A stretch of DNA of 64,000 bases from Thermus caldilimi (lineage in GTDB: Bacteria > Deinococcota > Deinococci > Deinococcales > Thermaceae): positions 1,536,796 through 1,600,795 of the forward strand of contig NZ_CP038452.1 of the NCBI RefSeq assembly GCF_004684245.1. Reading direction: 5' to 3'. The notes beneath the pieces are model-generated. The model was not told the origin of the DNA. It worked only from the letters and a program-made list of their open reading frames with translations, and ran no database searches. Of this stretch, positions 1 through 64,000 are shown piece by piece; the stretch's first letter is position 1, and every line of letters starts with the position of its first letter. The position numbers and the translations under genes were made by a program.

Positions 1-186
1 GGCGGCATAGGAGAGCTTGGTCAGGGGCAACCTCCCCTCCAAAGCCCAGCGGTTTAGGGTTTCCACGTCCTCCAAAACCGCCTCCACCGGAAGGGGGCTT
101 TCCACAAGGCCATGGGTCAGGGCGTAGAAGATGAAGGTGTCGTTGGGGCAGGGGGAGTAGCCCAGCTTCAGAACCGGCGCCTCCAT
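1..186 (-). CDS. mqnD: 1,4-dihydroxy-6-naphthoate synthase MqnD, 5' part
   Basis: Only the first 62 residues lie in the window; the gene runs off the left edge. MqnD splits cyclic dehypoxanthine futalosine to 1,4-dihydroxy-6-naphthoate in the futalosine route to menaquinone. The N-terminal motif GYSPCPNDTF (residues 9-18) is the family signature of this periplasmic-binding-protein-like enzyme. The ATG at 186 lies 5 nt after the TAG (192-194) that would end the upstream gene once its frameshift is repaired, so the two look co-transcribed. The identification is firm; the rest of the protein is not visible. Confidence 0.92.
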   Translation of the reverse strand, partial: MEAPVLKLGYSPCPNDTFIFYALTHGLVESPLPVEAVLEDVETLNRWALEGRLPLTKLSYAA

Positions 187-250
187 GAACCCTACTGTAC
201 CCCCTTGAGGGCCCGTTTGAAGAGCTCGGGGGCGAAGGCCTTGAGGGCCC

Positions 251-3034
251 TTAAAAACCCCGTGGCCCCCGGGCCCGCCCCGGGATCACATAGACCGGAA
301 CCCCGAGGCGCTCCGCCTCGAGGCGCACGGGCTCGGAGAAGTCATGGCCCACATAGCTGGAAACCACCATGAGGCCATGGGCCTTCTCCAGGCGGTTCTG
401 GATCCGCCTTAGGGCCTCCTTGCCCACCCCGACGGTGTCCGCGTCAAACCAGTCCACCTTGAGGCCCCGGGCCTCGAGGAGGGGAACCAGCCGGCTCCTG
501 AGCTGGGTGTGCCCGCCCACCACCAAAAGGTGCTCCCCGTGGAACTGGGGCAGGCCTTCCTGCAGGAGCTCCTCCTTGGTCTCGGGCAGGGCCTTTGGGC
601 TTTCCCCCAAGGCCTCCAGGCCCCGGCTCACCGCCTTAAGCTCCTCTAGGTAAAGGAAAAGGCTCTCGTCGTGAGGCCTTAGGAAGAGGAGGTTTCTTAA
701 GACCTCCCGGGAAAGGTCCAGGTCCTTTTCCCGGTAGAGGGCTACCTCCAAGGCCTTTTGCCAGTGCTCCGCCGCCTTCCGCCAATTCCCCCGGCCTTCG
801 TAGTGTTCCGCCAGGTCAAAGAGCACCTCCAGGGCTTGGGGATCGGTCCTCAGCTCCTCCAGCAAAAGCCGCTCCACCTCCTCCCCCCGCCCCTCGGCAT
901 ACAGGGCGGCCAAGTACTGCCCCCGCACCTCCGAGGCCTCGGGGCTTTCCCGGAAACCACGGGAAAGCCGGTAGGCCAGGGCCAGAAGCTCCAGGGGGGG
1001 CTTTGGCGTGCGGCCCAGGGCCTGGTAGAGAAGGCTAAAAGCCGCCCAGGGACCCTCCAGCCTCTCCAGAAGGGCAAGGAGCCCCATGAGGTCCTCCTCG
1101 GCCACCTCGGAAAGCCCGGCATCCCGGGCCCGGGAGAGAAGCTCCCTGGCCAAGACCTCCTCTCCCCCCTTCAGGGCCTCCTGGGCCAGCTGGAAAAGGT
1201 AGGGGGCAGGGTAGGCCCTTAAGGCATGGGCCCGCTTGTGGTCCCCCAGGATCTCCTTAAGGGGCCGCCTGAGAGCCCACTTCACCTGGGCCAGGTGGTG
1301 GTAGGCCAGGCCCGCCACCTCCCCTGTTCCCCGCTCCGCCGCCCGCTCCAAAAGGCGCAGGGCCTCCAGGTGGCGCCCCTCCCGTTCCCGGAGCATCCCG
1401 AGAAGCAGCAAGGCCTCAGGGATCTCCGCCCGGGCCAAGGCCTCGGTGAGGTAGGGCTCCACGGACTTGATGTCGTCCAAGGGCCGCACCTCCAAGGGGG
1501 AACTCACCCTTAGGGCCACCAGGGCAAGCCCCAAAAAGCCCTCGGCCTCGTCCAGATCCGCAAGCCTCCTGGCATACCGCTCCGCCCGGGCAAAAAGCCC
1601 CTGGATCAGGGCCGCCTTCAGGCCAAGCCGGAGCATCTCCCGGGTCAGTAGGGTTGGGGAAAGGTCCTCCACAAACTCCGCCCGGCGGCTTACCTCCGCC
1701 CACTCCCCCTCCCGGGCGAAGCGGCGCATGCGCTCGGTGATCCGTTCCAGGGCCTCCCGCACGTACCCTTCCGCCTCGGGGAGACCCGATTCCACAAACT
1801 GCCTAAGGGCGTCCGCATACCGCCCCAGGCTCAGGTAGACCCGGCCCAGGTAGATGCGGTACCTTCCTCCCCTCCCGGCCAGGGCCTCGAGGCGGGGCCT
1901 GGCCCGCTCGTATTCCCCAAGCTCCACCAGCACCATGGCCCTTAGGTCCTCCGCCTCCTCGGAAAGGGCCCGCTTTAGGACCTCCTCCGCCTCGGCATAG
2001 CGGGAAAGGGCGAAAAGGGCCCGCCCCCTCAGGCAGGCCGCCTCCCCTTCCACCCCCTCGGGCAGCTGGGCCAGCACCTCCGCATACCGCCCTGCGGCCA
2101 GAAGCTCCCGCACCTCGGAAAGATCCTGCCGAACCAGAACGGGAACCCGCAGGGGCGCCTCCTCGAGGTCCAAGGAAGCTCCCTCGTCCACTGCCTGGGA
2201 CCAGGCCCCCTCCTTAACCTCCAGCGCCTCGGGCCTTCTCGCCAGCACCAAAAAGTACTCTCCCTCCCCCACCCGCTCCACCTGGTCAAACCCCAGGTGC
2301 TTTAGCCCTTCCTCCACCCCTTCGGGGCTTTTGCCCAGGAAGGGTCCGTGGCCGTAGATCAAAAGCCCACCCGGCTTCAAAAGCCGGGCCAAAAGGGGAA
2401 GGCGATCAAAGAAACCGAAGCGCTTCCAGAAGGAAGGGGCCTCGAGGCGGCTTTCCAACTCCTGGTCCACAAAGCCCTCGGGGAACACGGAAAGGAGAAG
2501 TAGGGTGTCAAAGGGAGGAAGCTCCGCCTCCTCCGCCCAGCCTAGATGCCAGGCCACCTCGGGCACCCGCTTTTTCCCAAGCTCCACTACCTCCTCCACC
2601 CCGTCCAGGGCGGAAAACGAAAGCTCAGGCCGCCTCCCCTGCAAATACCCCACCAAGGCCCCGGTGAAGGCCCCCACCTCCAAAACCCGCCCCTCTAAGC
2701 GGGAAGGCACCTCCCGGGCGTAGAACTCCAAGAAGGGCAGGTGCATGCCGTAGACCAGGGCCTCCCCCTTGGGCACCTTGAGGATCTCCTGGTAGAAACT
2801 TCGCACCGCCTCCTTGCCGCCCCCCGAAAGGTAGGCCCGCCAGGCCTTGAGGACGGGTTCCCGCTTGGCGGGGCTTCCCACCCGCTTGGCCAGCTCGGCC
2901 TCAAAACGCCCCGGGGATACCGGCCCCAAGACGCCGAAACGCTCATTCAGGTAAAGCCTTAGCTCGTCGGGCATTTGCCGGAAGTTTACCAAAAGGATGG
3001 GGGGGTGGTCCAGCAGAAACCCCCGCCCGGGCAT
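251..3034 (-). CDS. Methyltransferase-TPR-DUF2325 multidomain protein (frameshifted near 3' end)
   Basis: As read the protein has 927 residues from the ATG at 3034. Residues about 110-240 hold a class I SAM methyltransferase-like fold (glycine motif EVGAFTG, 119-125). A long alpha-helical tetratricopeptide region follows to about residue 830. The C-terminus (GGH near residue 840, then VIPG) resembles DUF2325. The present stop at 251-253 comes from a shift: adding one G to the run at 278-281 gives an alternative tail ending in GFLRALKAFAPELFKRAL and a stop at 192, which completes the DUF2325 pattern and lands 5 nt before mqnD. The ATG at 2974 is an alternative start. The gene follows the deoxyhypusine-synthase-like gene by 28 nt. 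Function is unknown; a scaffold that also modifies something by methylation is inference. Confidence 0.75.
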   Translation of the reverse strand: MPGRGFLLDHPPILLVNFRQMPDELRLYLNERFGVLGPVSPGRFEAELAKRVGSPAKREPVLKAWRAYLSGGGKEAVRSFYQEILKVPKGEALVYGMHLPFLEFYAREVPSRLEGRVLEVGAFTGALVGYLQGRRPELSFSALDGVEEVVELGKKRVPEVAWHLGWAEEAELPPFDTLLLLSVFPEGFVDQELESRLEAPSFWKRFGFFDRLPLLARLLKPGGLLIYGHGPFLGKSPEGVEEGLKHLGFDQVERVGEGEYFLVLARRPEALEVKEGAWSQAVDEGASLDLEEAPLRVPVLVRQDLSEVRELLAAGRYAEVLAQLPEGVEGEAACLRGRALFALSRYAEAEEVLKRALSEEAEDLRAMVLVELGEYERARPRLEALAGRGGRYRIYLGRVYLSLGRYADALRQFVESGLPEAEGYVREALERITERMRRFAREGEWAEVSRRAEFVEDLSPTLLTREMLRLGLKAALIQGLFARAERYARRLADLDEAEGFLGLALVALRVSSPLEVRPLDDIKSVEPYLTEALARAEIPEALLLLGMLREREGRHLEALRLLERAAERGTGEVAGLAYHHLAQVKWALRRPLKEILGDHKRAHALRAYPAPYLFQLAQEALKGGEEVLARELLSRARDAGLSEVAEEDLMGLLALLERLEGPWAAFSLLYQALGRTPKPPLELLALAYRLSRGFRESPEASEVRGQYLAALYAEGRGEEVERLLLEELRTDPQALEVLFDLAEHYEGRGNWRKAAEHWQKALEVALYREKDLDLSREVLRNLLFLRPHDESLFLYLEELKAVSRGLEALGESPKALPETKEELLQEGLPQFHGEHLLVVGGHTQLRSRLVPLLEARGLKVDWFDADTVGVGKEALRRIQNRLEKAHGLMVVSSYVGHDFSEPVRLEAERLGVPVYVIPGRARGPRGF
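266..281 (-). other. Probable -1 frameshift site in the DUF2325 gene
   Basis: On the coding strand this stretch holds a GGGG run (278-281) and a GGGGG run (266-270). One extra G in the first run joins the upstream frame to an open frame of about 25 further codons ending at 192. The interval 192-3034 is 2843 nt, one short of a multiple of three. Confidence 0.7.
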
Positions 3035-3062
3035 AACCCCAAGCGGGGGGAACCCCAGCAGG

Positions 3063-4085
3063 CTAAGCGGGAACCTCCTGGGCGAAGAGGTCGGCGTAGC
3101 GCCGCTTGGCCCGCATGGGGGCCCGGTGCCACACGTAGGAGGCCAGGAGGGGAAAGGCCAAGGTGGCCTCGGCAAAGACCATCTGGGAAAGGGCGGCGTC
3201 CACCTTGCCCCAGCTTTGGGCCTCGGAGAGGGTGGAGCCGGAAAGCCCCCCGTCCCGCTCGTCGGCCACGGTGATCTGGATGGCGTACTTGTGCATTTCC
3301 ACCGAGTGGCCCAGCACCTCCGCGGCCACCACGATGTCCTGGGCGAAGTTCTTGGGCACCCCGCCCCCCAGCATCACCAGGCCCGTGGTGCCCGCCTTGA
3401 GCTTGATCTCCGTGAGCTCGCGGAAGTCGGCCACGGAGTCGATGGTGACGTGGGCCTTGGGGTTTTTCACCTGGTGGTAGACCAGGCCGAAGCCCGCGGA
3501 GGAGTCGGAGAAAGCGGGGACGAAGATGGGCACCCCCTCCTCGTAGGCCACCCGGACGATGCTCCTCTCCCCCAGGCCCCTTTCCGCCAGGTAGCGGCCC
3601 ATGTGCCAGATGAACTCCCGGCTGGAGTAGGGCCTAGGCTCCAGGGCATCGGCGATCTCGGCAATGGTGTAGTCGGTGTGGCGGAGCTCCTCCTCGTCGA
3701 TGTAGGTGTCGTAGATGCGGTCAATCCAAAGACGGCGCAGGGTCTCGTCGTCGGCCTTGGGGTCCCCTTGGTAGTGGCGGTGGCCCAGGGCCTCGAAGAA
3801 GTCCTGGTCCACGATGTTGGCTCCGGTGGCCACGATAACGTCCACCAGGCCCTTCCTGATGAGGTCGTGGACGATGAGGCCCTGCCCGGCGGACACCAGG
3901 CTCCCCGCCAGGGTGAGGATGACGGCGGCGTCGTCCTCCAGCATGCGGAGGTAGATCTCCGCCGCCCGGTAAAGGTTCCGGGCCTGGAAGGCGGTCTTGC
4001 CCATGGCCTCGAGGACGGGCCCGGCGTCGAAGGCCTTGATGTCGATGGGGACCACGGGCGTAGAGAGGAGTTCCTTCTTCTCCAT
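3063..4085 (-). CDS. Deoxyhypusine synthase family protein
   Basis: This 340-residue protein belongs to the deoxyhypusine/homospermidine synthase family, NAD-dependent enzymes that transfer the aminobutyl group of spermidine. Visible are LGGGVPKN (239-246) and SWGK (291-294); Lys294 matches the catalytic lysine that forms the enzyme-imine in eukaryotic DHS. Bacteria lack eIF5A, so the acceptor is probably a polyamine or an unknown protein. The ATG at 4085 starts the conserved region after 7 variable residues; an upstream in-frame extension is proline/arginine-rich and rejected. It is followed 28 nt later by the methyltransferase-TPR gene. The family is firm, the substrate open. Confidence 0.88.
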   Translation of the reverse strand: MEKKELLSTPVVPIDIKAFDAGPVLEAMGKTAFQARNLYRAAEIYLRMLEDDAAVILTLAGSLVSAGQGLIVHDLIRKGLVDVIVATGANIVDQDFFEALGHRHYQGDPKADDETLRRLWIDRIYDTYIDEEELRHTDYTIAEIADALEPRPYSSREFIWHMGRYLAERGLGERSIVRVAYEEGVPIFVPAFSDSSAGFGLVYHQVKNPKAHVTIDSVADFRELTEIKLKAGTTGLVMLGGGVPKNFAQDIVVAAEVLGHSVEMHKYAIQITVADERDGGLSGSTLSEAQSWGKVDAALSQMVFAEATLAFPLLASYVWHRAPMRAKRRYADLFAQEVPA

Positions 4086-4147
4086 CCTGCTCCTTTCTAC
4101 GCGGGGTGGGCGTCGGGCGGCTCCCCCCCTTTGGCGCCCCCTGCCTT

Positions 4148-4369
4148 TTAGGGCAGGACTTCCAGTATACCACCCCCGGCGATGGGGGGGTAGACCTCGA
4201 GGGGGCCTTCCACGGGCTCGTCCAGGCCCACCGCCCGCTCCCCCGCCGCCAAAAGCCAAACCTCCTCCAGGGGAATGCCCAGCTTCTCCAAGGCTTCCTT
4301 GGGGGTCTTGGCCTCCACCTCGAGGGCCTCCCCAAACCGCCTAAGGTCCCCGTGAAGAACCACCTTCAT
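4148..4369 (-). CDS. MoaD/ThiS-like beta-grasp protein with C-terminal tail
   Basis: A 73-residue protein with the MoaD/ThiS/Mut7-C ubiquitin-like pattern: short beta strands, VWLLAAGERAVGLDEPV, then VYPPIAGG (59-66). Sulfur-carrier members of the family end directly in Gly-Gly, which is adenylated and thiocarboxylated. Here the GG is followed by seven residues (GILEVLP), so either processing is needed or the protein is not a sulfur carrier. Adding or removing one base does not give an immediate stop after GG, so the tail is not an obvious frameshift. The start ATG is at 4369; an upstream in-frame extension is low-complexity and was rejected. It lies 62 nt upstream of the deoxyhypusine-synthase-like gene. 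Confidence 0.72.
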   Translation of the reverse strand: MKVVLHGDLRRFGEALEVEAKTPKEALEKLGIPLEEVWLLAAGERAVGLDEPVEGPLEVYPPIAGGGILEVLP

Positions 4370-4406
4370 CGAATCCTCTCCAAAAACTCCCACACCCCAA
4401 AAACCC

Positions 4407-4628
4407 TTACCCCAGGAAGCACCACCCCCACAAGCGCAGCCGGCGGTAGACCTCCTCCTCCGTAAGGCCCAAGGACCGGACTTCCCGCAAAAGAAGCCGG
4501 ACCTCCTCACAGGGATCTTTGGCTCCGGCCAAGAGCTCTATGAGGTTCCTCCGCCAACGCCGCCCCCAGGCCTTACGGAACTTCTCCAAGGCCTGGGCCA
4601 CATCCTCGGGAAGGGCGACCGTCTTCAT
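4407..4628 (-). CDS. Small uncharacterised protein (73 aa)
   Basis: I do not recognise this protein. It is basic in the first half and leucine-rich later, with a helical look (ALPEDVAQALEKF near the N-terminus, LTEEEVYRRLRLW near the C-terminus). The opening resembles short antitoxin-like proteins, but no toxin partner is adjacent: the next gene downstream is MoaD-like, 37 nt away. The ATG at 4628 lacks a convincing Shine-Dalgarno. It may be a genuine small gene because codon use matches its neighbours. Confidence 0.5.
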   Translation of the reverse strand: MKTVALPEDVAQALEKFRKAWGRRWRRNLIELLAGAKDPCEEVRLLLREVRSLGLTEEEVYRRLRLWGWCFLG

Positions 4629-4673
4629 GCTCTTCAGGGTAGCATGACCCCTCCCGACAAAGGAGCGGTGACC

Positions 4674-5564
4674 TTAATACCCCTCCAAAACCACGTTTCT
4701 AAGGGGCTCACCCTGGAGGTACCGCCCCACCTGCTCCGCCAAAAACCGGGCCGCCCGGCGGTGGAAACCCTGGGAAAACCCGGCCACATGCGGGGTAATG
4801 AGGACTCCAGGGGCCCGCCAAAGAGGATGGTGGGAAGGCAAGGGCTCAGGGTCGGTGACATCCAAGGCCGCCCGAACCTTCCCCTCCCGTAGCGCCTCGA
4901 GGAGGGCTTCTGTGTCCACCACCGGCCCCCGGCCCGCATTCACCAAAAGAGTCCCCGGCTTCATCCAGGAAAGAAACTCCCGGCCCACCAGCCCCCGGGT
5001 TTCAGGGGTAAGGGGGAGGAGGACCACCACGGCATCCGCCTGGGGAAGAAGATGCGGGAGGTCCTGGGGAGTGTAGACCCCAGGGCGGGCGCGCCGGGCC
5101 ACAGGCAACACCTCCACCCCAAAGGCCCTAAGCCTCTCCTCCACGGCTTTCCCGATGGAACCGTAGCCCAATAGCAGCACCTTCTTGCCCTCGAGGTCGG
5201 CCAGCACCCTGGGAGCCCAGCGCCCTTCCCCCTGAGCCTGCAAAAAGGCAGGCAGGTCCTTAAGGAGAGCCAAAAGGCTCGTCACCACCCACTCCGCCAC
5301 GGGCACATCGTGGATGCCCGAGCCATCGCAAAGCACCACCCCCTCGGGCACCAGGGGCAGAATCCAGTCCACCCCGGCGGAAAGGGTCTGGACCACCTTA
5401 ACCTCCACCTGTTCCAACACCCGCCGCACCATTTCCTCCTGGCCGAAAGGGGGCAGGAAGAAGTCCACCGCTTTGGGCCAAGGCTCCTCCAGGTAATGCA
5501 CCTCCACCTCTTCGGGCAAAAGGGCGAAGACCTCTTCCCTAAGCCTTGGGCTCAAGATGCGCAC
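4674..5564 (-). CDS. D-isomer-specific 2-hydroxyacid dehydrogenase
   Basis: A 296-residue NAD(P)-dependent dehydrogenase of the phosphoglycerate/glyoxylate reductase family. It shows the Rossmann motif GYGSIG (133-138), the substrate-binding arginine in NAGRG (Arg212), Glu240 in DPEPLP and the catalytic histidine in TPHVAG (His259). I chose the GTG at 5564, which overlaps the upstream GNAT stop and has GGAAGG 5 nt before it; a second GTG at 5585 would add seven residues. The exact substrate cannot be read from sequence. It is translationally coupled to the acetyltransferase. Confidence 0.85.
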   Translation of the reverse strand: MRILSPRLREEVFALLPEEVEVHYLEEPWPKAVDFFLPPFGQEEMVRRVLEQVEVKVVQTLSAGVDWILPLVPEGVVLCDGSGIHDVPVAEWVVTSLLALLKDLPAFLQAQGEGRWAPRVLADLEGKKVLLLGYGSIGKAVEERLRAFGVEVLPVARRARPGVYTPQDLPHLLPQADAVVVLLPLTPETRGLVGREFLSWMKPGTLLVNAGRGPVVDTEALLEALREGKVRAALDVTDPEPLPSHHPLWRAPGVLITPHVAGFSQGFHRRAARFLAEQVGRYLQGEPLRNVVLEGY

Positions 5565-5565
5565 A

Positions 5566-6087
5566 CTAGCCTTCCGGCTGACCACGGGTCACCTCCATGT
5601 ACACATCTTCCTTTCCCTTAGGCCCCGGGCCCAGGCCCACCTGGCGGAAACCCGCCTTCTCAAAGGCCCGCCTGGCCCTAAGGTTGTGGGCAAAGGTGCG
5701 GAGCTTCACCCGCGTAAGCCCCAAGGGACCGAAGGCATAGGCCAAGGCCGCCCGCACCGCCTCCGTGCCGTAGCCCTGGCCCCAGCGCTCCTTCCTGCCG
5801 ATGAGGATACCCAAGGTGGCCTCCTCGGGGGTGAGGTCGTAAAGCTCCAGGGTGCCCAGATACTCTCCCCTCTCGTCCAGGATGACAAAGGCCAGGCGGT
5901 CCTTGCGGCGCATCTCCGCCTGGACGAAGCGCTTGAAAAGCCAAAAGGGAGAGCGCAAGGGGCTCGAGCCGTTCCACTCCGCCACCTCGGGGTCGCGGAA
6001 GGTTTCGTAAAGCCCCTTCCACTCCTCCTCGGTGAGCCCCGCACTAAAGGGCTTCAGGGTCACGCGGCCATAGCGGGGCCAGTCCAC
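5566..6087 (-). CDS. GNAT family N-acetyltransferase
   Basis: The 173-residue protein has the acetyl-CoA pyrophosphate-binding motif RKERWGQGYGTEA (98-110) and the closing beta-strand pattern FEKAGFRQVG (142-151) of the RimJ/RimL-like GNAT branch. It transfers an acetyl group from acetyl-CoA to an amine; the acceptor is unknown. The start is GTG at 6087, 19 nt after gdhB ends, so it may be read through from gdhAB. Its TAG stop overlaps the dehydrogenase start region. Confidence 0.82.
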   Translation of the reverse strand: MDWPRYGRVTLKPFSAGLTEEEWKGLYETFRDPEVAEWNGSSPLRSPFWLFKRFVQAEMRRKDRLAFVILDERGEYLGTLELYDLTPEEATLGILIGRKERWGQGYGTEAVRAALAYAFGPLGLTRVKLRTFAHNLRARRAFEKAGFRQVGLGPGPKGKEDVYMEVTRGQPEG

Positions 6088-6106
6088 ACGAATAGCCTAA
6101 CGGAGG

Positions 6107-7381
6107 CTAGGGGTAAAGCCCCCTGAGGGCCCGGGCCTCGAGGACCCGGGTAGCCGCCACCACATAGGCCGCCGTGCGCAAGGGAATCTTTTTCTCCTGG
6201 CTCACTTGCCACACCGCCTCGAAGGCGTTCCTAAGGACCCGTTCCAGACGAGCGTTGATCTCTTCCTCCGTCCAGAAGTAGGAGTTGAAGTCCTGCACCC
6301 ACTCGAAGTAGCTCACCGTGACACCCCCGGCGTTGGCGATGACATCGGGCACCACCAGAACCCCCTTCTCCAGGAGAATGTCGTCGGCGGCTGGGGTGGT
6401 GGGGCCGTTGGCCCCCTCGGCAATGATCTTGGCCTGGATGCGCCAGGCGTTCTGCTCGGTGATCTGCTTCTCCAAAGCCGCAGGGATGAGGAACTCTGCG
6501 GGCACGGCCCAGAACTCCGGGTTGGGCAGGGGCTCGGCCTTGGGGTAACCCCGCACCCCCCCGGACTCCACCACGTGCTTGAGAAGGTCATAAGGGTCAA
6601 TCCCCGCCTCGTTGTAAATGGTGCCCGTGTGGTCCTGGACGGCGATGATCCGGGCCCCGTGGTCGTGGAAGATGCGGGCAGCAGCGTTCCCCACGTTGCC
6701 AAAGCCCTGGAGGATGACCCGGCTTCCTTCTATGGGAAGGCCTGTCTTCTCCGCCGCCGCCCTGGCGGTGACGAAGACCCCGCGGCCCGTGGCATCCCGC
6801 CTTCCCAAGGAACCCCCCAGGGCAATAGGCTTCCCCGTCACCACCCCCGGCACCGTGCGGCCCACGTTCATGGAAAAGGTGTCCATCATCCAGGCCATCT
6901 CCCGTTCCCCGGTGTTCACATCGGGAGCAGGGATGTCCCGATCCGGGCCCAAAAGGATCCCGATCTCCGAGGTGTAGCGGCGGGTCAGGCGCTCCAGCTC
7001 CCCCGGGGAAAGCTTCTTGGGGTCCACCCGAATACCCCCCTTGCCGCCCCCATAGGGCAGGCCCACGGCGGCATTCTTAATGGTCATCCAGGCGGCCAGG
7101 GCCATCACCTCGGAAAGGGTCACCTCGGGGTGGTAGCGCACCCCGCCCTTGGCAGGGCCCCGGGCGGTGTTGTGGTGGACCCGGTAGCCCTCAAAATAGG
7201 CCACGGTGCCGTCGTCCAGATGGATGGGCACATCCACGATCAGGACCCGCTTGGGCCTCTTAAGGCTTTCCGCCAAGGGGGCATACCGCCCCAGGTAGGG
7301 AACCACCCGGTCCACCTGCTCGGTGAAGATCTCCCAGGGGCCGCCGTCCTTGCCTAGGTAAGAAAGGGGTTCGCTCTTCAT
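6107..7381 (-). CDS. gdhB: Glutamate dehydrogenase, catalytic subunit GdhB
   Basis: A 424-residue Glu/Leu/Phe/Val dehydrogenase that interconverts glutamate with 2-oxoglutarate and ammonia. All substrate lysines are present: GPAK (Lys78), Lys102, and the catalytic lysine in GGGKGG (Lys114); the catalytic Asp is in APDVNTGE. The nucleotide-binding motif GFGNVG follows. In T. thermophilus the equivalent protein is the catalytic partner of a hetero-oligomer with GdhA, allosterically activated by leucine. It starts at the ATG at 7381, 10 nt after gdhA, in the same operon. Confidence 0.95.
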
Positions 7382-7391
7382 ACACGCTCCT

Positions 7392-8651
7392 CTAAGGGTA
7401 AACGCCGCGGAGCCGGGTGGCTTCGTTGACCCGCTCCAGAGCCAGGGCCATGGCCCCGGTACGCAGGTCGGTGGAATGGAACTCGGCCCGATCGCACACC
7501 TCGGCCACCGCCTTGGCCACGCTCTTAGCAAAGCTCTGCCGCACTTCCTCCTCGCTCCAGAAGAACATGTTAAGATCCTGTACCCATTCCAGGTAGCTTG
7601 CCAGAAGCCCCCCGCCCCCCGTGAGGAGGTCCGGCACCACCAAGACGCCCTTACCTAGGAGGTAAGCCTCCCCCTCGAGGGTCAGGCCGAAGTTGGCGGC
7701 CTCCAGCACCACCTTGGCCCGCACCGCCTTGACTGTGTCCCCGTTCAAGGCCCCCTCGAGGGCGGCTAGGACCAGGTAGTCCACATCCAAGGCGAAAAGC
7801 TCCTCCGGGGCAAGGTCGTAGCGGGGAAGCTCCCCTGTGGCCTCGTAATGGCGGAGGGCCTCGGCCACATCCAGCCCTCCCTCTTCGTACATGACCCCCC
7901 GCCCCGTGGACACCGCCACCACCTTCAGGCCCATCCCTTCGGCATGCAAGGCGAAACTGCCCCCCACCTGGCCGAAGCCCTGCACCGCCACCCTGGCCCC
8001 TTCCAGGGGAAGCCCCCGGCGCCCGGCAAGCTCCTTGAGCACCAGGGCCACCCCGAGCCCAGCGGCATCGTCCCGGCCCTCGCTTCCTCCCAGGGCGTGG
8101 GGCTTCCCCGTCACCACCCCCGGCACCGTGGAGCCCACGGTCATGGAGTAGGTGTCCATGATCCAGGCCATCACCTGCTGGTCGGTCCCAAGGTCGGGGC
8201 CCAAGATGTCGGTGTCGGGCCCGATCAGGTTGACCAGCTCAGCGGTGTAACGGCGCACCAGGCGTTCCAGCTCCCTGCGGGAAAGGAGCCTGGGGTCGGC
8301 GGCGATCCCCCCCGCCGCCCCGCCAAAGGGAAGATCGTAAACGGCAGCCTTCAAGGTCATCCAGGCAGCCAGGCCCGCCGTCTGGCCCAGGGTTACCTTG
8401 GGGTGAATCCTCACCCCCCCCTTGGCGGGCCCCCGGGCGATATCGTGCACCACCCGATAGCCCTGGAAAACCCGCACCTTCCCGTCGTCCATGACCACGG
8501 GCAGGGAAACCGTGACCAGGCGCTTGGGGTGAGCCAGGTACTCCACCGTGGTGGGGTGGATCGCCGCCACCCTTAAGGTCTTTGCCAATCGCTCCAGGAA
8601 GGCCTCCCAGAGGCCTGGGTCCTCCGGGGACCTGTATGCGGGAATAGCCAT
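7392..8651 (-). CDS. gdhA: Glutamate dehydrogenase, regulatory subunit GdhA
   Basis: A 419-residue paralogue of GdhB that keeps GPAKGG (75-80) and the Rossmann GFGQVG. The catalytic-lysine motif has changed from GGGKGG to GGAAGG (110-115), so the lysine that acts in catalysis is Ala113. This fits its known role in T. thermophilus as the regulatory, leucine-sensing subunit. It leads the gdhA-gdhB operon, with a GGTGAGG ribosome-binding site and a TATAAT box 16 nt before the ATG. Confidence 0.93.
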
Positions 8652-8667
8652 AGCCTCACCGGAGGGG

Positions 8668-8673
8668 ATTATA
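8668..8673 (-). promoter_or_regulatory. -10 box of gdhA promoter (TATAAT)
   Basis: A consensus TATAAT reads on the minus strand 16 nt before the gdhA ATG. A matching -35 at 17 nt is not evident. The transcript leader would be about 10 nt, just enough for the Shine-Dalgarno. Confidence 0.6.
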
Positions 8674-8723
8674 CCCCGCTCGGGGAGGGACGGCTGCCCC
8701 ACCCGGCTCCAGGTGGCAAGAAG

Positions 8724-9671
8724 TCAGGAAAGACGCTCGGCTTCCTTTAAGGCCAGGGCCTCGAGGGCCTCCTTGTAGGGGGAGGGAGGAAGGGGCTTGA
8801 GGGCCGCCGCGGCCAGAAGCGCCCTCTCCCGGATACGCCTTTCCACCTCCTCCGCCACCCCGCTTTCCCAAGCCAGCATGCGCAGGCGGTCCAGGTCCCC
8901 TTCGCGCCTTCCCTTCCGCCTTAGAACCTCCCGCACCTCGGGAAAGCGCTCCATGAGGAGGAGGGTGATCAACGTGGCCTTCCCCTCCCGCACATCCCCC
9001 CCCACCGGTTTGCCCAAGGCCTCGGGAGTACCCATAAGGTCCAGGTAATCGTCCCGCATCTGGAAGGCCTGGCCATAGTAAAGGCCAAAGCGGGCCAAGG
9101 CTTCCCGCACCTCCCCATCCACCCCTTTGAGGAGGGCGGGGCCTTCCGTGCTGAGTTCCATAAGTACCGCCGTTTTGGCGGTGATGATGCGCTCGTAGAT
9201 CTCCAGGGAGTAGTCCTCCAAAGCGGCCACCTGGAACTGCAAAACCTCCCCTTCGCTCAAGGTCTTGGCCACCTGGGCGAAGCGCTCCACCAGCTCCATG
9301 CGCCCGGTCTTGGCGATCACGTGGAGGAGGCGGGAGAGAAGGAAGTCCCCGGAGAGCACCGAAACCGCGTTCCCGTAGCGGCGGAAGGCCGCCTCTTTGC
9401 CCCTGCGGGTCTCCGCGTCGTCGATGAGGTCGTCGTGGAGCAGGGTGGCGGAGTGGAGAAGCTCCACCGCCAGGGCCAGCTCCATCTCAAAGGGTGCCCC
9501 CCCGAGGGCCCTCGAGGCCAGAAAGACCAAGCGGGGGCGGATGCGCTTCCCCCCCGCCGTCACCAGGTCCTGGTGGATGAGGCGCACGAAGAGGACGTCG
9601 GACTGGACCAGCTCAGAAAGGGCCTCCTCAAAGCGGAGGAGGGGGGCCTCGAGGTCGGCAAGGACCGTCAC
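8724..9671 (-). CDS. Long-chain polyprenyl diphosphate synthase
   Basis: A 315-residue trans-prenyltransferase that condenses isopentenyl diphosphate onto allylic diphosphates. The first aspartate-rich motif is DDLIDD (80-85) and the second QMRDDYLD (204-211). Small residues 4-5 positions before the first motif (Ala75, Thr76) suit a long product, probably the octaprenyl side chain of menaquinone, but length cannot be proved here. The start is GTG at 9671; TATACT lies 7 nt before it, so the message may be leaderless. It sits downstream of the rex-lipoprotein run. Confidence 0.88.
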   Translation of the reverse strand: MTVLADLEAPLLRFEEALSELVQSDVLFVRLIHQDLVTAGGKRIRPRLVFLASRALGGAPFEMELALAVELLHSATLLHDDLIDDAETRRGKEAAFRRYGNAVSVLSGDFLLSRLLHVIAKTGRMELVERFAQVAKTLSEGEVLQFQVAALEDYSLEIYERIITAKTAVLMELSTEGPALLKGVDGEVREALARFGLYYGQAFQMRDDYLDLMGTPEALGKPVGGDVREGKATLITLLLMERFPEVREVLRRKGRREGDLDRLRMLAWESGVAEEVERRIRERALLAAAALKPLPPSPYKEALEALALKEAERLS

Positions 9672-9678
9672 GCCCCCC

Positions 9679-9684
9679 AGTATA
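9679..9684 (-). promoter_or_regulatory. -10 box (TATACT) for leaderless polyprenyl synthase transcript
   Basis: TATACT on the minus strand is 7 nt from the GTG at 9671, so transcription would begin at or near the start codon. No good -35 is visible. Confidence 0.5.
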
Positions 9685-9687
9685 GCC

Positions 9688-10131
9688 CTAGTAGAGTTCT
9701 ATAGGCGTTGGCAGCCGGACAATCTTAGACTGTCCGTCAACTGTGGCGGTCTGGTACTGCACCACCTGCACAGGCGGCAGCGGAACGCCCGACCGCTTCG
9801 TCACAGGCCGAGAGTAAGGACCGCACGGGTCGGCATTGGAAATCGGACAGGCCCGTGAGATGAGAAAAGGCGATTCCACGGGGTTGCCATCCGCATCCAA
9901 AAGCGTCACGTACCCTACCCCCGAACCCGGAAGAGCGTAAAGCACGATCTCATAGGCGTAGGTATAGGTGGTGTTCCCGTCTTGGTCCGTTTCACTCTGG
10001 AAGGAAAAATTCTCCCGAGAGACCAAAACCGTGGGGCCACCGAAGACACCCCCGCCGTCAAAAAAGGTGCTACATGCCGTAAGCCCTAGCACCAGCAGTC
10101 CAAGAGGCAACCGAGCCAGAAACCCTTTCAT
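9688..10131 (-). CDS. Predicted lipoprotein
   Basis: A 147-residue protein with a signal peptide and lipobox (LGLTAC, Cys about residue 19), so probably anchored to a membrane on the outside. The mature part is beta-rich with no domain I recognise (VSRENFSF, YTYAYEIVLYALPGSG). Two later cysteines (ACPIS...DPCG) could form a disulfide. The ATG at 10131 overlaps the rex stop (ATGA), which implies translational coupling. Confidence 0.75.
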   Translation of the reverse strand: MKGFLARLPLGLLVLGLTACSTFFDGGGVFGGPTVLVSRENFSFQSETDQDGNTTYTYAYEIVLYALPGSGVGYVTLLDADGNPVESPFLISRACPISNADPCGPYSRPVTKRSGVPLPPVQVVQYQTATVDGQSKIVRLPTPIELY

Positions 10132-10763
10132 CCCATCATCTCCTCTCGCCACTTGGGATTCAGTATAGCAAAGCTAAGCCTAGCTAGGCCGGCCAGGAAG
10201 TCCACGTTCTCCACCGCCACCTCCTTGGGCACCTCCAGCACCGTGGGGGCGAAGTTCAGGATGCCCTTGATCCCCGCAGCCACCAAGCGATCGGCGGCTT
10301 CCTGGGCCGCCTCCCGGGGCACGGTGAGGAGGGCGATCTCGATGCGTCCCGGCACCCTTTGGGGCAGGAGGTCCACGGGCTCGATGACCCCACCCCGCAC
10401 CGGGCGACCGATCTTCTCCGGATCCACGTCAAAGAATCCCCGGAGCTCAAAGCTTTCCCCAAACCCGGGGTAGTCGGCCAAAGCGCTACCCAGACGGCCC
10501 ATACCCACGATGCACAGGCCCCACTTTCGGTTCAGGCCCAGGATGTGGCGGAGCTCCCGCTTGAGCACGGGCACCGTGTAGCCCACCCCCCGGGTGCCGT
10601 AGGAACCGAAGTAGGAAAGGTCCTTCCGTACCTGAAACGCCGTCACCTGGGCCTCCTCCGCCAGCTGCTCGGAGCTGGTGCGGTGAACCCCCTTGGCCTC
10701 CAGCTCCTCCAGGATGCGCAGGTACGTGACCAACCGGCTGATGGCTGCACTGGGAACCTTCAT
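10128..10763 (-). CDS. rex: Redox-sensing transcriptional repressor Rex
   Basis: A 211-residue Rex: an N-terminal winged helix (VRKDLSYFG, 45-53, is the recognition-helix signature) followed by a Rossmann NAD(H) domain (GMGRLG, 87-92). Rex represses fermentative and respiratory genes until NADH rises. It overlaps the upstream SPOR gene stop and the downstream lipoprotein start by 4 nt each, so the three are coupled. I see no obvious Rex operator nearby. Confidence 0.95.
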   Translation of the reverse strand: MKVPSAAISRLVTYLRILEELEAKGVHRTSSEQLAEEAQVTAFQVRKDLSYFGSYGTRGVGYTVPVLKRELRHILGLNRKWGLCIVGMGRLGSALADYPGFGESFELRGFFDVDPEKIGRPVRGGVIEPVDLLPQRVPGRIEIALLTVPREAAQEAADRLVAAGIKGILNFAPTVLEVPKEVAVENVDFLAGLARLSFAILNPKWREEMMG

Positions 10764-11545
10764 CGCACCTCCAGGGCCTCGAAGCCCAAGGCCTGCACCT
10801 TAGCCTTGAGCGCTTCTTTATCCTCCTCGGCCACCGGGCCCACCCGCACCCGGTAGACCCCATCCTTCACCAGAACCACAGGCAGGCCCACTTCCTTGAG
10901 CTTCGCGGCCAGCGCTAGGGCGTTTTCCTCCTTCTGGAAAGCCCCCACCTGGAGGTAAAGGGTACCCGAGGCCGGCGGGGCCGCTCCCTGGCCACGGTAC
11001 ACCTGAGCCCCGTAGGCGGCCAAGGCCTCCGCCGCCCGTTTGGCCTCGGCTTCGGAGGCGTACGGACCCACCACCACCCGGGTCAGGTTTCCCGAAGGCT
11101 CCAGGCGAGCCGGGTACCCTTTCTGGGCCAGCTCCTGGCGAAGCCTGGCCGCGTTTTCCGGATTGGCAAAGGCCCCCACCGCCACCCGGTAGGTTCCACC
11201 CGGCACGGGTGCCGAAGGAGCAGGTGCGCTTGGAGGGGATCCTCCAGGCGAGGCTATGGGTTTTTCCTGGGGTGCTGGCTTGGACTCCACCGGGGCCTGG
11301 GGTAGGGGAAGCACGGTGACCACGGGTTCAGGGGAGGGTGCCTGGGGGGCAGGCTCCCCCTTGGGAGGCTGGACCGGGGAAGGAGGGGGCGAGGAGGTGA
11401 CCGAAGGCCCGGGCATGGGCGAAGCGCTCACCCTTGGCCGGGAAAAGGGATTGATTCCGGTGAGGTAAAGGACAATGCCCGCCGCCACCAGAGCGATGAG
11501 GAGAAAAATGAGGAAGTCCAGCCAGTTTTCCCTTAGCCAACGCAT
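10760..11545 (-). CDS. Membrane-anchored protein with two SPOR domains
   Basis: A 261-residue protein: cytoplasmic N-terminus, one transmembrane helix (about 9-29), a proline/serine-rich linker (about 35-117), then two SPOR-like repeats (about 118-183 and 194-261), each opening with a Y-VAVGAF or L-LQVGAF strand. SPOR domains bind peptidoglycan stripped of stem peptides, usually at division sites. It starts 1 nt after the TPR protein stop, in one operon with rex. Confidence 0.85.
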   Translation of the reverse strand: MRWLRENWLDFLIFLLIALVAAGIVLYLTGINPFSRPRVSASPMPGPSVTSSPPPSPVQPPKGEPAPQAPSPEPVVTVLPLPQAPVESKPAPQEKPIASPGGSPPSAPAPSAPVPGGTYRVAVGAFANPENAARLRQELAQKGYPARLEPSGNLTRVVVGPYASEAEAKRAAEALAAYGAQVYRGQGAAPPASGTLYLQVGAFQKEENALALAAKLKEVGLPVVLVKDGVYRVRVGPVAEEDKEALKAKVQALGFEALEVR

Positions 11546-11546
11546 C

Positions 11547-12896
11547 CTACCTCCGAAGCAAGGCCTGGGCCTCCTTTGAACCCAAAGCCGCTGCTTGAGC
11601 CAAGGCCCGGTCTGCTTCCGCCTCCCGGCCCAGGCCCCGTAGGGCCAGGCCCAGGTTATACCAGGCTGCTGCCTGCTTGGGCACCCTTTGCAACACCTCT
11701 CTCAGCACCAGCTCCGCATCACCAAACCGCCCCAAGGCCACCAAAGCTGCCGCCAGATTGACCCCCACCTCCGGATTGCGACCGGACTCGTAGAGGGGGC
11801 GGAGGAGGGCCAGGGCTTCCTCGAGCCGGCCCATCTCCAGCAACAAGGCACCCCTAAGGGCCTGGGCCTCTGGGGCCACAAGCCCCTCAAGTAGCTTTAA
11901 AGCCTCCTCCTTCCGGCCCAAGGCGTAGGCGGCCTGGGCCTTGAGGAAGCTCCCCGGAGGACCCGCTTCCTCCGCATACCGGTAGGCGTTCCTATAGTCC
12001 TTAAGCCGCAGGTAGGCCGCCGCCAGAGCCAAGGCCACTTGAGGCTCGGGGCTGGCCCGGTAGGCGGAAAGCAGGTAGTCCAGGGCCCCCTTGGCATCCC
12101 CCGCCTCGAGGCGAGCCTGCCCCAGGAGATAGGCGGCCTCCCATAGGGAAGGATCCAGGGCGTAGGCCTCCTTAAGGAGGGGTTCCGGGCGGGAGGAAAG
12201 AAGGGCCTTGCGCAGAAGGAGTCTCGCCCTGGCCTTCCCCTCCACCGCCTTAAGACCCCGGTCCAGCTCCCTCAGGGCCCTTTCCTTCAAGCCCTCCTCC
12301 GCCAGAATGCGGGCCAGCAGGTCCCAGCCCTCGGCCAACCCGGGTTCCCGGTTGAGAAGGCCATAGAGCACCGGCACCGCTTCGGCCCGGGCCCCTGCAG
12401 CGTAAAGGGCCTGGGCCAGGGCCAGGTGGTAGGCAGGGCTCCGCTCCGGGGTAAGCCCTTTGCGCAAAACCTCTGCCGCCTCCTTGGCCTGGCCTGCCTC
12501 GGCGAGGGCGCTGGCCCACCCCAGGTAGGCTTCCTCCGTGGGGGAAAGCTCCACCGCCTTGGCAAAGGCCTCCGCTGCCTCCTTGGGCTTTCCTAGGCGC
12601 AGGTACACCTGGCCCAGGTTGTAATGGCCCTCGTAACGGTCGGGGAAAACCCGGACCATCTGGTCAAAGGCGAAGCGGGCCTCCTCGAGGCGGCCCAAGC
12701 GGAAGAGGCTTACCCCAAGGCCCAGATGGGCCTCAAAGCGGCCATAGTCCTGGGCTAAAACCTCCTCATAAGCCAGGACGGCCTGGGCATACTCCCCAGC
12801 TTTAAATAGCGATTCCGCCCGTTCCAAGGGGGTCTGCGCCAAAGCCAGACCCAGCCCCAGGAGAAGGGGGAGGACTTTGGGAAAAGGTCTCGTCAT
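11547..12896 (-). CDS. Secreted TPR repeat protein
   Basis: A 449-residue protein that is almost wholly tetratricopeptide repeats (YNLGQVYLRLGKPKEAAE is typical). A signal peptide ends near ALA (about residue 20), so the repeats probably lie in the periplasm or on the cell surface. The ATG at 12896 has GGAGG 5 nt upstream, which decides the start over an in-frame ATG 33 nt earlier. It heads the run TPR-SPOR-rex-lipoprotein. A role in envelope assembly is inferred from the SPOR partner. Confidence 0.82.
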   Translation of the reverse strand: MTRPFPKVLPLLLGLGLALAQTPLERAESLFKAGEYAQAVLAYEEVLAQDYGRFEAHLGLGVSLFRLGRLEEARFAFDQMVRVFPDRYEGHYNLGQVYLRLGKPKEAAEAFAKAVELSPTEEAYLGWASALAEAGQAKEAAEVLRKGLTPERSPAYHLALAQALYAAGARAEAVPVLYGLLNREPGLAEGWDLLARILAEEGLKERALRELDRGLKAVEGKARARLLLRKALLSSRPEPLLKEAYALDPSLWEAAYLLGQARLEAGDAKGALDYLLSAYRASPEPQVALALAAAYLRLKDYRNAYRYAEEAGPPGSFLKAQAAYALGRKEEALKLLEGLVAPEAQALRGALLLEMGRLEEALALLRPLYESGRNPEVGVNLAAALVALGRFGDAELVLREVLQRVPKQAAAWYNLGLALRGLGREAEADRALAQAAALGSKEAQALLRR

Positions 12897-12957
12897 AAGG
12901 GCCTCCAAACCCGTCGTTGCCTTAAGCATAGCACAGCACCAGGGGAAGGGTCTTTGT

Positions 12958-12963
12958 TATTCT
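12958..12963 (+). promoter_or_regulatory. -10 box (TATTCT) for leaderless HNH gene
   Basis: TATTCT is 6 nt before the GTG at 12970, the spacing seen at several other starts in this window. A -35 is not clear. Confidence 0.45.
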
Positions 12964-12969
12964 AAGGGC

Positions 12970-13503
12970 GTGGGTCCTCTTGGCAAGGCCCTGGACCTGG
13001 ACGCCCCCCGGGTCTTGGTTCTGAACGCCGCCTACGAGGTCTTGGGGCTTGCCAGCATCAAGCGAAGCGTCCTCCTGGTGCTTTCCGGGGGGGCGGAGAT
13101 GCTCTCGGAAAGCGGGCGCTACCTGCACACCCCCTCCACCCGGATCCCGGTCCCCAGCGTCATCCGCTTGAAGCGCCTGGTGCGGCGGGGGCCAAGCCGC
13201 ATCCCCCTAAACCGCCGCAACATCCTGAGGCGGGACCGCTACACCTGCCAGTACTGCGGCCGCCAGGGAGGGGAGCTCACCGTGGACCACGTGCTTCCCA
13301 GAAGCCGGGGAGGGAGGAGTACCTGGGAGAACCTGGTGGCCGCCTGCCGCTCCTGCAACCTGAAGAAGGGGGACCGCACCCCCGAGGAGGCGGGGATGCG
13401 CCTGCTAAAGCCTCCTCGGGCGCCCAAGGCGCCCCTTTTTCTTTCCGACCTGAAGGAGGTCCCCGAGGACTGGCAGCCTTACCTCCAGGCCTGGTTGTCC
13501 TAA
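12970..13503 (+). CDS. HNH endonuclease
   Basis: A 177-residue HNH nuclease. Two zinc-binding CxxC pairs (Cys93/96 and Cys126/129) bracket the catalytic DH of TVDHVLPRSRGG (Asp106-His107) and the Asn of WENL (121). An N-terminal portion (VLVLNAAYEVLG) is common to standalone bacterial HNH proteins. The GTG at 12970 is chosen because a -10 box precedes it by 6 nt; earlier in-frame codons overlap the divergent TPR gene. The biological target is unknown, and no mobile-element or phage context is present. Confidence 0.85.
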   Translation: MGPLGKALDLDAPRVLVLNAAYEVLGLASIKRSVLLVLSGGAEMLSESGRYLHTPSTRIPVPSVIRLKRLVRRGPSRIPLNRRNILRRDRYTCQYCGRQGGELTVDHVLPRSRGGRSTWENLVAACRSCNLKKGDRTPEEAGMRLLKPPRAPKAPLFLSDLKEVPEDWQPYLQAWLS

Positions 13504-13506
13504 CCC

Positions 13507-14340
13507 CTAGCGCCGCACCGTGAGGATCACCGCCAAAAGCACCAAGCCTGCCCCCAGGTAGGCCCAGAGGGAAAGCACCTCCCTGAAGAGGAGGAAGGCG
13601 AACAGGTTGGCCACCACGGGCTCGAGGGTGGCCACCACGCTGGCCCGGGTGGCGGGAAGGCGCCTCAACCCTGCGTAATAGGCCAGATAGGCCCCGTATG
13701 TGGAAAATACCCCCAAAAAGAGCAAGGCCTCCATGGCCCTTGGGCTCAAAGGAACGAACTCCACCCAGGGCAGAAGCCCCAAGGCCCCCACGGGCAGGGC
13801 GTAGAGGAAAAGGGTGGGGGTGGCGTAGCGGGGAAGGTAGAGCTTGCCGAAGATGTAGTAAAGCGCGTAGGTGAAGCCGGAAAGGAGCCCAAAGAAAAGG
13901 GCGAGGGAGAGGACCCGCACCCCGCTTCCTCCCCCCACGCCCATAAGCCCCACCCCCAGCAGGGTCAGGGCCACCGCCCAAAGGCCGGTGCGGTCCAGGG
14001 GCTCCTTCAGGACCACCAGGGAAAGGAGGGCCACCCAGGCCGGGGCCGTGTACAGGAGGACGGAGGCCAAGGCCGCCCCCCCGTAGACCACCGCCAGCTG
14101 ATAGGAACCGTAAAAGAGGGAAACCCCCACCAGACCGAAAAAAAGGAGGGGCAAGACATCGCGCTTTTCCACCCTAACCTGGCGCAGGAAGAGGGCGTGC
14201 AGGCCAAAGAAAACCCAGGCAATACCTGCCCGGAAAAAGGCCACGGCCAGGGGGGTAAGCCCCTCCTGAAAGGCCAGGCGGCTTACAGGGCCGATGAGAC
14301 CCCAAAGGAAAGCAGCCAGGAGCAGGTAGAGGTAGCCCAT
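13507..14340 (-). CDS. EamA/DMT family transporter
   Basis: A 277-residue, ten-helix drug/metabolite transporter made of two EamA repeats (GLIGPVSRLAF near the start; YAGLRRLPATRASVVATLEPVVA in repeat two is the conserved signature). It probably exports amino acids or other metabolites. The ATG at 14340 is chosen; TACACT lies 7 nt upstream on the minus strand. It converges with the HNH gene, with only 3 nt between their stops. Confidence 0.88.
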   Translation of the reverse strand: MGYLYLLLAAFLWGLIGPVSRLAFQEGLTPLAVAFFRAGIAWVFFGLHALFLRQVRVEKRDVLPLLFFGLVGVSLFYGSYQLAVVYGGAALASVLLYTAPAWVALLSLVVLKEPLDRTGLWAVALTLLGVGLMGVGGGSGVRVLSLALFFGLLSGFTYALYYIFGKLYLPRYATPTLFLYALPVGALGLLPWVEFVPLSPRAMEALLFLGVFSTYGAYLAYYAGLRRLPATRASVVATLEPVVANLFAFLLFREVLSLWAYLGAGLVLLAVILTVRR

Positions 14341-14347
14341 GGGCAAG

Positions 14348-14357
14348 AGTGTATAAT
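14348..14357. promoter_or_regulatory. Overlapping divergent -10 boxes
   Basis: The plus strand reads TATAAT (14352-14357), 26 nt before the coiled-coil gene. The minus strand reads TACACT (14353-14348), 7 nt before the transporter. The two boxes share two base pairs, so both genes may be transcribed from one crowded site. Confidence 0.5.
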
Positions 14358-14383
14358 CCCCCGTGTCCTATGGAGGCTGACCT

Positions 14384-14860
14384 ATGAGCGCGCGGACCCT
14401 TTTTGCCCTCCTTGTCCTCCTTCTTTTGGTCCTCTTCTCCTGGCTCAACTGGGGAGAGATCACCAAACCCACCTCCTTGTCCCTGGGCCTCACCCGGATT
14501 GAAGCCCCTTTGGGCTTGGTCCTGGTGGTGGCCTTGGGGATAGTTTCCCTCCTCTACCTCATCTTCACCATCGGCTTGGAAACCGCCGCCCTTCTGGAGG
14601 TGAGGCGCTACGCCCGGGAGCTTCTCCACTACAAGAAGCTGGCCGAGGAGGCGGAAGAAAGCCGTTATACCGAGCTCAGGCGCTACCTGGAAGAGGAACT
14701 CAAGCGGCTTTCGGAGGTGGAAAGGGAGGAGATCCGGGCCCTCGAGGCCCGTATCGCCGAAACCTTGGAAAAGCACGGGAACACCCTGGCCGCCTACATC
14801 GGCGAGCTGGAGGACCAGCTCCTAAGGCTCCTCCAGGGACGGGGGGGAGAAAGCACCTAA
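14384..14860 (+). CDS. Two-helix membrane protein with coiled-coil tail
   Basis: A 158-residue protein with hydrophobic helices at about 5-23 and 43-66 and a charged heptad-rich segment from about 75 to 150 (YLEEELKRLSEVEREEIRAL). The topology is like LapA (DUF1049) proteins but I cannot confirm homology. GGAGG sits 7 nt before the ATG. It is transcribed alone and ends at a hairpin that separates it from rplQ. Confidence 0.72.
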   Translation: MSARTLFALLVLLLLVLFSWLNWGEITKPTSLSLGLTRIEAPLGLVLVVALGIVSLLYLIFTIGLETAALLEVRRYARELLHYKKLAEEAEESRYTELRRYLEEELKRLSEVEREEIRALEARIAETLEKHGNTLAAYIGELEDQLLRLLQGRGGEST

Positions 14861-14891
14861 GCGCCGGCACCCTATCCCGGGGCCCGGCGCT
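14860..14891. terminator. Hairpin between convergent genes
   Basis: AGCGCCGG (14860-14867) and CCGGCGCT (14884-14891) form a perfect 8-bp stem that includes the last base of the coiled-coil gene. A third copy of CCGGCGCT follows at 14912-14919 next to the rplQ stop. It can serve both converging transcripts, although the T-tracts are poor. Confidence 0.55.
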
Positions 14892-14921
14892 GACGGGTTT
14901 CCTTCCCCTTTTCCGGCGCTT

Positions 14922-15278
14922 TTACTCCACCAGCTCCACCAAGGCCAAGGGCGCCCTGTCCCCCCGTCGGCGCTCCGCCAGCTTGAGCACCCGGGTGTAC
15001 CCCCCGGCCCGGTTCTGGTACTTGGGGGCGATCTCGTCGAAGAGCTTCCGCACCAGCTTCACGTCCTGTAGGTCACGGAGCACCAGGCGGCGGGCGTGCA
15101 GATCCCCCCGCTTGGCCAGGTGGATGAGGTGGTCCACGAAGCCGGTGAGCTCCTTGGCCTTGGGCACGGTGGTGGTAATGCGGCCGTGGGTGAGAAGGCT
15201 CTTGGCCTGGTTGCGGTAAAGGGCCAGGCGGTGGGAAGAGTGGCGGTTCAGCTTTCTTCCAGACTTCAGGTGGCGCAT
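14922..15278 (-). CDS. rplQ: Ribosomal protein L17
   Basis: A 118-residue L17 of the large subunit with the signature [12 protein letters not shown] and [11 protein letters not shown]. It is the last gene of the fused ribosomal block, 4 nt after rpoA, as in most bacteria. Length equals the remembered T. thermophilus protein. Confidence 0.98.
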
Positions 15279-15282
15279 GGTC

Positions 15283-16224
15283 TCACTCCTTTAGGGCAAA
15301 TCCCTTTTTGGCCAAAGCCTCGCGGATCTCCTCGAGGCTCCTTTCCCCGATGCCGGGGATGTTCTTCAGGTCCTTGAGGTTCAAGGCCAGAAGCGCCCGC
15401 ACCGACTCAATCCCCTCCTCCTTGAGGCTGTGGAGGACCCGGGTGGAGAGCCCAAGCTCCTCCAAGGGCAGGTCCAAGTCCTCTTCTCCCTCCGCGCGCT
15501 CCGCAGAAACCGGTTCCGGAACCGGCAGGGCGGTGGCCTGCGGGTTGGTGAAATAGGAAAGGTGCTCCTTGAGGATCTCCACCGCTTGGTTCAGGGCCTC
15601 CAGGGGGGTGACGGAGCCATCCGTCCAGATCCTCAGGGTCAGCTTGTCCAGGTCGGTGCGCTGACCCAGCCGGGTATCCTCCACCTGGAAGGCCACCCGG
15701 CGCACCGGGGAGAAGATAGCGTCCACGGGGATGGAGTTGATGCGGTCCTTGATGCCGTGGCGCTCGGCGGGCACATACCCCACACCCCGGTCCACCCGCA
15801 CCTCCATGTAGAGCCTCCCCCCCTTGTCCAAGGTGGCGAGGGTGAGGTCTGGGTTCAGGATCTCCGCATCGGGGGGCACTATGAAATCCCCCGCCTTGAC
15901 CACCTTGGGGCCCTCCGCCTTCAGGACCAGGGTGGTGGTCTGCATCTTGGGATCCAGGAAGCGCACCACCAGCTCCTTGAGGTTCAGGATGATCTCCACC
16001 ACATCCTCCTTGACCCCGGGGATGGTGGAGAACTCGTGGAGGACATCCTCAATGTAGACGCTGGTAACTGCGGTTCCGGGAATGGAGGAAAGGAGAATCC
16101 GCCTCAAGGGGTTGCCCAGGGTGACGCCGAATCCCCGCTCCAGGGGCTCCAGGACAAACTCCCCGTACTCCCGCCCCTGGGTGCGCACCGTGAACACCGG
16201 GGCTTTCAGCTTACTCTCTAACAT
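15283..16224 (-). CDS. rpoA: RNA polymerase alpha subunit
   Basis: A 313-residue alpha subunit. The N-terminal dimerisation domain assembles beta and beta-prime ([16 protein letters not shown] near 37-52). A short acidic linker ([15 protein letters not shown]) leads to the C-terminal domain with helix-hairpin-helix [13 protein letters not shown], which touches UP elements and activators. The ATG at 16224 follows GGAGG. A GC-rich hairpin lies in the 52-nt gap after rpsD. Confidence 0.98.
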
Positions 16225-16247
16225 AGACCTCCTTACCGGCAACACAT

Positions 16248-16268
16248 GGGCCCGGTCAAGCCGGGCCC
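16248..16268 (-). other. Hairpin in rpsD-rpoA intergenic gap
   Basis: GGGCCCGG (16248-16255) and CCGGGCCC (16261-16268) make a perfect 8-bp stem with a 5-nt loop. There is no T-run after it on the minus strand, so it is not an obvious terminator; RNA processing or tuning of polymerase versus ribosome output is possible. Confidence 0.5.
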
Positions 16269-16276
16269 TCTTAGGG

Positions 16277-16906
16277 CTACCTGGAGTAGAACTCCACCAC
16301 CAGCTGCTCGTTCACGGGAAGCGCCAGGTCCTCCCGATCGGGCAGGCGCAGGAACTTACCCTTCATCCCCTCCACATCCAAGGAGAGCCAAGGGCCCACC
16401 TTGCGGCCCTTCATGGCCTCGAGGTTCTCCCGGATGAAGGCCAGGTTGCGGCTACCCTCGGCGATGGCGATCTCGTCCCCAGGCTTCACCCGGTAGGCGG
16501 GAAGGTCCACCCGGCGGCCGTTCACGGTGATGTGGCCGTGGCGCACCATCTGCCGCGCCTGGCGGCGGCTAGCGGCGAAGCCCAGCCGGTAGACCACGTT
16601 GTCCAAGCGGGACTCCAAAAGCCCCAGGAAAACGGTACCCGTAACCCCCTTCTTGCGGCTGGCCTCCTCAAAGAGGTTGCGGAACTGGGTTTCGGAGATC
16701 CCGTAAATGCGGCGAAGCTTCTGCTTCTCCCTAAGGCGCACCGCATAATCCGAAGGGCGGCGGGTGCGCTTCTGTCCGTGCTGCCCCGGAGGGTAGGGGC
16801 GGCGCTCCATGGCGCACTTGGGGCTGTAGCAACGCTCCCCCTTCAGGTAGAGCTTGACTCCTTCCCGGCGGCAAAGACGGCAAACTGGACCAATGTAACG
16901 ACCCAT
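16277..16906 (-). CDS. rpsD: Ribosomal protein S4 (zinc-binding form)
   Basis: A 209-residue S4, a primary binder of 16S rRNA that starts small-subunit assembly. The four cysteines Cys9, Cys12, Cys26 and Cys31 form the N-terminal zinc site seen in Thermus S4. The S4 RNA-binding domain lies near 99-160 ([21 protein letters not shown]). In many bacteria S4 also represses the alpha operon. Confidence 0.98.
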
Positions 16907-16919
16907 CTTCTCCTACTCC

Positions 16920-17309
16920 TTACGAAGCCTTGCGGAACTTCTTCTTAGGCCGGCAGCCGTTATGGGGCACAGGGGTGTCGTCCACAATGGACTTCACCTG
17001 CAAACCCGAGGCCTGGAGGGCTCGGATGGCCTGCTCCCGGCCCGCCCCGGTGCCGCGCACGATCACGTCCACGCTCTGCATACCGTAGGCCATGGCCTTC
17101 TTGGCGGCGTCCATGGCCGCAAGTTGGGCCGCGTAGGGCGTGCCCTTGCGGCTTCCCTTGTAGCCGATGACCCCACCCGAGGACCAGGTGATGGGGTTGC
17201 CGTCCGGGTCGGTGATGGTGACGATGGTGTTGTTGTAGGAGGCGTGGATGTACGCCTTCCCACTGGCCACCTGCCGTTTGACTTTCTTCTTGGTCGCTTT
17301 TCTGGCCAT
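16920..17309 (-). CDS. rpsK: Ribosomal protein S11
   Basis: A 129-residue S11 of the small-subunit platform, near the mRNA exit. Signature [18 protein letters not shown] and the C-terminal [16 protein letters not shown] are present. It is 39 nt after rpsM and 13 nt before rpsD in alpha-operon order. Confidence 0.98.
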
Positions 17310-17348
17310 ACTCTCCCTCAGCTTTAGGAGTATCCACTGGCCCTAGAA

Positions 17349-17729
17349 CTACTTCCTAGGCGCCTTCTTCTTGCCCGCCACGGTCTTGCGGGGACCCTTG
17401 CGGGTACGGGCGTTGGTGCGGGTGCGCTGCCCCCTCACCGGCAATCCACGGCGGTGGCGGAGGCCCCGGTAGCAGCCAATATCCATGAGGCGCTTGATGT
17501 TGGCGGCCACCTCAGCCCTGAGCTCACCTTCCAGCTTCCAGGTGTTCTCCACGTACTCCCGAAGGCGCACCACCTCCGCCTCGGTGAGGTCCTTCACCCG
17601 GGTTGCCGGATTGATGCCCGTCTTCTCCAGAGCCTCCTTGGCCCGGGCCGGCCCCACCCCGTAAATGTAGGTGAGGGCCACGTCCACCCGCTTGTTCCTA
17701 GGAATCTCCACCCCTGCGATCCTCGCCAC
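17349..17729 (-). CDS. rpsM: Ribosomal protein S13
   Basis: A 126-residue S13, which contacts the large subunit in the head bridge and P-site tRNA. It opens [15 protein letters not shown] and has the helix-hairpin GVGPARAKE. The basic tail ([19 protein letters not shown]) reaches into the rRNA. It follows rpmJ by 9 nt. Confidence 0.98.
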
Positions 17730-17738
17730 GTTCCCTCC

Positions 17739-17852
17739 TTACCCTTGCCGCTGCTTGTGCTTGGGGTTCTCGCAGATCACGTACACCCGGCCGTGCCGGC
17801 GCACCACCTTGCACTTCTCGCACATCTTTTTAACCGATGCCCGTACCTTCAT
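17739..17852 (-). CDS. rpmJ: Ribosomal protein L36
   Basis: A 37-residue L36 that is easy to miss because of its size. The protein reads [19 protein letters not shown] and so on. The metal site is Cys11, Cys14, Cys27 and His32, the zinc-ribbon form. It sits between infA and rpsM with gaps of 8 and 9 nt, the normal bacterial position. Confidence 0.97.
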
Positions 17853-17860
17853 CTCGCCTC

Positions 17861-18079
17861 CTACTTCCTGTACACGATGCGGCCCCGCGTGGGGTCGTAG
17901 GGGGTAATCTCCACCACCACCCGGTCCCCGGGCAGGATGCGGATGTAGTGCATGCGCATCTTGCCCGAGATGTAGGCCAGGATCTCCGGTCCCGAGTCCA
18001 GCTTCACCCGAAAGGTGGTGTTGGGCAAAGCCTCGGTAACCACGCCTTCCGCCCGAATGGTGTCCTTCTCCTTCGCCAT
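17861..18079 (-). CDS. infA: Translation initiation factor IF-1
   Basis: A 72-residue S1/OB-fold protein ([31 protein letters not shown]) that occupies the ribosomal A site during initiation. It follows map by 7 nt and precedes rpmJ by 8 nt. Confidence 0.98.
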
Positions 18080-18086
18080 ACCCCTC

Positions 18087-18854
18087 CTACCGCGCCCGCA
18101 CCAGGGAAACCCCGGTGAGAAGCTCCGGGCCCTCCTTCGTCACCAAGACGGTGTTCTCGTAGTGGGCGGCGAGGTTGCCCTTGCCGGCGCTCGCCGTCCA
18201 GCCATCTTTCAATATTACCACAGAAGCCGGGCGTAGGGTGACCATGGGCTCGAGGGCCAGGGTCATCCCGGGGCGGATCTTGGGGCCCGTTCCCGGTTTG
18301 CCGAAGTTGGGGAGCTGGGGATCCTCGTGGATCTCCCGCCCCACCCCGTGCCCCACAAACTCTCGCACCACCCCATAGCCACGGCTTTCCAGAAACGTCT
18401 GCACCGCATGGGCCACATCCCCGATGCGGTACCCGGGCCTAAGGTACTTCATCCCCTCCCAGAAGGCGGCCTCGGTATCCTGGATGAGCCTTTCCGCCTC
18501 CGGGGAAACCCGACCCACGGGGAAGGTGCGGGCCATGTCCGCGGCGAAGCCCCCGTAGATGAGGCCCACGTCCACGGAGAGGATATCCCCCTCTTTCAGG
18601 GGTTCATCGGAAGGAATGCCGTGGACCACCACCTCGTTCACCGAGGTGCATAAGGTGGCGGGAAACCCGTAAAGGCCCAGGAAGGCCGGCTTGGCCTTGC
18701 GCTTTTTTATGGCCTCGTAGGCGATCCGGTCCAGCTCCTTGGTGGTGATGCCGGGCTCCACATGCCGGCCCACTTCCTCCACCACCTCGGTGAGGAGGGC
18801 CCCCGCCTCCCGCATGCGCTCAATCTCCCATGGACTCTTCAACTTGATGGCCAT
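18087..18854 (-). CDS. map: Methionine aminopeptidase, type I
   Basis: A 255-residue metalloprotease that removes initiator methionine. The five metal ligands are Asp95, Asp106, His169, Glu202 and Glu233, and His79 is the substrate-binding histidine. The ATG at 18854 overlaps the adk stop by one base (TGATG), so translation is coupled. The secY-adk-map-infA order is the usual one. Confidence 0.97.
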
Positions 18855-19414
18855 CAGATTCCCAAAGCTGCCCGGATGCGGGCGTAGACCTCATCGGGGG
18901 TACCCAGGCCGTCCACCCGCCTCAAGGCACCCGTTTTTTCATAATACTGCACCAAGGGCTCGGTTTTCTCCCGATAGACCCGGAGCCGGTGCCGGATGGT
19001 CTCCTCGTTGTCGTCCGAGCGCCCCTCGAGCTCCGCCCGCTTGAGCATACGGGCGATGAGCTCCTCCTCCGGCACCTCAACGAGCACCACCCCAAGAAGC
19101 CGGGTCCCGGTAGCCTGAAGCAGGTGGTCTAGGGCCTCCGCCTGGGCCAGGGTGCGGGGAAAGCCGTCGAAGATCACCCGCTCCGAAAGCTCCTCCCGAA
19201 TCAGGGCCAGGATGAGCTCATCCGGAACCAGATCCCCCCGGTCCATGATGGGCTTCACCTGTTGCCCTAAGGGCGTGCCCCGGGCCACATGGTCCCGCAG
19301 GATGTCCCCGGTGGAGAGCTTCTTAAAGCCCAGCTCCTCCGCTAGCCTGGCCGCCTGGGTGCCCTTTCCCGCCCCCGGCGGCCCCAAGAAGATCACCGCT
19401 TCCCCCATCCGCAT
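18854..19414 (-). CDS. adk: Adenylate kinase
   Basis: A 186-residue kinase that balances ATP, ADP and AMP. P-loop GPPGAGKGT (11-19), AMP-binding FDGFPRT, and a short lid without the zinc cysteines of Gram-positive enzymes. The ATG at 19414 has GGAGG 6 nt before it and gives the same length as the T. thermophilus enzyme; a second ATG two codons in is the alternative. Confidence 0.97.
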   Translation of the reverse strand: MRMGEAVIFLGPPGAGKGTQAARLAEELGFKKLSTGDILRDHVARGTPLGQQVKPIMDRGDLVPDELILALIREELSERVIFDGFPRTLAQAEALDHLLQATGTRLLGVVLVEVPEEELIARMLKRAELEGRSDDNEETIRHRLRVYREKTEPLVQYYEKTGALRRVDGLGTPDEVYARIRAALGI

Positions 19415-19425
19415 TACCCCCCCTC

Positions 19426-20742
19426 CTAGCGCGTGCGGCCGCGGATGCGGCCCTTGGAAAGGAACCCCTCGTAGTTCCTCAGCATCAGCTGGCTCTCAAT
19501 CTGCCGCAAGGTGTCCAGAGCCACGCCCACCACGATGAGAAGGCCAATGCCGGAAAAAGCGATGCTCTTCACCCCGGTGAGGTTCTGGATGATCTGGGGC
19601 AAGGCCGCCACCAACCCCAGGAAGAGGGCCCCCCAGAGGGTCAGGCGGGAAACGATGTGCTCCAAGAACTTCACCGTGGGCTCGCCTGGGCGGATGCCCG
19701 GGATGAACCCCCCGTACTCGCGAAGGCTTTCCGCGATGCGCTTGGGGTCAAACTGGACCGCGGTGTAGACGTAGGTGAAGAGGACGATGAGCACCACCTC
19801 AATGAGGAGGCCCGAGAGGTGGGTAGGGTTAAAGAAGTTGGCGATGGCCTGGAGCACCGGGTTGTCCTGGAAGGGGGCGGTGAGGAAGATGGGGATCTGC
19901 AAAATGGCAGCAGCGAAGACAATGGGGATGACGCCGGCAGCGTTCAGCTTGATGGGGATGTAGGTGGCCTGCCCCCCGTAGACCCTCCTGCCCACCACCT
20001 TCCTGGCGTACTGGACAGGAATGCGCCTTTCCGCCTGCTGCACCGCCGCCATCCCGGCGAAAGCCAAGACGATAAAGGCGAGGAAAAAGAGGAAGGCCAC
20101 CAGGTTGACCTCCCCGGTACGGATGAGGCCAGCGGTGCGGAAAAGTTGCGGCAACCAGCCCACCACGATCCCGGCAAAGATGATCATGCTGGTGCCGTTG
20201 CCGATGCCGTACTCGGTGATGCGCTCCGCCATCCAGAGAAGAAGGGCGATACCCGCCACCTGGGTGACCACCACCACCAGCCAGAAGAAGGGACCGGGTG
20301 CCCAGCCGGGAAGCAGGAAACGCCCCCCCTCCGCCCCCAGGAAGGCGGTGGCCAGAAAGAAACCCTGGAAAGCCCCCAGAGCGATGCCGCCGATCCGGGT
20401 GTACTGGTTGATGATACGGCGGCCCTCTTCACCCTCCTTGGAAAGCTTCTCCAGGGTGGGAATCACATTGACCAAAAGCTGCATGATGATGGCGGCGGTG
20501 ATGTAGGGCATGATTCCCAAAGCGAAGATGGAGAAGCGCTCAAAGTTGCCGCCCGAAAAGAGGTTAATGATGCCGAAAACCCCTCCCTGGGTGGTGCGCA
20601 GGAACTCCTGGATCTTGTCCAGGTCCACCCCCGGGGTGGGGATAAAGGCCCCCAGGCGGTAGGCGGCCAACACCAGCAGGGTGAAGAGGATCCGCTGGCG
20701 CAGTTCGGGAATGGCCAGGGCGCTCCGGAAGGCCTTAAGCAT
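19426..20742 (-). CDS. secY: Preprotein translocase subunit SecY
   Basis: A 438-residue, ten-helix channel protein of the Sec translocon. It opens MLKAFRSALAIPELRQRILFT, has GINLFSGG-type plug-region residues, and the cytoplasmic loop GGFIPGIRPGEPT used for SecA/ribosome docking. It begins 1 nt after rplO. Confidence 0.97.
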   Translation of the reverse strand: MLKAFRSALAIPELRQRILFTLLVLAAYRLGAFIPTPGVDLDKIQEFLRTTQGGVFGIINLFSGGNFERFSIFALGIMPYITAAIIMQLLVNVIPTLEKLSKEGEEGRRIINQYTRIGGIALGAFQGFFLATAFLGAEGGRFLLPGWAPGPFFWLVVVVTQVAGIALLLWMAERITEYGIGNGTSMIIFAGIVVGWLPQLFRTAGLIRTGEVNLVAFLFFLAFIVLAFAGMAAVQQAERRIPVQYARKVVGRRVYGGQATYIPIKLNAAGVIPIVFAAAILQIPIFLTAPFQDNPVLQAIANFFNPTHLSGLLIEVVLIVLFTYVYTAVQFDPKRIAESLREYGGFIPGIRPGEPTVKFLEHIVSRLTLWGALFLGLVAALPQIIQNLTGVKSIAFSGIGLLIVVGVALDTLRQIESQLMLRNYEGFLSKGRIRGRTR

Positions 20743-20743
20743 C

Positions 20744-21223
20744 CTAAGCCTCCTGCGTCTGCCCTTCGGGCGAGGGGGCCAAAAGGATGGCCTCGCCGCC
20801 CGCAGCCTTCAGCTTTTCCAGGGCGGTCTTGGAAAAGGCGTGGGCCACCACCCTAAGGGGCTTGGCCTCCCCTTCCCCCAGCACCTTAAGCCGAAAACCC
20901 TTCTTAAGGATCCCAGCCTGGATCAGCATGTCGGGGGTCACCTCCCCTTCAAAGCGGGCCAGGTCCCTCAGGTTCACCCCCTGGTACTTGGGCCTCTTGA
21001 TCTCCCCCGGCACCTGTCCCTGCATGCCCCGCTTGGGCAGGCGCATCAGGGTGGTGGAGCGCCCCCCCTCAAAGCGGCGGGGGTCCTTGAGGCCGCCGGA
21101 GCGGGACTTCTGCCCCTTGTGACCCCGGGTGGCCGTCTTGCCGTGGCCGGAGCCAGGGCCCCGCCCCACCCGCTTCCGCCTCTTGTTGGCCCCAGGATTG
21201 GGTTTAAGATCGGTAAGCTTCAT
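20744..21223 (-). CDS. rplO: Ribosomal protein L15
   Basis: A 159-residue L15 with the glycine/arginine-rich N-terminus that threads through 23S rRNA ([20 protein letters not shown]). It is slightly longer at the C-terminus than the 150-residue T. thermophilus protein. It overlaps rpmD by 4 nt (ATGA). Confidence 0.97.
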
Positions 21224-21402
21224 TCCAGCACCTCCACCCGCACAAGGTGGGCCACCTTCTTGATGTTGCCCAGTATGGCGGGATGGTCCTCGAGGACCCT
21301 TTCCCTGTGAAGCTTGGTCAGCCCCAGGGCTTTCAAGGCCGCCTTCTGGTCTTTGGGATAGCCGATGGGGCTCTTCACCAGCTTAACCTTGAGCTTGGCC
21401 AT
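21220..21402 (-). CDS. rpmD: Ribosomal protein L30
   Basis: A 60-residue L30 ([20 protein letters not shown]). The ATG at 21402 overlaps the rpsE stop by one base; a GTG one codon earlier was not chosen because the ATG gives the length of the Thermus homologue. Confidence 0.96.
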
Positions 21403-21875
21403 CACTCCTCCCTGCCCTTCCGCAGGCGCTCCACATCCTGTTGGGTCTTAAGCTGCCTGAGGGCCTCCATGGTGGCGTAGGCGATGTTGATGGGGTTGCG
21501 GCTCCCCAGCTCCTTGGTGAGGATATCCGTGATCCCCGCAAGCTCGAGGATGGCCCGGGGCACTGCCCCCGCAATCACCCCCGTGCCCGGGGCTGCGGGC
21601 TTCAGGAGGATCTTGGAGGCCCCGTACTCCACCTCGATCTCGTGGGGGATGGTGCCGTTCATGAGGGGCACCTCCACCATGTGGCGGCGGGCGTAGTACC
21701 CCGCCTTCTGCACCGCCAGGGGCACCTCCTTGGCCTTGCCCAGGCCCAGGCCCACCCGGCCCTGCCGGTCACCCACCACTACCAAGGCCCCGAAGCGGAA
21801 GCGGCGGCCACCCTGGTAGGTCTTGGCGGTGCGCCGCACCAGGATCATCTTCTCTTCAAAGTCGGTCTCGGGCAT
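21402..21875 (-). CDS. rpsE: Ribosomal protein S5
   Basis: A 157-residue S5, which helps mRNA entry and decoding accuracy. The N-terminal double-stranded RNA-binding fold ([19 protein letters not shown]) and the C-terminal GTGVIAGGAVRA-like stretch (here [12 protein letters not shown]) are present. It lies 21 nt after rplR with a good ribosome-binding site. Confidence 0.97.
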
Positions 21876-21896
21876 GCTTCCTCCTCGTTAAGCGAC

Positions 21897-22235
21897 CTAG
21901 AACTCCAGGCCCCCTTCTCTGGCCCCTTCCGCCAGAGCCTTTACCCGGCCGTGGTACTTGTAGGGGCCACGGTCAAAAGCCACCTTGGTGATCCCCAACG
22001 CCTTGGCCTTCTCCGCCAGGGCCCGCCCCACCTGCCGGGCCACCTCGGTCTTGTTGCCCTTAAGCTTCAGGGCCAGGCTGGACTCGGCCACCAGGGTATG
22101 GCCCTTCTCGTCATCGATGATCTGGGCGTAGATGTGGTTAAGGCTCCGGAAGACGGACAGACGGAGCCGGCCCGTGCGCTTGATGCGGTTACGCACCCGG
22201 AACTTGCGGCGTTCGTATGCGGTAAGCCGTGCCAT
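21897..22235 (-). CDS. rplR: Ribosomal protein L18
   Basis: A 112-residue 5S-rRNA-binding protein: basic N-terminus ([20 protein letters not shown]) and C-terminal [20 protein letters not shown]. It begins 8 nt after rplF. Confidence 0.97.
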
Positions 22236-22243
22236 GGTTCCCC

Positions 22244-22786
22244 CTACTTCTTGGCCCCGGCCTTGCCGGGCTTAAGGCGGACGGGCTCGCCCGCGTAGTA
22301 AATGCCCTTCTCGTGGTAGGCGCTGGGCTTCTTGATGGCCCTGAGGTTGGCCGCCACCTGGCCCACCTTCTGCTTGTCTATGCCCAGAACGCGGATCTTG
22401 GTGGGCTCGGGCACCTCAAAGGTGATGCCCTCCGGGGGCTCCACCACCACGGGGTGGCTGAAGCCCACGGTGAGCTCCACCGCCCGTCCCGCAAGCCGGG
22501 CCCGGTAGCCGATGCCCTTGATGAGGAGCTCCTTCACGTACCCCTCGGAAACCCCCTTGATGGCGTTGGCGATGAGGGTCCGGGTGAGGCCGTGCAGGCT
22601 CTTGTGCCGGCGCTCATCCGAGGGCCGCTCCACCCGCACCACCCCTCCGTCCACCACCACCCGCACCTCCGGGGAGATGGGCACGAAAAGTTCGCCCTTG
22701 GGGCCTTTCACCTTCACGAGCCCCGGGGTCACCTCCACAGTGACCCCCTTGGGCAAGGGAATGGGAAGCCGGCCAATCCTAGACAT
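22244..22786 (-). CDS. rplF: Ribosomal protein L6
   Basis: A 180-residue L6 near the factor-binding centre, with two related domains and the C-terminal signature [14 protein letters not shown]. The ATG at 22786 overlaps the rpsH stop by one base and gives [15 protein letters not shown], the expected N-terminus; a GTG two codons upstream is the alternative. Confidence 0.97.
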
Positions 22787-23202
22787 CACCACACCTCGCA
22801 GATAAGCTCCCCGCCCACGCCCAGACGCCGGGCCTCCCGGTCGGTAAGGACGCCCTTGGGCGTGGACAGGATGGCAATCCCCAGGCCGCGGCGCACCCGG
22901 GGAATCTCCTTGACCCCCACATACACCCGTCGCCCAGGACGGCTGATGCGACGGATGTGGTTGATGACCTGTTCGGGCCGGGGATCGGGTCCCTGGCGCC
23001 GGGGCCCGTACTTGAGGTAGATGCGCAAAACGGGCTTGCCGTCCACCTCCACCCGCTCGTACCCCTTGATGAAGCCCTCCCGCGCCAGGATCTTGAGGAT
23101 CTCCTCCTTGAAGCGGGAGGCGGGTACCTCGGTGCTCTCCTTGTAGACCCGGGTGGCGTTCCGAATCCGGGTCAGCATGTCGGCAATGGGGTCCGTCAAC
23201 AT
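22786..23202 (-). CDS. rpsH: Ribosomal protein S8
   Basis: A 138-residue S8, a primary 16S rRNA binder. It opens [16 protein letters not shown] and ends with the conserved [20 protein letters not shown] segment. In E. coli S8 represses the spc operon; here a 68-nt gap with a hairpin precedes it. Confidence 0.97.
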
Positions 23203-23241
23203 TTCCTCTCTCCTTTTACCTCACTCCTGGACCATGCGGTC

Positions 23242-23259
23242 TCGAGGGAACCCCCTCGA
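23242..23259 (-). other. Hairpin in rpsN-rpsH gap
   Basis: TCGAGGG (23242-23248) and CCCTCGA (23253-23259) form a 7-bp stem with a 4-nt loop in the largest gap (68 nt) inside the spc cluster, just before S8. It could be a processing or regulatory element; nothing proves this. Confidence 0.4.
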
Positions 23260-23270
23260 CCGGCCACGGC

Positions 23271-23456
23271 CTACCAACTGGCCTTCTTTACCCCGGGAAG
23301 CTGTCCCTTGTGGGCCAGCTCCCTAAGGCAAATCCGGCAGAGCCCGAAGTAGCGGTACACGCTCCTGGCCCTCCCACAGCGCACGCAACGGGTGTAGGCC
23401 CGCACCTTGAACTTGGGGGTACGCTTGGCCTTTTCGATCAACGCTTTTCTCGCCAT
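23271..23456 (-). CDS. rpsN: Ribosomal protein S14, type Z
   Basis: A 61-residue zinc-binding S14: CVRCGR and [10 protein letters not shown] supply four cysteines. The short zinc form is normal in Thermus. It follows rplE by 7 nt. Confidence 0.97.
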
Positions 23457-23463
23457 GCTCGCC

Positions 23464-24012
23464 TCACTTGCGGAAGGGGAAGCCCAGAAGCTCCAAAAGA
23501 ACCCTGGCCTCCTCGTCGGTCCGGGCGGTGGTCACCACCGCGATATCCATTCCCCGAAGGGCGTCCACCATGTCGTAGGTGATCTCCGGGAAGATGAGCT
23601 GCTCCCTAAGGCCCAGGTTGTAGTTGCCGCGGCCATCAAAGCTATTCGGGTTCACCCCGCGGAAGTCGCGGATACGGGGAAGGGCCACGGAAAGGAGCTT
23701 CTCCAGGAAGATCCACATTCGGTCACCCCGCAGGGTAACCCTGAGGCCGATGGGCATCCCCTTGCGGAGCTTGAAGTTGGAGATGGACTTCTTGGCCCGG
23801 GTTATGGCCGGCTTCTGGCCAGTGATGAGGGCAAGCTCCTGGGAAGCCTTCTCCAGGATGCGGGCATCCTCCTTGGCCTCCCCCAGCCCCTGGTTGATCA
23901 CCACCTTCTCCAGCCGAGGCACCTCCCAGATGTTCTGGTAGCCGAAGCGGCGGATGAGCTCGGGCCGTACCTCCTCGTAGTACTTCTTCTTCAGCACAAC
24001 CTCTAGCGGCAT
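23464..24012 (-). CDS. rplE: Ribosomal protein L5
   Basis: A 182-residue 5S-rRNA-binding protein of the central protuberance that contacts P-site tRNA. It carries [18 protein letters not shown] and [20 protein letters not shown]. The ATG at 24012 follows rplX by 1 nt; the long upstream in-frame extension lies inside rplX and is spurious. Confidence 0.97.
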
Positions 24013-24013
24013 C

Positions 24014-24346
24014 TTATCCCTCCACGTCCAAAGCTCCGCCGCACTTGGCGCACACCCGGATCTTACGGCCGTTTTCCAGGAGCTTCCTGCGCACCCGGGT
24101 GGGCTTGCCGCACGCGGGGCAGATGGGGCGCACCTTGGAGGCATGCAGGGGAGCCTCCTGCTCCACAAAGCCACCCTGGGGGTACTGGGGGCTCACCCGC
24201 ACCGCCTTCTTAACAATGTTCACCCCCTCCACGATGACCGCCCCCTTCTTGGGCAACACGGCCTTCACCTTGCCCACCTGGCCCTTGTACTTGCCCGAGG
24301 CCACCAGGACGGTGTCCCCCTTTTTTACGTGCAGCTTGGCCCGCAT
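24014..24346 (-). CDS. rplX: Ribosomal protein L24 with zinc ribbon
   Basis: A 110-residue L24: KOW motif ([16 protein letters not shown], about 13-28) plus a C-terminal pair of cysteine knuckles (CPACG and CAKCG) that should hold zinc, as remembered for Thermus L24. It overlaps rplN by one base. Confidence 0.97.
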
Positions 24347-24714
24347 CAGAGCACCTCCGGCGCTAAGGAGACGATCTTCATGAAGCCCTTTTCCCGGAGC
24401 TCCCGCGCCACGGGGCCGAAGACGCGGGTGCCCCGGGGCTCCAGCTGGTTGTTGATGATGACGGCGGCGTTGTCGTCAAAGCGGATGGCGGAACCATCGG
24501 GGCGCTTGACCTCCTTCCGGGTGCGCACCACCACCGCCTTGACCACGTCGCCTTCCTTCACCGCCCCCCGGGGGATGGCCTCCTTGACGCTGGCCACGAT
24601 AATGTCCCCCACGGTGGCGTACTTGGCGTTGGAGCCCTTAAGCACGCGAATGCACATGATCTTGCGGGCCCCGGTGTTGTCGGCCACCTCCAGGTAGGTC
24701 TGGGGCTGGATCAT
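24346..24714 (-). CDS. rplN: Ribosomal protein L14
   Basis: A 122-residue beta-barrel L14 at the intersubunit face ([28 protein letters not shown]-type loop). It overlaps rpsQ by 4 nt. Confidence 0.97.
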
Positions 24715-25028
24715 GCCTTACCTCCCCGTTTGGAAAGGCTGGCGTAGTTTTGCCTACGCACCAGGTACTTCTCCACCAGGTCCAGCCTGCCCCCCTCCAC
24801 CAGGCGCAAAACCCGAAAACGCTTGCGCTTGGAGATGGGACGGGACTCGATGATCTCCACCACGTCCCCTACCTTGTACTTGTCCTCGGGGTCGTGGGCC
24901 AGGTACTTTTTGGAGCGCTTGATCACCTTGCCGTAGAGGGGGTGGGGAAACTGGCGCTCCACCAGGACCGAAACGGTCTTCTGCATCTTGTCGCTCACCA
25001 CCACCCCGGTCAGCACCTTCTTAGGCAT
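24711..25028 (-). CDS. rpsQ: Ribosomal protein S17
   Basis: A 105-residue OB-fold S17 ([20 protein letters not shown]) with the long C-terminal helix typical of Thermus. It overlaps rpmC by 8 nt and rplN by 4 nt. Confidence 0.97.
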
Positions 25029-25218
25029 TGGCCCTCCTCTTTTCGTTCAGGACCGTGAGGAGCCGGGCGATGAGGCGCCGGGTCTCCCGGACCCTGTGGT
25101 TCTGGGAAAGCTGGCCGATGGAGGCTTGGAAGCGGAGCTCCATCAGCTCCCGCTTCTTCTCCCGAACCAGCTTCTCGATCTCACTGGGAGAGAGCTTGCG
25201 GATCTCACTGGGCTTCAT
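25021..25218 (-). CDS. rpmC: Ribosomal protein L29
   Basis: A 65-residue two-helix L29 near the exit tunnel ([20 protein letters not shown]). It is seven residues shorter than the remembered T. thermophilus protein, lacking part of the N-terminal helix. It overlaps rplP by 14 nt. Confidence 0.96.
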
Positions 25219-25630
25219 CGTAGGCGTCCCTCCTCACGATCTTGGTCTTTATGGGAAGCTTGTGGCCGGCGATGCGCAAGGCCTCGAGGGCCTGCTCCTC
25301 CGTGACGCCCGCCACCTCGAACATCACCCGGCCCGGCTTCACCACCGCCACGTACCCTTCCACGTTGCCCTTACCCTTACCCATCCGCACCTCGAGGGGC
25401 TTCTTGGTGTAGGGCTTGTCGGGGAAGATGCGGATGAAGATCTTGCCCCCGCGGCGGAAATGGCGCACCATGGCCACACGGGCCGCCTCAATCTGCTGGG
25501 CGGTGATCCAGGCGGGCTCCATGGCCACCAGGCCAAAGTCCCCGAAGGCCACGTAATCTCCCCCCTTGGCCGCCCCCTTCATGCGACCCCGGTGCTGCTT
25601 GCGGTACTTCATGCGCCTGGGCATCAACAT
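25205..25630 (-). CDS. rplP: Ribosomal protein L16
   Basis: A 141-residue L16 beside the peptidyl-transferase centre and A-site tRNA ([39 protein letters not shown]). The first of three nearby methionines is used, matching the Thermus homologue. Confidence 0.97.
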
Positions 25631-25633
25631 GGC

Positions 25634-26353
25634 CTACTCCTCCTTCTTCACGCGCACCGCTGGGCGGCGGCGGCGGGGCTTTTCCTCCGCCCTTGGCCCC
25701 TCGGGGCGGGCCTTGGGCTTCTGTCCGCCGATCACCTCGCCCAGGAACACGTAGGCCTTGACCCCCAGCACCCCGTAGGTGGTGCGGGCCAAAGCGAAGC
25801 CGTAGTCTATGTTAGCACGAAGGGTGTGAAGGGGCACCCGGCCCTCGGCGGCCCACTCCGTGCGGGCCTGCTCGGCGCCGCCGATGCGGCCGGAGACGAT
25901 CACCTTGGCTCCCTTAGCCCCCGCCTCCATGACCCGCTGCACCGCCTGCTTGATGGCCCGCCGCACGGCAAAGCGGCGCTCGATCTGCTCCGCCACCCGC
26001 TGGGCCACCAAAGGAGCGGAGAGGTTGGGGTTGTGGATCTCCTGGACGTTCAGGGCCACGTTCTTGCCGGTGAGCTGGGAAAGGGTATCCCTCAGGACCT
26101 TGATCTTCTCCCCGCCCCGGCCGATGACCACACCCGGCTTGGCCACGTGCACGGTCACGGCCACGTTGTCCGCAGCCCGTTCGATGTCGATGCGGGCCAA
26201 ACCAGCCGGGTAGAGCTCCTTGGTGAGGACCTCGCGGATCTTCTGGTCCTCCACCAGGAGGTGGCGGTACTGCTTCTTGCCCGCATACCAGCGGGACTCC
26301 CAGTCCCGGGTGATACCAAGCCTGAACCCGATGGGGTGGATCTTATTTCCCAT
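25634..26353 (-). CDS. rpsC: Ribosomal protein S3
   Basis: A 239-residue S3 with KH domain ([20 protein letters not shown]) at the mRNA entry channel and a basic tail ([15 protein letters not shown]). It overlaps rplV by 11 nt. Confidence 0.97.
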
Positions 26354-26684
26354 GCTTCTCTCCCAAGATCACCGTGATGTGGCTGGTCCTCTTCTTGATG
26401 ATGTCCGCCCGGCCCCGGGCCCGGGGAAGCACCCTTTTCAAAGCGGGCCCCTCGTCCACAAAGGCCGCCTTCACGAAAAGCCGGTCCTCCAGCATGTCGT
26501 GGTTGTTGACCGCATTGGCGGCAGCGGACTCCAGTACCTTGGCCACGTAATAGGCCCCCCGCTTAGGGGTGTAGCGCAGGATGGCGCGGGCCTCCTCGAG
26601 GCTCTTCCCCCGGATCAGGTCCACCACAAGGCGGACCTTCCTGGGGGAGATGCGCACGTAACGGGCAATGGCTTTCGCTTCCAT
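26343..26684 (-). CDS. rplV: Ribosomal protein L22
   Basis: A 113-residue L22 whose beta-hairpin lines the exit tunnel ([20 protein letters not shown]). Macrolide-resistance changes map to this loop in other bacteria; none is evident. It starts 2 nt after rpsS. Confidence 0.97.
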
Positions 26685-26686
26685 GG

Positions 26687-26971
<285 letters not shown>

Positions 26972-26976
26972 TCACC

Positions 26977-27807
26977 TCACTTCTTGCGGCGGGCGACGAT
27001 GAAGCGGCTGGAGGGCTTCCGCCGCTTCCTGGTCTTGAGCCCCTTGGTCTGCCAGCCCCAAGGAGAGGCCGGGGGACGGCCCCGGGGCGCCCGGCCCTCA
27101 CCGCCGCCGTGGGGGTGGTCCACCGGGTTCATGGCGGCGCCGCGCACGTGGGGCTTGCGGCCCAGCCAGCGGGTGCGCCCCGCCTTGCCCAGGACGATGT
27201 TCTTGTGGTCAGCGTTGCCCACGGCCCCGATGGTGGCGTAGCACTCCCCGTGCACCTTCCTAAGCTCCCCCGAGGGCAGGCGCAGGATCACGTAATCCCC
27301 TTCCCGGCCCTGGATCTGGGTGCTGGTGCCGGCGGAGCGGGCCAGCTTGGCCCCCTTCTTGGGCTCCAGCTCCACCGCATGGACCACGGTGCCCACGGGG
27401 ATGAAGCGCAGGGGAAGGGCGTTGCCCACCTGGATGGGAGCATCCGGCCCGGCCACCACCTGCTGGCCCACCTGCAAGCCCTCGGGGGCGATGATGTAGC
27501 GCTTCTCCCCGTCGGCGTAATGCAGAAGGGCGATGCGGGCGGAGCGGTTGGGATCGTACTCGATGGCCGCCACCTTGGCGGGGATGCCCGCCTTGTCCCA
27601 GCGCTTGAAGTCGATGATGCGGTAAAGCCGCTTGTGGCCGCCCCCCCGGAAGCGGACGGTGATGCGGCCCTGGTTGTTGCGGCCCCCCGTCTTCTTCAGG
27701 GGCTTGACCAAGGACTTCTCCGGCTCGGTCTTGGTGATCTCGGAGAAGTCCGCCACCGTCATGAAACGGCGGCTTGGGGTGTAGGGTTTGAACTTCTTAA
27801 CTGCCAT
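26977..27807 (-). CDS. rplB: Ribosomal protein L2
   Basis: A 276-residue L2, needed for subunit joining and peptidyl transfer. The conserved histidine motif near the end ([15 protein letters not shown]) includes the histidine linked to activity. It follows rplW after a 51-nt gap. Confidence 0.97.
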
Positions 27808-27858
27808 CCTCTATGCCTCCCTTGCCGGATCGGGGCCGGGCTCCCCCCCCGACGAGGT

Positions 27859-28149
27859 CTAAATGAGGCCCTCCAGGGCCTCAATCTTCTGCCCGGCGGC
27901 CACCTGCACGATGGCCTTCTTGCGGTCGGGGCGCTTGCCCAGGTAGCGGCCCAGGCGCTTCTTCTTGCCCCGCACCGTCATGGTGTTCACCCCCACCACC
28001 TTGACCTTAAAGGCCGCTTCCACAGCGTTTTTGATCTCCGTCTTGGTGGCCTTGGGGTGGACCCAGAAGGTGTACTTGCCCTCGGCAAAACCGGCGTAGG
28101 CCTTCTCGGAGAGCACCGGGGCCAGGATCACGTCAAAGGCGGTCTTCAT
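27859..28149 (-). CDS. rplW: Ribosomal protein L23
   Basis: A 96-residue L23 at the tunnel exit, docking site for trigger factor and SRP ([39 protein letters not shown]). It overlaps rplD by 4 nt. Confidence 0.97.
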
Positions 28150-28766
28150 GCCTCACCTCCCATGCGGGCCTGGAAGGCCTCCCAAGCCGCCAGGTCCATG
28201 ACCAGGCGCTCGGTGCGCAGGATGTCGTAGACGTTTAACCCCTCCGGCGCCAGGGTCACCACCCAGGGGAGGTTCCGGGCCGCCCGGCGCACCAGCTCGC
28301 TGGCCGTTACCAGGAGCACGCTTTCCGAGCCGTCTAGCCCCACACCCTTAGCCCAGGCCAGGAACTCCTTGGTCTTGCCGTTTACCCCGGCGAAGTCCTC
28401 CACCAGGAGGAGCTTGCCCTCCTTAGCCCGATCGGCCACGGCCATGGCCAACCCCGCCTGCCGCACCTTCTTGGGCAGGGTGTAGCTGTAGTCCCGGGGC
28501 TTGGGGCCAAAGACCGTACCCCCACCCACAAAGATGGGGGCGCCGATATCCCCGTGGCGGGCCCGCCCGGTGTGCTTCTGGGGATAGATCTTGCGGCTGG
28601 AGTAAGCCACCTCGCCCCGGGTCTTGGTGCTGGCCGTCCCCCGGCGCCTTTTCGCCAGCTGCCAGCGCACCACCTCCCATAGGAGATGGGGGTTAACCTC
28701 CTGGGGGAGATCGGCGGCAAGCTCCCGCTTGCCGGAAGAGGAGAGAACAGGAATCTGGTACACCAT
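28146..28766 (-). CDS. rplD: Ribosomal protein L4
   Basis: A 206-residue L4 with the extended loop that reaches into the exit tunnel ([34 protein letters not shown]). In E. coli L4 represses the S10 operon. The N-terminus is a few residues shorter than remembered for T. thermophilus. Confidence 0.97.
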
Positions 28767-28774
28767 GTCCTCCT

Positions 28775-29395
28775 TTACTTGGCCACCTTCTTGGTCTGGC
28801 GCACCTGGACCAGGCCCCCATTGGGACCGGGCACCGCACCCTTGACCAAGAGGAGGTTTTCCTCGGGGATGACGTCCACCACCTCGAGGTTCATCACCGT
28901 GACCCGCTCAGCCCCGTAGTGGCCGGCCATCTTCTTACCCTTGTAGACCCGGCCCGGGGTCTTGCGGTTCCCGATGGACCCGGGGTGGCGGTGGATCTTG
29001 TGGGCGCCGTGGGAATCGGGGCCGCCGGCGAAGTTCCAGCGCTTCATTACCCCCGCCGTGCCTCGGCCCTTGGAGGTGCCGGTCACGTCCACCCGCTCGC
29101 CGGCCTTAAAGATCTCCACGGTCACCACGTCGCCCTCAGGGCTGAAGTCGCGGATCTCCTTCAGGATGCGCACCGGACCCACCCCAGCCCGGGCGAAATG
29201 CCCCTTCATGGGCCGGTTGACCCGCTTGGGGTTCTGGGGCAGGAAGCCCAGCTGGACCGCGGTGTACCCGTCCTTCTCTGGGGTCCGCCGCTGGACCACA
29301 GGGCAGGGCCCAGCCAGGATCACCGTGACGGGAATGGCCCGGTCCTCCCGGTAAATCCGGGTCATGCCCACCTTCATGCCCAGGATGCCCTTCAT
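28775..29395 (-). CDS. rplC: Ribosomal protein L3
   Basis: A 206-residue L3, an early 23S rRNA assembly protein ([37 protein letters not shown] is the central loop near the peptidyl-transferase centre). It overlaps rpsJ by 4 nt. Confidence 0.97.
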
Positions 29396-29709
29396 TTGCC
29401 ACCCCCCACGGTCTTGATCTCAATCTCCACCCCGGTGGGCAGGTCTAAGGACATGAGGCTCTCGATGGTCTTGCGGTTGGGGTTCAGGATGTCCACCAGG
29501 CGGTTATGGGTGCGGAGCTCAAAGTGCTCCCGGGAGTCCTTGTGCTTGAAAGGACCCCGGATCACGGTGAAGCGCCGCACCCGGGTGGGCAGGGGCACGG
29601 GGCCCGACACCTGGGCCCCGGAGCGCCGGGCGGCCTCCACGATCTTCTGGGCCGAGGCGTCCAGGGTCTTGTGGTCAAAGCCCCGTAGCTTGATGCGGAT
29701 CTTGGGCAT
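29392..29709 (-). CDS. rpsJ: Ribosomal protein S10
   Basis: A 105-residue S10 ([20 protein letters not shown]), also the NusE antitermination factor. It begins 8 nt after tuf with no visible promoter between, so the S10 genes are probably read through from the str promoter. Confidence 0.97.
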
Positions 29710-29717
29710 GCTTCACC

Positions 29718-30938
<1,221 letters not shown>

Positions 30939-30993
30939 CTTCGCTCTCCTTTCCGTATGCGGGGCAGGCCCGAAGGCCCACCCCTAGGGATTT

Positions 30994-33069
30994 CTACTGA
31001 CCCTTAATGAGCTTCTCCTGCACCTGCTTGGGAACTTCCTGGTAGTGGTCGAAGAACATGACGAAGGAGCCCCGGCCCTGCGTCTTGGAGCGCAGGTCGG
31101 TGGCGTAGCCGAACATCTCCGCCAGGGGCACGTAGGCCCGGATCACCTGGGCGTTCCCCCTGGGCTCCATGCCCAGGATCTGGCCCCGACGGGAGTTCAG
31201 GTCGCCGATCACGTCGCCCATGTACTCCTCGGGGGTGGTGACCTCCACCCGCATGATGGGCTCGAGGATCACCGGCTCCCCCTTCTGCACCGCCTCCTTG
31301 ATGGCCATGGAGCCCGCGATCTTGAAGGCCATCTCCGAGGAGTCCACCTCGTGGTAGGAGCCGTCGTAAAGGGTCACCTTCACGTCCACCACGGGGAAGC
31401 CGATGAGGGGACCGGACTGCATGGCCTCCTCGATGCCCTTCTGCACCGCGGGGATGTACTCCTTGGGGATCACGCCGCCCACGATGGCGTTGACGAACTC
31501 AAAGCCCGACCCCCGGGGCAGGGGCTCGGCCTTGATCTTGACGTGGCCGTACTGGCCACGGCCACCGGTCTGGCGGATGAACTTGCCCTCCACGTCCACC
31601 GGGCGGGTGATGGTTTCGCGGTAGGCCACCTGGGGCTTGCCCACATTGGCGTCCACCTTGAACTCCCGCTTCAGGCGGTCCACGATGATCTCCAGGTGGA
31701 GCTCCCCCATCCCGGAGATGATGGTCTGGCCGGTCTCGGGGTGGGTGGAGACGCGGAAGGTGGGGTCCTCCTCCGCCAGGCGCGAGAGGGCCTGGGAGAG
31801 CTTGTCCTGGTCCGCTTTGGTCCTGGGCTCGATGGCCACGTCGATGACGGGCTCGGGGACCTCAATGGACTCCAGGACGATGCGCGGGGCATCCTCGCCC
31901 ACCAGGGTGTCCCCGGTGATGGTTTCCTTGAGACCCACGATGGCCCCTAAGTCCCCGGCCTTGAGCTCCTCCACCTCCTCGCGGTGGTTGGCGTGCATGC
32001 GGAGGAGGCGGGCCACCCGCTCCTTCCGGCCCTTGGTGGTGTTGTACACGTAAGAGCCGGAGGTGAGGGTGCCGGAGTAAACGCGGATGAAGGTGAGGCG
32101 GCCCACGTAGGGGTCGGCCATGATCTTGAAGGCCAGGGCCGCCAGGGGGCCGTTGGAGTCGGGGTGGATCTCCACCACCTCCCCCTCGGGCGTGGTGCCC
32201 TTGATGGGGGGAATGTCCAAGGGAGAGGGCAGGTAATCCACCACCGCATCCAGGAGAAGCTGGACCCCTTTGTTCTTCAAGGCGGACCCCAGGAACACGG
32301 GGGTGATCTGGATGTCTATGGTACCCTTGCGGATGGCCGCCACCAGCTCCTCCTCGGTGGGCTCCTCGCCCTCCAGGTACTTGAGCATCACGTTCTCATC
32401 GAAGTCCGCGGCCACCTCGATGAGCTTCTCGTGGTACTCCCGGGCCTGGGGCAGGTACTCCTCAGGGATGGGGACCTCGCGGATGTCGGTACCCAGGTCG
32501 TTGCCGTAGGTGTAGGCCTTCATCCTTAAGACGTCGATGATCCCCGAGAAGGTGTCCTCCCGGCCGATGGGGAGCTGCATGACCACGGGCCTCGCCCCCA
32601 GGCGCTCCTGCATGGTGCGGATGACGAGCCCCAGGTCGGCCCCCGTTTTGTCCATCTTGTTGGCGAAGGCGATGCGGGGCACCCGGTACTTCTCCGCCTG
32701 GCGCCAGACGGTCTCCGACTGGGGCTCCACCCCCTGGCTGGAGTCGAAGACCACGATGGCCCCGTCCAGAACCCGCATGGAGCGCTCCACCTCGATGGTG
32801 AAGTCCACGTGGCCGGGAGTGTCGATGATGTTGATGCGGTGGTCCTTCCAGAAGCAGGTGGTCACGGCGGCGGTGATGGTGATGCCCCGCTCCCTTTCCT
32901 GCTCCATGAAGTCCATGGTGGCCGCGCCCTCGTGTACCTCCCCGATCTTGTGGATCTTGCCGGTGTAGTAAAGGATGCGCTCGGTGGTGGTGGTCTTACC
33001 GGCATCGATATGGGCGGCGATGCCGATGTTGCGGAGCCGCTTTAGGTCGTACTCTACCTTGACCGCCAT
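30994..33069 (-). CDS. fusA: Elongation factor G
   Basis: A 691-residue translocase GTPase with G1 AHIDAGKT, G3 DTPGHVDF and G4 NKMD, and five domains in the usual order. Length equals the T. thermophilus protein. It starts 3 nt after rpsG and precedes tuf by 55 nt. Confidence 0.98.
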
Positions 33070-33072
33070 GGC

Positions 33073-33543
33073 TTACCACCGGTAGTGGGCGTAGGCGCGG
33101 TTGGCCTCGGCCATGCGCTCCACGTCCTCCTTCTTCTTGACCGCTCCGCCCTTGCCCTCGGCCGCATCCATAAGTTCATGGGCGATGCGCACGGCAGCCC
33201 CCCGCTCGGAACGGGCGTTGGCCGCCTGTACCAGCCAGCGCAGGGCCAAAGACTGCTGCCTCCTGGGGGAGACCTCCATGGGCACCTGGTAGTTGGCCCC
33301 ACCCACGCGGCGGGAACGCACCTCCATCCGGGGCTTCACGTTCTCCACCGCCTGCTTAAAGACCTTCAACGGCTCCTGCCCGGTCTTCTCCTGGATGATG
33401 CGGCAGGCATCGTAGAAGATGCGGGCGGCCAAGTTCTTCTTGCCCTCCCGCATGATCTTGTTGATGAAGGCCGACACCACCACATCCCCGTAGACCAGGT
33501 CGGGCTGGAGTTGGCGTACCTCTGCTCTTCTTCTCCGTGCCAT
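33073..33543 (-). CDS. rpsG: Ribosomal protein S7
   Basis: A 156-residue S7, the primary binder of the 16S 3' domain ([40 protein letters not shown]). In E. coli S7 represses the str operon. It follows rpsL by 7 nt. Confidence 0.97.
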
Positions 33544-33550
33544 AGTTCAC

Positions 33551-33964
33551 CTACTTCTTCTTGGCCGGAGCCGCGCCCTTGGTCTCCTTGGGCTTCTTGG
33601 TTCCGTACTTGGAGCGGCTCTTCTTGCGATCCTTCACGCCCTGGGTGTCGTAGACCCCGCGCACGATGTGGTAGCGCACACCCGGCAGGTCCTTCACACG
33701 GCCACCCCGGATGAGGACCACGGAGTGCTCCTGCAGGTTGTGCCCCTCGCCGGGAATGTAGGCGGTCACCTCGTACCCGGAGGTCAGGCGCACCTTGGCC
33801 ACCTTACGCAAGGCGGAGTTGGGCTTCTTGGGGGTTACAGTGCGCACCACGGTGCACACCCCCCGGCGGAAGGGCGAGCCCTTCAAGGCCGGAACCTTGC
33901 TCTTCTTCTGGACCTTTTCGCGGCCCTTTCTGACCAGCTGGTTGATCGTCGGCAGTGCCACCAC
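33551..33964 (-). CDS. rpsL: Ribosomal protein S12
   Basis: A 137-residue decoding-centre protein and first gene of the ribosomal block. [19 protein letters not shown] carries the lysine whose changes give streptomycin resistance; Lys is present, so a sensitive form is expected. The start is GTG at 33964, the first of two GTG codons, preceded by AAGGGAGTG. Confidence 0.97.
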
Positions 33965-34006
33965 TCCCTTCTTCTTGGACTTGCCCCCGTGTTCTCAAGA
34001 TCCACC

Positions 34007-34027
34007 CGGGGGAAGCGCCTTCCCCCG
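34007..34027 (-). promoter_or_regulatory. Leader hairpin II of str operon
   Basis: A perfect 9-bp inverted repeat (34007-34015 with 34019-34027, 3-nt loop) lies in the untranslated leader 43 nt before rpsL. No T-run follows, so it is not a plain terminator. Confidence 0.5.
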
Positions 34028-34050
34028 ACGTTCGCCCACACAGGGCAGCA

Positions 34051-34080
34051 CCCTCAGGACCAGGGGGCTGGCCCTGAGGG
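34051..34080 (-). promoter_or_regulatory. Leader hairpin I of str operon
   Basis: CCCTCAGG (34051-34058) pairs with CCTGAGGG (34073-34080), and an inner CCAG/CTGG extends the stem. It starts about 8 nt after the predicted transcription start. Confidence 0.5.
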
Positions 34081-34094
34081 CCCTCAACTTGACT

Positions 34095-34123
34095 AGTGTA
34101 CAGGGCAAGAGGCATTTTGGCAA
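34095..34123 (-). promoter_or_regulatory. Promoter of the ribosomal block (TTGCCA-17-TACACT)
   Basis: -35 TTGCCA (34123-34118) and -10 TACACT (34100-34095) with an exact 17-bp spacer. Predicted start near 34088 gives a leader of about 125 nt before rpsL. The same -35 hexamer and spacing occur at the tRNA-Thr promoter. Confidence 0.8.
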
Positions 34124-34135
34124 GCGAGGCAAAGG

Positions 34136-34157
34136 AAAACCCCGCCAGCCGGCGGGG
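34136..34157 (-). terminator. Rho-independent terminator after tRNA-Thr
   Basis: CCCCGCC (34140-34146) pairs with GGCGGGG (34151-34157) around a 4-nt loop, and TTTT follows on the minus strand (34139-34136). It separates the tRNA from the str promoter immediately downstream. Confidence 0.75.
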
Positions 34158-34178
34158 CTTAAAGGGATGGGCTTGGCC

Positions 34179-34253
34179 TGGAGCCGGTGGCCGGATTCGA
34201 ACCGGCGGCCTACCGCTTACGAGGCGGTTGCTCTACCGCTGAGCTACACCGGC
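34179..34253 (-). tRNA. tRNA-Thr (anticodon CGU)
   Basis: The cloverleaf folds: acceptor GCCGGTG with CACCGGC, D-arm GCTCAGCGGTAGAGC, anticodon loop CTCGTAA, T-arm GCCGGTTCGAATCCGGC. The 3' CCA is encoded (34181-34179). CGU reads the Thr codon ACG. Confidence 0.95.
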
Positions 34254-34264
34254 CCGCCCTAAAG

Positions 34265-34293
34265 AGTCTAGGGCAGGAGGCGCTTTTTGGCAA
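34265..34293 (-). promoter_or_regulatory. tRNA-Thr promoter (TTGCCA-17-TAGACT)
   Basis: -35 TTGCCA (34293-34288), 17-bp spacer, -10 TAGACT (34270-34265). Predicted start near 34258, five bases before the mature tRNA. Confidence 0.75.
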
Positions 34294-35415
34294 CTACCTG
34301 AGCACCACCCCAGGCTGGACCCTTAGGGCGCGGAAGAGGGGCAAAAGGGCGGAAAGAAAGGTGGCGGCTAGGCTTGCGCCGCTCACCAGAAGGAAGTCGG
34401 AAAGGCGCATCTCCACGGGCAGGTGGGTGAGGAAGTAAAGCTCCCCGGGGAGGTCCACCGGGCGGAGGGAAAGGTAGAGGCAAAGAAGGTACCCCAAAAG
34501 ATTGCCCAGAAGAACCCCCCCGATCCCCAGAAAAACCCCTTCCAGGGCGAAGACCATCCCCACGGTGAGCCTCGAGGCCCCCATGGCCCGAAGGAGGGCG
34601 ATCTCCGGGGTCTTCTCCACCACCTTGAGCACCAGAAGGTTGGCCACCCCCAGGGCGGCCACCGCCACGATCAGGAAGATCAGGATGCCCAGGACCCGCT
34701 TCTGCAAGGCGAGCTGCTCCAGGAGGATGCGCTGGGTGTCCTGCCAGGCCTGGGGGAAAAAGCGGGTGCCGGCGAGGGCTACCCCTATCTCCTTGGCCCG
34801 CCAGGGGTCCTTAAGGCGCACTTGGTACCCCTGGGCCCTTATTCCGGAAAGCCTCTCCACCGTTTTCAGGTCCACGAAGGCGTAGGCGGAATCCAGAAGG
34901 TAGTTTCCCGTGCGAAACGCCCCCAAGACCCTTAGCTCCACCCGCTCCTGGGTGGCGGACATGGCGTAAAGCCTGTCCCCCACGAAGGCTCCCAGGGATT
35001 GTTGCAGGGCCGAGCCCAGGTAGATGCCCCCGGGTTCCAGCCTCAGCCCCAGACCGGGGTAAAGGGCCTCCCCTCCCTCATCCAGGCCCACCAGGGTGGC
35101 GAAGTCCACGCCCGGGCCCCTGGCCCCCTCCGCTGGACGGGTTAGAAGCGCCTTGGTGGCGGCGAAGGGAGCGTAGGCTTCCACCTCCGGGTGTTCCCCT
35201 CTGGGAAAGGGCGGAAGCTCTTCGCTCAGGTTGAAGAGGACCAGGTGGGGGTAGGCCTTCAAGGTGGCCCGCACCAAGCCGCTGACAAAGCCATTGGTGA
35301 GGGATAAAGCGGTGAGGAGAACCGCCACCCCCACCCCTACCCCTAAAAGGGCTAGGCCCGTCTGCAGGGGTCTACGCCGCAGGTGGGCCAAGGCCAGGAA
35401 GAAGGCGAAGCGCAC
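34294..35415 (-). CDS. ABC transporter permease, FtsX/LolC type
   Basis: A 373-residue permease: N-terminal transmembrane helix (about 18-38), a large extracytoplasmic MacB-like domain, and three C-terminal helices forming the FtsX domain (EIALLRAMGASRLTVGMVFALEGVFLG). This type works in LolCDE or MacB complexes that move lipoproteins or other envelope substrates by mechanotransmission. No ATPase gene is adjacent in the window. The start is GTG at 35415; the stop borders the tRNA-Thr promoter. Confidence 0.85.
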   Translation of the reverse strand: MRFAFFLALAHLRRRPLQTGLALLGVGVGVAVLLTALSLTNGFVSGLVRATLKAYPHLVLFNLSEELPPFPRGEHPEVEAYAPFAATKALLTRPAEGARGPGVDFATLVGLDEGGEALYPGLGLRLEPGGIYLGSALQQSLGAFVGDRLYAMSATQERVELRVLGAFRTGNYLLDSAYAFVDLKTVERLSGIRAQGYQVRLKDPWRAKEIGVALAGTRFFPQAWQDTQRILLEQLALQKRVLGILIFLIVAVAALGVANLLVLKVVEKTPEIALLRAMGASRLTVGMVFALEGVFLGIGGVLLGNLLGYLLCLYLSLRPVDLPGELYFLTHLPVEMRLSDFLLVSGASLAATFLSALLPLFRALRVQPGVVLR

Positions 35416-35443
35416 GTTCTAAGGATAAGGAAACTCTTGGCCT

Positions 35444-35872
35444 TTAGCGCCTGGGGTACTCCACCACCTCGAGGCTCACCACCCTGCGGCCAAAGCGCAG
35501 GGCTGTGGCCCGGTCGGGAAGCCAGACGTCCACCTTCTCCCGCATCCTGGGGTGCATCACATCGGCCACAACGAAGATGCGGTCCCGGAAAAGGTAGTCA
35601 AACTGCCCGCGGCCCCGGCCGTACACGGAACCCAAATCCTTAAGGCGCACCTTGGTGCCGTAGGGCAGAACCTTGAGGAGGTCCGGGCTCACCGCCAAAA
35701 CCCCCAGGCGGGTGCGCATGCCGGTGGCGGTGATGAAGGGGGTGGAGTCGGTCTCCCGCACGCTGGAGGTGTAGGCGGTGGCCTCGAGGACCATGGTCTT
35801 TCGGCCCGCCATCTGGGCCCAGGCCCCGGCAACGGCCAGGGCGGAAAGGAGCACAATCAGCAAACCCCGCAT
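35444..35872 (-). CDS. Secreted 3D-domain (RlpA-like beta-barrel) protein
   Basis: A 142-residue exported protein. A signal peptide (about residues 1-20, ending AWAQ) precedes a 3D domain named for three aspartates: LEATAYTSS, VADVMHP and VDVWLPD. Related domains occur in lytic transglycosylases and Rpf-like cell-wall enzymes, so peptidoglycan binding or cleavage is likely. The ATG at 35872 is chosen to begin at the signal peptide. It precedes the permease by 28 nt. Confidence 0.8.
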   Translation of the reverse strand: MRGLLIVLLSALAVAGAWAQMAGRKTMVLEATAYTSSVRETDSTPFITATGMRTRLGVLAVSPDLLKVLPYGTKVRLKDLGSVYGRGRGQFDYLFRDRIFVVADVMHPRMREKVDVWLPDRATALRFGRRVVSLEVVEYPRR

Positions 35873-36055
35873 AGCGCCCTTGAGTATGCGGGTCAAACCT
35901 GGAGGTTTCTGAGAACTATGAAGGGGGAGCCTCATCCAGGCCGCCCCTAATAAAAATGGAATATTTACAGTAACTCAGCAACCTCGCAGGAAAGGGACAG
36001 GTTTCAGATGCTCTTCATTAGAAATTCATTAATCCCCTTTACCCCACACTAATCC
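35873..36055. other. AT-rich intergenic segment left of IS copy A
   Basis: No gene is seen. This stretch is richer in A and T than its surroundings (TAATAAAAATGGAATATTT) and probably holds the promoter of the 3D-domain gene, but I cannot fix the boxes. IS copy A inserted beside it. Confidence 0.4.
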
Positions 36056-36059
36056 CCAT
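36056..36059. repeat. 4-bp target duplication of IS copy A (left)
   Basis: CCAT lies here and again at 37266-37269, directly abutting both ends of the element. Confidence 0.8.
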
Positions 36060-37265
36060 CTCAAAACTTGCACTTATCCACCCCCCGCATACCCATGCGC
36101 CAGGGGACCACTTGAAAAGGGCCGCCGGGTTCCCTTCGGATGAAGGGTGCCATGACCCAAACGGCCCATTCTCTACTCTGGACCCTCCTGGCCCTCCTGC
36201 CAACCCCCCACCTCCGCGAATCCCTCAAAGCGCTTCTTCTCCTCCTTCTCACCGGCCACGGCAAGGCCAGGCCCCAGCACAGCAAGACCAAGTCCCCTTC
36301 CGCCCTCTCCCGCTTCCTCAACCGCTATCCCTGGCCCACCCGCGCCCTCATCCGCCTGGCTCGCAAGAAGGCCCAGGAAACCCTCCACCGGGCCAGGCCC
36401 AGGCGGGGGCCCAAGCCCAGGCTCCTGGTGGTCCTGGACCTGGTCACCCTGGAGAAGCGGGGCCTCTTCCCCGCCTTGCCCCTCTCCTTTTTCCACGGCA
36501 AGTGGGGGCTCCACCTGGTGGTGCTCTATCTGGTGCTGGGAGAGCTGCGCATCCCCTGGGCCTACCGGGTGTGGCGGGGGAAGGGGGAGAAGGCCCTTTC
36601 CCTCCTTGCCCTGCGTCTTCTGGCCTCCCTGCCCCCCTGGATGCGCAAGTCCTTCCACCTTCGGGTGGTGGCCGATGCTGCCTTCGGCACCGCCCGGTTT
36701 CTTGTGGGGGTGCGGGGGTTGGGTCTGGAAGCGGTGGTGGGGATGCGGCGGGACCGAAAGACGCGGGAGGGGCTTCCCCTCTTTGGGCTCAGACGGCAGG
36801 GGAGTCGGGTGCATCTGCGGGGACTTCCCTTTCCCGTGTGGGTGAGCTGGTACCGCTATCCCTTACCCGGGGGAGGGTGGGAGTGGCGGTACGTGGTGGC
36901 CACCTTTCCTGCGGGGCCACGGACTGTGCTGGTGTGGGGGCGGCGGCGGTTTACCATTGAGCACTTCTTCCGCACGGTAAAGAGCGAGTTTTCCCTGGGG
37001 CGTTTTGGGCAGCGGACGGCCTTGGGGGTGCATCGGTTTCTGGTGCTGTCCTTCCTGGCTTACCTGCTGGCCCACTGGGTGAGGCTAGCTCCAGACGGGA
37101 GAGGTCTTTCTTGGCGGGAGGCTGGGTGGGCAGCGGCGCGCCTGCTGCTGCCGGAGGTGGTCTTGCGGGTCCTCATGGCCGAGCTGGGAGCTTTGGGTCT
37201 TTGGCCCCCGCCTGCGGGGGGAAGGGGGTGTTCATGCAGGGTATTCGGGAGGTGCAAGTTTTGAG
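36060..37265 (+). mobile_element. Insertion sequence, copy A (1206 bp)
   Basis: A complete element with perfect 14-bp terminal inverted repeats (CTCAAAACTTGCAC at 36060-36073, complement at 37252-37265), one transposase gene and a 4-bp target duplication CCAT. Length and encoded protein equal copy B at 54634-55839, so the two are recent. The transposase type and 4-bp duplication suit the IS4/IS701 group; the exact family is inferred. Confidence 0.92.
36140..37264 (+). CDS. DDE transposase of IS copy A (IS4/IS701-like)
   Basis: A 374-residue transposase. Candidate catalytic residues are the Asp in VVLDLVTLEKRG (about 101), the Asp in VVADAAFG (about 176) and the Glu in RRFTIEHFFRTVKSEF (about 279), the spacing of a DDE enzyme with an inserted beta-rich domain before the Glu. 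The gene fills the element, and its TGA stop lies inside the right inverted repeat. No frameshift is seen, so it is probably active. The ATG at 36140 is chosen; a second ATG five codons later is possible. Confidence 0.88.
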   Translation: MKGAMTQTAHSLLWTLLALLPTPHLRESLKALLLLLLTGHGKARPQHSKTKSPSALSRFLNRYPWPTRALIRLARKKAQETLHRARPRRGPKPRLLVVLDLVTLEKRGLFPALPLSFFHGKWGLHLVVLYLVLGELRIPWAYRVWRGKGEKALSLLALRLLASLPPWMRKSFHLRVVADAAFGTARFLVGVRGLGLEAVVGMRRDRKTREGLPLFGLRRQGSRVHLRGLPFPVWVSWYRYPLPGGGWEWRYVVATFPAGPRTVLVWGRRRFTIEHFFRTVKSEFSLGRFGQRTALGVHRFLVLSFLAYLLAHWVRLAPDGRGLSWREAGWAAARLLLPEVVLRVLMAELGALGLWPPPAGGRGCSCRVFGRCKF

Positions 37266-37278
37266 CCATCAAAGAAGC

Positions 37279-37674
37279 CTAGGGGCACGGGGTGGAGGAG
37301 ATGGCTAACCCATACCGACCGCTATTCCCCTCGTTAAACCCAGCCCGGGCCAAGCCCCTATCCCGCACCACCAGAAGGGTGGCGGGGGAGATGGGGGCGC
37401 AGTTCATCACCGGGTCCAGGACCAAGGGGCTAGGGTCTTGAGGCGAGGGGTAGAGGAGCGCCACCAGGTCCAGGGGTCCAGAATAGGTGAACCTCAGGTA
37501 CCCTGAGGCAGAAGAAACGTCATACCGGTCAAACTCCCCCACAAACTCTATGGCCCCCTGCACGGTGCCGGAGGTGAAGGCCCCCCCATTCCCCGCCGGA
37601 TTGGGGATAAAGGGATTGGCGTAAAGGGTTACCCGATCCTGGCTTAAGGCATAGTTTTCCACCCGAAGGTAGAA
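37279..37674 (-). pseudogene. Lipoprotein gene, 3' fragment (split by IS1634-like element)
   Basis: This is the C-terminal part of the gene that begins at 39677. It opens inside the target duplication (TTCTAC on the coding strand) and reads YLRVENYALSQDRV to the stop at 37279. Joining it to the 5' fragment with one copy of GTAGAA restores a 268-residue frame. The fragment has no start signal of its own. Confidence 0.85.
37669..37674. repeat. 6-bp target duplication of the IS1634-like element (left)
   Basis: GTAGAA here is repeated at 39261-39266, flanking the inverted repeats exactly. Confidence 0.85.
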
Positions 37675-39260
37675 CCCACATTCCGCACCCCTCTCACTCC
37701 AGGAGGTAATATCGCTCCACCCCCAAGAGGCGCACCACCCGCTCGTGATGGGGCTTGAGGTTTAGCACCGCCACCCGTCCTTCCAGGACCACCAGACGCA
37801 ACCAAAAAAAGAGCTGGAACACCCACCGCAAGGTGGGCCTCGCCGTGGACTTCCCCTTCTGGTCCGGCACCCCCTCCCCCTCCTCCTCAAGCCTCCGCCG
37901 CAGCTCCCACTCCCCCAAGGCGTACACCAGCAGCGCCAGGGCCATCACCATCCCCAAAGCCATCACCCGCTCCGGCCGCTTCAAAAAGGTGCTCCCCGTG
38001 AAGAACATGGGGTCTTTTAGAAAGCGGAACCCCCGCTCCACCGTGCGCGTCTGCCCCTTGTACCGCTCAAGCACCTCCCCCAAAGGGAGCCTCTCCCGCT
38101 CCAGCACGTTGGTGGCCAGGAGAAACCTCCCCAGCCCCCGCTTCGCCTTCGCCACCTTCCCCTCGTCCCGCTCCACCCGCGCCCAAAGGCGGTACCCCAC
38201 CCCCAAAGGGCTTTCCCCCTTCCGGGGGCGCCCCACCTTTCCCCTCCGCCGCTCCTCCCGCACCCCCAGGTACACCCGGCGGTGGTAGGCCAGCCCCCGG
38301 CTCGCCTCCTCCAAAGCCCGCCGGGCATCCCTATCGCAGGCAAACCGCCGCGCCAAAAGCCTCCGCAGGACCCCTTCCGCCTCCCTTTGCGCCCGCCCTA
38401 TCCGCTCCTCCAGCCTGCCCCTCTCCTCTTCCCCCCGCGCCGCGCTCTCCACCAACACCCACCGCTGCCGTACGCCCCCGTAGGTCCTCTCCACCTCCAG
38501 CCCCCGGTACCCCGGGTCCAGGGAAACCCACGCCCCCTCCGGAAACTCCTCCCCAAGCAAGGCCTTGGCCTCCCGCAACGTGGCCGGCACCCGCAGGATC
38601 CAAGGGAAAGACCCCAGGGCCTTCAGGTTCTCCCGGGTGTAGCCCGCCCCGTCCAGGACCACCACCTCCCCCAGGTCCAAGGCCTCCCGGTACCGGGACA
38701 CCAGGTCCACCAGGGTCTTGCGGTCCGCAGCGTTCCCGTCCTCAGGAGCAAAGAGCAGGGGGATGCCCCCCGTGTCCGCGCACACCAGGCCCATCACCCC
38801 TCCCGTGCACGTGAAAGCTGGTGGTGTCCACGTGCAAGGCCCGCACCGGGAAGGCAAAGGCCCGGTGGGCCTCCTTGGCCACCTCCAGGAAGAGCTCCGT
38901 CACCCCCACCGCATACAGGCTGTCCAGCATCCGCCCCATGCGGTCGTCGTTGAGGAGGTCCGGGGTGATCCCCTTCCCCAAGAGCCACTCCGTGGGCTTG
39001 CCCTCCCAGAAGTGGCCGAAGAGGTAAAGGGGGGAGGAGAGGAAGCCCAGGGCGTTGAGGACCGCGGCCTTCAGGGCAACCCCCGTGCTTACCTTCTCCC
39101 CCGGGCGGGGACCTACCCGCCTGTCCACCAGGGATACCAGTCCGATGCGGTCCAGGATGCCGGCCACCAAGCCCAGGTGGCCGAGGTCGTACACCTGCAG
39201 GTCGGGAGTCTCTGCCACCCCGAAATCCTACGGGAAGGTGGGAGGGGTGCGGAATGTGGG
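37675..39260 (-). mobile_element. IS1634-like insertion element, decayed (1586 bp)
   Basis: The ends are a perfect 19-bp inverted repeat (CCCACATTCCGCACCCCTC at 37675-37693; complement at 39242-39260), flanked by a 6-bp duplication GTAGAA. The transposase resembles the IS1634 group but is broken internally, so the element cannot move by itself. It interrupts a lipoprotein gene. Confidence 0.88.
37694..39218 (-). pseudogene. IS1634-like transposase with internal deletion and frameshift
   Basis: The 5' part (GTG at 39218) reads MAETPDLQVYDLGHLGLVAG to HVDTTSFHVHG, containing the first catalytic Asp. Near 38810 the frame changes and the second part continues GLVCADTGGIPLLFAPEDGN, VVLDGAGYTRENL (second Asp) and VERGFRFLKD (Glu) to the stop at 37694. 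In family members I recall, roughly 30 residues with an HGYS-RDHRPDLKQ motif lie at the junction and are missing here. So the gene has lost a short block and its frame. Confidence 0.8.
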
Positions 39261-39677
39261 GTAGAAGACCTGGCCCGCCTGCCCCTTGAAGTTCAGACGG
39301 TACCCGGGGTCGGTGGTGATCTGGGGGCGCAGGGAAAGGGGAGCAAGCTCCTGCCTGGCGGCAAACCAGTTCCGGGCCACGCTCACCGCCTGCACCACTC
39401 CTCTATCGTCCAGAAGCACCAGGCGGAGCCGGGCCCTCCCTTGAAGGTCCGCAGAAACCGCACTCACCCCCACCGCCTGGTCCTGGTCTAGGGCTATGCG
39501 GTATACCTTTACCCCCGGCCTTAGCTCCCCCCCGCTCTCCTGGGCTGGGGGCAGGTCGGCGATCACCGAACCTCCCACCAATAGGTCCCCGCTCACAGGC
39601 GGGGTACCCTGGAGATTGCAAGCCGCGAGGGTGAGAACCGCTAAGCCCACAACCATCCCTCTGGCCATCCGCCACAT
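39261..39677 (-). pseudogene. Lipoprotein gene, 5' fragment (split by IS1634-like element)
   Basis: The fragment encodes a signal peptide with lipobox (VLTLAAC, Cys about 20) and a beta-rich mature part ending FKGQAGQVFY at the insertion. The intact protein would have 268 residues and be exposed outside the cytoplasmic membrane; its role is unknown. The ATG at 39677 follows AAGGGGG; an ATG three codons later is the alternative. It lies 62 nt after fakA on the same strand. Confidence 0.85.
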
Positions 39678-39739
39678 AAAACCCCCTTTCCCCCAGCATA
39701 GCCCGGGAAAAGGGGGAAGGAACTTAGGCTTTCTTTAGG

Positions 39740-41305
39740 CTACTCCAAGACCCCCAGGTAGGCGTACAGGTCGGGGCCCCCGGGGAGGATCTCCACCGCC
39801 AGCTCGGGGAACTTGGCCGCCACCTCCTCGGCCTTTTCCCTGGGGGTATTGGGCCCCAGGAAGAGGGTGAGGACCTCCTTCCCCTCGCCCGCCAGGCGGA
39901 TGAGGCCTTCCAGCACCTCCTCGGGGGTTTCTCCCATGAGGACCAGCCTGCCATCCAGAAGCCCGATGGGCTTATCCTTCAGGACCTTGACCCCATCCAC
40001 CTCGGCGTCCCGGCTGGCCCAGGTGACCTCGAGGGTCACCGCCCCCTTCAGGGCCTCCTCCATCTCGGGAAGAAGCTCCTCCACCTCCGCCTCAGACAGG
40101 TAGCGCACCGCCGCCGCCAGGCCCTGACCCAGGGTGCGGGTTTTGAGCACGTACACCTCTTTGCCCTGGGCTTTGGCCAGCTCCGCCGCCTTCTCCGCCG
40201 CCAGGAAGACGTTCGGGTTGTTAGGCAGAAGGATCACCTTGGGGCTGGCCACGCTCCTTATGGCGGCCAGCAGGTCCTCCACGCTGGGGTTTTGCGTTTG
40301 CCCTCCCGCCACCACCCGGGCCCCCAAACTCCGGAAGACCCGACTCGGGCCATGCCCCAGGGCCACCGCCACCAGGCCCGTGGGAGGAGGGGCCTCCTCC
40401 CCTGCCCCCACCATGGCCAGGATCTCCGTGTGTTGCTCGGTCATGTCTTCCACCTTGGTGCGCACCATGCGGCCGAAGCGGGCCACGGTGACCAGGAGGC
40501 CATCGGGGTCATCGGTGTGGATGTGCCCCTTCACATACCCCTCAGCCCCCACCACCAAGAGGGAGTCCCCGAAAGGCGCCACCGCTTCTCGGATCTTCTC
40601 TATGGGCACCTCCACCCCCTCCATGAGGAACTCCGTGCAGTAGCCGAACTCCTCGGTGGCGAAAGCGGTCTGGGCGTAGCGCTCCACCTTCGGAGGCTCC
40701 GGGAGGGGAAGCTTAAAGGCATACCCCTTCAGGCCCTCCAGGAAGCGCACGTACCCCGCGCCGCCTGCGTCCACCACCCCGGCTTGCTTCAGCACGGGAA
40801 GGAGTTCGGGGGTTCTGGCCAAAGCCTCCCGAGCAGCCTCCAGAGCGCTTTCCAGGACGGCCTCGAGGCTTCCGCCCCTGGCCCCTTCCGCCGCCGCCCG
40901 GGCCACGGTGAGGATGGTCCCCTCCACCGGCTTCATCACCGCCTTGTAGCCCGTCTCCGCCCCCAGGCGCAGGGCCTCCGCGAGCCCTGGGGCGTCCAGC
41001 ACCTCTCGCTTGCGCAGGGCCTCGCTAAAGCCCTTGAGGATCTGGGAGAGGATCACCCCGCTGTTCCCCCGGGCCCCCAAGAGGCTGCCATAGGCGATGG
41101 CCCGGGCCACCTCAGGCATCTTGGAAGTGTCGGTAAGATCCAGCTCCCGCCGGGCGGCCTCCAGGGTGAGGTGCATGTTGGTCCCTGTGTCCCCGTCGGG
41201 CACCGGGTAAACGTTCAGGGCGTTCAACTCCTCCACGTAGACCCGGAACCAGTCCGTGGCGTAGCGGAAGGCCTCCGCCAGCTCCCCCGGGGTCCAACTA
41301 GCCAC
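39740..41305 (-). CDS. fakA: Fatty acid kinase-type protein FakA (DAK2 domain)
   Basis: A 521-residue protein of the YloV/FakA family: N-terminal DhaL-like kinase domain (LNVYPVPDGDTGTNM, with the metal-binding aspartates; GARGNSGVILSQ), a middle domain (GYCTEFLMEG, HIHTDDPDGLL) and a C-terminal domain. FakA phosphorylates fatty acids bound to FakB for entry into phospholipid synthesis. The start is GTG at 41305, overlapping the asp23 stop by 8 nt. No FakB gene is in the window. Confidence 0.9.
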   Translation of the reverse strand: MASWTPGELAEAFRYATDWFRVYVEELNALNVYPVPDGDTGTNMHLTLEAARRELDLTDTSKMPEVARAIAYGSLLGARGNSGVILSQILKGFSEALRKREVLDAPGLAEALRLGAETGYKAVMKPVEGTILTVARAAAEGARGGSLEAVLESALEAAREALARTPELLPVLKQAGVVDAGGAGYVRFLEGLKGYAFKLPLPEPPKVERYAQTAFATEEFGYCTEFLMEGVEVPIEKIREAVAPFGDSLLVVGAEGYVKGHIHTDDPDGLLVTVARFGRMVRTKVEDMTEQHTEILAMVGAGEEAPPPTGLVAVALGHGPSRVFRSLGARVVAGGQTQNPSVEDLLAAIRSVASPKVILLPNNPNVFLAAEKAAELAKAQGKEVYVLKTRTLGQGLAAAVRYLSEAEVEELLPEMEEALKGAVTLEVTWASRDAEVDGVKVLKDKPIGLLDGRLVLMGETPEEVLEGLIRLAGEGKEVLTLFLGPNTPREKAEEVAAKFPELAVEILPGGPDLYAYLGVLE

Positions 41306-41639
41306 GCCCCACCCCCACCACGTGCACCCGCACCTGGGAAAGCTCCACCCCGGCGAGCTTCTTGGCAGCGAAGGCCACCCGCTCCGCCAGGGACTCCACC
41401 ACCGTGGGGATGCGAGTGCCCACCGCCACCACCACGTAGAAGTCGGCGGTGTACTTTCCCGGGCTCGCCGGGTCCTGGCGCACCACCACCCCCTCGCTGG
41501 CCTCCTGCCGCCCCAGGATGCGCACCACCTGGTCCTTAAGCCCCGCCGGGGCCATCCCTACCACCCCCGGCACCTCGTGGGCCGCCAGGGCCAACAAGGA
41601 GGCCAAGGCCCCCTCGGTTACCGTCACCCGTCCTTGCAT
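41298..41639 (-). CDS. Asp23/YloU family protein
   Basis: A 113-residue Asp23-family protein (GALASLLALAAHEVPGVVGM; YVVVAVGTRIPTVVESLAERV). The family is often encoded directly before FakA, as here, suggesting a shared envelope or lipid role. It starts 1 nt after the ald stop. Confidence 0.88.
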   Translation of the reverse strand: MQGRVTVTEGALASLLALAAHEVPGVVGMAPAGLKDQVVRILGRQEASEGVVVRQDPASPGKYTADFYVVVAVGTRIPTVVESLAERVAFAAKKLAGVELSQVRVHVVGVGRG

Positions 41640-41640
41640 C

Positions 41641-42749
41641 CTACCTCCTTAGGGCCTCCTCTGGGGGAGTATAGGGCAGACCGAAGGCCTCCGCCACCCC
41701 GGGATGGGTGAGGAGCCCTTTGTGGGTGTTCAAGCCCTTGAGGAGGGCGTCATCCCCCAGAAGGGCCTGAAGGCCCTTTTCCGCCAGCTTCAGCACGTAG
41801 GGCAGGGTCTGGTTGGTGAGGGCAAAGGTGCTGGTCCTGGGCACCGCCCCCGGCATGTTGGCCACCCCGTAGTGCACCACTCCCTCCACCACGTAGGTGG
41901 GCTCGGCGTGGGTGGTGGGGCGGATGGTTTCCACGCATCCCCCCTGGTCCACGGCCACATCCACGATCACCGAGCCCTCCTTCATAAGGGGGAGCATGTC
42001 CCGGGTAACCAACTTGGGGGCCTTGGCCCCGGGCACCAAGACCGCCCCGATGAGGAGGTCCGCGTGCTGGATGCTCCGCTTGATGTTGGCCTCGGTGGCG
42101 GTGAGGGTGATGACCCTCCCCCCAAAGACGTCGTCCAGGTACTGGAGCCTCCGGTGGTTCACGTCCAGGATGGTCACCTGGGCCCCCATGCCCAAGGCGA
42201 TCTTGGCAGCGTTGGTGCCCACGGTCCCACCCCCCAGGATGACCACGCTGGCCGGGGCCACTCCGGGCACCCCCCGAGAAGCACCCCCCGCCCTCCATGG
42301 GGCTTCTCCAGGAACTGGGCTCCCACCTGGGGGGCCATGCGCCCCGCCACCTCGCTCATGGGAACGAGGAGAGGAAGGGAGCCATCGGGAAGCTGCACGG
42401 TCTCGTAGGCGATTCCCGTGACCCCGCTTTGCAGCATGGCCTCGGTGAGGACGCGGTCAGCGGCCAGGTGCAGATAGGTAAAGAGGATAAGCCCGGGGCG
42501 CAAAAAGCGAAACTCCTCGGGAAGGGGCTCCTTCACCTTCACCACCACCTCCGCCCCCCAGGCCTCTTCCCGGCTCACCAGCTCAGCCCCCGCCCGCTCG
42601 TACTCGGCATCGGATAGGCCCGAGCCCACCCCCGCCCCCCGCTCCACCAAAACGGTATGCCCCCGCTTGACCAGGCTTTCCACCCCACCCGGGGTCATGG
42701 CCACGCGGTTCTCCAGGGTCTTGATCTCTTTGGGAACGCCGATCACCAT
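41641..42749 (-). pseudogene. ald: Alanine dehydrogenase, frameshifted
   Basis: Two overlapping frames make one alanine dehydrogenase, the NAD-dependent deamination of L-alanine to pyruvate. The 5' part reads [20 protein letters not shown] to [12 protein letters not shown]; the 3' part continues [20 protein letters not shown] to the stop. The break is at a G run (42270-42275): six G where seven are needed for VLLGGVPGVAP. The span of 1109 nt is one short of 370 codons. Catalytic Lys and His and the Rossmann motif are kept, so this is probably an intact 369-residue enzyme with a sequencing undercall, though real loss is possible. It starts 1 nt after truB. Confidence 0.88.
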
Positions 42750-42750
42750 A

Positions 42751-43689
42751 CTACGCCTCCTTTACAAAGACACGCCTTATCTTGAGCTTGAAGCCATCCC
42801 CCTCAGCGATGGCCAGAAGCCTTCTTCGGGAGTCCACCAGGGCCACATAGCCCAAGGCGGGGATGGGCAAGGGCACCCCCTCCAGCACCCGCCGGGCCTC
42901 GGTATGGGAGAGCTCCACCACCGGAAAGGGCAGGACATCGGTCTCGGGGATGGCCTTTTCCGGGGAGAGTTCGGAAAGCCTCACCGCCCGTTCCAGCCCC
43001 ACCTTGCCGATGCGGGTGCGCACCAGCCCGGAAAGGAACGCCTTGGTCCTGAGCTTCTCCCCCAGGTCCCGGGCAAAGGCCCGCACATAGGTGCCGGGGC
43101 CCACCACCAAGCGGATCACCGCCGTGGGGTAGGGACCCAAGGGTTTCGGAAGCTCCACCTTGCGCCCACCCTTTTCCGCAAGCCGCCAACCCTTGGCTGA
43201 GGGAGCGATGGGATGGGGTATGGGCTCGGGGTCCAAGGCAAGGAGTTCCACCTCCAGGTACCTTACCGGCCTTGTGCCAAGCTCCAAGGGCTTTCCCTCC
43301 CGAGCGGCCTCGTAGGCCCTTTTTCCTCCCACCTTGATGGCGGAGTAGAGGGGAGGCACCTGCTCCTTGAGCTTCAAAAATGAAGGGAGAACGCTTTCCA
43401 AGTCCTTGCGCTCAAAGCGCACCGGCGCCTCCTCGCTCACCGGCCCTTCCGCATCCAAAGTGGGGGTGGTGGCCCCGAAGGAAACCCAGGCGATGTACTC
43501 CTTGTCCTCCCCTGAAAGGAAGGGGACCAGCTTGGTGCTCTCGTCGGAAACCAAAAGGAGAAGGCCCGTGGCCAGAGGGTCCAGGGTTCCCGTATGCCCT
43601 ACCCGGCGGGTACCAAGCAGGCGCCTCGCCTCCTCCACCGCATCATGGGAGGTGAGGTAGAGGGGCTTGTCCACCGCGTAGAGGGCCAT
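42751..43689 (-). CDS. truB: tRNA pseudouridine-55 synthase TruB
   Basis: A 312-residue enzyme that makes pseudouridine 55 in the tRNA T-loop. The catalytic aspartate is Asp37 in [11 protein letters not shown], and a PUA-like C-terminal domain is present ([21 protein letters not shown]). A TGATACAAT extended -10 box lies 9 nt upstream. It heads the minus-strand cluster truB-ald-asp23-fakA. Confidence 0.95.
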
Positions 43690-43698
43690 GCCTAGGGG

Positions 43699-43704
43699 AT
43701 TGTA
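43699..43704 (-). promoter_or_regulatory. truB -10 box (extended, TGATACAAT)
   Basis: TACAAT on the minus strand with TG one base upstream forms an extended -10, which can work without a good -35. The start would lie about 3 nt before the truB ATG. Confidence 0.6.
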
Positions 43705-43734
43705 TCACCATCCGGTAGGGGAAAGAATGGAGGC

Positions 43735-44523
43735 ATGGATCTAGAAGGTCGCTACCCTAGCCTCGCCTTCACCTGGCCTCGGCTTGGGGTGCTGGAGATC
43801 ACCCTCAGGGGGGAAAAACTCAACGCCTTAGGCCCCGAAGCCCACCGGGACCTGGCCCGGGTCTGGCGCGACCTCGAGGAGGTGGAAGGAGTTAAGGCCA
43901 TTCTTTTGAGGGGCCAGGGTGGGGTCTTCTCCGCCGGGGGTTCCTTCGCCCTCATCGAGGAGATGCGCTCCTCCCACGAGGCCCTGATGCGGGTCTTTTG
44001 GGAGGCGAGGGAGCTGGTGCTCGGGCCCTTGGGCTTCCCCAGGCCGGTGGTGGCCGCGGTGGAGGGGGTGGCGGTGGGGGCGGGGCTGGCCTTGGCCCTG
44101 GCCAGCGACGTGGTGGTGGCGGGCAAGAAGGCCAGGCTTCTGGACGGACATCTTAGGCTTGGGGTGGCGGCCGGGGACCATGCGGTCCTCCTTTGGCCCC
44201 TCCTGGTGGGCATGGCCAAGGCCAAATACCACCTCCTCCTCAACGAACCCCTCACCGGGGAGGAGGCGGAGCGGCTGGGCCTCATCGCCTTGGCGGTGGA
44301 GGATGAAAAGGTGTACGAAAAGGCCCTCGAGGTGGCCACCCGCCTGGCCCAAGGCCCCAAGGAGGCCTTAAGCCTCACCAAGCACGCCCTGAACGGATGG
44401 TTCCGCACCCTCGTGCCCCACTTTGAGGTGTCCTTGGCCCTGGAGTTTTTGGGGTTTTCCGGGAAAGAGCTGGAAGAGGGCCTGAAGGCCCTCAAGGAGA
44501 AACGCCCTCCCAGGTTCCCGTGA
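43735..44523 (+). CDS. Crotonase (enoyl-CoA hydratase/isomerase) family protein
   Basis: A 262-residue crotonase-fold protein: oxyanion-hole segments VFSAGGSF and EGVAVGAGLALALASDVVVA are clear. The usual catalytic Glu pair of hydratases is not obvious; an Asp occurs in LGVAAGDHAVLLWP, which suggests a branch other than classical hydratase. GGAGG lies just before the ATG at 43735. It leads a plus-strand run with rsuA-like and hpt genes, translationally coupled to the next gene (TGATG). Confidence 0.85.
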   Translation: MDLEGRYPSLAFTWPRLGVLEITLRGEKLNALGPEAHRDLARVWRDLEEVEGVKAILLRGQGGVFSAGGSFALIEEMRSSHEALMRVFWEARELVLGPLGFPRPVVAAVEGVAVGAGLALALASDVVVAGKKARLLDGHLRLGVAAGDHAVLLWPLLVGMAKAKYHLLLNEPLTGEEAERLGLIALAVEDEKVYEKALEVATRLAQGPKEALSLTKHALNGWFRTLVPHFEVSLALEFLGFSGKELEEGLKALKEKRPPRFP

Positions 44524-45221
44524 TGCGCCTGCAAGCCTTCCTGGCCCGGGCCGGGGTGGGAAGCCGCCGGAAGGCGGAGAGGCTCATCCTCGAGGGCCGG
44601 GTGCGGGTGAACGGGGCGGTGGCCCGCCTGGGGCAGAAGGTGGGGCCAGGGGACGTGGTGGAGGTGGACGGAAGACGGGTGGAACTGCCCCAGGAGAGGG
44701 TGGTCCTGGCCCTGCACAAGCCCAGGGGCTACACCACCACCCGCCATGACCCCCACGCGGCGCACACGGTCTTTGACCTTTTGCCCGATATCCCCGGCCT
44801 CCACCCCATAGGCCGCCTGGACCGGGACTCAGAGGGGCTCCTCCTCCTCACCAACGACGGCCACCTGACCCTCCGCCTCACCCACCCCCGGTACGGGGTC
44901 AGGAAGGTCTACCGGGTCTACACGGAAAAGGGCACCCTGCCGGAGGCCATCTGCCGGAAGCTCGTGCAGGGAGTGGAGCTGGAAGACGGCCCTGCCCGGG
45001 CCCTTTTCTGCCGCCCCGCCCCTGGGGGGGCCCTCCTCACCCTGACCGAGGGGAGGAAGCGGGAGGTACGGAGGATGCTCAAGGCGGTGGGATACCCGGT
45101 GAGGCGCCTCCTAAGGGTGCAGGTGGGCCCCATCCGCCTGGGGAACCTACCTCCAGGGCGGTGGCGCAGGCTCTCCGAGGAGGAGGTGGCGGCCCTCCTC
45201 CGGAAAAGCGGGCTAGAATGA
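44523..45221 (+). CDS. RsuA/RluB family rRNA pseudouridine synthase
   Basis: A 232-residue enzyme with an N-terminal S4 RNA-binding domain (about 1-48) and a catalytic domain carrying GRLDRDSEGLLLLTNDG (Asp100 nucleophile). Members modify 16S or 23S rRNA; which base cannot be told. The ATG overlaps the preceding stop; a GTG one codon upstream is less likely. Confidence 0.92.
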   Translation: MRLQAFLARAGVGSRRKAERLILEGRVRVNGAVARLGQKVGPGDVVEVDGRRVELPQERVVLALHKPRGYTTTRHDPHAAHTVFDLLPDIPGLHPIGRLDRDSEGLLLLTNDGHLTLRLTHPRYGVRKVYRVYTEKGTLPEAICRKLVQGVELEDGPARALFCRPAPGGALLTLTEGRKREVRRMLKAVGYPVRRLLRVQVGPIRLGNLPPGRWRRLSEEEVAALLRKSGLE

Positions 45222-45763
45222 AGGGCATGTTCACCGCGGGGAACGGACCCGTGCAAATCCCAGCCGAGGCCATAGAGCAACGGGTGAAAGAGCTGGGCGC
45301 CCAGATCGCCCAGGACTACCAGGGGAAAACCCCCCACCTCATCTGCGTGTTGAACGGGGCCTTCGTCTTCATGGCCGACTTGGTCAGGGCCATCCCCTTA
45401 CCCCTGACCCTGGACTTCATCTCCATCAGCTCTTACGGGAACGCCTACCGCAGTAGCGGCGAGGTGGAGCTATTGAAGGACCTCCGCCTTCCCATCCACG
45501 GCCGGGATGTCATCGTGGTGGAGGACATCGTGGACACCGGGCTTACCCTCGCCTACCTCCTGGACTACCTCGAGGCCCGAAAGCCCGCCTCCATCCGGGT
45601 GGCCGCCCTCCTCTCCAAGCCCAGCCGTCGCCAGGTGGAGGTGCCCATCCACTACCTGGGCTTCGAGATCGAGGACGCCTACGTCTACGGGTACGGCCTG
45701 GACCGGGCCCAGTTCGACCGCAACCTGCCCTTCATCACCTCCATCCGCCCGGAGGAAGAATGA
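45218..45763 (+). CDS. hpt: Hypoxanthine(-guanine) phosphoribosyltransferase
   Basis: A 181-residue purine salvage enzyme. The PRPP-binding motif VVEDIVDTGLT and the flexible loop SSYGN are present. The ATG at 45218 overlaps the previous stop (ATGA); an ATG three codons later (MFTAGNGPVQI) gives the N-terminus I recall for Thermus and is equally possible. Followed by a YhhQ-like gene, also overlapping. Confidence 0.93.
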   Translation: MKGMFTAGNGPVQIPAEAIEQRVKELGAQIAQDYQGKTPHLICVLNGAFVFMADLVRAIPLPLTLDFISISSYGNAYRSSGEVELLKDLRLPIHGRDVIVVEDIVDTGLTLAYLLDYLEARKPASIRVAALLSKPSRRQVEVPIHYLGFEIEDAYVYGYGLDRAQFDRNLPFITSIRPEEE

Positions 45764-46428
45764 AGTACCTGGACCTGATCGCCGTTCTCTTCGCCGCCGT
45801 GCTTTTGGTTTCCAACGTGGCCTCCACCAAGCTGGTGGTGTTGGGGCCCTTTACCTTTGACGGCGGTACCCTGCTTTTCCCCTTGGCCTACATCTTCGGG
45901 GACGTGCTCACCGAAGTCTACGGCTATAGGCGTAGCCGCCGGGTGATTTGGCTCGGCTTCTTTGCCCTCCTCCTGGCCACCCTTACCTTCCAGGGAGTAG
46001 CCGCCCTCCCCGCCCCCAAGGATGAGGAAAGCCAGCGCTTCGCTCAGGCCTTCGGCCTCCTTTTGGGCCTTACCCCCAGGATCGTCCTGGGAAGCCTCCT
46101 GGCCTACTTCGTGGGGGAGTTCGCCAACGCCTATGTCCTGGCCAAGCTTAAGGTGAAGACGGAAGGACGCTTCTTTTGGCTTAGGGCCCTCACCTCCACC
46201 CTGGTGGGCCAGGGGCTGGACACGGGCATCTTTCTCCTGGTGGCCTTCTACGGGGTCTTCCCTCCGGAGGTGCTGTGGGCGGTCTTCCTCTCCAACTACG
46301 TGTTCAAGGTGGGGGTGGAGGCCCTCATGCTCCCCATCACCTACGGGGTGGTGGGCTTCCTTAAGCGGGTGGAAGGGCTTGACGTCTACGACCGGGACAC
46401 GGACTTCAATCCCTTCCGCTTGGCGTAA
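45760..46428 (+). CDS. Queuosine precursor transporter (YhhQ/DUF165)
   Basis: A 222-residue membrane protein with about six helices and the family pattern LLVSNVASTKLV, FPLAYIFGDVLTEVYGY and GQGLDTGIFLLVAFYG. YhhQ imports preQ0/preQ1 for tRNA queuosine. It overlaps hpt by 4 nt and is followed by purA 11 nt later, so it sits in a purine-related run. Confidence 0.9.
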   Translation: MKYLDLIAVLFAAVLLVSNVASTKLVVLGPFTFDGGTLLFPLAYIFGDVLTEVYGYRRSRRVIWLGFFALLLATLTFQGVAALPAPKDEESQRFAQAFGLLLGLTPRIVLGSLLAYFVGEFANAYVLAKLKVKTEGRFFWLRALTSTLVGQGLDTGIFLLVAFYGVFPPEVLWAVFLSNYVFKVGVEALMLPITYGVVGFLKRVEGLDVYDRDTDFNPFRLA

Positions 46429-46439
46429 GCTTTAAGGGG

Positions 46440-47666
46440 ATGCCGGGAGTCGCCATCATAGGAGCCCAGTGGGGGGACGAGGGCAAGGGTAAGGTGGTGG
46501 ATGCCCTCGCTCAGGAAGCCGATTACGTGATCCGCTACCAGGGCGGGGCCAACGCTGGCCACACGGTGGTGGCGGAGGGGCGGGTCTTCAAGCTGAACCT
46601 TCTACCCTCGGGGGTTATCCATCCCCATGCGGTGAACGTCCTGGGGGACGGGATGGTCATAGACCCCTTCCGTTTCCAGGAGGAGCTTGCGGCCCTGAGA
46701 AAGGAGGGTTTCCATCCCCAGGTGCTGGTTTCGGAACGGGCCCACCTGGTCCTTCCCCACCACAAGCACGTGGAAAGCCGCCACAACTTCGTGGGCACCA
46801 CTGGCCGGGGCATCGGCCCCGCCTATTCCGACCGGGCCAGGAGGGTGGGGATCCGGGCTGGGGACCTCCTAAAGGAAGAGGTGTTAAGGGAACGGGTGCG
46901 CCGCCTCCTTTTGGAAAAGCCCAACTCCACCCGGGAAGCGGGCTGGGACACGGAGGAAAAGGCCATGGCCGACCTCTATCGGATGCGGGAGATCCTGGCC
47001 CCCTTTGTGGCGGACACCGGAAGCCTCTTGCGGGAAGCCCTCAAGCGGGGCAAGCGGCTTCTCTTTGAAGGGGCCCAAGCCACCCTGTTGGACCTCAACT
47101 ACGGCACCTACCCCTACGTGACCAGCTCCCACCCCACGGTGGGCGGCATCCTGGTGGGCACGGGGCTAAACCACAAGGCCATCACCAAGGTGTACGGGGT
47201 GGCCAAGGCCTACGCCACGAGGGTGGGGGAGGGTCCCTTCCCCACGGAGCTCCAAGGGAAGCTGGCCCATTATTTAAGGGAACGGGGCGGGGAGTACGGC
47301 ACCACCACGGGCCGCCCCAGGCGGGTGGGCTGGCTGGACCTGGTGGCCCTCAAGTACGCCTGTGAGGTGAACGGGTTTGACGGCCTGGCCCTCACCAAGC
47401 TGGACGTGCTCTCCGGGTTGGACAGGATTAGGGTGGCGGTGGAATACCTAGATGGAGCCCGGCCCGGGGAGACGAGCCCCGAGGCGGTGCGCTACCTGGA
47501 CCTCGAGGGCTGGGGGGAGGTTTCCGGGGTGCGAAGCCGGGAGGACCTTCCCACATCCCTAAGGCGCTACCTGGAGCTCATCGAGGAATACACCGGGGTG
47601 CCCGTGGTCCTCTTCTCCACCAGCCCCAGGCGGGAGGACACCTTCGGGGCGGTGAGCTGGGTATAG
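46440..47666 (+). CDS. purA: Adenylosuccinate synthetase
   Basis: A 408-residue GTP-dependent enzyme joining IMP and aspartate, first step to AMP. It shows GDEGKGK (12-18) with catalytic Asp13, the NAGHTV loop, and TTGRPRRVGWLDL near the C-terminus. It ends at a hairpin terminator. Confidence 0.96.
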   Translation: MPGVAIIGAQWGDEGKGKVVDALAQEADYVIRYQGGANAGHTVVAEGRVFKLNLLPSGVIHPHAVNVLGDGMVIDPFRFQEELAALRKEGFHPQVLVSERAHLVLPHHKHVESRHNFVGTTGRGIGPAYSDRARRVGIRAGDLLKEEVLRERVRRLLLEKPNSTREAGWDTEEKAMADLYRMREILAPFVADTGSLLREALKRGKRLLFEGAQATLLDLNYGTYPYVTSSHPTVGGILVGTGLNHKAITKVYGVAKAYATRVGEGPFPTELQGKLAHYLRERGGEYGTTTGRPRRVGWLDLVALKYACEVNGFDGLALTKLDVLSGLDRIRVAVEYLDGARPGETSPEAVRYLDLEGWGEVSGVRSREDLPTSLRRYLELIEEYTGVPVVLFSTSPRREDTFGAVSWV

Positions 47667-47670
47667 GGTC

Positions 47671-47699
47671 CCCCCACGCAGGCTGCGTCCGCGTGGGGG
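47671..47699 (+). terminator. Hairpin after purA
   Basis: CCCCCACGC (47671-47679) and GCGTGGGGG (47691-47699) form a 9-bp GC stem just past the purA stop. The T-tract is weak. It also separates purA from the converging trpD. Confidence 0.65.
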
Positions 47700-47722
47700 C
47701 CCCACTTTGCAAGGCGGAAAGG

Positions 47723-48714
47723 TTATCGGCCCCTCAGGAAGGCCACGTAGCGCTCCAGGAGCAGGTACGCCTCCCCCGAGGCCAGGACCTCCCGGGCCAG
47801 GCGCACCCCCTCCTGTATGGAGGGCGCCCTCCCGGCCGCGTAGAAGCCCGCCCCCGCGGCCAGGGCCACCCCTTGGGCGTGAGGGCCTTTCTCCTCCCCC
47901 TTTAGGATCCTTTTGGCCAGCTCGGCGTTCTCCTGGGGGGAGCCGCCCTTTAGGGCCTCGAGGGAAAGACGGGGGAGGCCCACCTCCTCGGGGGTGAGGG
48001 CATAGGCCCCCCGCCCCACCTCCACCACCTGGTTCTCCCCCAGGACCAGTTCGTCCGCCCCCTCCCCGTGGACCACCAGGCCCCCTGCCCCCAGGTGCCC
48101 CAGGGCCTCGGCCATGGGGGCAAGCCACCTGGGGCTATAGACCCCAAGCACATACCGGTCCGCCCCCGCGGGGTTGGTGAGGGGGCCCAGGAGGTTGAAG
48201 ACGGTGCGGATGCCCAGCTCGGCCCGCACCGGGGCCACGTGGCGCATGGCGGGGTGAAAAACCCGGGCGAAGAGGAAGCCAAAGCCCAGCGCCTCAATGG
48301 CCTCCCCCACCCGCTCAGGGGAAGCCTCCAGGTCCACCCCCAGGGCCTCGAGGAGGTCCGCAGAGCCCGCACGGGAGCTTGCCGCCCGGTTCCCGTGCTT
48401 GGCCACCGCCACCCCCCCGCCGCCGCCACCAGGGCCCCCAAGGTGGAGAGGTTCAAAAGCCCCTGGTGGTCCCCCCCGGTGCCCACGATGTCCAAAAGGG
48501 GCCTGCGGCTTACGGGGATACGCCGGGCCGCTTCCCGCATGGCCTTCGCCATGGCGGCGATCTCCTGGGGGGTCTCCCCCCTTAGGGCCATGGCGGTGAG
48601 CACCCCCGCCACCCGCACCGGGCTGAGCTCCCCCCGCATCATGGCCCCCATGAGGCCAAAGGCTTCCTCCTCCGTGAGCACCTCCCCCAAAAGCGCCTTC
48701 TTCACCGCGTCCAT
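47723..48714 (-). pseudogene. trpD: Anthranilate phosphoribosyltransferase, frameshifted
   Basis: TrpD moves phosphoribosyl from PRPP to anthranilate. The 5' frame reads MDAVKKALLGEVLTEEEAFG through DIVGTGGDHQGLLNLST to VAAAGG; the 3' frame continues VAVAKHGNRAASSRAGSADL to the stop. The break is at the G run 48412-48418: seven G where eight restore AAAGGVAVAKHG. The span of 992 nt is one short of 331 codons (330 residues). All motifs are kept, so a sequencing undercall is likeliest. It overlaps trpG by 13 nt. Confidence 0.9.
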
Positions 48715-49283
48715 GGGTCCTCCAAGAAGTTCTTGAGGATGAGTTTACCGGCTTCCGTCAGGTAGCTTTCCGGGTGGAACTGCACCCCGTGGGTGGGGTA
48801 CTGGCGGTGGCGGAAGCCCATCACCGTGCGCCCCCCCGCCTCCTCCACCCAGGCGTTCACCCGGAGGTCTTCCGGCACCTCCTCCACCACCAGGGAGTGG
48901 TAGCGGGTGGCGGGAAAGGGGTTAGGCAGACCCCGGAAAAGGCCGGTGCCGTCGTGGTGGATCTCGCTCACCTTGCCGTGCATGACGATGGGGGCGGGCA
49001 CCACCTTGCCCCCGAAGGCCATGCCGATGGCCTGGTGCCCCAGGCAGACCCCCAGGATGGGGTAGCGGGGGGCGTAGCGGGCGATGAGGGGCAGGGAAAG
49101 CCCGGCCTCCAAGGGAGTGCAGGGGCCTGGGCTTATGAGGACGCGGTCCGGGTCCAAAGCCTCCACCTCCTCCAACTGAAAGCGGTCGTTCCGCCACACG
49201 ATGGGGCTTGCCCCCAGTTCCCCCAAATACTGCACCAAGTTGTAGGTGAAGCTATCGTAGTTGTCGATCACCAGCACCCTCAT
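48702..49283 (-). CDS. trpG: Anthranilate synthase component II (glutamine amidotransferase)
   Basis: A 193-residue class I amidotransferase that supplies ammonia to TrpE. The triad is Cys80 (GVCLGHQ), His170 and Glu172 (GVQFHPE). It opens MRVLVIDNYDSFTYNLVQYL. It follows trpE by 52 nt and overlaps trpD. Confidence 0.95.
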   Translation of the reverse strand: MRVLVIDNYDSFTYNLVQYLGELGASPIVWRNDRFQLEEVEALDPDRVLISPGPCTPLEAGLSLPLIARYAPRYPILGVCLGHQAIGMAFGGKVVPAPIVMHGKVSEIHHDGTGLFRGLPNPFPATRYHSLVVEEVPEDLRVNAWVEEAGGRTVMGFRHRQYPTHGVQFHPESYLTEAGKLILKNFLEDPWTR

Positions 49284-49335
49284 TTTGCCTGCCTCCTTTT
49301 CGTGGCCCCCCTAGCGCCGCAAGCCGGGGTGGGGG

Positions 49336-50723
49336 TCATAGTCCCTCCTCCGCCATCTCCACCGCCCGCAGAAGGGCCCTCGCCTTGTTCCAGCACTCCT
49401 CGTACTCCCTTTCCGGCACCGAGTCCGCCACGATGCCCGCCCCCGCCTGCACGTGCATCCAGCCGTTTGCGATCACGAAGGTGCGCAAGGTGAGGGCCAC
49501 GTCCATGGCCCCGTCGTAAGCCAGATACCCGAAGCTCCCCCCGTAGGGCCCCCGGCGGTGGGGCTCCAGCTCCTCGATGATCTCCATGGCCCTTATCTTG
49601 GGGGCTCCCGAGACCGTGCCCATGGGGAGGACGCTGGCCAGGGCGTCCAAGGGGGTCTTGCCCTCCGCCAACACCCCTTCCACCGTGGACACCAGGTGCA
49701 TCACGTGGGAGTACCCCTCCACGCGCAAGGGCTCCAAAACCCGCACCGTGCCGAAGGCGGAAACCCGGCCGATGTCGTTGCGGGAAAGGTCCAGAAGCAT
49801 CACGTGCTCGGCCCTTTCCTTCTCGTCCCTTAGAAGCTCCTCCGCAAGCCTTTGGTCTTCCTCCTCGTCCTTCCCCCGGGGCCTTGTGCCGGCGATGGGC
49901 CGGGTGACCACCTTGCGGCCATCGGAGCGGAGAAGGCTTTCGGGGCTCGCCGAAACCAGGACCACCTCCCCCAGGTCCAAATAGCCCATGTAGGGGCTTG
50001 GGTTCACGCTCCGAAGCGCCCGGTAGAGGGCAAAGGGGTGGACGGTGAGGGGGGAGGAAAGCCGTAAGGAGAGGACCACCTGGAAGATGTCCCCGGCGCG
50101 AATGTACTCCAAGGCCCTTTCCACCGCCCTTAAGTACTCCTCCCGGCCCATGTCGGGCTCAAAGCGGGCCCTCCCCCCTGGCCTTTCCCCCGGCACCCCT
50201 GGCAAGGGACCCTTAAGCTTTTTCTCGGCCCAAAGAAGGCGGGCTTCGGCCTCCTCGAGATCCCGCCCCGGGGCCACCAGGTGCAGGAGATTTTTCAGGT
50301 GGTCAAAGACCGCCACCACCTCGGGTTCCACGAAGAGGAGGTCGGGGAGGCCCAGATCGTCGGGCTTCAGGGAGGGCAGGCGCTCGTAGTGGCGGATGAG
50401 GTCGTAGGCGGCGTACCCCACCACCCCCCGAAGAAGGGGGGCAAGTCGGGGTGCCGCTCCATGGGAGCATGAACCGCCTCATAAAGGGTGCGCAAGGGGT
50501 CCCGGGTTTCCACCCTTTCCCCGTTTACGGTGAAAATCCCGTCCTTCAGGCGGAAGGTGCGCCGGGCCCCCACCCCGATGATGGAAAAGCGGCTTTGCCT
50601 TCCCCGCTCCACCGACTCCAGAAGAAAGCTCACCGGGGCCTTCTCCGAAAGCTTTAGGTAAGCGGTCACCGGGGTTTCCAGGTCCGCCAAAAGGGTCTTG
50701 CGAAAAGGCCTTATGGTTTCCAT
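49336..50723 (-). pseudogene. trpE: Anthranilate synthase component I, frameshifted
   Basis: TrpE converts chorismate to anthranilate with ammonia from TrpG. The 5' frame (METIRPFRKTLLADLETPVT to PFFGG) holds the feedback-site region with LLES; the 3' frame (VGYAAYDLIRHYERLP onward) carries the chorismate-binding domain (IAGTRPRGKDEEED; GAPKIRAMEIIEELE). They break at the G run 50424-50429: six G where seven give FFGGVVGYAAYD. The span of 1388 nt is one short of 463 codons (462 residues). Probably an undercall. It lies just downstream of the attenuator. Confidence 0.9.
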
Positions 50724-50735
50724 GCCGCTCCTTAC

Positions 50736-50761
50736 AAAAACCCCGGGGCCTAGCCCCGGGG
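50736..50761 (-). terminator. trp attenuator terminator hairpin
   Basis: CCCCGGGG (50754-50761) and CCCCGGGG (50741-50748) form an 8-bp stem around a 5-nt loop, followed on the minus strand by TTTTT (50740-50736), 13 nt before the trpE start. This is segment 3-4 of a classical attenuator. Confidence 0.88.
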
Positions 50762-50777
50762 AAACACGCCCATCCGC

Positions 50778-50785
50778 CCCCGGGG
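50778..50785 (-). promoter_or_regulatory. trp antiterminator segment (CCCCGGGG)
   Basis: A third identical copy of the palindrome lies just after the leader-peptide stop. It can pair with 50754-50761 and so block the terminator when the ribosome stalls at the Trp codons. Confidence 0.75.
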
Positions 50786-50787
50786 AC

Positions 50788-50823
50788 CTAACCGGGCCAC
50801 CAAAGGGCGGGAAACGGGCTCAT
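50788..50823 (-). CDS. trpL: trp leader peptide (11 aa, tandem Trp)
   Basis: The reading frame encodes MSPFPALWWPG with adjacent TGG codons at positions 8 and 9, then TAG. The stop lies 2 nt before the antiterminator segment. The ATG is about 6 nt after the -10 box, so the message seems leaderless. A low charged tRNA-Trp level would stall a ribosome here and expose the antiterminator, switching on trpEGD. Similar attenuation is known for Thermus trpE, as I recall. Confidence 0.88.
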   Translation of the reverse strand: MSPFPALWWPG

Positions 50824-50829
50824 GTTCCC

Positions 50830-50859
50830 AGAATAGCCCAAGCCCCCCCTGGCGTCCAG
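50830..50859 (-). promoter_or_regulatory. trp promoter (CTGGAC-18-TATTCT)
   Basis: -35 CTGGAC (50859-50854) and -10 TATTCT (50835-50830), 18-bp spacer. The start is predicted at the A of the trpL ATG or within a base of it. Confidence 0.65.
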
Positions 50860-50883
50860 GGGGAGCCGGGCATCAAGGAAACC

Positions 50884-52434
50884 TCAGAACCTTTCGGCCA
50901 CCGTCTTCATCTGCAGGAAGTGCAGGAGGTAATCGGGCCCCCCGGCCTTGGTGTCGGTGCCGGAAAGGTTGAAGCCGCCGAAGGGCTGCACGCCCACCAA
51001 GGCTCCGGTGATCTTGCGGTTGAAGTAGAGGTTCCCCACGTGGAACTCCCGCCGGGCCCGTTCCAGGTGCTCCCGCTTGCGGGAGTAAACCCCACCCGTG
51101 AGGCCGTAGACGGTGTTGTTGGCCACCTCCAGGGCCTCGGAGAAGTCCTTCACCCGGATCACGGAAAGCACCGGGCCGAAGATCTCCTCCTGGGCGATCT
51201 TGGCCGTGGGCGGCACCTCGGTGAAGACGGTGGGGGCGATGAAGTAGCCCTCCCCCTCCAGGCGCTCCCCCCCCAGGACCAGCTGGCCCTCCCCCTTGCC
51301 GATCTCAATGTAGGAAAGGATTTTTTCCTCCTGGGCCTTGGAGGCCACGGGGCCCAGGTCGGGGTTCTCCTCCGCGGGGCCCACCACCAGGCGCTCGGCC
51401 CGCTTCAAGACCCTTTCCATCAAGGGCTCAAAGGCCTTCTCCGTGACGATGAGCCGGCTTGCCGCCGAGCACTTCTGCCCCTGGAAGCCGTAGGCGGAGA
51501 TGAGGATGCCCTCGGTAGCGGCTTCCAGGTCGGCGGTTTCGTCCACGATGAGGGCGTCCTTGCCCCCAAGCTCCAGGAAGACCCGCTTGATCCACCTCTG
51601 GCCAGGGGCCAGCTTGGCTGCCCTTTCGTGGATCCAAAGGCCCACATCGAGGCTCCCCGTGAAGTTGACGAAGCGGGTCCTGGGGTGCTCCACCAAATAG
51701 GCCCCCACCTCCCGCCCCTCCCCGGGCAGGAGGTTCACCACCCCGGGAGGGAAGCCCGCCTCGTGGAAGATCTCAAAGACCTTGGCGGCGATGACCACCG
51801 TGTCCTCCGCGGGCTTGGCCACCACGGTGTTCCCCACGGCCACCGGCCCGGCGATCATCCCGGTGAAGATGGCGATGGGGAAGTTCCAGGGGGCGATGAC
51901 CACCCCAGCCCCCAAGGGGATATAGAAACTCTCGTTGTCTTCGCCAGGGAAGGGCACCACCTCCACGGAGGGGTACTTGTGCTTGAGGGCCTGGCGGGCG
52001 TAGTACTCCAGGAAGTCGATGGCCTCGGCCACCTCGGCGCTGGCTTCCACCCAGTTTTTGCCGATCTCGTAGACCAAGGTGGCCTCGAGCTCCCGCCTTC
52101 TCCTTTTCATGAGGGCGGCGGCCTTCAGGAGGAGGCGGCTCCGGTCCTCCTGGGGCCAGTCCTTCCAGGTCCTAAAGGCCCTCCAAGCCGCCTCCAGGGC
52201 GGCTTCCGCCTCGGCCCGCCCGGCCTTGGCGGTGCTCCCCACCACCTCGCTGGGAGCCGAGGGGTTTAGGGACAGGATCCTCTCCTGGGTCTCCACCCAG
52301 GCCCCATCGATGTAGAGGCCATAATGGCGGCCAAACTCGGCCTTGACCCGCCTTAACGCCTCTCGCATCTCCCGCTTGGCCTCCTCCGTCTGGAAGGTTT
52401 CTATGGGCTGGTTGCGGAAAGGTTCCACCGTCAT
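50884..52434 (-). CDS. rocA: 1-pyrroline-5-carboxylate dehydrogenase
   Basis: A 516-residue aldehyde dehydrogenase oxidising glutamate semialdehyde to glutamate, the second step of proline breakdown. The catalytic Cys322 ([11 protein letters not shown]) and base Glu288 (FLELGGK) match the known T. thermophilus enzyme. A near-perfect GGAGGTGA ribosome site precedes the ATG, after a run of eight A. It follows prodh by 22 nt, in one operon. Confidence 0.97.
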
Positions 52435-52456
52435 GCCTCACCTCCTTTTTTTTCCT

Positions 52457-53380
52457 TTAGCCTCCTAGGAGGCTCCTTAGCACCAAAAACAGGTTTTCGG
52501 GCCGTTCGGCGATGCGCCGGCTTAGGTAGGGGTACCAGTGGGTGCCGTAGGGCACGTAGGCCCGCACGGTGTACCCCTCGTTGGCCAAACGCCTTTGCTC
52601 CTCCGGGCGCACCCCGTAGAGGAGCTGGAACTCAAAGCGCTCCTTGGGGATGCCCATGGCCTGGTTGTAGCGCTTCACCTCGGCGATGAGGCGGGGATCG
52701 TGGGTGGCCAAGGCCACGTAAAGCCCCTCCTTTAGCGCCAGCTTCCCCAGGTGCAGGAACTCAGCGTCGATGAGGCGCTTGTCCTGGAAGGCCACCTCCT
52801 TGGGCTCCCGGTAAGCGCCTTTCACCAGGCGGAGGTTGGGCTTGTAGGGGAGAAGGTCCAGGAGGTCTTTTTCCGTGCGGTAGAGGTAGCTTTGCAAGAC
52901 CACCCCCACCCCGGTAAACCCTTCTTCCCGCAAGGCCTTGTAGAGGCGCAAGGTGGCGTCCACCCTGGGGGAATCCTCCATGTCCAGGCGCACGAAGACC
53001 CCCCTGGGCTCGGCCTCGCGGAGGATGCCCCGCATGAGCTCCAGGGCCAGGGCCTCGGAGAGGTCCAGGCCCAGCTGGGTGAGCTTCAAGGAAACGTACT
53101 TGGGCCAGGGGCGCTCGGATATTTTGCGGACCAGCTCCAGGATGCCCGCCTGGAAGCCCCGGGCCTCCTCCTCGCTATGGACCATCTCCCCCAGGAGGTC
53201 CAAGATGGCGTGCACCCCCTCGGCCTCCAGCCGCTCCGCCGCCTGGAGGGCCTCCTCCAGGCTCTCCCCCGCCACGTAGCGGCGCACCAGGCTCCTGGCC
53301 CTGCCCTTGATGAGGGCCTCCACCTTGGGGTTTCCCGCCACGGAAAGCACCGCCTGCCGATACATGAGGTCCAGGTTCAT
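52457..53380 (-). CDS. Proline dehydrogenase
   Basis: A 307-residue monofunctional FAD-dependent PRODH, first step of proline catabolism, feeding electrons to quinone. The TIM-barrel signatures [32 protein letters not shown] and the C-terminal [12 protein letters not shown] (proline-binding arginines) are visible. The ATG overlaps the gntR stop by 4 nt. Confidence 0.96.
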
Positions 53381-54036
53381 ACCCCTCCTTTCAGCCTGCC
53401 CACCACCAGGTCGCGGAAGCGCCCCACGTGGGCCTCCACCGCCCGCTTGGCCCCTTCCGGGTCGCGCCTTTTCAGGGCCTCGAGGATGGCCCAGTGTTCC
53501 TTGCGGGTGGTCTCCTCCTGGGAGAGGTTGGGCAGGGCGCTCCGCACCAAGGCCAGGCTGGAAAGCAGGTCCTCGTAAAGGCGGTAAAGGGTCTTGTTCC
53601 CGGAAAGCCGCACCAGGGCCCGGTGGAACTCCAGGTCCCGGCGCATCTGCTCCGGGTAGTCCTCCCTAGGGGCCTCGTCGATGGCCTTGAGGCGCGCTTC
53701 CAGCTCCGCCAGCTCCCAAGGGGTGGCCCTCAGGGCCGCCTCCCGGGCCGCCTCCCCCTCTAGAAGGGCCCGCACCCCGTAGACCTCCTCCACCTCCTCC
53801 GGGCTGAAGGCCCGCACCCGGGCCCCTTTCCCGGGCACGAGCTCCACCAAGCCCTCCTCGGCCAGGCGCATAAGGGCCTCCCGCACCGGGGTGCGGGACA
53901 CCCCCAGCTCCTGGGCCAAGAGGGGCTCGGAAAGCCTTTCCCCCGGGGCGAACCTTCCGGAGAGGAGAAGGTCTTTAAGGTGCCGGTAGACGGCCTCCCG
54001 CACCTGGTTGGGACGGCGGAAGCCAAAGGTCTGCAT
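53377..54036 (-). CDS. GntR/FadR-family regulator of the proline operon
   Basis: A 219-residue regulator: winged helix ([19 protein letters not shown], about 41-59) and a C-terminal FCD ligand domain ([16 protein letters not shown]). It overlaps prodh by 4 nt, so it is the first gene of the prodh-rocA operon and probably responds to proline or a breakdown product. A perfect palindrome covers its start. Confidence 0.9.
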
Positions 54037-54050
54037 CCTGTATACAGGAT
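54035..54050. promoter_or_regulatory. Palindromic operator at gntR start
   Basis: ATCCTGTATACAGGAT is a perfect 16-bp palindrome overlapping the gntR ATG. TGTATACA cores are typical GntR/FadR-class sites. TTGACT lies upstream on the minus strand, so the site covers the probable start of transcription; autoregulation is inferred. Confidence 0.8.
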
Positions 54051-54116
54051 GGCATAGGGGAAAGGGAAAGTCAACCCCGCCCCGTCTGCAAACTTTTCCC
54101 TTGGAGGAGGCCTTTT

Positions 54117-54633
54117 CTAAGCTCTTTTCTCACCGCCTGGGGTTCTTCCCCAGTAAAAGCGCTTGAGCCACCCCCCAAGCCGCTTCCACCAAGGCCCAAA
54201 CTGCACCTCGTAGGAGCGAACGGCTTCCTCGGGGCCCAGGTCCATCCCCAGCTCCTGGGCTAGGAAGTAGCGGTGGTCCATCACCCAGAGGTAAAGGTCG
54301 GCCTCGGTGCGGCCGGGGAAGTCCCGAAGAAGCCCTAGGCGGCGGATGGCCTCCACCGTGGGCCGGTAAAGGTTGCCGTACCAGTCCACCACCGCCTCCT
54401 CCCAAGGGATCTCCCGCCCCTCCTCCAAACCCTGGAAGTAGCGCCGGGTGGCGATGTGGTCCAGGAGGAGGTCATAGCGGCCCAGGGCAGTGAAGCGGAT
54501 CGCCTCGGCCTCCGGCACCAGCTCTTTGAGCTGGGTTCGCTCCAGGAAGTGGGCGTACTCCGCCTTCAAGACGAGGTCCTTGGGGGTGTCCCCGGGCGCC
54601 ACGGGTACGGGCACCTCCAGAGCGATGACGTAG
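54117..54633 (-). pseudogene. ParB-like domain gene, 3' fragment (split by IS copy B)
   Basis: C-terminal 170 codons of the gene that begins at 56256. It starts inside the duplicated GTAG and reads VIALEVPVPVAPGDTPKD to a basic end at 54117. With one copy of GTAG removed, the frame joins exactly to FIDAY of the 5' fragment, giving 309 residues. Confidence 0.85.
54630..54633. repeat. 4-bp target duplication of IS copy B (left)
   Basis: GTAG occurs here and at 55840-55843, abutting both element ends. Confidence 0.8.
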
Positions 54634-55839
54634 CTCAAAACTTGCACTTATCCACCCCCCGCATACCCATGCGCCAGGGGACCACTTGAAAAGGGCCGCC
54701 GGGTTCCCTTCGGATGAAGGGTGCCATGACCCAAACGGCCCATTCTCTACTCTGGACCCTCCTGGCCCTCCTGCCAACCCCCCACCTCCGCGAATCCCTC
54801 AAAGCGCTTCTTCTCCTCCTTCTCACCGGCCACGGCAAGGCCAGGCCCCAGCACAGCAAGACCAAGTCCCCTTCCGCCCTCTCCCGCTTCCTCAACCGCT
54901 ATCCCTGGCCCACCCGCGCCCTCATCCGCCTGGCTCGCAAGAAGGCCCAGGAAACCCTCCACCGGGCCAGGCCCAGGCGGGGGCCCAAGCCCAGGCTCCT
55001 GGTGGTCCTGGACCTGGTCACCCTGGAGAAGCGGGGCCTCTTCCCCGCCTTGCCCCTCTCCTTTTTCCACGGCAAGTGGGGGCTCCACCTGGTGGTGCTC
55101 TATCTGGTGCTGGGAGAGCTGCGCATCCCCTGGGCCTACCGGGTGTGGCGGGGGAAGGGGGAGAAGGCCCTTTCCCTCCTTGCCCTGCGTCTTCTGGCCT
55201 CCCTGCCCCCCTGGATGCGCAAGTCCTTCCACCTTCGGGTGGTGGCCGATGCTGCCTTCGGCACCGCCCGGTTTCTTGTGGGGGTGCGGGGGTTGGGTCT
55301 GGAAGCGGTGGTGGGGATGCGGCGGGACCGAAAGACGCGGGAGGGGCTTCCCCTCTTTGGGCTCAGACGGCAGGGGAGTCGGGTGCATCTGCGGGGACTT
55401 CCCTTTCCCGTGTGGGTGAGCTGGTACCGCTATCCCTTACCCGGGGGAGGGTGGGAGTGGCGGTACGTGGTGGCCACCTTTCCTGCGGGGCCACGGACTG
55501 TGCTGGTGTGGGGGCGGCGGCGGTTTACCATTGAGCACTTCTTCCGCACGGTAAAGAGCGAGTTTTCCCTGGGGCGTTTTGGGCAGCGGACGGCCTTGGG
55601 GGTGCATCGGTTTCTGGTGCTGTCCTTCCTGGCTTACCTGCTGGCCCACTGGGTGAGGCTAGCTCCAGACGGGAGAGGTCTTTCTTGGCGGGAGGCTGGG
55701 TGGGCAGCGGCGCGCCTGCTGCTGCCGGAGGTGGTCTTGCGGGTCCTCATGGCCGAGCTGGGAGCTTTGGGTCTTTGGCCCCCGCCTGCGGGGGGAAGGG
55801 GGTGTTCATGCAGGGTATTCGGGAGGTGCAAGTTTTGAG
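54634..55839 (+). mobile_element. Insertion sequence, copy B (1206 bp)
   Basis: Same length, ends and encoded proteins as copy A: perfect 14-bp inverted repeats (54634-54647 and 55826-55839), 4-bp duplication GTAG. It lies in the middle of a ParB-like gene, in the opposite orientation to it. Confidence 0.93.
54714..55838 (+). CDS. DDE transposase of IS copy B (IS4/IS701-like)
   Basis: The 374-residue protein is identical to that of copy A, with the same candidate catalytic residues (Asp in VVLDLVT, Asp in VVADAAFG, Glu in IEHFFRTVKSEF) and the stop inside the right inverted repeat. Identity between copies 18.6 kb apart implies very recent movement or conversion. Confidence 0.9.
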   Translation: MKGAMTQTAHSLLWTLLALLPTPHLRESLKALLLLLLTGHGKARPQHSKTKSPSALSRFLNRYPWPTRALIRLARKKAQETLHRARPRRGPKPRLLVVLDLVTLEKRGLFPALPLSFFHGKWGLHLVVLYLVLGELRIPWAYRVWRGKGEKALSLLALRLLASLPPWMRKSFHLRVVADAAFGTARFLVGVRGLGLEAVVGMRRDRKTREGLPLFGLRRQGSRVHLRGLPFPVWVSWYRYPLPGGGWEWRYVVATFPAGPRTVLVWGRRRFTIEHFFRTVKSEFSLGRFGQRTALGVHRFLVLSFLAYLLAHWVRLAPDGRGLSWREAGWAAARLLLPEVVLRVLMAELGALGLWPPPAGGRGCSCRVFGRCKF

Positions 55840-56256
55840 GTAGGCGTCGATGAACCTCTGCCCCGAGGCCTTGGCCAGGGCCACCCGGTGGTTTCCGTCC
55901 TTGACGAAATAGGCTTCGCCCACCTGGTAGACCTCGATGGGGGGGAACCCCATCCCCGCAAGCTCCAGCGCCCGCAGGCGCTTCCAGCGCTCCAGGGTAT
56001 GGGGGATTCGCGGAAGGAAGTGGTGGTGGAAATCCTCGTAGCGGTCCACCAAACCCACCACCTTGTCCACCTCGATGGATCTAAGCCCAAGGTGATGCTC
56101 CCCCCTGGGCCGTAAGGCCAAGGCTTCATGGAAGGGAAGGAGGGTGTCGGGCTCCCCCTTAAACCGGTGAACCAGCTCCAGGAGCCTAGCCCGCCACTCC
56201 AAGCGCTCCGCCTCGTATTCCGCCTGCCAGGATTCCCTTAGTATGAATCGGTCCAT
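55840..56256 (-). pseudogene. ParB-like domain gene, 5' fragment (split by IS copy B)
   Basis: N-terminal 139 codons from the ATG at 56256. The segment FPPIEVYQVGEAYFVKDGNH (about 104-123) followed by RVALAKASGQRF is the ParB/sulfiredoxin-like motif, where the GNHR part binds nucleotide or metal in relatives. As it stands a read-through product would run into the IS. The intact protein's function is unknown; no parA is nearby, so chromosome partition is unlikely. Confidence 0.85.
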
Positions 56257-56343
56257 GGTTGTGGAAGCGCTCCCATCTCCTCACCCAGGTTAACCCCTCT
56301 GGATCAAGAGAAGGTAAGAGACACCCGCAAGTCCAGGTGCGGC

Positions 56344-56373
56344 TTGCCATGAACCCACCCCCCGGGGTTAGAT
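56344..56373 (+). promoter_or_regulatory. Promoter of oxoamine synthase (TTGCCA-18-TTAGAT)
   Basis: -35 TTGCCA (56344-56349), 18-bp spacer, -10 TTAGAT (56368-56373), 6 nt before the ATG at 56380: a leaderless arrangement. The -35 is the same hexamer as at the ribosomal and tRNA-Thr promoters. Confidence 0.65.
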
Positions 56374-56379
56374 AAGGCC

Positions 56380-57567
56380 ATGAGCCTATCCCTGCGCGCC
56401 CGCGTGGAAAGCGAGCTGAAAAGGTTAAAGCAGGAGGGACTGTACATCCGCCCCAGGGTCCTCGAGGCCCCCCAGGAACCCGTAACCCGGGTGGAGGGAC
56501 GGGAAGTGGTGAACCTGGCCTCCAACAACTACCTGGGCTTTGCCAACCACCCCCACCTGAAGGAGAAGGCCCGCCAGTACCTGGAACGGTGGGGGGCAGG
56601 AAGTGGAGCCGTGCGCACCATCGCTGGCACCTTCACCTACCACCTGGAGCTGGAAGAAGCCCTGGCCCGCTTCAAGGGCACGGAAAGCGCCTTGGTCCTA
56701 CAGTCGGGTTTCACCGCCAACCAGGGGGTGCTGGGGGCCCTCCTCCAGGAGGGGGACCTGGTCTTCTCCGACGAGCTGAACCACGCCAGCATCATCGACG
56801 GCCTCCGCCTCACCAAGGCCACCCGGTTGGTCTACCGCCATGGGGACGTGGACCACCTGGAGGAGCTCCTCAAAGCCCACGACACCGAAGGCCTCAAGCT
56901 CATCGTCACCGACGGGGTCTTCTCCATGGATGGGGACATCGCCCCCCTAGACCGCATCGTGCCCCTGGCCAAGCGGTACGGGGCGGTGGTCTACGTGGAC
57001 GACGCCCACGGGAGCGGGGTCTTGGGGGAGATGGGCAAGGGCACGGTGCACCACTTTGGCTTCCACACCGACCCTGACGTGATCCAGGTGGCCACCCTCT
57101 CCAAGGCCTGGGCGGTGGTGGGGGGGTACGCCGCCGGGGCCTTGGAGCTCAAGGACCTCCTCGTCAACAAGGCGAGGCCCTTCCTCTTCTCCACCAGCCA
57201 CCCCCCGGCGGTGGTGGGGGCGCTCCTAGGTGCCCTGGAGCTCATCCAGAAGGAACCCGAGCGGGTGGAAAGGCTTTGGGAAAACACCCGCTACTTCAAG
57301 CAGGAGCTTGCCCGCATGGGCTACGATACCCTGGGGAGCCAGACCCCCATCACCCCGGTCCTCTTCGGGGAGGCCCCCTTGGCCTTTGAGGCCAGCCGCC
57401 TCCTCCTGGAAGAGGGGGTCTTCGCCGTGGGCATCGGCTTCCCCACGGTGCCCCGGGGCAAGGCCAGGATCCGCAACATCGTCACCGCCGCCCACACGGG
57501 GGAGATGCTGGACCGGGCCCTCGAGGCCTACGAGAAGGTGGGCCGGAAGCTGGGCGTCATCCGCTAG
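56380..57567 (+). CDS. Alpha-oxoamine synthase (KBL / BioF type)
   Basis: A 395-residue PLP enzyme that condenses an acyl-CoA with an amino acid. The PLP lysine is Lys242 (TLSKAWAVVGGY); Asp207 and His210 (DDAHGSG) hold the cofactor; GAGSGAVRTIAGT is the substrate loop. Members include 2-amino-3-ketobutyrate CoA ligase (threonine breakdown) and 8-amino-7-oxononanoate synthase (biotin); the Thermus form is reported to be broad. No bio or tdh gene is adjacent. The start is fixed by the promoter. Confidence 0.9.
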   Translation: MSLSLRARVESELKRLKQEGLYIRPRVLEAPQEPVTRVEGREVVNLASNNYLGFANHPHLKEKARQYLERWGAGSGAVRTIAGTFTYHLELEEALARFKGTESALVLQSGFTANQGVLGALLQEGDLVFSDELNHASIIDGLRLTKATRLVYRHGDVDHLEELLKAHDTEGLKLIVTDGVFSMDGDIAPLDRIVPLAKRYGAVVYVDDAHGSGVLGEMGKGTVHHFGFHTDPDVIQVATLSKAWAVVGGYAAGALELKDLLVNKARPFLFSTSHPPAVVGALLGALELIQKEPERVERLWENTRYFKQELARMGYDTLGSQTPITPVLFGEAPLAFEASRLLLEEGVFAVGIGFPTVPRGKARIRNIVTAAHTGEMLDRALEAYEKVGRKLGVIR

Positions 57568-59155
<1,588 letters not shown>

Positions 59156-59161
59156 GGAGGC

Positions 59162-59167
59162 ATGATA
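59162..59167 (-). promoter_or_regulatory. -10 box (TATCAT) for leaderless membrane-protein gene
   Basis: TATCAT on the minus strand is 6 nt from the ATG at 59155. The -35 is weak. Confidence 0.45.
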
Positions 59168-59221
59168 CCGGGCGGGGCAGGCCGGAGGGGAGCCGATTTT
59201 GTTGTATTTTCTCCCATCTAA

Positions 59222-61204
<1,983 letters not shown>

Positions 61205-61256
61205 CAACCTCCTGGGGGAAGAATCCCTGGCCCCTTAGCCGAAACCCATCCGCTCC

Positions 61257-63611
61257 ATGCCCCACCCACCCGACCACCCTGGGGATTGGCTGGAGAAGGC
61301 CACAGCCCTCCTCCTCCAGGAAGGCCGCCTTCTGCTGAAGGCCTACCCTGGGGCCGGAAAGAGCACCCTCTTCCCCCTCCGGCTCTTAAAGGCCTTGCCG
61401 GGTCAGATCCTCCTCTTTGAACCCCGGCGGGTGGCGGCCCGGGCGGTGGCGGCCAGGCTGGCGGAAAACCTGGGGGAGCCCCTGGGGAAGACCGTGGGCT
61501 ACCGGGTGCGGCTGGAGGGGAAGGAAAGCGAGGCCACTCGCCTTTTGGTGATGACGGAGGGCCTGCTCACCCGGCGCCTTCTGGAAGACCCCACCCTGGA
61601 AGGGGTTTCCGCGGTCCTCCTGGACGAGGCCCACGAGCGCCACCTGGAAACCGACCTGAGCCTGGCCCTCCTCCTCAGGGTGCAGGAAACCCTGCGGCCC
61701 GACCTCAAAATCGCCCTTCTGACCGCCACCCCGGACGAGGACCTGAGGCGGGCCTTTTCCGGAGCGGTCCTCGAGGTGGAGGGGGAAAGCCACCCGGTGG
61801 AGGTCTTTCACCTGGAAAGACCCTGGGAAGGCCCGCTGGAACCCCTGGCCGCCCGCTACGCCCGCAAGGCCTTTCTGGAGGGAGAAGGGGATGTCCTGGT
61901 CTTCCTTCCCGGAAAAGGGGAGATAGAACGCACCCAAAGGCTTCTTTCGGATCTTCCCGCCTTCCCCCTCCATGGGGGGTTACCCCTCCAGGAACAGGCC
62001 GCCCTGCTCCGGCCTGGACCCAGGAAGATCGTCCTGGCCACGGATGTGGCGGAAACCAGCCTCACCCTGCCCAACGTGCGGGCCGTGGTGGACACCGGGC
62101 TGGCCAGAAAGCCCCGCTTTGACCCCAGAACCGGCCTCACCCGCCTGGCCCTGGTGCGCATCCCCGAGGAATCCGCCAGGCAACGGGCGGGCCGGGCCGG
62201 GCGCACCGGACCCGGGCGGGTTTACCGGCTCTATCCCAAGGGCCCCTTTCCCCCAAAAAGGCCGGAGATCCTAGAGGCCGACCTCTCTCGGGCCCTCCTG
62301 GTGGCCCTGGCCCTGGGCGAGAGGCTGGAAGACCTCCCCCTGCCCACCAAGCCTCCCCGAGGGGCCTTGCAAAGCACTTGGAACCTCTTGGAACTCCTGG
62401 GGGCGGCCCAAGGGCATGGGCTAAGCCCCCTGGGAAAGCAGATCCTCTCCCTCCCCACCCACCCCCGCCTGGCCCGCATGGTGCTGGAAGCGAAAAGGCT
62501 AGGCCTTCTCCCCCTGGCCGCCGATCTTTTGGCCCTCCTGGAGGAACGAACTCCCTTGGAAGGGGAGCCGGACCTGATGCTCCATCTAGAAGGCCTCCTC
62601 GAGGCCCGGAGGGAAAGGCGGGGTACCTTTTTGGCCCACGAGCAGGTTTCCGCCCTCTGGCGGGGACGCTTTGGCCTGCTCTTTCCCGAGAGCAACCCCC
62701 CCGGCGTAAGCACGATAAAACCCCAGCCGAGCCTTCCGGCTCCGGAAGAAGTGGGCCGGCTCCTCCTGGCCGCCTACCCCGACCGGGTGGCCAAGCGGGT
62801 AGCCCCAAAGCGGTACAAGCTCTCCTCCGGGCCCCTTATCCAGCTATCCGGTGACGGCCCCGCCTACTTGGTGGCCCCCTGGGCCGACCTGGGCCCCCAG
62901 GGAGGAAGGATTCTTCTTTACGCCCCCCTGGCCGAGGCGGATCTCCTTGAGCGGGCCGAACTGGCCCTCTGGACCGGGTGGGAGGAAGGAAGGCTCCGGG
63001 GCTATCTGGAGCAACGCTACGGTGCCCTGGTGCTGGAACGGGTGGCGGTGGACCCAGGTCCCCCCACGGCCAAGCACCTCGAGGAGGCCCTAAACGGCCA
63101 GCTACCCCTCCCCGAGGAGGCCCGGCAGGTCCTCCTGCGCCTCTCCTTCCTCCAAACCCACGGGATAGAGGTGCCAGAACTCTCGGAGCAAGCCTTGCTT
63201 CACGATCTTTCCTGGCTCCTCCCCTGGACCCAGGGGGTGCGGAAGATGGAAGACCTCCTGGCCCTACCCTGGAAGGAGATCCTTTTAAGCCTCCTGGGGG
63301 AAAAGCGGGAGCTTCTGGAGAGGCTGGCGCCGGAAAGCCTGGCCCTGCCTTCGGGCAAGCGCAGGCGCCTCACCTACCGGGAAGGGGCCCCACCCCTTCT
63401 TTCCTTGCGCATCCAGGAAGCCTTTGGCCTTCGGGAAACCCCCAGGGTGCTGGAAGGCCGGGTAGCGGTGGCGGTGGAGCTCCTTTCCCCCGCAGGCCGT
63501 CCGGTACAGGTGACCCAAGACCTAAAGAGCTTCTGGGAAAACCGCTACCCTGAGGTGCGCCGGAAACTCATGCGCCGCTACCCCAAACACGCCTGGCCGG
63601 AAACTCCCTGA
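61257..63611 (+). CDS. hrpB: ATP-dependent helicase HrpB (DEAH box)
   Basis: A 784-residue superfamily 2 helicase: Walker A PGAGKST (31-37), DEAH (123-126), motif III TAT, motif V ATDVAETSLT and motif VI QRAGRAGRTGPG. The HA2/OB-like C-terminal half (FLQTHGIEVPEL; SLRIQEAFGLRETPRV; QVTQDLKSFWENRYPEVR) is the HrpB-specific region. The RNA or DNA substrate in bacteria is unclear. It starts 52 nt after gyrB. Confidence 0.93.
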   Translation: MPHPPDHPGDWLEKATALLLQEGRLLLKAYPGAGKSTLFPLRLLKALPGQILLFEPRRVAARAVAARLAENLGEPLGKTVGYRVRLEGKESEATRLLVMTEGLLTRRLLEDPTLEGVSAVLLDEAHERHLETDLSLALLLRVQETLRPDLKIALLTATPDEDLRRAFSGAVLEVEGESHPVEVFHLERPWEGPLEPLAARYARKAFLEGEGDVLVFLPGKGEIERTQRLLSDLPAFPLHGGLPLQEQAALLRPGPRKIVLATDVAETSLTLPNVRAVVDTGLARKPRFDPRTGLTRLALVRIPEESARQRAGRAGRTGPGRVYRLYPKGPFPPKRPEILEADLSRALLVALALGERLEDLPLPTKPPRGALQSTWNLLELLGAAQGHGLSPLGKQILSLPTHPRLARMVLEAKRLGLLPLAADLLALLEERTPLEGEPDLMLHLEGLLEARRERRGTFLAHEQVSALWRGRFGLLFPESNPPGVSTIKPQPSLPAPEEVGRLLLAAYPDRVAKRVAPKRYKLSSGPLIQLSGDGPAYLVAPWADLGPQGGRILLYAPLAEADLLERAELALWTGWEEGRLRGYLEQRYGALVLERVAVDPGPPTAKHLEEALNGQLPLPEEARQVLLRLSFLQTHGIEVPELSEQALLHDLSWLLPWTQGVRKMEDLLALPWKEILLSLLGEKRELLERLAPESLALPSGKRRRLTYREGAPPLLSLRIQEAFGLRETPRVLEGRVAVAVELLSPAGRPVQVTQDLKSFWENRYPEVRRKLMRRYPKHAWPETP

Positions 63612-63644
63612 AACAACCTCTACCCAAAGCCTTGGGGCTAGGTT

Positions 63645-63650
63645 TATACT
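63645..63650 (+). promoter_or_regulatory. -10 box (TATACT) before SCP2-like gene
   Basis: TATACT lies 24 nt before the ATG, with an AGGGGGGA ribosome site between them. No good -35 is seen. Confidence 0.45.
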
Positions 63651-63674
63651 CGGTTTAAGCAAAGGGGGGAAGTC

Positions 63675-64000
63675 ATGGAGCTTTTCCAGGAAGATTGGGC
63701 CCAAGCCTACTGCCAGAAGCTGAACGAAAGCGAGGCCTACAGGAAGGCCGCCGCCACCTGGGAAGGAAGCCTGGCCCTGGCGGTGCGCCCTGACCCCGCC
63801 CTGGGGTTCCCCAAGGGGGTGGCCGTGGTGCTGGACCTGCGGCACGGGGCGTGCCGGGGGGTGCAGGTGGTGGAGGGGGAGGCCGAGGCCGACTTCATCC
63901 TAGAGGCCGACTTGGCCACCTGGCAGGAGGTGTTGGAGGGCCGCCTGGAGCCCCTCACCGCCTTGATGCGGGGCCTTTTGGAACTGAAAAGGGGAAGCAT
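63675..64000 (+). CDS. SCP2-like sterol/lipid carrier domain protein, 5' part
   Basis: The first 108 residues (MELFQEDWAQAYCQKLNES onward) run off the right edge. The pattern ADFILEADLATWQEVLEG followed by LEPLTALMRGLLELKRG matches the second half of SCP-2 domains, which bind hydrophobic ligands. The start has a strong ribosome site. Function in Thermus is not known. Confidence 0.75.
   Translation, partial: MELFQEDWAQAYCQKLNESEAYRKAAATWEGSLALAVRPDPALGFPKGVAVVLDLRHGACRGVQVVEGEAEADFILEADLATWQEVLEGRLEPLTALMRGLLELKRGS

Follow-up and report, generated by a model that had tools for sequence, protein, structure and literature searches.

How transcription of the trpEGD operon is controlled is the question raised by a short leader 5´ of trpE in the stretch of DNA analysed here (64 kb in total, hereafter the window), as this leader holds both a small Trp-containing ORF and three copies of one octamer, CCCCGGGG. 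The element was concluded to be, very probably, a ribosome-mediated transcription attenuator of this operon; a leader ORF with Trp codons, a 3:4 terminator, 2:3 and 1:2 helices exclusive of one another and a suitable spacing, i.e., the features that define attenuators of the trp type, were all found. The sequence-only reading had already proposed a trp attenuator with a Trp-Trp leader peptide, and this was borne out by the peptide MSPFPALWWPG* (the asterisk denotes the stop), by the terminator, by the position 5´ of trpE and by trpG and trpD following downstream. Its coordinates (50736-50823) were correct as well, and the strand, which it had left unnamed, is the minus strand (Table 1). The intrinsic terminator is located between the leader ORF and trpE and consists of a 9-bp GC hairpin (3:4) and the T5 tract.

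Table 1. Features of the trp leader and the trp genes, in positions of the window
Feature	Position	Strand	Description and basis
Leader, 99 nt		minus	5´ of trpE
-35 element (probable)	50858-50853	minus	TGGACG; sequence and comparison of 27 genomes
-10 element (probable)	50835-50830	minus	TATTCT, ends 6 nt before the leader ATG; comparison of 27 Thermus
Leader peptide ORF, 11 codons	50823-50788	minus	ATGAGCCCGTTTCCCGCCCTTTGGTGGCCCGGTTAG, MSPFPALWWPG*; predicted leaderless, sequence comparison
Tandem Trp codons (sensing codons)	50802-50797	minus	TGGTGG; Thermus comparison
Segment 1	50795..50819	minus	within the leader ORF, partner 50788-50768; folds, 1:2 covariation in Thermus
Segment 2 and its 3´ tail	50768..50788	minus	includes octamer copy 1, CCCCGGGG, at 50785-50778
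Segment 3	50761-50754	minus	octamer copy 2, CCCCGGGG; partner of segment 2 or 4; 2:3 covariation across genera
Segment 4	50748-50741	minus	octamer copy 3, CCCCGGGG; 3´ arm of the terminator; 3:4 covariation across genera
T5 tract	50740-50736	minus	completes the intrinsic terminator; sequence, terminator scan
trpE ribosome-binding site	50733-50728	minus	AAGGAG; sequence
trpE ATG	50723	minus	sequence
trpE, anthranilate synthase component I	49336..50723	minus	Pfam PF04715 and PF00425
trpG, glutamine amidotransferase	48702..49283	minus	Pfam PF00117
trpD, anthranilate phosphoribosyltransferase	47723..48714	minus	Pfam PF02885 and PF00591

As compared to close relatives, the frames of two of the three operon genes are broken: trpE and trpD have each lost one base within or beside a run of G (near 50430, within 50420-50440, and at 48410-48430, respectively), and the operon may hence be non-functional in this assembly. 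Both deletions are typical of homopolymer sequencing errors. A deletion at the same trpE G run was also identified in a separate genome (G007, locus L002), and judged by the sequences this G run may be a real slippage hotspot. Just upstream of the trp leader the minus strand carries genes for an aldehyde dehydrogenase, probably the pyrroline-5-carboxylate dehydrogenase, and for a proline dehydrogenase (50884-53380), the sequence upstream of the leader being a different one in several other Thermus. Further away, a DDE transposase gene (PF01609; 54714-55838, plus strand) probably marks an insertion sequence.

A search of the genus with the trpE N-terminus yielded 27 Thermus genomes, and upon direct reading the element was found in every one of them, a conservation which is the strongest evidence against a chance arrangement. 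A pattern comprising Trp-Trp, the stop and two octamer segments was matched in 21/27 Thermus genomes, each time at this one place, and in 0 of 84 other genomes of the phylum, while the reversed control pattern gave zero matches. The Trp-containing leader ORF is present in 27/27 Thermus genomes, with at least two tandem Trp codons in 26 of these; one Trp codon is found in G005 and three are found in G015, and a 3-nt deletion within the leader ORF of G018 leaves the frame intact. The encoded peptide is 10-11 residues long, and its variable first part is followed by a constant W-P-G-stop end (W-S-G in G012). In every Thermus, 1-2 nt separate the stop codon from the start of segment 2. These findings bear on the idea that the element is a constitutive intrinsic terminator, e.g., one that serves the proline catabolism genes upstream, and that the short ORF and the extra octamer are there by chance. 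In its favour, the 3:4 hairpin and its T tract make a good terminator, and the upstream gene on the same strand ends at a distance of about 60 nt from the leader ATG. The idea is considered very improbable, as the Trp codons, the stop position and segment 2 are kept in the 27 genomes and beyond, as the element accompanies trpE also where another sequence lies upstream (e.g., in L009, L017, L018, L024 and L025) and as the helices 1:2 and 2:3 covary.

Next to the conservation of the ORF itself, its distance to the promoter was found to be fixed, as a -10 element of the form TATYYT (TAAGGT in one genome) precedes the ATG by exactly 6 nt in 27/27 Thermus. Owing to this distance, the leader peptide is probably leaderless, with the transcript beginning at the A of the ATG or at an adjacent base, and the corresponding prediction of the sequence-only reading is thus regarded as probable. 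The -35 element of the window matches TTGACA in 4/6 positions and is spaced by 17 nt from the -10 element; CTAGAC or CTGGAC was identified at the -35 position in nearly all of the 27 Thermus genomes compared. A consensus promoter scanner gave no site here at its strict threshold.

The octamers had been described as three identical palindromes, of which any copy could pair with any other or with itself, and as an unusually simple switch. In the GC-rich 64-kb window CCCCGGGG is common (20 copies found vs 24.5 expected), so that a single copy means nothing; for three out of 20 randomly placed copies to fall within 45 bp, P is about 0.001, and 3:4 is the sole hairpin with self-complementary arms that a strict scan (8-bp perfect stem, loop of 3-8, T-rich tail) identified in the whole window. 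Three exact copies are indeed present here, and their identity is mostly forced: segments 2 and 4 are alike because both complement segment 3, and since segment 3 is self-complementary all three are alike, the sole extra property of the octamers being this self-complementarity. Three exact octamers were found in 17/27 Thermus, the remaining 10/27 having two exact copies and one altered copy; exact threefold identity is hence not fixed within the genus, and it is lost in most other genera. The self-complementarity of segment 3 is close in Thermus and the sister genome G071 (L084, again with three exact copies) and only rough elsewhere. As to the pairing, the part of the claim that concerns 2:3 and 3:4 stood, but self-pairing in cis is not useful: for a single octamer it would comprise at most 2 bp around a 4-nt loop, is used in no predicted fold and was rejected. 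To call the switch unusually simple was an overstatement, because the identity of the copies is mostly forced, segment 1 and the 1:2 helix had been left out, exact threefold identity is not fixed and the order of transcription is needed to make it work, the 2:3 and 3:4 helices being nearly isoenergetic. The self-complementarity of segment 3 might enable segment 2 to oppose segment 4 in addition to segment 3.

Three mutually exclusive helices, 1:2, 2:3 and 3:4, are conserved, and their use was followed by folding, leader by leader, the RNA which the ribosome leaves free in each state. The front edge of the ribosome was set about 12 nt downstream of the first base in the A site, an established toeprint value. 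In the window, where the stop codon lies at leader offset 33 and the segment-2 octamer at 38-45 (a gap of 2 nt), a ribosome positioned on the stop codon consequently covers the RNA up to offset 45 and one stalled at the first or second Trp codon covers it up to 33 or 36, respectively. In the stop state the ribosome masks segment 2 and the remaining RNA folds into 3:4; a stall at the first or the second Trp codon leaves segment 2 exposed, and it pairs with segment 3 before segment 4 is made. The stop-state 3:4 fold and the Trp-stall 2:3 fold were obtained for Thermus and most other Thermaceae examined (in L109, 2:3 was not well resolved), and folding without a ribosome gave 1:2 together with 3:4. 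As modelled, the spacing fits ribosome-mediated attenuation, in that a stall at either Trp codon would free segment 2 and a ribosome at the stop would cover it. The folding energies in the window are -19.9 (2:3) vs -20.9 kcal/mol (3:4) at 37 °C and -9.9 vs -11.4 kcal/mol at 70 °C, and the minimum free energy fold of the stalled state still contains 3:4 when all of segment 4 is present. A simple thermodynamic switch was rejected, as 2:3 does not beat 3:4 in energy; with both helices being nearly isoenergetic and 3:4 being retained in the stalled-state fold, antitermination must be kinetic, with 2:3 forming first.

Covariation was scored against shuffles that ignore relatedness, so that the counts out of 500 are supportive and do not represent probabilities, and by this measure 1:2, a strong helix, is the best-covarying part of the element within Thermus (90.9% of cells paired, 16 double-change cells, score 0.219 vs 0.170 shuffled, 0/500); slid controls agree, all of them being lower in score and in percentage paired. 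For 2:3 and 3:4 the 27 Thermus genomes hold no covariation information, the octamers being nearly invariant, and other genera were used for this reason. There, with the same supportive reading of the counts, 2:3 reached 96.3% paired and a score of 0.220 vs 0.172 shuffled (8/500), and 3:4 reached 95.4% paired and a score of 0.132 vs 0.106 shuffled (3/500). The earlier proposal that pairing of segment 2 with segment 3 prevents the 3:4 terminator is supported by both lines of evidence, the helices being exclusive by folding and covarying across genera.

For this wider comparison, trpE was fetched from 22 other Thermaceae genomes and from other Deinococcota families. A Trp-rich leader and a terminator were identified at the same place in all 22 non-Thermus Thermaceae genomes and in family f4, the leaders mostly ending in WWWPG* or WWPG* (WWWPG* plus a terminator being found in family f4 and in genera resembling Meiothermus and Calidithermus), while the leaders of families f2 and f3 read WWWQPEKPRV*, WWWQLG*, WWWQLV* or WWWFR*, again with terminators. 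In total, most Deinococcota families examined possess a Trp-rich leader and a terminator; family f5 is mostly without them under the same scan. Where the octamer segments are altered, pairing was found to be preserved, as in L087 (CCCUAGGG/CCCCUGGGG/CCCCAGGGG), in L090 (segment 2 CUCCAGG, segment 3 CCUGGAG) and in L104 (CCCCUAGGG/CCUAGGGG). Four family f5 loci (L121, L123, L125 and L127) carry short ORFs 5´ of trpE, directly behind a TATACT-like box and with spaced Trp codons (e.g., MIPLHRRTGTTWRWRRH*); no obvious terminator was seen with these ORFs, which judged by their sequence are possibly a different, translational attenuator.

The end of the leader peptide deserves separate consideration. 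Among L087-L111 and L001-L027, W-P-G-stop is retained, with a variable third base in both the Pro codon (CCC 36, CCT 12) and the Gly codon (GGC 23, GGA 11, GGT 10, GGG 4), a codon usage which suggests that the end of the peptide is itself under selection, perhaps to slow its release at the stop. The same amino acid conservation would be expected of translational attenuation by peptide arrest, i.e., of WWPG* stalling the ribosome at the stop on free Trp, as TnaC does. This explanation is held to be highly unlikely, as the residues upstream of W-P-G lack conservation, a Trp at a fixed distance as in TnaC was not seen and the peptide ends deviate in L087, L113, L133, L134 and G012; moreover, a biosynthetic operon needs regulation of the opposite sign, and since the terminator precedes the ribosome-binding site of trpE, control is exerted at transcription.

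For the ribosome-mediated attenuator, the helices, the spacing and the covariation being computed, we infer promoter use, leaderless translation, stalling and termination in the following way. Transcription would start at or next to the leader AUG and a ribosome would load at the 5´ end of the transcript without a Shine-Dalgarno site. When Trp-tRNA is scarce, the ribosome would stall with either of the two UGG codons in the A site, covering segment 1 and leaving segment 2 free, which would pair with segment 3 as soon as the latter emerges; segment 4 would thus be left alone and transcription would proceed into trpE. With ample Trp, the ribosome would reach the stop with its front edge over the segment-2 octamer, and 3:4 followed by U5 would terminate transcription. 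Without translation, 1:2 would sequester segment 2, whereby 3:4 would terminate again. Beyond this, it was speculated that leaderless trp attenuators might be ancient, Deinococcota-wide and independent of the proteobacterial type, that W-P-G-stop might be kept for a slow release at Pro-Gly-stop which holds the ribosome over segment 2, and that segment 3 of Thermus might be self-complementary so that segment 2 opposes either terminator arm at high temperature; this extended proposal is regarded as unlikely.

Among known RNA families, an Rfam search of the window at gathering scores returned only a tRNA and nothing at this locus. The Trp_leader family (RF00513) was matched neither in the window nor in the whole genome at E <= 0.001, with the E. 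coli control being matched, and the T-box (RF00230) gave no match at this locus, the single T-box of the genome being located elsewhere. T-boxes thus do occur in Deinococcota, this very genome included, which is what speaks for a trp attenuator operated directly by a protein or a tRNA (TRAP-like or T-box) in place of a translating ribosome. Such a device is judged extremely improbable, as the locus shows no T-box or other Rfam match and no (G/U)AG repeat array, and as the tandem-Trp leader peptide and the spacing from stop to segment 2 would be purposeless. The proposed ribosome-mediated attenuator stands in a phylum that has no Rfam model at this locus, and comparative evidence extends this kind of trp attenuation to most Deinococcota families examined. 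A literature search in which few older papers were covered found no account of a Thermus or Deinococcota-wide trp attenuator. Sato and co-workers are said to have described an attenuator-like structure upstream of trpE of Thermus thermophilus HB8 in 1988, of which the present element, sharing gene, genus and position in another species, is presumably the orthologue. The element provides an example of a very short and simple attenuator whose leader peptide is probably leaderless, and it would be suited to the study of leaderless initiation coupled to transcription at high temperature. The paper on trpE and trpG of T. thermophilus HB8 is known from its citation (Sato et al. 1988, Biochim Biophys Acta 950:303-312, cited by PMC8305020).

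Deinococcus deserti has many leaderless mRNAs (PMC9031893), and a leaderless Trp leader peptide ahead of trpE has been described for Sinorhizobium meliloti trpL-trpE(G) (rnTrpL/peTrpL), where the AUG of a 14-aa peptide is the 5´ end of the transcript and where the released sRNA and the peptide act in trans (PMC7298713). The Thermus element, whose leaderless form is a predicted one, resembles this system in its leader peptide and differs from it in sequence and phylum, trans roles being known for S. meliloti. With E. coli trpL (RF00513) it shares the tandem Trp codons in a short leader peptide, the mutually exclusive 1:2, 2:3 and 3:4 helices and an intrinsic terminator before trpE; unlike E. 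coli trpL, it possesses an ORF of 11 codons which is probably leaderless, short GC palindromes as segments and a segment-2 octamer that starts 2 nt past the stop codon. The known attenuation mechanism is left unchanged by the Thermus element: the mechanism is the ordinary one of a classical trp attenuator, and modestly new are its deep conservation and its probable leaderless form.
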